Shown: piece after piece, positions 1 to 30,270 of the stretch
How the letters are laid out: every line of letters begins with the position of its first letter
Numbering within the stretch: position 1 is the stretch's first letter
Assembly: GCA_016212295.1 (NCBI GenBank)
Contig: JACRGO010000051.1
Coordinates: 1-30,270 of the forward strand
DNA: 30,270 bases
Origin: Nitrospinota bacterium
GTDB lineage: Bacteria > Nitrospinota > Nitrospinia > JACRGO01
Direction: 5' to 3'
The notes under the pieces: model-generated
Told to the model about the DNA's origin: nothing
Seen by the model: only the letters and a program-made list of their open reading frames with translations
Databases searched by the model: none
Position numbers and translations under genes: made by a program

Positions 1-173
1 ATCCCTTTTTCACCACGAAAGGGGAGGGGAAAGGGACCGGGCTTGGGTTGTCCATTGCCTACGGCATCATTGAGGCCCACGGCGGGACTATCAAGTTTGA
101 AAGCAAGGAAGGCAAGGGAACCAAGTTTGCCGTTTTCCTTCCTTTAACCCGGCCAGGGGCCGGGGCCAAATAG
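1..173 (+). CDS. Histidine kinase, C-terminal end (partial)
   Basis: Only the last 56 codons of this gene are in the window, read from base 3 to the TAG at 171-173. They encode the end of a GHKL ATPase domain. An F-box-like FFTTK is followed by the G2 glycine motif [12 protein letters not shown] and then HGGTI and a GTKFAVFLP strand, the usual order at the end of a sensor histidine kinase. The protein would bind ATP and phosphorylate a histidine lying upstream of the window. The next gene, a response regulator with an HD-GYP output, follows after 332 bp on the same strand and is a plausible partner, but the gap is filled with hairpins, so a shared transcript is uncertain. The sensor part is not visible. 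Confidence 0.9.
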
Positions 174-505
174 GGCTTCCGCTATTAACTCCAGCCTGAA
201 GGTTGGATGAGCTTGCGAGCAAACTCAATCGGTTATTAACTCCAGCCTTCAGGCTGGAGTGCACGAGTAAACCCAGTGGGCTTTAGCCCTGAATGGATAT
301 TTGAAAGTCATGGCTAAAGCCGGGTATTGGTTTCCGTTTTTCTCCGCCATGAATGGCGGAGTTATTAAAAACCAATATATCAGAGCATTCCTGCCTGTGC
401 ATGTCCCTGTCTGCGTGCGAACACGCACAGGCAGGCACGCCCAGGCAGGTGGATTAGGCAGGGCTGAACTATTACAAAAATTTTTAAATCCGGAAAGGGA
501 AGCCA
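174..505. repeat. Intergenic cluster of short perfect hairpins
   Basis: No gene is seen in this 332-bp gap. It holds four small inverted repeats: ACTCCAGCCT/AGGCTGGAGT (239-248 with 251-260), GGCTTTAGCC/GGCTAAAGCC (279-288 with 312-321), CTCCGCCAT/ATGGCGGAG (342-350 with 353-361) and CCTGCCTGTGC/GCACAGGCAGG (390-400 with 425-435). A partial copy of the first lies at about 184-205, and the same CTGAAGGCTGGAGTTAATAA word recurs near 11293-11312. These look like dispersed noncoding repeats; the first could also act as a weak terminator for the upstream kinase. Confidence 0.7.
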
Positions 506-1540
506 ATGGAAAAAAAGACATTTACTGTTTTAATCGTTGATGATGAAGTTAAAATAACGGAGGTTTTGGGAAAGTTCATGAATATGGAAGGATATGACGT
601 CCTTGTGGCAAATAACGGAAATGACGCCCTTAGTCTGGCAAAGGAGAGATATCCGGAGGTTGTCTTGCTTGATATGAGGATGCCGGGAATGGGGTCCATC
701 GAAGTGTTAAAGCGTTTAAAGAAAATCAATGAAGATTGCGTCGTTATCATAGTTTCCGCGGTTGATGATATGGATATAGCCCTCTCGGTGGTCAAGGAAG
801 GAGCAAACGAATTTATCCGGAAGCCGGTGAATCTGCAGGAACTCAAACTTTCCATCGAATCAAACCTGGAAAAGAGACGGCTGATTATCGAGAACCGGGT
901 ATATCAAAAAAGACTGGAGGAAAAAGTAGCGGAAAAAACAGCGGAACTCAGAGGGATGTATCTTGCCTTGAAAAAAACGAATTTAGAGATCGTCCGGGCA
1001 TTAGCGGAGGCCATTGAGGCCAAGGACCCTTACACCAGGGGGCATTGCCATCGGGTCACGCAATTTTCCCTGAAACTTGGAAAGGAAGTCGGGTTGTCCG
1101 GGGAACAGCTTGAATCATTGGAATATGGCGGACTCCTTCATGATATCGGGAAAATAGGGATTCGGGGGGCGGTCCTTAATAAAGATGGAAAGCTTACGGA
1201 TGAAGAGTACGACCATATTAAAACTCATCCCGCGATCGGCGACAGGATATTGGAGAACATAGATTTTCTGAAGGAACCGCGGCAGATTGTGAAAGGTCAT
1301 CATGAACGCTTTGACGGCAAGGGATATCCGAATCAATTAGGCAAATGGCAAATGGACATTATGTCCCAAATTGTGTCCATCGCGGACGCCTATGACGCCA
1401 TGACAAGTGATCGGCCTTATAGAAAAGGAATGTCCAGGGTGCGCGCCTTGGAGATAATGAAGGAAAATGAAGGGAGCCAATTTAACCAGGAACTGGCGGA
1501 GATATTTATCGCCAAGAAATTATTTTTGCTGGATGAATAA
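506..1540 (+). CDS. Response regulator with HD-GYP phosphodiesterase output
   Basis: A 344-residue cytoplasmic protein. Residues 5-122 form a REC domain: acidic pair D12-D13, phosphoacceptor D56 in LLDMRMPG and conserved K106 in FIRKP. A short coiled linker (about 125-160) leads to an HD-GYP domain (about 160-340) with the metal-binding HD pair at 212-213 (LLHDIGK) and the signature HHERFDGKGYP at 265-275. Proteins of this class usually hydrolyse cyclic di-GMP when phosphorylated. All key residues of both domains are present, so activity is likely. The ATG is preceded by GGAAAGGGA at suitable spacing. The input is probably the kinase whose end opens the window, which is inference from position. 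It resembles the REC-HD-GYP gene at 21179 in architecture but has a canonical GYP motif. Confidence 0.93.
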   Translation: MEKKTFTVLIVDDEVKITEVLGKFMNMEGYDVLVANNGNDALSLAKERYPEVVLLDMRMPGMGSIEVLKRLKKINEDCVVIIVSAVDDMDIALSVVKEGANEFIRKPVNLQELKLSIESNLEKRRLIIENRVYQKRLEEKVAEKTAELRGMYLALKKTNLEIVRALAEAIEAKDPYTRGHCHRVTQFSLKLGKEVGLSGEQLESLEYGGLLHDIGKIGIRGAVLNKDGKLTDEEYDHIKTHPAIGDRILENIDFLKEPRQIVKGHHERFDGKGYPNQLGKWQMDIMSQIVSIADAYDAMTSDRPYRKGMSRVRALEIMKENEGSQFNQELAEIFIAKKLFLLDE

Positions 1541-1624
1541 AAAGTTGGAAGTTATAGAAGAATAAATGCCGCGGTGAAATTTCAAGAAGCTTTTAAAAAG
1601 CCGCTCGATTTAGGACAAAATATC

Positions 1625-2332
1625 ATGCGTCTTCATTATCTCCAACACGTTCCCTTTGAAGGTCTTGGCTCCATTCAAGGTTGGGCCGGGGCCAAGGGGC
1701 ATTCCATCACTTGCACCCGGCTCTTCGCCGGGGACAAATTTCCTGAAATCGGGGAAATAGACATGCTCATAATCATGGGCGGCCCAATGAACATTTATGA
1801 GGAGAAAAAGCATCCGTGGCTTGCCGGGGAAAAAAAGTTCATCGAAAAGGCAATCGCGGCGAATAAAACAGTTTTGGGAATTTGCCTTGGCGCCCAGCTC
1901 ATAGCCGACGCGCTCGGTTCGCGGGTATGCGCGAACAAGCATAAAGAGATCGGCTGGTTTCCAGTCCAAAAGACGGAGCAGGCTGGAAAAATCCCGGCCT
2001 TTGACGCCTTATCCGATGAAATGGTTGTATTCCATTGGCATGGCGATACCTTTGATCTGCCCCAAGGCGCGATTCACGCCGCCAGAAGCGCGGCGTGCGA
2101 AAACCAGGCGTTTATTTATGACGGCCGCGTCGTGGGGCTTCAATTTCACCTTGAGACAACCAGAAGCGGCGCGGCGGAAATGATCAGGAATTGCGGCAAT
2201 GAACTCGTGGACGGTCCGTTCATTCAACCGGCGGAAGCGATCCTTTCCCAGGGAGAAAACTTTGAAAACATCAATAAGGCCATGTGGAAATTGCTTGACT
2301 ATTCAAAGAACATAGCTTCGCAAATTGATTAA
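1625..2332 (+). CDS. Class I glutamine amidotransferase domain protein
   Basis: A 235-residue stand-alone class I glutamine amidotransferase related to the amidotransferase half of GMP synthase. The nucleophile elbow GICLGAQ carries C87, the oxyanion region MGGPMN is at 51-56, and the His/Glu pair of the triad is H175 and E177 in GLQFHLE. It should release ammonia from glutamine for transfer to an acceptor that cannot be named; no synthetase domain is attached. The frame is open back to a GTG at 1574, but that has no ribosome-binding site and adds residues atypical of the family. The ATG at 1625 (MRLHYLQHVPFEG) has AGGA eight bases upstream and matches the usual family N-terminus. The gene lies 84 bp after the REC-HD-GYP gene on the same strand. 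Confidence 0.88.
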   Translation: MRLHYLQHVPFEGLGSIQGWAGAKGHSITCTRLFAGDKFPEIGEIDMLIIMGGPMNIYEEKKHPWLAGEKKFIEKAIAANKTVLGICLGAQLIADALGSRVCANKHKEIGWFPVQKTEQAGKIPAFDALSDEMVVFHWHGDTFDLPQGAIHAARSAACENQAFIYDGRVVGLQFHLETTRSGAAEMIRNCGNELVDGPFIQPAEAILSQGENFENINKAMWKLLDYSKNIASQID

Positions 2333-2431
2333 AGCGCCAATAAAAGATATTTAAAATTTCAGATTGCGGATTTTAGATTGGAAGAATATAAAAAGAAAAA
2401 ACTATCACAAATCTAAGATTAATTTCATTAA

Positions 2432-2611
2432 GGGACTCGGTAAATACCAATATACCTGGATAGCGCCCGGATTTGGGTCGGATTTGGCTTGCGGCGATTG
2501 AGCAAAACCACAGGCATAGCAGCGCTATGTCGAGGATTTTGCGATTGAGACGCAACCAAAGATGGGCCAAAGGCGGGATGCTAAATGGTATATTGGTATT
2601 TACCAAGTCCC
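2432..2611. repeat. 180-bp MITE-like fold-back element
   Basis: The ends are 24-bp inverted repeats (2432-2455 and 2588-2611) with one mismatch. The interior is also imperfectly self-complementary all the way to a central CATAGC-AGC-GCTATG hairpin at 2515-2529. The centre of symmetry lies within a base of the geometric middle. No open frame of protein-like character is present. This is the shape of a non-autonomous miniature element or a long structured RNA hairpin. I see no convincing target-site duplication. Confidence 0.75.
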
Positions 2612-2689
2612 CAACGTGGACAAGCCACAACCAAACAAGGTTAGAAATATTTTGCCAAAATTGGTTGAAATATTATTGATAAGACACTA

Positions 2690-3039
2690 AGAAGCTGTCT
2701 TGAAAAAAACATTAAGGTTTGCATGCAAATAGCCGGAGAAATTCTTAACACACCCCGGCCTTCGGCCACCCCTCTCAAGAGGGGAATTTTTAAAGGAATG
2801 AAGCCTCCCCGGAGCAAGCTCCGGGGTATTCCCAGCACAATACATAAATTTTTCAGTCATCGCCGGCATGATTTCCAGCGGTTTGCCGCGGCGCCTTATT
2901 CATTAATCCCCTATTGAAATGGCGCCATCACTTATAAATTCCCCTCTTGAGAGGGGTGGCTGAAGGCCGGGGTGTGTTAAGGATTTCAGTGGCAGCTTGC
3001 AAGGCGGCAGACCATAATGCTTTTTTCAAGACAGCTTCT
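2690..3039. repeat. 350-bp nested inverted-repeat element
   Basis: The outer 25-bp arms (2690-2714 and 3015-3039, AGAAGCTGTCTTGAAAA... type) match with one mismatch. A second pair of about 49 bp lies inside (about 2741-2789 and 2937-2985) with about two mismatches, containing CCCCTCTCAAGAGGGG and the word ACACACCCCGGCC. A further hairpin, CCCCGGAGC/GCTCCGGGG, lies at about 2808-2826. No coding potential is evident. Together with the element at 2432-2611 it fills the 711-bp gap between the amidotransferase and the truncated methyltransferase. It is probably a MITE-like or dispersed repeat. Confidence 0.7.
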
Positions 3040-3043
3040 AACT

Positions 3044-3550
3044 TTAGTCACTCGAGTAGTTCGTAAACCTGCAATAGATGAATTTTTGCGGCATGCCCGA
3101 GGGAGTAACGTGTAGTTCCTCCACCGCGTCCTTTAACTCGAAATTCCGTCCGATTTCCTTGGCAAGTGATTCCGGGCTGTACCGGACGACTTCCAATCCG
3201 CTGCACTTCGGAGGACCGTCCAAGGCGAAAGAGGCGATTATCAGGTGGCCGCCAGGCGCCAATGCCTGGTTCATCACTTTTACGTATTTATCCCGGTCAT
3301 TGGCGTCTGTAAGGAAATGGAAGACGGCGCGATCGTGCCAAAGATCAAATTTACGGTCAGGCTCGAATCCGGTGACGTCCGCCTCTATCCAGGAAATTTT
3401 TTGTGCATGTTTTCCAAGCCTGGATTTGGCCTGATTCAAGGAGGCAGTGGAAATATCCAGGACCGTCACGTTTTCAAATCCCTTTTCCACTAGTTCATCC
3501 ACAAGGACAGACGCGCCTCCCCCTACATCAATGATTTTTTGATTTCGGCT
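3044..3550 (-). pseudogene. 5'-truncated class I SAM methyltransferase
   Basis: The frame encodes most of a Rossmann-fold SAM-dependent methyltransferase: motif I IIDVGGGAS, then VTVLDIS, the acidic WIEADVT, WHDRAVFHFLTD and PGGHLIIASF. The first in-frame start is the GTG at 3500-3502, which lies downstream of the SAM-binding glycine loop. The conserved reading continues upstream only to SRNQK at 3550, where a TGA stops it. About 45 N-terminal residues normal for this family are therefore missing. The break lies only 10 bases beyond the stop codon of the MddA-like gene, so a deletion or rearrangement probably joined the two. A short product starting at the GTG would lack the cofactor loop and is unlikely to be active. 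The substrate of the intact family is not known to me. Confidence 0.75.
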
Positions 3551-3560
3551 TCATTTATAG

Positions 3561-4295
3561 TCAACTCTTCTTTCCAGGCGATAAAAAGAGCATCGACACC
3601 CGCTTGCTATAATTTTCATAAGCCTCGCCGTGGATGTTCCGCAGGTCCCGCTCCTCCAGTTGGATGGCGATAAGAATATAAACCGTGGTTGCCGCCGCGA
3701 ACAGCAAATGGCCGAGGGTCATTTTCGGCGCCGCCCAGAAAGCGATAATGAAACCCGACATGACAGGATGGCGGACATATTTGTAAAGGGCCGGGGTCTT
3801 GAATTCCACGGGCGTGTTTTCCTTGTCACGCAAATACAGGTAAACCTGCCTTAATCCGAAAAGGTCAAAGTGGTCGATCATGAAGGTGGAAAAGAGCACG
3901 ATCAGCCACCCGATCCAGAAAAGCCCGGATAGAAGCGGACCGAAAAGAGTGTCTTCGATGTTCCAGACCTCGCCCGTCATGGGCCGCCATTGCCAGAAGA
4001 GAAGAAACAGCAGGAGACTTGAGATCAGGACAAAGGTGCTGCGCTCCACTTGCTCCGGCACTATCCTGGTCCACCACTTCTTGAAGCCCATGCGCGCCAT
4101 GACGCTGTGCTGTATCGCGAAAAGGCCAAGAAGCGATAAGTCGATCAATATGGCCTGCGTTAATGGAGCTTCCGGGCCGGTGTCAATGGTCTTGGATAGA
4201 ACCAGGTTTCCAACAAAACCCACGGAATGCAGAAAGGCCCCGAAAAAAACCACATAGGCCGCAACTCCGTAAATAAAAAAAATTGTTTTTTTCAC
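3561..4295 (-). CDS. mddA: MddA-like methanethiol S-methyltransferase (NnrU/isoprenylcysteine methyltransferase-type membrane protein)
   Basis: A 244-residue integral membrane protein with about six hydrophobic segments. It carries the C-terminal signature of the isoprenylcysteine carboxyl methyltransferase/PEMT fold: LYKYVRHPVMSGF, then EERDLRNIHGEAYENYSKRV. Overall length, the start MKKTIFFIYGV and the segment LFAIQHSVMAR fit the MddA branch of the NnrU family. Members of that branch methylate methanethiol with S-adenosylmethionine to give dimethyl sulfide. The start is a GTG at 4295 with a strong AGGAGG eight bases upstream. The gene is divergent from the TrmN6-like gene. The specific substrate is inferred from family resemblance; a more general thiol or lipid methyltransferase role is possible. 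Confidence 0.8.
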   Translation of the reverse strand: MKKTIFFIYGVAAYVVFFGAFLHSVGFVGNLVLSKTIDTGPEAPLTQAILIDLSLLGLFAIQHSVMARMGFKKWWTRIVPEQVERSTFVLISSLLLFLLFWQWRPMTGEVWNIEDTLFGPLLSGLFWIGWLIVLFSTFMIDHFDLFGLRQVYLYLRDKENTPVEFKTPALYKYVRHPVMSGFIIAFWAAPKMTLGHLLFAAATTVYILIAIQLEERDLRNIHGEAYENYSKRVSMLFLSPGKKS

Positions 4296-4472
4296 CCCTT
4301 TTACCTCCTGATAATTTAGTTGAATAATTTAGCATGTCGGCGGGAATATTCCAAGAAAAATGGGGCAAGGGCAATTCAATGGCTGTTCCCATGGACTGTT
4401 TACTAAGGCGGGCCGGGCTGCCGAAAGGACCTCAAAGTGGATTCGGCGCTTCGGATTTGAGAGAATAAGTTC

Positions 4473-5150
4473 ATGAATCCAAAAGGCTACCGCTATTCCC
4501 TTGATCCTTTTCTCGTCGCTGATTTTGTCCGCGTCCCCCCCAAGGTCCAAAGGGTTTTAGACCTCGGGACCGGCTCCGGGATCATCCTTTTTCTCCTTCG
4601 GGAAAAAGCGCCAGGGATATGCCTGGTGGGATTGGAAAAGCAGGAGACCCTCCTTCTCGCGGCCCAAGCTGGCAAGAGGGAAAGGGGCGCGAAACGGGTT
4701 TATTTCGTCAGAGGGGACATCCGGCACAGCAGCCGGCTTTTCCCGAAGGCATGCTTTGATATTGTCCTGGCCAATCCCCCTTATCGAAGGAAAGGATCGG
4801 GGAGGACAAATCCGGACCCTGAAAAGGCGTCGGCAAGGCACGAGTTGGAGGTTGATATCGGCGGCATCCTTGTGAATTCAGCAGGCATACTAAGGGACCT
4901 GGGCCGCCTCTTCCTGATCTTTCATCCTTCCAGACTCCAGGAACTCCTTTCAGGCATGGAGGAAAGTTCCATCCATCCCGAAAGAATACGTTTTGTCCAC
5001 GGCTTCATGCGCCGCGAGGCGAAGATGGTTTTGGTGGAGGGGAGAAAAAACGGCAAGGGCGATCTTAAGGTGGAGCCTCCGCTTGTGGTTTATGAAAGGG
5101 CCGGAGAATACACGGAGGAGATGAAAAGGATATATATCACAATTCCGTAA
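4473..5150 (+). CDS. TrmN6-like tRNA1(Val) A37 N6-methyltransferase
   Basis: A 225-residue class I methyltransferase of the COG4123 (TrmN6/YfiC) type. The N-terminal GYRYSLDPFLVADF is typical of this family. Motif I is VLDLGTGSGI at 28-37, and the catalytic N6-adenine motif NPPYRR is at about 98-103. Family members methylate N6 of A37 in valine tRNA using SAM. The ATG at 4473 has only a weak GAGA upstream, and the frame is closed by a TGA five codons earlier. The protein starts slightly later than many relatives, which carry about 15 more residues before the GYR motif. The upstream region is shared with the divergent mddA-like gene. Confidence 0.82.
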   Translation: MNPKGYRYSLDPFLVADFVRVPPKVQRVLDLGTGSGIILFLLREKAPGICLVGLEKQETLLLAAQAGKRERGAKRVYFVRGDIRHSSRLFPKACFDIVLANPPYRRKGSGRTNPDPEKASARHELEVDIGGILVNSAGILRDLGRLFLIFHPSRLQELLSGMEESSIHPERIRFVHGFMRREAKMVLVEGRKNGKGDLKVEPPLVVYERAGEYTEEMKRIYITIP

Positions 5151-5164
5151 CACTTTGTTTTTTC

Positions 5165-5417
5165 AAAGTTTTATGGAATTTCAAATTTCAAATTTCAATT
5201 GCCAAATAACAAATAAATCCCAATAACCAAAATTACAAATGAATAAATAAAAAAATGGGATTGTTTTGGACATTCAGTAATTGTAATTTGAAATTTATTT
5301 GTAATTTGCTATTTGGGATTTTGTTTTTCCTTTGGCTGCGGCAAAGCCGCGCCATTGGGTCAACGCCGAGCCTTGAATTGACAATTTGCAATTGTAAATT
5401 GACGATTGAAAATGTGG
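5165..5417. repeat. AT-rich CAAATTTCAAAT-type repeat region
   Basis: This stretch contains short degenerate direct words (CAAATTTCAAATTTCAATT, CAAATAACAAATAAATCCC). From about 5270 it carries their reverse complements (TTTGAAATTTATTTGTAATTTGCTATTTGGGATTTTG). The two halves can fold into a long imperfect hairpin. A related stretch lies at 14406-14590 upstream of amtB1. No gene is seen. Confidence 0.55.
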
Positions 5418-5753
5418 TCATTGTTCTTCCGGCGGAAAATTCGATTCGTGGCTGAAGGCCAGCACCTTTCCATTGTCGTCGAAAATCAAGACCAGCTCTT
5501 TATTGTAATCCTTTCCTCCAACATATTTTTTACTGTATTGATAGGTCCATCTGTCTCTTCCGTTTTCCATCCCCTTGCTGATGGGAGGACCGAAAAGCCT
5601 GCGGATTTCTTCCTTGGTGGTCTGGTTTTTCACGATTTTCCCGACATTGTCATAATTAAAATTCTGGCCTATGGTGCCGCACCCGGCAAGGAACATGGTC
5701 AAGGCCAGGCAGATGCCCGCGAAAGAAAAATTTTTTTTCAGATTCATTTTCAT
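5418..5753 (-). CDS. BamE/SmpA-OmlA-like outer-membrane lipoprotein
   Basis: A 111-residue predicted lipoprotein. A positively charged start (MKMNLKK) and a hydrophobic stretch end in the lipobox LAGC with the lipidated cysteine at 25. The mature part resembles the SmpA/OmlA (BamE-like) fold: a helix-strand unit with TTKEEIRRLFGPPISKG, then WTYQYSKKYVGG and a LVLIFDDNGKVLAFS strand pair. It should sit in the periplasm anchored to a membrane. A role in outer-membrane assembly is only suggested by the family; many small lipoproteins share the fold. The ATG has GGGAGG eight bases upstream. It is a single gene, convergent with the TrmN6-like gene and divergent from mutL. Confidence 0.8.
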   Translation of the reverse strand: MKMNLKKNFSFAGICLALTMFLAGCGTIGQNFNYDNVGKIVKNQTTKEEIRRLFGPPISKGMENGRDRWTYQYSKKYVGGKDYNKELVLIFDDNGKVLAFSHESNFPPEEQ

Positions 5754-5985
5754 GGCGTTTCCTCCCTTGACGGATTTAAAAGAAACAGCTTTTAAAAATT
5801 CGTGGAAATTAGTGTTTATTAGTGCTAAATAAATTTTTTTCTATTTAAGCTTACCGCAAATTTTCCGTGAATTCAACCGCTAAAAGGTAAATTTGACTTT
5901 TCCATTTTGAAGGTTTATTCTAGTTTTGATTAAGCGTTTTTTGGGAAAAAACCGTTTAGCTCAGATAACATTCAAGGGAAAAAAC

Positions 5986-7836
5986 ATGAGCGGAAGCATC
6001 ATCCGTGTCTTGCCTGAAGACCTGGCCAATAAGATCGCGGCAGGAGAGGTGGTGGAACGCCCGGCTTCGGTGGTCAAGGAACTGGTGGAAAATTCCGTTG
6101 ACGCAGGCGCGGGGTCCATAGCCATTGACCTGGAAAACGGCGGAAAAAGGCTGATCCATATTCAAGACGACGGATCAGGCATGAACAGGGACGACGCCCT
6201 ACTCGCCTTTGAGCGCCACGCCACTAGCAAAATCCGCGCAAACGAGGACCTCTTCAACATCCGCACCCTGGGCTTCAGGGGCGAGGCCCTCCCAAGCATA
6301 GCGGCGGTTTCCAAGGTCCTGCTGACCACCTCCACCGGAGAACCCGGCCAAGGCCAAAAGCTTTGCATAGAGGGGGGGGCGCTCCGGGACGTCAAGGCCG
6401 CGGCCCATCCCAAGGGGACCTCTCTAATGGTCCGCCAACTCTTCTTCAATACCCCGGCGCGCCGGAAATTCCTGAAGACCGACCAGACGGAACTGAGCCA
6501 CATCTCAAATACCGTAATGCGGCAGGCGCTTGCAAGGCCGGACATATCATTCAGGATCAACCACAACGGACGGAATCTGGTAAACGCCCCGGCCCATTCT
6601 CAAATTCTTCCGAGGATCATGGACCTTTTCGGACGCGACCTCGTCTCTGACCTTGTCCCGGTCCAATTCAGGAAAAACGGGTTCGGGCTGGACGGTTATG
6701 TCTCCAAGCCCCACTGCCACCGGGTGGCGAAGGACGCGCTGTTTTTCTACGTTAACGGAAGGTATGTAAAGGACCGGGTGGTGACCCATGCGGTCCTTGA
6801 GGCGTTCCGTGGCCTCTTGCCCAAGGAGAGGGTCCCGATGGCCTTCCTCTATCTTGAAATTTCCCCTGGCTCGGTTGACGTAAATGTGCATCCGTCCAAG
6901 ACCGAGGTCAGGTTCGCGGAGCAAAGCGAGGTCCACTCCTTTATTTCCCAATCCATTAAGGAAGGGCTTAAGTCCGGCGGTGGAAAACATGCCCCGGCTG
7001 AAGCGGCCCGGAAAAAGGAAGCGTCGGTTGCACCGGAAGTAAGGGAGCAGACCGCTGTTTTGGTTAAGGACAAGACGTCTTACGTCCCCCTTCCTTTTCC
7101 CCCGGCCTTTCCCTTTACTCCAAGGAGGGAATATCCAGCCCCGGCAACGCAGGCGAAATATGTCCAGTCCAGGCACATCAAAGGCCCTGGGGAGGGCTCG
7201 GAAGGGCTTAAGTCCACTCCGGTCCCGGCGCCTCGTCTCATGGACGCCTCCTCCCTCGGATACTCCGACTTCCGGACCATAGGCCAGATAGATAACTCGT
7301 TCATAGTTCTTGAAGGGAAAAAGGGAATGGTCCTTGTGGACCAGCATACCGCCCATGAAAGGGTCCTTTACGAACGCTTCCTTGCGGAAAAGGAAAAAAA
7401 ATCGGTGGAGGCGCAGAGTCTGCTCTTCCCCCTTACCCTGGAATTCACAAAGGGAGAGGCGCTCCTCCTTGAATCAATGGCCGATGAACTTGAGGCGTTG
7501 GGGTTTGAAGTGGAGTCATTCGGCGGCAACAGCGTCCTGGTGAGAAGCGTTCCCTCGCTCCTCTCTGACAAGGACTGCAAGCTCATACTCCGGGACGTCC
7601 TGGACAGGGCTGCCCTCCTTGGCAAGGGCGCCTCTCTTGAGGAATTGGCCGGGGACATCATAGCGGTCATGGCCTGCCATGCCGCTGTCCGCGCGGGACA
7701 GAGCCTCAAGCGGGAAGAAATGCTCTCCCTTATGGAAAAACTCCAGGCCACGAACCGGCCCTTTACTTGTCCACATGGCAGGCCCATAGCCCTCTTTTTT
7801 GAAATGGCGCAGATTAAAAAGTCTTTTCTGAGGTGA
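5986..7836 (+). CDS. mutL: DNA mismatch repair protein MutL
   Basis: A 616-residue MutL. The N-terminal GHKL ATPase shows E32 and N36 in KELVENS, DDGSGM at 61-66, RHATSKI at 78-83 and TLGFRGEAL at 94-102. A proline-rich linker (about 335-430) leads to the C-terminal dimerisation domain. That domain keeps the nicking-type metal motifs: D452 in DQHTAHERVLYE, ACHAAV at 563-568 and CPHGRP at 595-600. This points to an endonuclease-active MutL, unlike that of E. coli. The usual alanine after DQH is threonine here. The frame is open to a TTG at 5926, but the ATG at 5986 has AAGGGA upstream and begins with the standard SIIRVLPEDLANKIAAGEVV region. No mutS is in the window. Confidence 0.96.
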   Translation: MSGSIIRVLPEDLANKIAAGEVVERPASVVKELVENSVDAGAGSIAIDLENGGKRLIHIQDDGSGMNRDDALLAFERHATSKIRANEDLFNIRTLGFRGEALPSIAAVSKVLLTTSTGEPGQGQKLCIEGGALRDVKAAAHPKGTSLMVRQLFFNTPARRKFLKTDQTELSHISNTVMRQALARPDISFRINHNGRNLVNAPAHSQILPRIMDLFGRDLVSDLVPVQFRKNGFGLDGYVSKPHCHRVAKDALFFYVNGRYVKDRVVTHAVLEAFRGLLPKERVPMAFLYLEISPGSVDVNVHPSKTEVRFAEQSEVHSFISQSIKEGLKSGGGKHAPAEAARKKEASVAPEVREQTAVLVKDKTSYVPLPFPPAFPFTPRREYPAPATQAKYVQSRHIKGPGEGSEGLKSTPVPAPRLMDASSLGYSDFRTIGQIDNSFIVLEGKKGMVLVDQHTAHERVLYERFLAEKEKKSVEAQSLLFPLTLEFTKGEALLLESMADELEALGFEVESFGGNSVLVRSVPSLLSDKDCKLILRDVLDRAALLGKGASLEELAGDIIAVMACHAAVRAGQSLKREEMLSLMEKLQATNRPFTCPHGRPIALFFEMAQIKKSFLR

Positions 7837-7842
7837 GATGAG

Positions 7843-7932
7843 TAGTGTGTCATGAGACATGTGTCATGTGTAAGGCCGCTCGCATTTCTCATGACGCACC
7901 ACGCATGACTCATGACACACGACGCATGACGT
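7843..7932. repeat. ATGAC-rich short repeat, copy 1 (after mutL)
   Basis: This repeat contains TAGTGTGTCATGAG, ACATGTGTCATG and the facing TCATGACGCACCACGCATGAC and CTCATGACACAC. The two halves are reverse-complementary. A second copy, sharing AGTAGTGTGTCATGAG and CATGACGCACC, follows guaB at 9478-9540. A shorter relative lies at about 28901-28935. Confidence 0.6.
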
Positions 7933-7961
7933 TTAACTATTTTACTTAGGAGTCCCTGAAA

Positions 7962-9437
7962 GTGCTTGACAGCAATCTTCCTTTATGCCTGACGTTTGAC
8001 GACGTGCTGCTGGTCCCCCAAAGATCATCGGTCCTTCCCAAGGAGGTGAGCCTTGGCGCGCGCCTCACTAAAAGAATCAACCTCAATTGTCCCCTGGTCT
8101 CCGCGCCCATGGACACGGTAACCGGCGCGAACATGGCCATAGGCATGGCCCAGGAAGGCGGGATAGGGATAATACACAAGAACATGAGCATTCAGGAACA
8201 ATCGCGGGAGGTCTACAAGGTGAAGCGCTCCGTGAGCGGGATGATAACCGATCCAATCACCATGAGCCCGGACCAGAAAATAAGCGAGGCGCTTGAGATC
8301 ATGGCCAAATATGACATTTCCGGGATTCCCATAACGGAAAACGACAGGCTGGCCGGGATTCTCACAAACCGCGACCTGCGCTTCGAGAAGAACCTGAATA
8401 AAAAGATCTCGGAGATGATGACCAGGAACGATCTCGTGACCGTCCCTGTCGGGACCACTCTTGAGCAGTCCAAGGAACTCCTTCACAAAAATAAAATAGA
8501 GAAGCTGCTGGTGGTCGGGGAAAACGGCTCCTTGAAGGGCCTTATTACAATAAAGGACATCGAGAAGAGCCAGAAGTATCCGATAGCCGCAAAGGACGCC
8601 AGAGGCAGCCTCCTGGTCGGGGCCGCGGTGGGGGTCTCAAAGGACGCCATGGAAAGGGTAAAGGCCCTGGTCGGGGCAGGGGTGGACGTGCTTGTGGTGG
8701 ACGCCGCCCACGGCCACGCTGAGATTGTCCTTAACACCATAAGGACCATAAAAAAGGCATATCCTGGAATAGAGGTCATAGGCGGGAACGTGGCCACAAG
8801 GGAAGGGGCAATGGACATAATCCGGGCCGGGGCGGACGCGGTGAAGGTGGGGATCGGCCCAGGGTCGATTTGCACCACCAGGGTCGTGGCCGGAGTAGGG
8901 GTCCCGCAACTATCCGCCATAGCCGAGTGCGCCAGGGTGACGGAGCCGGAGGCCGTGCCGTTGATAGCGGACGGGGGCATAAAGTATTCAGGCGACATAG
9001 TAAAGGCCCTTGCCGCCGGGGCCAATTCCGTGATGATAGGGGGTCTTTTCGCCGGGACGGAGGAGAGTCCCGGGGAGAGGATACTTTTCCAGGGCAGGAG
9101 CTACAAGGCATATAGAGGCATGGGTTCCATAGGCGCCATGCTGGAAGGGGGCGGAGAGAGGTACTTTCAGGAAAGGGAGTTTTCCGAATCGAAACTTGTG
9201 CCTGAGGGGGTGGAAGGTAAAATCCCGTACAAGGGCTCAATCTCCTTCAGCATATTTCAATTGCTGGGAGGACTGAGGTCCGGCATGGGCTATTGCGGCT
9301 GCAAGGACATCAATGAACTGCGCGCAAACGGCAAATTCGTGAGGATAAGTCCGGCGGCGCTCAGGGAGAGCCATGTGCATGACGTCATAGTCACAAAGGA
9401 GGCCCCAAATTACAGGATGGAGAACTATGAATCATAG
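7962..9437 (+). CDS. guaB: IMP dehydrogenase
   Basis: A 491-residue, full-length inosine-5'-monophosphate dehydrogenase. It oxidises IMP to XMP with NAD+, the committed step of GMP synthesis. The TIM-barrel opening [13 protein letters not shown] and SAPMDTVTG is followed by a Bateman module of two CBS domains at about 95-205. The catalytic loop GPGSICTTR carries C304, and [18 protein letters not shown] and the flap [10 protein letters not shown] follow. The C-terminus includes the monovalent-cation region near ESHVHDV. The start is a GTG at 7962 with AGGAG nine bases upstream. It follows mutL on the same strand, with a repeat between. Guanine-nucleotide control through the CBS pair is expected from the family. 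No guaA is present. Confidence 0.97.
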
Positions 9438-9477
9438 TTCAGGGGCCAGTTGCCAGGGGGCAGGGGGCAGGAAAAAA

Positions 9478-9540
9478 GAGTAGTGTGTCATGAGTCATGT
9501 GTCATGAGCGCACAACTCATGACGCACCGCGCATGACGCT
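9478..9540. repeat. ATGAC-rich short repeat, copy 2 (after guaB)
   Basis: This is the second copy of the repeat at 7843-7932. It shares AGTAGTGTGTCATGAG, CATGTGTCATG and CTCATGACGCACC(A/G)CGCATGAC. The two copies bracket guaB. Confidence 0.6.
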
Positions 9541-9547
9541 TATGGAG

Positions 9548-9815
9548 CTACTTTTCCGGCTCCAGTTTTTTCAGAATAGCAGAGGCCGATTCCTTTTCAT
9601 CCTTTCCACGTCGCGCACCCTGTCCGATATCTCCACCGCCACGTTCTCTTTCAATTCCCGCAACGCGATCTTTTGATTTCTCAACCCTATCTCGGAACTG
9701 GCATAGGCCTTGTGGCGCTCCGGCCCGTGGATTCACTGGAGTTATAAGACCCGGAGGGAGTGATAAAGAGGTCCGGGTTAAATTCGTCCTCCGCTACAGC
9801 CAGGTTATATTTTTG
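9548..9815 (-). pseudogene. Remnant of a TolC-type outer-membrane channel
   Basis: On the minus strand, three frames carry pieces that fit a TolC-like outer-membrane factor. The first is YNLAVAEDEFNPDLFITPSGSYNS (split here as YNLAVAEDEF and NPDLFITPSGSYNS). A shifted frame then has LRNQKIALRELKENVAVEISD, that is LRNQKIALREL and KENVAVEISD, the usual helix-barrel spacing of this family. A third frame has SAILKKLEPEK followed by a stop. At least two frameshifts separate them, and the N-terminal half is missing. The upstream edge fuses directly to a truncated ABC ATPase, so both are parts of a decayed type I secretion or efflux locus. The assignment rests on short segments and needs a profile search. 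Confidence 0.45.
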
Positions 9816-10147
9816 GGAAAAGCGGTTATAAAATCATGAGCGGCGGCTAATTTAGCCGCTTCTATTATTTCAGACAGAGGCGCGCCCGGTTTTGATTTGG
9901 CGATATTTTCCCTGATAGTCCCGCTGAACAGATAACTCTGTTGAGGAACAACGCCTATCTGGCGGCGCAGGGAAGAAAGCCGGACATCGGAAAGAGAAAA
10001 CCCGTCCACATAAAGCTTTCCGGACGTCAGCGGATAAAAGCCATATAGAAGTTTGATCAAGGTGGACTTGCCGGAACCGCTGCGTCCCACAAAGGCGATC
10101 CTCTGGCCCGGCTCCACCTCCAGGCTTATATTCTGCACGACATTAGC
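9794..10147 (-). pseudogene. Truncated ABC ATPase (type I secretion / exporter type)
   Basis: About 110 residues of an exporter ABC nucleotide-binding domain remain: QNISLEVEPGQRIAFVG, Walker A GRSGSGKST, then GFYPLTSGKLYVDG, the Q-loop region RRQIGVVPQQSYLFSGTI and IIEAAKLAAAHDFI. The frame then hits a stop. The ABC signature (LSGGQ), Walker B and H-loop are all missing, so it cannot hydrolyse ATP. The wording is typical of peptidase- or HlyB-type exporters paired with a TolC channel. The upstream membrane domain is also gone: at about 10145 the sequence switches to a transposase remnant on the opposite strand. An apparent longer frame to 10345 is antisense to that transposase. Confidence 0.8.
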
Positions 10148-11229
10148 AAGTGGAACGAAGACGAATTGTTCTCCCCTGTGATTCCAGTTTTTCTCAAACG
10201 GTATCCCAATAGGGCTGTTGCGGTAGGTTTTGACGACACAAAACTGCCCAAGTGCGGCCGAAAAATCGGCTCCGCGTTCTGGCAACGCGACCCCATGTCT
10301 CCTCCGTTCCACACTAACCTTGTCTTTGCCCAGCGCTTCCTTCAAGCGTCGGTAAGGAAGCGCCTGCGCTCAAGAAACCCGGCAAACGCGCTGATGAGGC
10401 CATGCAAAAAGAGTATCGCGAGGCAAAAAAGAATTTTAATCTCTCCACACAGACCCTGAAAGTAATGCGCGATATCCGGTCTGAAATCGATGGAGCAGGG
10501 GGGCGTGGCCGGCAAATGATTTCTGCTGTGGATGGCAGTTTTTGCAACAAGACCATATTTAAAGCCGATTCGGACAGAACCGTTCTTATTGCAAGATGCC
10601 GCAAGGACGCCAAATTGTGCAGGGCCGCTGGTCCCGGCGGGCGGCGCAAGTACTCTTCTGAAAAGTTTACCCCGGAAAAGGTTCGAAAGGATTCCGCCTT
10701 TCCGTGGAAGCAAGCAAAAATTTGGTTTGGAGGCAAGGCTCGTAAAATACGGTTCAAAGAAGTTAAAAACGTGCTTTGGCAACGTGGAGCGGGACTCAAA
10801 CTTTTGAGACTCTTGGTGATTGCCCCGCAACCCTGCAAACTCTCGCCTAATGCCAAAACCTAGTATAGGCAGCCAGCCTATCTGCTCGTCATTGATTGCC
10901 AATTCAAGGCAAAGGAGTTGATGCAATCTTATTTCGACCGATGGCAAATTGAAGTTAACCACCGTGAAGAGAAAAGCATTCTTGGGGTGGGACAAGCCCA
11001 GGTTACGTCTCTGAATTCTGTTCCTCGTCATCCAGCTTTCCTTGTAGCTTCGTATAGCATGATGCTCTTGTCATCCATTGAGGAGTTCGGCCCTGGAAGG
11101 GCTGATGACTTTATCAACCTTCCAAAATGGAGAAAAAAAACAAAAAGGCCATCAGCTTTGGATCTTATCTCTCTGCTGAGAAAGCAAATAAACGAAATGC
11201 ATATTTCAGGCTGCCTTAACAAAAATTAA
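10148..11229 (+). pseudogene. Frameshifted DDE transposase (IS701/DDE_5-like)
   Basis: Three consecutive plus-strand frames make up most of one transposase. Frame one (about 10148-10400) reads WNEDELFSPVIPVFL, GFDDTKLPK, FWQRDPMSPPFHTNL and QRFLQAS, with the first catalytic Asp in DDT. Frame two (about 10400-10860) reads AVDGSFCNKTIF, TVLIARCRKDAKLC, EKFTPEKVRKD and NVLWQRGA. Frame three (about 10870-11229) reads RQPAYLLVID, SYFDRWQIEVNHREEK and LGVGQAQV, with the catalytic Glu. At least two frameshifts (near 10390 and 10860) and loss of the N-terminal part make it inactive. Its left edge cuts the ABC fragment. I could not define terminal inverted repeats. Confidence 0.85.
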
Positions 11230-11407
11230 GGGAAAAATTTGGCCCAATATGCATATGCATAGCTAAATTTATGTCCAAACTCCAGACCCCGGCCTGAAGG
11301 CTGGAGTTAATAACTGTCCATAAGGGTGAACTATTACAAATTCTTTAATTTCAATATGTTTTTCTCAGCGTCTCTGTGTCTCTGCGGTATATTTTTAATT
11401 TCTAACC

Positions 11408-12508
11408 TTAAAAGTGGAAAATGGCGTTGAGGGCGATGGTGTCCTGTGATTTCCCGGCCCTGCCGTGATCGTCGAAAAATCCGACGCTGGATTCGTCATG
11501 CCTGTATTCAGGCCGCAGAATCAAATGTTCGCTTATCGTTATTTCCGGAGTCAACGTCATTTCCCATAACTCCTGGCTTGTGCCGGTCCTGGCGCCGTCC
11601 CCGTCGTCAAAATATTCCCCCCGCAGGTTCACGGCGAGGAAATCCGTCAAGGCGTAACGGACCACGCCCTCGAAACCTCCCCACTCCACGTTGCCATTCC
11701 CAGGCCCCATCTCCTCGTTCCCGTAATCGCCGTTGAGTTGAAGCTCCCACCTCTCCGCGGGCTTAATGATCAGGACGGCGTTGACGCCATGCCTCCAGTT
11801 CCGGTCATTATTGTCTTGTTCCGGCCCTCCGACATAATTAAGCGAAAGCGAGACTTCCTTCCACGGGGCGATTCCAAGATGAAAACAAAGAGTTTTGGAG
11901 TCGTTGTTGTCAACCACATTGTCCCATCCGTTAACCACCATGAGCATGGCGGAAAAGACATCGTTAAAATTGTAGGAGGCCCTGATCCCTGTATGAGTGA
12001 ATGGGATGGCGTAGCCGAAGAGGATGGAGCGGGAATAATTGTAATTCCAGCCGTCATACCCCTCAATCACCTCCAGCCCCATGTGGGTAATGAATTTGCC
12101 GAAATCCAGTTGCAGACCGTTTCCCACCGGCGCGTTGTAGGAAACGTATCCCTGCTGGAGATCAAAGTCGTTGGACTGGGCCATGCCAGCGGAATGAATC
12201 ACGGAGGGGACGCTGTAGCCGTAGTTCAGATCGAAACGAAATCCCACGCTGCCGGGGTCCGCGGTCTGCTTTTGAAAGACCAGTTCCGCCACGTCCGGCT
12301 TGAAACTGTTGTCGTCCGTGTCGAAAATTCTAATATGATTTTTTGAATCCGAGGGCCGGTTAAAATTGTAGGTGTAAGCGGAGGACACAAATCCGTTGGC
12401 CTGGATCTCCCTGAACCACTCCAGGGCGTCCTGGGCGCCGGCGTACTTTGTGTTCACGGCGAAAAACACGGTAAATATCCCTGTAATTAATAGAATTGGC
12501 TTCCGCAT
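11408..12508 (-). CDS. Outer-membrane beta-barrel porin
   Basis: A 366-residue protein with a signal peptide (about 1-25, ending near AGAQ). Amphipathic strands follow throughout, with many aromatic-girdle residues and acidic turns such as DNNDSK and FDDGDGARTG. The last residues, IALNAIFHF, form a typical C-terminal beta signal ending in phenylalanine. It resembles BBP2-type porins (putative OmpL-like) of roughly this length. The barrel should allow diffusion of small solutes across the outer membrane; the substrate is unknown. The ATG at 12508 has AAGGA seven bases upstream and is preferred over the adjacent in-frame TTG. It lies downstream of the first ammonium operon on the same strand, separated by a strong terminator and a repeat. 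Confidence 0.87.
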   Translation of the reverse strand: MRKPILLITGIFTVFFAVNTKYAGAQDALEWFREIQANGFVSSAYTYNFNRPSDSKNHIRIFDTDDNSFKPDVAELVFQKQTADPGSVGFRFDLNYGYSVPSVIHSAGMAQSNDFDLQQGYVSYNAPVGNGLQLDFGKFITHMGLEVIEGYDGWNYNYSRSILFGYAIPFTHTGIRASYNFNDVFSAMLMVVNGWDNVVDNNDSKTLCFHLGIAPWKEVSLSLNYVGGPEQDNNDRNWRHGVNAVLIIKPAERWELQLNGDYGNEEMGPGNGNVEWGGFEGVVRYALTDFLAVNLRGEYFDDGDGARTGTSQELWEMTLTPEITISEHLILRPEYRHDESSVGFFDDHGRAGKSQDTIALNAIFHF

Positions 12509-12547
12509 CAATTTTTCCTTTCCAATTGAAATTGTGTAAATATTTAG

Positions 12548-12658
12548 TAACTACTCAGGCACAGAGGAAAAATAGAGTTATTGCCGGATTTTAAATTTTA
12601 AAATAAAATTTCAAACTCTGTGCCTTCTGCCTTTGTGCCTCTGTGCCTGAGTAGTTAC
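12548..12658. repeat. Fold-back repeat with perfect 21-bp arms, copy 1
   Basis: GTAACTACTCAGGCACAGAGG at 12548-12568 is exactly reverse-complementary to 12638-12658. The interior (GCCGGATTTTAAATTTTA..., TGTGCCTTCTGCCTTTGTGCC) is shared with a second copy at 26601-26718 before nfeD. No coding content was found. It lies upstream of the porin gene. Confidence 0.75.
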
Positions 12659-12712
12659 ATCCGCGAAAATCCGCGCTCCAAAAATAAAAAACCATCCCCC
12701 CCTTTCTTATAC

Positions 12713-12779
12713 AAAAAAAGCCGGCTAATGGGGAGGGTGTCCCCATTAGCCGGCTTTGGCATATTTTGCCTTTTACCTT
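12713..12779 (-). terminator. Two-hairpin terminator after the first amt operon (element E3)
   Basis: On the minus strand a small hairpin GGCA/TGCC (12770-12758) is followed by a perfect 18-bp stem with a 5-nt loop (12757-12740 with 12734-12717) and a run of seven U. It lies 82 bp after the zinc-ribbon gene and is a strong intrinsic terminator. It shares its layout, and the flanking words AAGGTAAAAGGCA and CGGCTTTTTTT, with the elements at 15097-15170 and 24497-24570. The stem sequence itself is different, which suggests that the structure is what is kept. Confidence 0.85.
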
Positions 12780-12860
12780 GATAGCTAGGAATGTCTATTT
12801 TAAGTCTTTGGCATTTTACTTTTTGCGGCTTTTTTTGTCAACTGGAAGCGTAACGCTCAG

Positions 12861-13046
12861 CTATTTCTTGCCCGCTTTTTCTCCAGGCAAAACAATCCGG
12901 AGAAATGGAATAACGGTTTCTCTCTTGCAGCGTTTGCATTTGGCAATGGCAAGCCCGGATTCAAACCTTACGAACCTGCTCTTGAGAAAATTATTCTCAA
13001 AGAGGTTGAACCCGCACTCGCATCTCACTGTTTTGTTTTGAGTCAT
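12861..13046 (-). CDS. Small zinc-ribbon protein downstream of amtB1
   Basis: A 61-residue basic protein with two knuckles, CEC at 9-11 and CKRC at 38-41, separated by a segment rich in hydrophobic and basic residues (NNFLKSRFVRFESGLAIA). This should bind one zinc ion, like Com-type or rubredoxin-like ribbons; I do not recognise a named family. The ATG at 13046 (MTQNKTVRCECG) is chosen because the paralogue at 24787-24957 begins MTQDKTVKCECG. An in-frame ATG three codons earlier (13055) also follows the amtB1 stop. No clear Shine-Dalgarno is visible, so translation may be coupled to amtB1. Its repeated placement after both ammonium transporters suggests a role tied to ammonium uptake or its control, which is inference. 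Confidence 0.8.
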   Translation of the reverse strand: MTQNKTVRCECGFNLFENNFLKSRFVRFESGLAIAKCKRCKRETVIPFLRIVLPGEKAGKK

Positions 13047-13056
13047 TGCAATCATT

Positions 13057-14373
13057 TTATAAGTTATACCCGCTCTCTCCATGCTGGGCTAAATCCAGCC
13101 CTAATACCTCATCTTCGTCTGATACCCTTAATCCCATGGTTGCGTCCAGGACCTTCAGGATAATAAAGGTAACCGCGAAGGCGAATACCCATGTGACGGC
13201 CACGGCAATCAACTGGGTCACGACAAGGGATGGATTGCCGAAGAACAGGCCGTCGTTCCCCGCGGGATTTATGGCCTTTGACGCGAACAGTCCGGTGGCT
13301 ATGGCGCCCCATGTCCCGCCCACTCCATGAACGCCGAAGGCGTCGAGGGAGTCGTCGTAACCAAGAGAAGACTTCACGACGGTCGCGAAGAAATAGCACA
13401 AAATCCCCGCCACCCCCCCTATGACGAGGGCGGATAAAGGCCCGACAAATCCCGAGGCCGGGGTAATGGCCACGAGGCCGGCCACCGCGCCGCTGGCCGC
13501 GCCGAGTACTGTCGGCTTGCCTTTGATTATCCATTCCATTAGAGGCCATGCAAGCGCGGCGGCGGCGGTGGCGGTGTTTGTCACGACAAAGGCGCAGGTG
13601 GACAACGCGCCCGATGATACCGCGCTCCCGGCGTTGAAGCCGAACCATCCGAACCAGAGAAGCGACGCGCCCACAACCGTTAAAGGGAGATTATGCGGCG
13701 CCATGGACTCCAGCGAGTAGCCCCTTCTCTTTCCCATCACAATCGCCGCGGCCAGCGCGGAAACGCCTGAACTGATATGGACGACCGTGCCGCCCGCGAA
13801 GTCAAGGGCGCCGAGATTCCTCAGCCATCCGCCGACGGCCCATACCCAGTGGCACAGGGGGTCATAGATGATGGTTGACCATAAAATCGTGAATACAAGG
13901 AACGTGGAGAATTTCATCCTTTCCGCGAAGGCGCCTGTTATGAGCGCGGGTGTTATAACAGCGAACATCATCTGGAATATCATGAATGCCTGATGGGGTA
14001 TGGTGGCGGCGTAATCAGGATTAGGATCAAGCCCCACCCCGTTTAATCCGACCCATGCAAGGCTTCCTATTACCCCCCCCTTGTCGGGACCAAAGGAAAG
14101 GCTGTATCCATATAAAACCCACTGGACGCTTATAAGGGCGAGTATTATAAAACTCTGCATTATCGTGCCGAGGATATTTTTTTTCCTCACCAGGCCGCCA
14201 TAGAATATCGCCAGTCCCGGGGCGGTCATTAACAGAACAAATGCAGTGGATGTGAGGACCCATGCCGTATCGCCGGTGTCGATGGCCGGTTTCGCCGCTT
14301 CTCCCTCCGCGAAACATATTGCAGGCGCGGCCTGTAAAAACGCCGCGAAAATAAACTTGATGAATTTACGCAT
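13057..14373 (-). CDS. amtB: Ammonium transporter AmtB (first copy)
   Basis: A 438-residue Amt/MEP/Rh channel for ammonium/ammonia in the inner membrane. A cleavable signal peptide (about 1-23, ending CFAEG) is followed by about 11 membrane segments. Family marks include GDTAWVL, PGLAIFYGGLVRKKN, GAFAERMKFS, the twin-histidine positions in LCHWVWAVGGW and GVHGVGGTWG, and NLPLTVVGASLLWFGWFGFNAGS. The ATG at 14373 has a perfect AGGAGG seven bases upstream. An in-frame extension to 14427 has no site and is rejected. It lies downstream of glnK (216-bp gap with AT-rich repeats) and upstream of the zinc-ribbon gene. GlnK should block the pore under nitrogen sufficiency. Transcription is expected from the sigma-54 promoter at 15200. 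Confidence 0.96.
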   Translation of the reverse strand: MRKFIKFIFAAFLQAAPAICFAEGEAAKPAIDTGDTAWVLTSTAFVLLMTAPGLAIFYGGLVRKKNILGTIMQSFIILALISVQWVLYGYSLSFGPDKGGVIGSLAWVGLNGVGLDPNPDYAATIPHQAFMIFQMMFAVITPALITGAFAERMKFSTFLVFTILWSTIIYDPLCHWVWAVGGWLRNLGALDFAGGTVVHISSGVSALAAAIVMGKRRGYSLESMAPHNLPLTVVGASLLWFGWFGFNAGSAVSSGALSTCAFVVTNTATAAAALAWPLMEWIIKGKPTVLGAASGAVAGLVAITPASGFVGPLSALVIGGVAGILCYFFATVVKSSLGYDDSLDAFGVHGVGGTWGAIATGLFASKAINPAGNDGLFFGNPSLVVTQLIAVAVTWVFAFAVTFIILKVLDATMGLRVSDEDEVLGLDLAQHGESGYNL

Positions 14374-14405
14374 AAAAACCCTCCTGTTCAGTTCAATCAA
14401 AAAGG

Positions 14406-14589
14406 AAAACAAAATTTCAAATGACAAATAGCAAATTTCAAATAAATTTCAAATTACAATTACCGAATGTACAAACAATTCGATTTCCTTGTTTGTTTTT
14501 TGTAATTTTGGTTATCGAGATTTATTTGCTATATGGCAATTTCTTTTAATCCCCAATCCAGAATCTCAAATCTGAAATCTGAAATTATT
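14406..14589. repeat. AT-rich repeat between glnK and amtB1
   Basis: Degenerate words of the type CAAATGACAAATAGCAAATTTCAAATAAATTTC are followed by a partly complementary half (TTTTTTGTAATTTTGGTTATCGAG), then by AATCTCAAATCTGAAATCTGAAATT. It is related to the repeat at 5165-5417. It fills most of the glnK-amtB1 gap, and its hairpin could influence relative expression of the two genes. Confidence 0.5.
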
Positions 14590-14943
<354 letters not shown>

Positions 14944-15096
14944 TTATTATTAATTTAAAGACCACAAAGTTTTTTCCAGTTCAAGTTTGAAGTGACTAAA
15001 GTTTAAAGTGAACTAAAGGCCATAGGCCGCGCCATGTGCCTTGAGGGTTCTTAGTGTCCTTTGTGGTTAATTTTGGTTTCGGTTTGTACGGATCAG

Positions 15097-15170
15097 GCCA
15101 AAAAAAAAGCCGACAAATAGAGAATCTCTCTCTATCCATCGGCTTTTGGCTTTTAAATGCCTTTTACCTT
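15097..15170 (-). promoter_or_regulatory. Two-hairpin attenuator-like element in the glnK leader (E1)
   Basis: On the minus strand a GGC/GCC mini-hairpin (15161-15148) precedes a hairpin with outer arms AAAAGCCGA/TCGGCTTTT (15147-15139 with 15113-15105). The inner arms ATAGAGA/TCTCTAT lie at 15135-15129 and 15123-15117, and U9 follows. It lies between the sigma-54 promoter (15200-15216) and glnK, so it would terminate the leader unless bypassed. It matches E2 at 24497-24570 in about 71 of 74 bases, with two of the three differences confined to the hairpin loop. Confidence 0.75.
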
Positions 15171-15199
15171 CTTATCTTTTTGGCGTACACCTTACTAAG

Positions 15200-15216
15200 A
15201 GCAAAAGGAATGCCAT
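15200..15216 (-). promoter_or_regulatory. Sigma-54 promoter for glnK-amtB1-zinc-ribbon operon
   Basis: The minus strand reads ATGGCATTCCTTTTGCT. GG and GC are separated by exactly 10 bases, matching the -24/-12 consensus TGGCAC-N5-TTGC. An identical core precedes amtB2 at 26398-26414. The predicted start is near 15188, leaving about 260 nt of leader before glnK. NtrC-type activation is expected but the activator is not in the window. Confidence 0.85.
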
Positions 15217-15255
15217 TAGCAGGAAATCAAATGAATCCATTGAAAAAACAGGGTT

Positions 15256-15290
15256 TGCTGAAAATAAGAGAGGGCGGGTGGATAAAAATA
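15256..15290 (-). promoter_or_regulatory. Conserved block upstream of the glnK sigma-54 promoter
   Basis: GGGCGGG at 15272-15278 followed by ATAAAAAT-N-ATGCT lies 55 bp beyond the promoter core. The same GGGCGGG lies 55 bp beyond the amtB2 promoter core (26470-26476). The surrounding DNA is otherwise unalike. It may be an activator-binding site. Confidence 0.5.
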
Positions 15291-15376
15291 ATGCTCAAAT
15301 ATATTGCAAAGTGAGCGTGCGTGTGCCATATAAAAAGGCAATGGAAGAAGAGAGAAAGTGGGGCCGTATGATTTCT

Positions 15377-15537
15377 CAGCAATTCTCGGTGAAAAATGCA
15401 GGAGATTCTTCAGTCGCTTCACTCCTTCAGAATGACATTACGAAAGTCTGTAGCTGTCATTCTGAGCAGAGCGAAGAATCTCAGGCCTGAGCAGAGCGAA
15501 GAATCTCAGGCCTTTCGTGTTTCACCGAGAATTGCTG
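15377..15537. repeat. 161-bp fold-back repeat with internal 25-bp tandem duplication
   Basis: Perfect 18-bp arms (CAGCAATTCTCGGTGAAA at 15377-15394, complement at 15520-15537) bound the element. Inside, a 25-bp unit starting CTGAGCAGAGCGAAGAATC is perfectly repeated at 15462-15486 and 15487-15511. It also pairs imperfectly with GATTCTTCAGTCGCTTC on the left. This is the common TGTCATTCTGAGC-type dispersed repeat. No gene is seen between it and the kinase gene at 15675. The rest of the 14938-15674 gap holds the glnK leader and promoter described above. Confidence 0.75.
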
Positions 15538-15674
15538 GAAAAAAATGGAAATTCCTATACCATAAATTTTACAATTGCGCACCTGCACCAATTTCGCTTA
15601 CCATTATCCTGCTGCATCGTTATTATTTTAACAACTTATCTATTGCTTCTGTAATCGGATAACCCAATAACTTC

Positions 15675-18101
15675 ATGAAAACTTATAAAAACACAAACAA
15701 GGAAAAATTCGCCGCTTTTATGGAAAAAAATCCGGCAAAACAGGCATTCGTTGAAGCCGTGGTGGCGGATATGGACAACGAACGGATTGTGGCTGATCTT
15801 AGAAACGGATTATATGGGACAGCGGAAGGAGTTTATGTTGATGGCAGGTTTAACTCAGGCGAACGTATCAATTTGTATCACTATTTTGAAAAGGGAGAGA
15901 AATATCGTTTCCGCATAGACAAGTATGACGATGAGAACCTGCTTATCTGGCTACGGTTTGGGTTTGAAAATGAAAATTTCTGGGAAGAGATAGAGCGCCT
16001 TTACAAGTTAGGCCATGAAGTCATCGGGAAAGTTAGAGCCACAAGGAAATCCGGGGCGTTTATCGTTACCAGGGAAGGGTTCGATGGATTTATTCCACGC
16101 GAGGAAATATCCATTAAAGCAGCCCATGTTGGTGAAGACTGGGAAAAAGAAGGCTGGTTATTGCCGGGTGACAATGTAAAAGCGGTTGTCACAAAAATGG
16201 ACCGGCAAAAAAAAGAACTTGGGTTTAGCGTAAAAAGGTTTTTGCGCGATGCGGCCTTATCCGGGGGCAAGGTCTATAACGAAGGGAACTATGATCCCCC
16301 TCTGCCGGATTTATTGCCTTCATCCTCGGTTAGAGGGCTTTTCCATGAAAAAATTCCCCCCCATTCCGTAAAACATGAAAGCCAAAAAGAAGGAGAGGAA
16401 CCAAGTATCGGGCTTCCTGAAATTGAAAAAATCAAACAGATTTGCCCCATCCTCATCGTGGACGATGACTTAAACCATAACATGGCCCTTAAATGCAACT
16501 TTAGTTATTATGGAATTAAGGACGTCGATGTTTATTCTTCCCCTGAAAAGGCATTAAAAATATTAGAAGAAAAAAAATATGGGTTGATCATGGTTGATAT
16601 TAACATGACCAATATAAACGGGATAGAGTTTTTGCGGGCTCTTAATAAGATGAATTGCAGCTCCCCGGTCATTATTCTCTCTGGAATCAGAGTGCCCAGG
16701 TTCACCGAGCTAAAGCCCCAGGATTTTACTAATTGTTTCAATCTTCTATCCAAACCGGCAGCCTGGGAAGCCATAATCGAATCCATTGTCAAAGTAGCCA
16801 ACGTGGAGAAGGAAGATGTTTATCTCCTGTTTGCCGGAAAGAGGGAAGACAGGGGCCACCATTTTATCGATGTCATATCCCAGGCCGTTGAGGAGGAAAG
16901 GGGAAAGAGAGAGCTAATTATTTATAAAATTTTGGGAGACGTGGTAAAAGACCTTGACGCGGATATGGCCATGCTTGTTGAGATGCACCCCTTCACCGAG
17001 GAGGTCGGGCGAAACGCTTATCTCCTTGGGATTGACGAGCCTCAATTTGAAAGGGCCAGGAATGAACTGAGGTATTCCATTGTTTCCGATGTGGTATTAA
17101 AAGATGTGGAAATCCGGGAGGGCGATATCCAAAAAATTGAAGGCCAGGAAAAATCCAGGTATGCCGTATTCAAGCGTTTTGGAGGGATACGATCATGCAT
17201 GGGCATGCCGCTTTCAACTGCCACGGGAAACCGGTACGGCCTTTTCTTTTTTCACCGGGAAGCGGGACGCTTCAGCAAGGCGGATATGAGGCATGCGCGC
17301 ATTTGCGCCCATCTTTTTTCCGTGATCATGCACCAGGAAAGGCTGGAAGAGGCCCTGAAGCAATCGAGCCAGTTCGTGGCCCATGGACAAATGATCGACG
17401 GCCTCCTCCACGATATCAACCATAATCTGTCCATAGGGACCTTGTCCAAGCGTCTGCTGGCGGAAACCCTGGGAGAGATCAGGGACAACCCGTGTCTTTT
17501 AACCGGCGGCAATGAGACTTACGATTATTTTATCGGTTCCCTGGAGAGAATCATCAACACCATTGAAAAAACCGGGCAATTGGCAAAAGCCTACCTTAAT
17601 CCGCACCCCAAGGAAGAGCAAGCCACCTTCCTTCCTTCTTTTTTTAAATTTCTTCAATCAAAAATAGGGCCTTCCATAAAGGTATCCGAATCCAGCTTCA
17701 TGAGCCACCCATTCGATGAGCCGGTTTCCAGTCCCATCCCTCCGGTAATCCTTGAGATGCTTTTTCTTAATATAATACTCAACGCCATCCAGCAGTTGGG
17801 GATGGAAAATGTAAAAAGTGGCCAGATTGAACTAAGGGCGCAATTGAGATATCATTCGCCGGGAAAACCTGTCTGTCTGGTGGAAATCGCTGATAATGGC
17901 CCGGGCATCCACAGAAAGGATTATGACCGGATTTTTGAACCCCTCTTTACCACCAAGCCCGACGGCGCCGGGCTTGGTCTTTATATCTGCAAACATTTTT
18001 TCAATCATTACGGCGGTGCAATATATGTTAAAAAAAGTTATATGTTTTCCGGGACAGTGATAGCCATTGAGCTGCCCATTACAACTGGAGGAAATAAATG
18101 A
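15675..18101 (+). CDS. Hybrid S1-REC-GAF sensor histidine kinase
   Basis: An 808-residue soluble protein with an unusual order of domains. Residues about 42-95 look like a weak OB fold. Residues 114-187 form a clear S1 RNA-binding domain (GHEVIGKVRATRKSGAFIV, GFDGFIPREEIS, GDNVKAVVTKMD, LGFSVKRF). A REC domain spans 258-375, with D263-D265, phosphoacceptor D308 in VDINM and K360. A GAF-like region covers about 410-555. The kinase core has H579 in LLHDINHNLS, the N-box NAIQQLG with N703, DNGPG at 740-744 and GAGLGL at 764-769. No membrane segment is visible. The ATG at 15675 lacks a clear ribosome-binding site; an in-frame ATG 15 codons later is possible. Its end overlaps the next kinase gene by ATGA. 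Confidence 0.88.
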   Translation: MKTYKNTNKEKFAAFMEKNPAKQAFVEAVVADMDNERIVADLRNGLYGTAEGVYVDGRFNSGERINLYHYFEKGEKYRFRIDKYDDENLLIWLRFGFENENFWEEIERLYKLGHEVIGKVRATRKSGAFIVTREGFDGFIPREEISIKAAHVGEDWEKEGWLLPGDNVKAVVTKMDRQKKELGFSVKRFLRDAALSGGKVYNEGNYDPPLPDLLPSSSVRGLFHEKIPPHSVKHESQKEGEEPSIGLPEIEKIKQICPILIVDDDLNHNMALKCNFSYYGIKDVDVYSSPEKALKILEEKKYGLIMVDINMTNINGIEFLRALNKMNCSSPVIILSGIRVPRFTELKPQDFTNCFNLLSKPAAWEAIIESIVKVANVEKEDVYLLFAGKREDRGHHFIDVISQAVEEERGKRELIIYKILGDVVKDLDADMAMLVEMHPFTEEVGRNAYLLGIDEPQFERARNELRYSIVSDVVLKDVEIREGDIQKIEGQEKSRYAVFKRFGGIRSCMGMPLSTATGNRYGLFFFHREAGRFSKADMRHARICAHLFSVIMHQERLEEALKQSSQFVAHGQMIDGLLHDINHNLSIGTLSKRLLAETLGEIRDNPCLLTGGNETYDYFIGSLERIINTIEKTGQLAKAYLNPHPKEEQATFLPSFFKFLQSKIGPSIKVSESSFMSHPFDEPVSSPIPPVILEMLFLNIILNAIQQLGMENVKSGQIELRAQLRYHSPGKPVCLVEIADNGPGIHRKDYDRIFEPLFTTKPDGAGLGLYICKHFFNHYGGAIYVKKSYMFSGTVIAIELPITTGGNK

Positions 18102-21100
18102 ACAAGCCTAAAATTCTTTTGCTGGATAACGACAAGGAAGCCTTGGAGGTTTTTGGATTATTTTTCCAAAAAAGAGGGTTTACCATTGATTTCGCGGAGA
18201 CTGGGGAAAAAGCGTTGGCCCTGGCGAAGCAAAACCATTACGACGTTGCGTTAATCGACGAGCATCTCGGCCAGAATAATGAGCGGGGCCACAAGGTTGC
18301 CATGAAGATCCAAAAAATACAGGAAGCGCTTTCCATAATTATCATGACAAAATATGTGGATGCGCTGCAGGAAGAATGTGATTCTCCAGACTGGATTTGC
18401 CTCTCCAAGCCCAAAACGGATGGAGAGTTGGAGCAGATGATTGAAACCATTGAGGCCCTTCCAAAACTCAAGGCATTTAAAGCTGCAGGAATTCATGTCG
18501 ATAAAATTATCGGCGACGCGAAAATTGGGGTGTATATTTCCGATTGCACCCATAAGGTCATTTACAACAATAAATACATGGATGAACTAATGGCCTCGGC
18601 AAGTTCCTGTCTCCCTTGTTTTAAACGCATTAGCGATGCTGGAAAGTCTTTCAAGTCTAATTTTTGTTGGGTTTGTCCGGGCCAGGGTTGTTTCAGGCAT
18701 AACCGCCCCAAGTTGGCCAACAGACTCATGCGGATGAAAATGGAAGACGAAAGGTACGAGGACAAACTAATAAAAAATATTGCCTTCCCGCTTTCCCATG
18801 AGGATAAAGTGGTGGCCATAATGAATCTCCTGGTCCCGATAGACGATCCTTTTCTGACCCAAAAATTTATTGCGGATAATGAAGTCAAGAAAGAATTGGA
18901 CTCCCAATTCCAGTCCTTGCAGGATTTGGGAATTCGCCGTTCGGCGTTATTTCTCAAGGCCAGAGGAGGTAGGTTTCAACTTTTTGAGTACAGAACGGAA
19001 TTTGCGGAACTGGATAAATACCCTAATTCCTATTTATTTACGGACATTCCTGAAACGCCCCGGTTGCTGGAAGGAATTTTCCCTTTTGCCATAAGAAGAG
19101 ATGAAAAGAGAGGGCCTTATAAAGGAAAGTGGATGGAATACCCTGTAATTCACAATGATATGCTCTTGGGAATTCTGATTTTGGATAACTTGGCAGGGTT
19201 TGTCCTTGATAGAAAAAGGGACGAAGAACGGTTTGTTGAAATCTTTGAAAAAGAGAAAGAAGGGGTTTCAAAAATAGTGAGAAGGATTTCCGAAATTCTT
19301 TTTCTCAGCCAGAGATTCAAGGACATTCAACTGGACTCAAAAGCCTATCAGATAAGCCATGCTTTTTCAAAACAGATGGAAGAAACCCTTGACCTTGAAA
19401 AACGGATTCAACTGATTGTGGACAAGTCATGTGAAATATCGGAGGCTGAGACCGGTTTTTTCCGTCTTTTCAAGGGATATTATTACTTCAAAATGGCCTC
19501 CAGGGGATGCTGGGGAGAGGCGGCCCAATCAAGAATTAAGGCTGATGAGGAGTGCGCGGCTGTGAGGGCCAAAAAGGAAAACACCTGGTATGTTGTGGAA
19601 AAAGCAGAAAATTCCAGGTATTTGCAGGCATTGATTCAAACCCAGGAGTCCACGGAGTTAAAGGAAGAGTTGAAAAAAATAAAGGAATATATGGTCGTCA
19701 ATATCGGGGATGAGAGAAGAGGGAATTATGTAGGCGCCATAGTCTTGGGAACATTTGACTGCTTTGATAGGGAAAAAATCGAGGTTCTTAAAAAATTCGT
19801 GGAAATCTGCGCCCCTGCCATATATAGTTCCTGGCTTAATGAGGAGTCGCGAATCTTTGGAGAAAAGTTGACTCTTTTAAATGAGATCGCGAACCTCATG
19901 GAGTCAAAGGAATCCCTTGAAGAAAAGTTATTTCTTTTTTTAAAGGGGTGCACTATATCCGGTTCTCTGGAGTTCAACAGGGCCATCTATTTCCAGTTCA
20001 GTGAGGAAAAGAATTGTTTAACCGGACTGGCGGGCATCGGACCAGAGGATGTGGATAAAATTTATGGCGGCTCTCTGGAAAAAACAACAATCAACACGAT
20101 CAAGGAAGAGTTAGAAAAGTTTTCAAAAGATGACACATTTTACAAAAAACACCCCTTTATGAAAAAAGTTAAAAATCTTGAAATAAATCCAGGGGAATCA
20201 AAAGTCCTGCGCCAGGCTAAAAACAGCGGGGCAATGATTTCAAATAGCGATAATGATGAGACAGAAGATGCTTTCTTCGGCTATCTGCAATCCAAACTTG
20301 GTGACACTATAAGCGATGGGCATTTAAGCCCCTTTGCTTTAATGCCCGTTCATGTAAAAAACAGATTCCACGGTTTGGTGTACGTGGACAATCCCTACTC
20401 CCGTGTTAACGTAACAACCAAAACCAGTTATTTGTTCCAACTCTTTTTCGACCATTTCCGCGCGGAGTTGGAGGTCATAAACGCCCACGAGGAAAAAGTA
20501 AAATCCACGTCCGAATTTGTCGAAGGGGCCTGTCATAGTTTAAATAATAATCTGGCCTCCATTGGGGCTATTTTGGAGACCCTGGATAAAAAGGTGGGGA
20601 GAAACGCCGTGGATACGCTGGATTACCTGAAAGAAAAACTCCCTCTTTTTACAGGACAGTTGAACCAGGCAAGAAGGAATTTAACCGACCTTAAACCTTT
20701 GTCCACGATTATTGTCCTTAAAGAAAGTTATTTCCATCTTTTGGAAACGATACGGAATTGCGCCGAAAGCTTGTTTGTCAACGAAAATCAACAATTCCAG
20801 ATAACAGGGAGCGAGATCTTATATTTCGGGGACGAGCAGCAAATATCCCGCGCTGTTCAGGAAATTTTTATGAACATGACCCACCTTAATATTCCGAAAT
20901 TAGAGGTGCGGATTGATATCGTTGAAAAGGCCACAAGTACCATCGGCATTGCCCTGTCCGATAATGGCCCCGGAGTCCCCTATGATAAAAAAGAAAAAAT
21001 ATTCAAGTGGTTTTTCAAGGACAAATCCATACAAAAGAGCGGTGTGGAGAGCTCAGGTCTCGGACTGCCCATAGCAAGGAAAATTATCGAACTCCATGAA

Positions 21101-21178
21101 GGGCAAATCAAGGAAAATGGAATTCCCGGAGAGGGCGCCAGGTTTGAAATAACTTTGCTAAAAGGAAGGAGCAAATAA
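18098..21178 (+). CDS. REC-PAS-GAF hybrid histidine kinase with cysteine cluster
   Basis: A 1026-residue soluble signalling kinase. REC domain 4-122 has D10, D12, phosphoacceptor D54 in LIDEHLG and K104. A PAS-like segment (about 135-260) contains a cysteine cluster, C171/C174 (CLPC) and C190/C193/C198 (CWVCPGQGC), that could bind metal or respond to redox state. GAF-like modules cover roughly 410-580 and 595-800. The kinase core has H813 in ACHSLNNNLAS, DNGPG at 955-959 and SSGLGLPIA from 985. GGAGG precedes the ATG, and the start codon overlaps the upstream stop (ATGA), indicating coupled translation. It probably exchanges phosphoryl groups with its neighbours: its own REC, the REC of the S1 kinase and the REC-HD-GYP protein after it. 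Domain borders are estimates. Confidence 0.87.
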   Translation: MNKPKILLLDNDKEALEVFGLFFQKRGFTIDFAETGEKALALAKQNHYDVALIDEHLGQNNERGHKVAMKIQKIQEALSIIIMTKYVDALQEECDSPDWICLSKPKTDGELEQMIETIEALPKLKAFKAAGIHVDKIIGDAKIGVYISDCTHKVIYNNKYMDELMASASSCLPCFKRISDAGKSFKSNFCWVCPGQGCFRHNRPKLANRLMRMKMEDERYEDKLIKNIAFPLSHEDKVVAIMNLLVPIDDPFLTQKFIADNEVKKELDSQFQSLQDLGIRRSALFLKARGGRFQLFEYRTEFAELDKYPNSYLFTDIPETPRLLEGIFPFAIRRDEKRGPYKGKWMEYPVIHNDMLLGILILDNLAGFVLDRKRDEERFVEIFEKEKEGVSKIVRRISEILFLSQRFKDIQLDSKAYQISHAFSKQMEETLDLEKRIQLIVDKSCEISEAETGFFRLFKGYYYFKMASRGCWGEAAQSRIKADEECAAVRAKKENTWYVVEKAENSRYLQALIQTQESTELKEELKKIKEYMVVNIGDERRGNYVGAIVLGTFDCFDREKIEVLKKFVEICAPAIYSSWLNEESRIFGEKLTLLNEIANLMESKESLEEKLFLFLKGCTISGSLEFNRAIYFQFSEEKNCLTGLAGIGPEDVDKIYGGSLEKTTINTIKEELEKFSKDDTFYKKHPFMKKVKNLEINPGESKVLRQAKNSGAMISNSDNDETEDAFFGYLQSKLGDTISDGHLSPFALMPVHVKNRFHGLVYVDNPYSRVNVTTKTSYLFQLFFDHFRAELEVINAHEEKVKSTSEFVEGACHSLNNNLASIGAILETLDKKVGRNAVDTLDYLKEKLPLFTGQLNQARRNLTDLKPLSTIIVLKESYFHLLETIRNCAESLFVNENQQFQITGSEILYFGDEQQISRAVQEIFMNMTHLNIPKLEVRIDIVEKATSTIGIALSDNGPGVPYDKKEKIFKWFFKDKSIQKSGVESSGLGLPIARKIIELHEGQIKENGIPGEGARFEITLLKGRSK

Positions 21179-22249
21179 ATGGAATTTCAGAAAAATATTT
21201 TATTGGTTGATGATGAAAAAGAAGTGCTTGAAACGTGGTCTGACCTGCTTAAGGAATCTATTGAGAATTGTCAGGTTTCCAAGGCAATCAACAGGGAAGA
21301 GGCCCTTTCCATGCTTGAAAAAGGGACTCCGTATTCAGTGGCATTGGTTGATCTGCGCATGCCGGATGAAAAGGATGGCTTAGCTGTAATCTCGGACATA
21401 CACGGATTATCTCCATTTACGACTATCTTCGCGTTCTCCGCATATTTAAATCCTTTAAATATCGATGAATCCTTTAAGAACGGAGCATTTGCGGTTATAG
21501 ACAAGGGATGGCAATACCAGGAAAAAATCACGATAAATCTTGTGCAAAGCGGGATTGCCCTCTACAACCTTCATAAAAGCCATTTATATGAACTTTCCGA
21601 AGTTTTAACCAATGTATGCGACACCGATTTTTATTTTATAGAGCACAATGAGCGTGTCAGCGAGTATGCCGTCATGATAGGAGAGAAACTCCTTTCCGGT
21701 TCCGGCGGTAAGTGGAAAGACGTGAATATTGAGGAATTAAGGATCGGTGGGAGGCTTCACGATATAGGCAAGGCGTTTATTCCTAAGGAAATCCTTGGCA
21801 AACCGGGAAAGTTATCCGACGAGGAATATATGTTGGTTAAGACCCATGTCAAAAAAGGCGCAGAATTAATAAAGAAAGAATCCACTACGCTTCAAAACAT
21901 TCGATTGGCAATCGAGGAGCATCACCTTTGGTATGCCCCGTCGGATAGAGGTGTGGGCTATCCTGTGGAGAAAGGGCAGCAAGCCAGGAAAGGTAACGAA
22001 ATATCCCAGATGGGAAGGATATTGGCTGTGGCGGACGCCTTGGACGCCATGACCTCCAATCGTTTTTTTGACAAAGACAGGCCATTGGAAGAAGTTATTG
22101 AAGTTTTATTGGATTTTTCTAAAGACCAGTTTGATCCTGAAATAATAAAAATATTTGGTGAAAAAGAATTTGTTGAAAGAGTGAGAACCTTTAGGGACGC
22201 TGAAGCCAAAAAAAGAGATGAGGCTAAAAAAAGAAAAGAGATGAAATAA
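21179..22249 (+). CDS. Response regulator with variant HD-GYP domain
   Basis: A 356-residue protein starting on the base after the upstream stop codon, with AAGGAG before the ATG. The REC domain (5-125) has D11-D12, phosphoacceptor D58 in LVDLRMPD and K109. The HD-GYP domain (about 140-340) keeps HD at 194-195 (RLHDIGK), K202-G206 region IPKEILGKPG and ADALDAMTS. The signature is altered: instead of HHExxDGxGYP it reads HHLWYAPSDRGVGYP (248-262), with a longer loop and no Glu after the His pair. It may hydrolyse cyclic di-GMP with changed specificity, or act as a binding protein. The C-terminus is a charged lysine-rich helix. It is the likely output of the two kinases encoded just before it. 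Confidence 0.92.
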   Translation: MEFQKNILLVDDEKEVLETWSDLLKESIENCQVSKAINREEALSMLEKGTPYSVALVDLRMPDEKDGLAVISDIHGLSPFTTIFAFSAYLNPLNIDESFKNGAFAVIDKGWQYQEKITINLVQSGIALYNLHKSHLYELSEVLTNVCDTDFYFIEHNERVSEYAVMIGEKLLSGSGGKWKDVNIEELRIGGRLHDIGKAFIPKEILGKPGKLSDEEYMLVKTHVKKGAELIKKESTTLQNIRLAIEEHHLWYAPSDRGVGYPVEKGQQARKGNEISQMGRILAVADALDAMTSNRFFDKDRPLEEVIEVLLDFSKDQFDPEIIKIFGEKEFVERVRTFRDAEAKKRDEAKKRKEMK

Positions 22250-22292
22250 TTCAAATTTTTATTATTTTACCAACACTTTATAGGAGACAGTT

Positions 22293-23582
22293 ATGCCTGG
22301 CCCAGCGGATAAAAAGTATTTTATCGATACCCATTGCCATTTATTCAATATTGACCATATTCCTCTCTATGCATTCCTGGATAGAATCAATTTAAACCTT
22401 GGAAAGTGGGGGGCGCTTTTTTTAAACCTTAATAAAGCACTGGATGAAAACAAGAAGTTTATGGAATTCTTTGAAAGCGAACCGGAAAAAAACATAGAGA
22501 ATCTTGTTTCTGAAATTAATCAAATTGCCGGGGTGGGCGACCTTCAGGACAGGTGCAAAATTCTTACGCCCCTGGCCATGGACTTTGAATTGGCTGACAA
22601 TTGCAGGCATGAGACCCTTTCAAATCAGGTTTCCCGGCTGCTGGGTTCCATAAAAAACTCCAAGGGAATACTCGATCAATATAATTTCAAAGTACTGCCT
22701 TTCCTTGGGTTGGACCTTCGCAGATTTGACGGTATCGACGAGAATGGCATTGAGAATCACCTGAAAAGATTAATATCGGATTATGCGGGAAGCATTAAAG
22801 ACGCTGATGGCAGACATGATCCCGCAAATTTGGAGAGCGGCGATATTATCGGCATAAAGCTATATCCGCCAATCGGGTTTAATCCATACCCTGAAAACGA
22901 GGCAACAAGGAGAAAATACCTTGCGGTTTACAGGACCATCATTCAATTGGACCTGCCGGTTACCGTCCATTGCCAGAAAGTCTCATACAACCTGGTCGAT
23001 AAAAAGAAAAAGGAGCAGTTTACTACCCCAATCAATTGGGAAAGGGTTTTAAAAGAACAGGACCTTAAGGACTTAAGGATAAACCTTGCCCATTTCGGCG
23101 GGGAAGAGGGAATTAAAGCGACCCTCTGGGATGATGAATCCTTATGGGGCGATGATTTTTTTGGCGGCATCAATTTTGACAGAGTCAACCAGAATAACTG
23201 GACATTTGCCATAATCAAATTGTTGAAATCCTATAAGAACACATACTCGGATATCTCCGCCTTTGATTACAAGGACAGAGAGGCTGTTTTTGCGCTCGGA
23301 TGGCTGCTGAGTCTGGATCACGCCGGGGAGTTTAATAGCTTGGGCAGTTTTAAACTTAAAGATAAATTGTTATGGGGCTCGGACCGTCCGATGATACTTC
23401 CACAGTTTTCCAGCTATAAGGAATATTTCGATGGTTTTCTGAAGGCTATCGATATATCACAAATGAACTTCGGAAGCTTTAATACTCCGAAGAAAAAATA
23501 TGGGGAAGCTAAGATTCCAGTTCAGAACGATTTACTGGAGAGTTTCATAAACATAAACCCGATGAAGTTTCTTTTTAAGTAA
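22293..23582 (+). CDS. Amidohydrolase-superfamily metal-dependent hydrolase
   Basis: A 429-residue TIM-barrel protein of the amidohydrolase (COG2159-like) superfamily. Metal ligands are visible in order: HxH in DTHCHLF (H14, H16), GIKLYPPIGFNPYP near 188-202, H226 in VTVHCQ, H267 in NLAHFGG and D364 in LLWGSDRP. These fit a zinc-dependent hydrolase or decarboxylase. The substrate cannot be told. AGGAGA lies seven bases before the ATG. It follows the REC-HD-GYP gene by 43 bp on the same strand and is probably in the same operon, the only non-signalling enzyme there. It could be the physiological target or a source of the sensed metabolite, but that is inference. Confidence 0.85.
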   Translation: MPGPADKKYFIDTHCHLFNIDHIPLYAFLDRINLNLGKWGALFLNLNKALDENKKFMEFFESEPEKNIENLVSEINQIAGVGDLQDRCKILTPLAMDFELADNCRHETLSNQVSRLLGSIKNSKGILDQYNFKVLPFLGLDLRRFDGIDENGIENHLKRLISDYAGSIKDADGRHDPANLESGDIIGIKLYPPIGFNPYPENEATRRKYLAVYRTIIQLDLPVTVHCQKVSYNLVDKKKKEQFTTPINWERVLKEQDLKDLRINLAHFGGEEGIKATLWDDESLWGDDFFGGINFDRVNQNNWTFAIIKLLKSYKNTYSDISAFDYKDREAVFALGWLLSLDHAGEFNSLGSFKLKDKLLWGSDRPMILPQFSSYKEYFDGFLKAIDISQMNFGSFNTPKKKYGEAKIPVQNDLLESFININPMKFLFK

Positions 23583-23701
23583 TGAACTCCGTTAAGTTAA
23601 AAAACAACGGTTCAAAGTCCGGGAAATCCCTGCGGATGACGTCCCTGATGGGCCTTAGCCCACTCCATTTCCGGATGGGAAGGCGCTCCAGCGGAATTTT
23701 G

Positions 23702-24037
23702 TTATAAGGCAACTTCAATCAGGGCGTTTTCCCGGCTTCGCGGCTTTTGCCGCACGGTCAGCGTGACGTCACGGCCTAGCTTGTTAAGCCAATTCAAAAG
23801 GCGATCGAATGTGTAGCTCTCCAGGCATTGTCCACTCTTTAGCCGTGATATATGAGATTGGTCCGTTCCCAGAAGGCTTGCCGCGGCCTTCGGGCTCAAT
23901 TTGCATTGGTCTATAATTTTTAAAATTTCAACCGCAAGCCTGCTTTTAGCTAAAAGCTCTTCAGCGTCTTCAAGCCCAAGGTCGGCAAATACGTTGCCGC
24001 AGCTCTCTGTCACTTCAATTGTTTCAGTTCTTTTCAC
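23702..24037 (-). CDS. HigA-like XRE antitoxin
   Basis: A 111-residue DNA-binding protein with ESCGNVFADLGL near the start. Its helix-turn-helix is CKLSPKAAASLLGTDQSHISRL (split as CKLSPKAAASLLG and TDQSHISRL), then SYTFDRLLNWLNKLGRDV. This is the layout of HigA/HTH_37 antitoxins paired with Gp49-like toxins. The GTG at 24037 has AAGGAG seven bases upstream and overlaps the toxin stop by 14 bp. A TTG at 24073 in the same frame lacks such a site. Toxin-first order is typical of higBA, and autorepression by the complex is expected. It lies convergent with the amidohydrolase gene. Confidence 0.85.
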   Translation of the reverse strand: MKRTETIEVTESCGNVFADLGLEDAEELLAKSRLAVEILKIIDQCKLSPKAAASLLGTDQSHISRLKSGQCLESYTFDRLLNWLNKLGRDVTLTVRQKPRSRENALIEVAL

Positions 24038-24392
24038 TGCATTTCTCCTTACTTTGTTCCTTCGCCCTTCCAAGGCGTTGCCTTATTAAATCCATGTCCT
24101 CCCTGGAGGTTTTAATACCTTTTTTTGATTTCTTTTTGAAACAATGAAGAACATAAACCACGCCGCCAAGGTCGGCTGCATATACTGCCCGGTAGGCATC
24201 CTTGTCATATCGCTCGACTAACTCCATCACTCCAGGCAAGCCTTTAAGGGCCTTAGCTTCCTTCGGCGTCTCTCCTGTTTGAACAAGGTATAACTCATGG
24301 CCAATGCGTCTCCGCGCCACTTTTGGAAAGTTTAACACGTCCTTTTTCGCGCTACCGATAAATTCCAGATGCTTTATCTCAATATCAATCAC
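24024..24392 (-). CDS. HigB/Gp49-like RelE-family toxin
   Basis: About 122 residues matching phage-derived Gp49-like/HigB toxins, which are ribosome-associated mRNA nucleases. Typical text is present: KHLEFIGSAKKDVLNFP, RIGHELYLVQTGE, AKALKGLPGVMELVERYD, YRAVYAADLGGVVYVLHCF, KKSKKGIKTSREDMDLI. The frame stays open to an ATG at 24539, but that ATG and the next codons lie inside the hairpin terminator E2 and are not plausible coding sequence. The GTG at 24392, with GGAG 12 bases upstream, gives the usual family length, though a start a little upstream cannot be excluded. It overlaps the antitoxin gene by 14 bp. Confidence 0.78.
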   Translation of the reverse strand: MIDIEIKHLEFIGSAKKDVLNFPKVARRRIGHELYLVQTGETPKEAKALKGLPGVMELVERYDKDAYRAVYAADLGGVVYVLHCFKKKSKKGIKTSREDMDLIRQRLGRAKEQSKEKCSEKN

Positions 24393-24496
24393 AAGTAAAT
24401 TATGCTCCAGCCGTTTTAAAACTTCAAGTGGGATGGGCGCAATTTTTCCACCAACGAAATCAAAAAATTGAAATAGCTCGCCTCCCTTTAGTTTTG

Positions 24497-24570
24497 GCCA
24501 AAAAAAAAGCCGACAAATAGAGAACCACTCTCTATCCATCGGCTTTTGGCTTTTAAATGCCTTTTGCCTT
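24497..24570 (-). terminator. Two-hairpin terminator after the second amt operon (element E2)
   Basis: Reading the minus strand, a GGC/GCC mini-hairpin is followed by an AAAAGCCGA...TCGGCTTTT stem with inner arms ATAGAGA/TCTCTAT and U9. It is nearly identical to E1 in the glnK leader; two of the three differences fall in the hairpin loop (AUCUC versus ACCAC) and one in the flank. It lies 217 bp beyond the second zinc-ribbon gene and just before the toxin gene. Confidence 0.8.
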
Positions 24571-24648
24571 TTTAAATTTCTTACACGTTCATTCTAATAA
24601 TTTGCCTCGCATAATCCATTTAGGTTTGTGAATCAAAATTCAAAAATG

Positions 24649-24755
24649 AACCGCGGAGACACAGAGACGCGGAGATTTTTGTAAAATGCTTACAGTTGTT
24701 GGGGCACGATGCATCGTGCCCTTACCTTCTCTGCGTCTTTGCGATCTCCGCTGTG
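24649..24755. repeat. Fold-back repeat with central 20-bp palindrome
   Basis: The left arm CGCGGAGACACAGAGACGC pairs imperfectly with GCGTCTTTGCGATCTCCGC on the right. The centre is a perfect palindrome at 24702-24721 (GGGCACGATG and its complement). Related CTGCGTCTCTGTG words occur near 11365-11392. No gene is seen in 24393-24786 apart from this repeat and terminator E2. Confidence 0.65.
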
Positions 24756-24786
24756 AAAAAATTTTAAATATTTTTTGAGAATTTTT

Positions 24787-24957
24787 TTATCTTTGCGCGA
24801 AAAATAATTTGTCCATCGGTATCCTGATTTTTCTCTTGCAGCGCTTGCATTTGGCTATGGCCGCGTCGGATTGGAAAATGACTATACGGCTCTTGAGGAT
24901 ATTGTCCTCCAAAATGGTGAACCCGCATTCGCATTTGACAGTTTTATCTTGAGTCAT
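24787..24957 (-). CDS. Small zinc-ribbon protein downstream of amtB2
   Basis: A 56-residue protein starting MTQDKTVKCECG, with CEC at 9-11, a spacer LEDNILKSRIVIFQSDAAIA and CKRC at 37-40, and a basic tail KRKIRIP. It is clearly paralogous to the protein at 12861-13046: the ends of the two ribbons (KTV[RK]CECGF, LKSR, AIAKCKRCKR) are the same, while the middle and C-terminus differ. AGAGGA lies nine bases before the ATG, 12 bp after the amtB2 stop, so it is cotranscribed. It is short enough to be missed by gene finders. One zinc ion is probably bound by the four cysteines. Function is unknown; binding to RNA, DNA or a partner protein is possible. Confidence 0.82.
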   Translation of the reverse strand: MTQDKTVKCECGFTILEDNILKSRIVIFQSDAAIAKCKRCKRKIRIPMDKLFFAQR

Positions 24958-24969
24958 TTTGGCGGTCCT

Positions 24970-26313
24970 CTACCTTTCTCCGGTTACAGGCGGGTGTATC
25001 CCCCCAAAGCCGTGGCTGTAGGCGTTTTCTCCATGCAGGGCAAGATCAAGCCCATTGTGTTCATCCTCCTGGGAAACCCTGTGCCCCATGAATTTAAGCG
25101 CCGCGAGTATTAAGAGGGTCCCAACAACAGCCAAGGCGTAAGTGGCGGCAACCGCAATGGCCTGTTTCTCGAATTGGCCGGGGTTTCCATAAAAAAGGCC
25201 GTTGATCCCTCCAATCTTCTCTGATGCGAATAGGCCGGTGGCCAAGGTCCCCCAGGTGCCTGCCACCCCGTGTACCCCGAATACGTCCAGGGAATCGTCG
25301 TAACCCATCCTTGGTTTGAAAATCATTACAGCGTAGTAACAAAAAAGACTGGCCGCGAAACCAATGGCTATGGATGACATTGGACTCACGAAGCCCGCCG
25401 CCGGGGTGATGGAGCCCAGCCCGGCTATGGCGCCTGTCGCCACTCCAAGAATGGTGGGTTTGCCCCTGTGGGCCCATTCCAGCATGGCCCAGGTGAAGGT
25501 CGCCATCCCAGCCGAGGTGTTGGTTGTTACAAAGGCGTTCACCGCTGAGCCGTTCGCGGCAAGGGCGCTTCCCGCGTTGAATCCGAACCATCCGAACCAC
25601 AGGAGACCAAGGCCAAGCACCGTCATGGGAAGGTTATTAGGCGGCATTGGCTCATGGGGGTAGCCCCTGCGTTTTCCCACCACGATGGCTGCGACCAGGG
25701 CGGAGGCGCCGCAGCTTATGTGAACCACCGCGCCCCCGGCGAAATCGACGGCCCCGAGTTTCATCAGCCACCCGCCTCCCCATACCCAATGGGCAAGAGG
25801 ATCATAGACAAAGGTGGCCCAAAGCAGGGTGAAGACAATGAGCGTGGAAAATTTAATCCTCTCTATGAAGGCCCCGGTTATAAGGGCCGGGGTGATGATC
25901 GCGAACATCCCCTGGAACATCATGAAGAGCTGATGAGGGATGGTGGACCCGGGGGCAGGTTCCAGTCCGACCCCGTTAAGCCCAAGAAAATCCAGGCCCC
26001 CGACGATTCCCCCCTTGTCCGGGCCAAAGGCCAGGGTATATCCCCACAGGACCCATTGCACGCTTATCAGGCAAAGGCAGATGAAGGAGAGCATAAGAGT
26101 ATTGAGAAGGTTCTTCCTTCTGACCATTCCTCCGTAAAAAAGGGCAAGGCCTGGGGTCATGAGCATCACCATGGCGGTTGATATCAAAAGCCAGGCCGTG
26201 TTGCCTGAATCAATGGATGCGGCCGCGTCCTCCTGGGCCCAAAGCATGGAGGGCTGGAATAGCGCCGCGGCGGCTGTTAGGAGTAAAACGAGATATAAAT
26301 TGATAAGTTTCAT
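24970..26313 (-). CDS. amtB: Ammonium transporter AmtB (second copy)
   Basis: A 447-residue Amt channel with a signal peptide (about 1-26, ending LWAQ) and about 11 membrane segments. Key marks: SGNTAWLLIS, PGLALFYGGMVRRKN, GAFIERIKFS, DPLAHWVWGGGW and GVHGVAGTWGTLATG, which carry the twin histidines of the pore. It is close to the first copy throughout but has a longer C-terminus ending HGFGGIHPPVTGER. The ATG has GGGGG eight bases upstream. Unlike the first copy it has no glnK beside it; it may be regulated by the same PII protein. The promoter is the sigma-54 site at 26398, giving a leader of about 73 nt. Confidence 0.96.
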   Translation of the reverse strand: MKLINLYLVLLLTAAAALFQPSMLWAQEDAAASIDSGNTAWLLISTAMVMLMTPGLALFYGGMVRRKNLLNTLMLSFICLCLISVQWVLWGYTLAFGPDKGGIVGGLDFLGLNGVGLEPAPGSTIPHQLFMMFQGMFAIITPALITGAFIERIKFSTLIVFTLLWATFVYDPLAHWVWGGGWLMKLGAVDFAGGAVVHISCGASALVAAIVVGKRRGYPHEPMPPNNLPMTVLGLGLLWFGWFGFNAGSALAANGSAVNAFVTTNTSAGMATFTWAMLEWAHRGKPTILGVATGAIAGLGSITPAAGFVSPMSSIAIGFAASLFCYYAVMIFKPRMGYDDSLDVFGVHGVAGTWGTLATGLFASEKIGGINGLFYGNPGQFEKQAIAVAATYALAVVGTLLILAALKFMGHRVSQEDEHNGLDLALHGENAYSHGFGGIHPPVTGER

Positions 26314-26397
26314 GCCAAAACCCCCTGATTGAAAAATAAAAAATGGAAAAATTTCCCATCGGCGGAAAAAGCGGTCTAACCTTGTCTTCTTCCATTG

Positions 26398-26414
26398 AGC
26401 AAAAGGAATGCCAT
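26398..26414 (-). promoter_or_regulatory. Sigma-54 promoter for amtB2-zinc-ribbon operon
   Basis: The minus strand reads ATGGCATTCCTTTTGCT, identical to the glnK promoter, with GG-N10-GC spacing. The predicted start is near 26386. A leader hairpin with a following U-run (about 26361-26333) lies before the ribosome-binding site. Confidence 0.85.
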
Positions 26415-26453
26415 CTTCAAACTAATAACCCAACATGTTGAATTTTAATGCTT

Positions 26454-26490
26454 TACAAAGGAAAGATTGGGGCGGGACCAATAAAAATCA
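26454..26490 (-). promoter_or_regulatory. Conserved block upstream of the amtB2 sigma-54 promoter
   Basis: GGGCGGG at 26470-26476 followed by ATAAAAAT-N-ATGCT lies at the same 55-bp distance from the promoter core as at the glnK promoter. It is a candidate activator site. Confidence 0.5.
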
Positions 26491-26600
26491 TGCTTTAAAA
26501 AGTGGCAGAAAAGGAGGGCCATGCCTTATTTTCGAGCTTTAAATTGCGAAACCCTGTGGCTTTGATCGGCATCATCACTATATAATGAGGAAATTAGATA

Positions 26601-26718
26601 GAGGCACAAAGACAAAAGGCACAGAGTAAAAGATTAAAAGAGAGCTTTGCCGGATTGTAAATTTTATAATGAAATTTTAAGCTTTGTGCCTTCTGCCTTT
26701 GTGCCTGAGTTATTACAT
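26601..26718. repeat. Fold-back repeat, copy 2 (before nfeD)
   Basis: This repeat shares GCCGGATT-TAAATTTTA and TGTGCCTTCTGCCTTTGTGCCTGAGT with the copy at 12548-12658. The left arm GAGGCACAAAGACAAAAGGCACAGAG pairs with the right. It creates an open frame upstream of nfeD that is not likely to be translated. The rest of the 26314-26725 gap holds the amtB2 promoter region. Confidence 0.65.
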
Positions 26719-26725
26719 ACTTATC

Positions 26726-28015
26726 ATGAAAAAAACTTACTGGCTTTTATTTTTGCTGACCTTCCTTGTCTCCGTGCCTTTTACCAAGGCTCAGGATTCC
26801 GGTAGGATCATCGCCCTTAAAATATCGGGCGCCATCAATCCTGCGGTCGCCGAATACATCACCGGTGAAATCGGCAAGGCCGGGGAAAATGGAGACGCCT
26901 TTATCATAATTGAAATGGACACCCCGGGCGGATTGGACACCTCCATGAGGATCATCGTGAAGGATATACTAGGCTCTCCGGTCCCGGTGGCGGTTTTCGT
27001 GTCTCCGGACGGCTCCAGGGCAGCATCCGCCGGGACCTTTATCACCATGGCCGGGCATATAGCGGCCATGGCCCCCGGCACAAGCATAGGAGCGGCCCAC
27101 CCGGTCGACATGAGCGGACAAAAGATGGATGAGCACATGGCGGCCAAGGTGGAAAACGACGCGGTTTCATACATACGCTCCATCGCGGAAAAACGGCGCA
27201 GGAACGCCCATTGGGCGGAATTGGCCGTGCGGAAAAGCGTCTCCATTTCTGAAACCGAGGCCAAGCGGCTTGGGGTGATAGATTTTGTCGCCAAGGATAT
27301 TAAGTCCCTCATAATGGCGGTGGAGGAAACCGAGGTGACCACTAACTCAGGGACTGTGAAATTGAACTTGAAGGACCGTCCGGTCAAGACCGTTGAAATG
27401 ACCGGGCGCCTGCATCTTCTAAACGCCCTTTCCGACCCGAATATAGCTTATATGCTGATGTTGATCGGCATGGTTGGATTGTATTTTGAGCTATCAAATC
27501 CAGGCCTTATTCTTCCCGGCGTGGTAGGCGCAATAAGCCTCATACTGGCCCTTTATTCCTTTCAGACCCTGCCCATTAACTACGCCGGCCTTTTGTTGAT
27601 TGTAGTGGGACTGATCTGTTTCATCGCGGAAATAAAGGTCATGTCCTATGGACTGCTCAGCGTCGGAGGGGTGGTCTCCATCCTGCTCGGATCGTTAATG
27701 CTGATAGACAGTGACGTCCCTTATATGCAATTGTCCCGTACCCTGATTTTCGCCACGGTGAGCGTTACCTCCTTCATTGCCCTGAGCGCGATATGGCTTG
27801 CCATAAAGGCCGCGAAGAAAAAAGTCGTCAGCGGCCGGGAAGCCATGATAGGAGTGGAGGGGGAGGCCAGGACCGATTTGAACTTCGAGGGGGAAATCCT
27901 TGTTCAGGGCGAAATCTGGCATGCGGTCAGCCGCGAGCCTGTGGAGCAAGGCGGGAAGGTCATAGTGGAAGCCATAGAGGGCTTGAAGGCCGTGGTCCGT
28001 AAAAAAGTCTTTTAA
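26726..28015 (+). CDS. NfeD-type membrane serine protease
   Basis: A 429-residue full-length NfeD protein. A signal peptide (1-22) leads to a ClpP-like periplasmic protease domain (about 25-210). The predicted catalytic serine is S101 in RAASAGTF and the general-base lysine K141 in AAKVENDAV, by comparison with archaeal 1510-N. Four to five membrane segments (about 230-350) and a C-terminal OB domain (about 360-429, [20 protein letters not shown]) follow. Such proteases cleave the hydrophobic C-terminus of a partner stomatin, here encoded 13 bp downstream. The ATG at 26726 opens a typical signal peptide; codons further upstream lie in a dispersed repeat. No strong ribosome-binding site is seen. 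Confidence 0.92.
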
Positions 28016-28028
28016 AAAGGAGAAGAAA

Positions 28029-28805
28029 ATGGTTATCAGCAATTCCTTGATGTTATTGATGCTTCTGATGGCCCTCGTTTTCAGTTTCATTAAAATACTC
28101 CGCGAATACGAACGAGGGGTTATTTTTCAGTTAGGCCGTTTTTGGAAGGTGAAGGGGCCGGGCCTCATTATCATCATCCCCGGTATACAAAAAATGGTGA
28201 AGGTCAGCTTGAGGACCGTGGTCATGGACGTTCCCCCGCAGGATATCATCACCAGGGACAATGTCACGGTGAAGGTGAACGCGGTCCTGTATTTCAGGGT
28301 CATCGATCCGGAAAAGGCCATCATCAAAGTTGAGGATTATCTTTACGCCACCTCACAGATCTCCCAAACCACGCTGAGAAGCATTCTTGGCCAGAAGGAG
28401 CTGGATGATTTGTTGGCGAAACGGGATGACATCAACATGGCCCTTCAAAAGGTAATTGACCAGTCCACGGAGCCTTGGGGCATAAAGGTTTCCTCCGTGG
28501 AGGTGAAGAACGTGGACATCCCGCAGGACATGCAAAAGGTCATAGCCAAGCAGGCCCAGGCGGAGCGCGAGCGGCGTTCCAAGGTGATCAACGCAGAGGG
28601 CGAACTCCAGGCCTCCATTAAATTGAGCGAGGCCGCGGACATCATAGGAAAACACCCTCCAGCCCTGCAATTGCGGTTTCTTCAGACCTTGTCGGATATA
28701 GGGATGCAGCAGAACACCACCACGATTTTCCCCATCCCGATGGATCTGATAGAACCCTTCCTGAAGCAGCGCCTGAAGGATGAAAAAGGTGATAACCAAT
28801 TATAG
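28029..28805 (+). CDS. Stomatin/slipin-like SPFH membrane protein
   Basis: A 258-residue slipin. A short N-terminal membrane segment (about 5-22) precedes the SPFH (band 7) domain: [50 protein letters not shown] (split [21 protein letters not shown]), [17 protein letters not shown] coiled segment rich in Ala, Glu and Arg ([18 protein letters not shown]) mediates oligomerisation. It scaffolds membrane microdomains and is the usual partner and substrate of the NfeD protease encoded just upstream. AGGAGA lies before the ATG. The pair forms a two-gene operon. Confidence 0.94.
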
Positions 28806-28863
28806 ATAGTGGTAAAATTTGAATCTTGAACTTATCGCCCTTCGGGTGGAGTTTAAAGAATTT

Positions 28864-28982
28864 AACATCGAACACTGAACATCGAACATCGAACGTCGAA
28901 GGATGTCATGAGTCATGCGCTCATGGTCATTGCGCACTCCCTTTTTTAATTCGATGTTGGACGTTCAATGTTCGATGTTCAA
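28864..28982. repeat. GAACATCGAAC-type inverted repeat
   Basis: Left half 28864-28900 (tandem AACATCGAAC/AACATCGAACGTCGAA words) pairs with right half 28950-28982 (TTCGATGTTGGACGTTC, TTCGATGTTCAA). Between them is a short relative of the ATGTCATGAGTCATG repeat found beside guaB. It creates a false upstream extension of the following gene. Confidence 0.65.
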
Positions 28983-29004
28983 GTTTTTCCCTCTTCGATA
29001 TTTT

Positions 29005-30141
29005 ATGGCTTCCGAAACCCAACACCTTGAAAACATTTTCTCCTTCGCGGAGATTTTTTTCGATGACGTGGATATCGTCTTTGAAATAGATCCCGATGCG
29101 GGGAAAATCTATATGATCTCCAATAATTCCCATGAGGAGACGACAAAGATAACGCTCCGTGACGGCATCCAGAAATTAATAAAAAAACGGCCCCAAACCG
29201 ACGAGATGAACCCCATCCGGCTTTCGGTCCCAATCGGAGAAAAGAAGGAGACGATGTTCCTTCTTCCAGTAAAGAAAAAAGACGATTGGGCCCCAAAATA
29301 CCTTGGGATTATTGTCAGGGGCGCGGAAGATGAAAGCCTGGAAGGTTTTCTGTGCAGGAATATCAGGAAGAAGCTGGAGAGCGGGGCCTCCTCAATCGCT
29401 CCTGGAACCAATACAGCCCTTTTTTCCAGAAAACTCCAGGAATTCAAGCAATACGCCAAGAAACTGGAGGAATTGAACGCGAAGAGGAAAGAGGAAAACA
29501 TCAAACTCTTCAGCCAGCTTAAGAACATCAAGATGGAAAAGAAGTTCACCGAGGAAAATTACCTCAAGCTCTTGGCGCTGGTGGACGAGTTGGAAGTCGA
29601 GCGGAATGAATACAGGGAGATGAGTGAACGGGTCATTGAGGAAAACAATAAGCTTATAGGGCAAATGGAAGAAGTGGGGACCGTGATAGCGAAGGTCACT
29701 GAGTTTGAAAATGAAAGGCAAGGTTACACCAGGCTTTTACAAGAGAAGGACCGCTCAATCCAGAAGAGCAACCTGATAAGGGGAAACAAGGAGATTTTCC
29801 TTGATAAGTTCAAGCACCTCATCCTTGAAGTCAGCAATGACGGACGGATTTCCTACTGCAATAAAAACGTGGAAAAATTTTATGTTGACTCATTAGGCAA
29901 GACGGGCGTGGTTGGGAACAACTACCATAAGGTCTTGAAGTCAGATGACCTCCCGAAAATTGAAGGGGCCATAAGCGAGGCCATACGGGACGGAAAAGAG
30001 GCCACTATCGACGTCCGGCTCCATAAATCCAATCCCAAGACATATAAAACAGAGAAGGTTTTTTTTAAGCTGTATGCCTTCCCATTGAAAGGGGGCCAGG
30101 AAGGAGAAAACTCAGCCGGCCTTTTGATGTGGCCAGGGTGA
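29005..30141 (+). CDS. Coiled-coil protein with C-terminal PAS domain
   Basis: A 378-residue soluble protein. Residues about 1-130 form an unrecognised N-terminal domain (FAEIFFDDVDIVFEIDPD, PIRLSVPIGEKKETMFLLPV). A long coiled coil (about 150-270, rich in Lys, Glu and Leu) follows. The C-terminal part (about 275-378) resembles a PAS fold: FKHLILEVSNDGRISYCNKNVEKF, split as FKHLILEVSNDGR and ISYCNKNVEKF, then VVGNNYHKVL. No kinase, cyclase or other output domain is present; it may be an adaptor in signalling. The frame is open to 28915, but the extra codons lie in the dispersed repeat, so the ATG at 29005 (MASETQHLENI) is chosen. No clear ribosome-binding site was found. Confidence 0.75.
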   Translation: MASETQHLENIFSFAEIFFDDVDIVFEIDPDAGKIYMISNNSHEETTKITLRDGIQKLIKKRPQTDEMNPIRLSVPIGEKKETMFLLPVKKKDDWAPKYLGIIVRGAEDESLEGFLCRNIRKKLESGASSIAPGTNTALFSRKLQEFKQYAKKLEELNAKRKEENIKLFSQLKNIKMEKKFTEENYLKLLALVDELEVERNEYREMSERVIEENNKLIGQMEEVGTVIAKVTEFENERQGYTRLLQEKDRSIQKSNLIRGNKEIFLDKFKHLILEVSNDGRISYCNKNVEKFYVDSLGKTGVVGNNYHKVLKSDDLPKIEGAISEAIRDGKEATIDVRLHKSNPKTYKTEKVFFKLYAFPLKGGQEGENSAGLLMWPG

Positions 30142-30254
30142 ATTTGTTCTTTTCCCTATCTCACTGATATATAAGAGAGAACCATCGACTCCTGGACATT
30201 GAACCGCGAATGGGGTATAGTGTTCTTCATTAGCGTCTAATCTTGGAGGACAGT

Positions 30255-30270
30255 ATGGACATTAAACAAA
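30255..30270 (+). CDS. Start of an unidentified gene (partial)
   Basis: An ATG at 30255 is preceded by GGAGGA at four to five bases and reads MDIKQ to the window end. The strong ribosome-binding site supports a real start. Nothing can be said of the product. Confidence 0.5.

Follow-up and report, generated by a model that had tools for sequence, protein, structure and literature searches.

The glnK-amtB operons are among the best studied of the sigma54/NtrC-controlled operons, with control described at the promoter and protein levels. RAT sequences (BglG/SacY/LicT), small internally looped hairpins that extend into a terminator at its 5′ base, are known from sugar genes, and ANTAR-controlled leaders, in which two hairpins lie upstream of, or overlap, a terminator, include the NasR-controlled leader of nitrogen genes. 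EutV represents another ANTAR-controlled case (PMC3369931). In enterobacteria, a moderate Rho-independent terminator is located between glnA and glnLG, and the small RNA GlnZ derives from glnA (PMC9731577). No report of a glnK attenuator was found in the literature searched, the coverage of which was partial.

The window analyzed here, a stretch of 30,270 nucleotides from a Nitrospinota bacterium, carries three copies (E1, E2, and E3, ∼70 nt each) of an RNA element, all on the minus strand and all in ammonium-transporter operons. The relevant features are as follows.

26397-26415, minus strand: amtB-operon promoter of the sigma54 -24/-12 type, sharing 18 identical bp with the glnK-operon promoter
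24970-26313, minus strand: amtB, encoding an ammonium transporter with 74% identity to the product of the first amt in the sister genome
24787-24957, minus strand: znr2, small four-cysteine protein
24497-24570, minus strand: element E2, 3′ of znr2 (fold, covariance model)
15199-15217, minus strand: glnK-operon promoter of the sigma54 -24/-12 type, ATGGCATTCCTTTTGCTC (exact pattern)
15097-15170, minus strand: element E1, the leader copy (fold, covariance model)
15141-15170, minus strand: 5′ module of E1
15109-15143, minus strand: terminator stem-loop of E1, its first GCC common to the module
15100-15108, minus strand: U-run of E1
14590-14928, minus strand: glnK, PII protein (Pfam P-II, 2.9e-34)
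13057-14370, minus strand: amtA, ammonium transporter (Pfam Ammonium_transp, 9.5e-131)
12861-13046, minus strand: znr1, encoding a small protein with four conserved cysteines that may form a zinc ribbon
12711-12779, minus strand: element E3, 3′ of znr1 (fold, covariance model)

The element resembles the glnA-glnLG case in being a Rho-independent terminator that separates a structural from a regulatory gene in a nitrogen operon of the sigma54/NtrC type (PMC9731577). It differs in that other genes are involved, a leader copy is also present, and the enterobacterial operon, for which no common sequence module is known, has its own downstream promoter, glnLp. The overlap of a small, internally looped hairpin with the 5′ side of the terminator base also recalls RAT sequences, and the presence of two hairpins at a terminator recalls ANTAR leaders. 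A BglG-type antiterminator was rejected, because neither of the two genomes of the genus (that of the window and its sister) encoded a CAT_RBD protein, whereas controls were positive in four, and the Rfam bglG-cis-reg score of 15.7 bits lay far below the cut-off of 80. The loops of the element, unlike those of ANTAR leaders, are not two hexaloops, and ANTAR matches were absent from both genomes in a search that also gave none in the control genomes. No Rfam family, including the glutamine/glnA and Downstream-peptide RNAs, exceeded its gathering cut-off in the window; the best sub-threshold match was FinP (24.9 of 45 bits).

Relocation and folding bore out the first-pass annotation, which had described three elements on the transcribed minus strand (E3 there at 12713-12779), two of them ending the amt operons: E3 follows glnK-amtA-znr1, and E2 follows amtB-znr2. 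The three copies share a 5′ module consisting of AAGGYAAAAGGCA..GCC with a short GGC..GCC hairpin. The 13 bases of AAGGYAAAAGGCA occur four times in the 3.74-Mb genome, at E1, E2, E3, and one unrelated repeat whose context lacks such a terminator. All three elements folded far below shuffled sequences (z of -5.4, -5.2, and -6.0), and E1 matches E2 at 95% of positions across 79 bp. The stem of E3 had been described as completely different; its middle does differ, with compensatory changes, but the GCCG/CGGC base and a GA/TC near the tip are kept. Scored with a covariance model derived from the copies, E1, E2, and E3 reached 97, 95.5, and 80 bits in their own genome, where the next match, setting aside antisense matches of the same hairpins, reached 21 bits. 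Across this genome and the sister, the other matches scored at most 27 bits and consisted of these hairpins read in antisense or of generic terminators. The model found copies only at amt/glnK operons of the genus, and neither it nor the genome-wide motif count revealed the scatter over random loci that would mark an ordinary repeat; with three copies in the genome and one syntenic copy in the sister, a dispersed repeat was rejected. In-frame ATGs within the hairpins were judged to be due to chance, as their frame differs between copies.

Covariance-model searching of relatives, which the earlier annotation had proposed, yielded one more copy, again directly before glnK, in Nitrospinia bacterium OFTM173, the sole other genome of the genus examined. 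This sister genome contains a single element, 84% identical to E1 over 61 bases, on one contig with the order sigma54-amtB-znr-E-glnK-amt. The terminator hairpins of all four copies have a stem of exactly 15 bp and a loop of 5 nt, followed by 7 to 9 U residues; all 15 pairs hold in each copy, and four pairs are changed on both sides. A survey of 645 kb of the genome of the window gave 40 terminator-like hairpins, and the longest perfect stems were those of E1, E2, and E3. In each of the four copies, a G+C-based hairpin is followed directly by the U-run, and by architecture the elements are intrinsic terminators.

The placement of E1 between a sigma54 promoter and glnK, as first proposed, was corroborated by an exact -24/-12 site upstream of E1. 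The pattern TGGCATTCCTTTTGCT occurred at only two sites in 645 kb of genome, upstream of glnK and of amtB. Judging from the position of the -12 element, the glnK-operon transcript is predicted to start at ∼15190, ∼20 nt before E1, which puts the terminator at ∼+90. The leader order of sigma54, E1, and glnK thus places a terminator between promoter and gene, as in an attenuator. On the minus strand, no sigma70-like site was recognized in the gap from E1 to glnK, which exceeds 160 nt and has room for a promoter of an unrecognized type. In the sister genome, the only sigma54 site lies upstream of amtB, and neither a sigma70- nor a sigma54-like site was visible between the 3′ end of znr and glnK. 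The U-run there ends at position 3360 of its contig (L018) and the glnK ATG is at 3388, leaving 27 nt that hold only a ribosome site; given this spacing and the lack of a visible promoter, glnK is probably transcribed through the element. Readthrough is therefore probably needed for glnK in two independent arrangements, those of the window and of the sister. The region between the glnK operon and its divergent neighbor contains, at 15381-15537, an inverted pair (AGCAATTCTCGGTGAA/TTCACCGAGAATTGCT) around a tandem CCTGAGATTCTTCGCTCTGCTCAG, probably a dispersed repeat. The divergent gene itself (15675-18101, plus strand) encodes a sensor kinase with an unusual combination of S1 RNA-binding, response regulator, GAF, and HATPase domains; an S1 RNA-binding domain in a kinase adjoining an RNA element is a possible lead.

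The short distance from start to terminator is also what would be expected if the sigma54 promoter and E1 yielded a free RNA of ∼90 nt under nitrogen limitation, with E2 and E3 giving rise to similar species from amt 3′ ends, much as GlnZ derives from glnA (PMC9731577), and with glnK served by a promoter downstream of E1. We consider such a small RNA quite unlikely, because the sister copy has no promoter of its own just before the element and no space for one between the element and glnK. Moreover, no promoter was recognized downstream of E1 in the window, and by our own reading the unpaired portion that is conserved is rich in purines, which typical anti-Shine-Dalgarno seeds are not.

Comparison of the two sigma54 operons indicated how a terminator may have come to lie in a leader. 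The regions upstream of the glnK and amtB sigma54 cores are similar in register (z of 3.5-3.6 over 90-120 nt; no more than 2 of 1000 shuffles were as good), and the amtB upstream region has its ortholog upstream of amtB in the sister (z up to 4.9). With paralogous promoter regions, the leader copy probably arose by duplication of the operon and loss of amtB-znr. The simplest account would be an ancestral sigma54-amtB-znr-E-glnK operon that was duplicated in the lineage of the window, after which one copy would have lost glnK (leaving amtB-znr2-E2) and the other amtB-znr (leaving sigma54-E1-glnK). The flanks of E1 and E2 are not recognizably alike, and their 95% identity is confined to the element, which points to recent copying, gene conversion of the element, or constraint. 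A possible remnant of the glnK ribosome site after E2 was set aside as too weak (47 of 1000 shuffles were as good). Directly after E2, at 23702-24539 on the minus strand, is a HigB/HigA-like toxin-antitoxin pair (Gp49, HTH_37), the open frame of which extends back into the E2 hairpin. Imperfect AGGCACAAAGGCAGAAGGCACAAAG-type repeats, probably dispersed, occur near the amt operons at 12560-12660, 24640-24760, and 26590-26720.

This history explains the arrival of the terminator in the leader, not why it was kept there. It might be held that the elements are plain terminators duplicated with the amt-znr unit and that E1 is a non-functional relic, with glnK transcribed from an unseen promoter or hardly expressed. 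The restriction of the recent E1/E2 duplication to 79 bp, the location of E3 and E2 at operon ends, and the presence of a second PII gene elsewhere in both genomes would all suit a relic. We regard this as most improbable, as the position before glnK is kept in the sister, where all 15 pairs persist even though the element is only 84% identical. The main rival to regulation is instead a fixed partial terminator, a constant leak that would set the ratio of amtB-znr to glnK mRNA, and so the transporter-to-PII stoichiometry, with no signal involved and with the leader copy a left-over of duplication. The amtB-znr-E-glnK arrangement of the sister, the paralogy of the glnK and amtB promoter regions, the near-identity of E1 and E2, and the glnA-glnLG precedent (PMC9731577) are consistent with such a leak, which is possible if somewhat doubtful: the stem length and the U9 run suggest strong rather than leaky termination, and a bare leaky terminator would not need the 5′ module, the identity of which is kept far above that of the flanks.

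We turn to the module, which could serve as an antiterminator. In all four copies it is predicted to fold as GGY-N4-GGC-loop-GCC-N3/4-GCC, a small nested hairpin whose last GCC is the first GCC of the terminator stem. The minimum free energy structure of the module alone sequesters that GCC in each copy (-6.9, -8.5, -7.2, and -9.1 kcal/mol). When growth of the leader was simulated, the nested fold persisted until the 3′ arm of the terminator emerged, whereupon the terminator won; the margin is moderate, as the outer helix of the module gains ∼3-5 kcal/mol, versus ∼8.6 kcal/mol for the three basal pairs of the terminator, and 12 terminator pairs are untouched by the nested hairpin. In 7 of the 37 other terminators in the same sample, the first three bases were also engaged to some extent in upstream pairing, and only one of the 37 had an equally stable upstream module taking the stem base. 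Covariation within the module was minimal, at one Y position, and cannot decide for or against an antiterminator because there are only four copies, two of them nearly identical. The same module is also present in the operon-end copies, at positions that have no need of regulation. Taken together, the nested 5′ module is a plausible candidate for a weak antiterminator.

The terminator architecture, the conservation of the module, the position before glnK in both genomes, and the mutually exclusive predicted pairings can be read from the nucleotide sequences; actual termination, conditional readthrough, which way the response runs, and what kind of signal drives it are what we infer. Polymerase that starts at the sigma54 promoter in the window, or comes out of amtB-znr in the sister, would run into the hairpin with its U-run; glnK and the genes downstream would be transcribed only by the portion that gets past the element. 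The nested hairpin would form first and take the first GCC of the terminator stem; being too weak to win alone, it would leave termination as the default. A protein, a small molecule, or an elongation state that stabilized the nested hairpin would permit readthrough, and the operon-end copies E2 and E3 would act as ordinary terminators. The initial suggestion that the leader copy is an attenuator was strengthened by retention of the position before glnK in the sister and by the alternative hairpin predicted in four of four copies, and its dependence on a signal stays a proposal. We give an even chance to the element being an intrinsic terminator with an upstream regulatory module, acting as an attenuator before glnK.

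The small protein Znr is a candidate binding partner, as the first-pass annotation had suggested. Its four cysteines are conserved in three homologues, and the gene was found in 2 of 195 genomes searched, only in this genus, and at one locus in a collection of 84,980 genomes. Comparison with Pfam, PHROG, NCBIfam, and PDB sequences gave no noteworthy match, and the AlphaFold model (mean pLDDT of 69) gave no significant fold match. A znr gene precedes the operon-end or intercistronic copy of the element at all three amt-znr loci, which is not independent evidence for an interaction since both are in the same operons. It is unlikely, if conceivable, that the element represents a new antiterminator RNA of glnK under the control of a protein or metabolite, with Znr possibly the trans-acting factor, so that PII synthesis would be checked a second time, at the RNA level, once sigma54 has activated transcription.

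Beyond the genus, matches to the covariance model in 40 other genomes all scored below 40 bits, and none of these weak matches that were inspected in context lay with glnK, amt, or znr. Other members of the class possess PII and Amt genes without znr or the element, and most of their glnK/amt genes have no comparable hairpin upstream. One genome of another family (G015) encodes an Amt that shares 88% identity with AmtA of the window (contig C400, L088/L117), compared with 63% for the nearest sister protein, and its glnK-amt pair lacks znr and the element; this closer match may reflect horizontal transfer or a mixed assembly.

The best reading is that of a genus-specific attenuator governing the entry of polymerase into glnK, by regulation or else by fixed leakiness. 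Its generality is limited because it is found in one genus only, with a genus-specific small protein. If true, an attenuator before glnK would add a transcription-elongation step to the control of this operon and uncouple the level of PII from that of the transporter, and it would offer an example of an attenuator that reached its leader position through operon duplication and gene loss.
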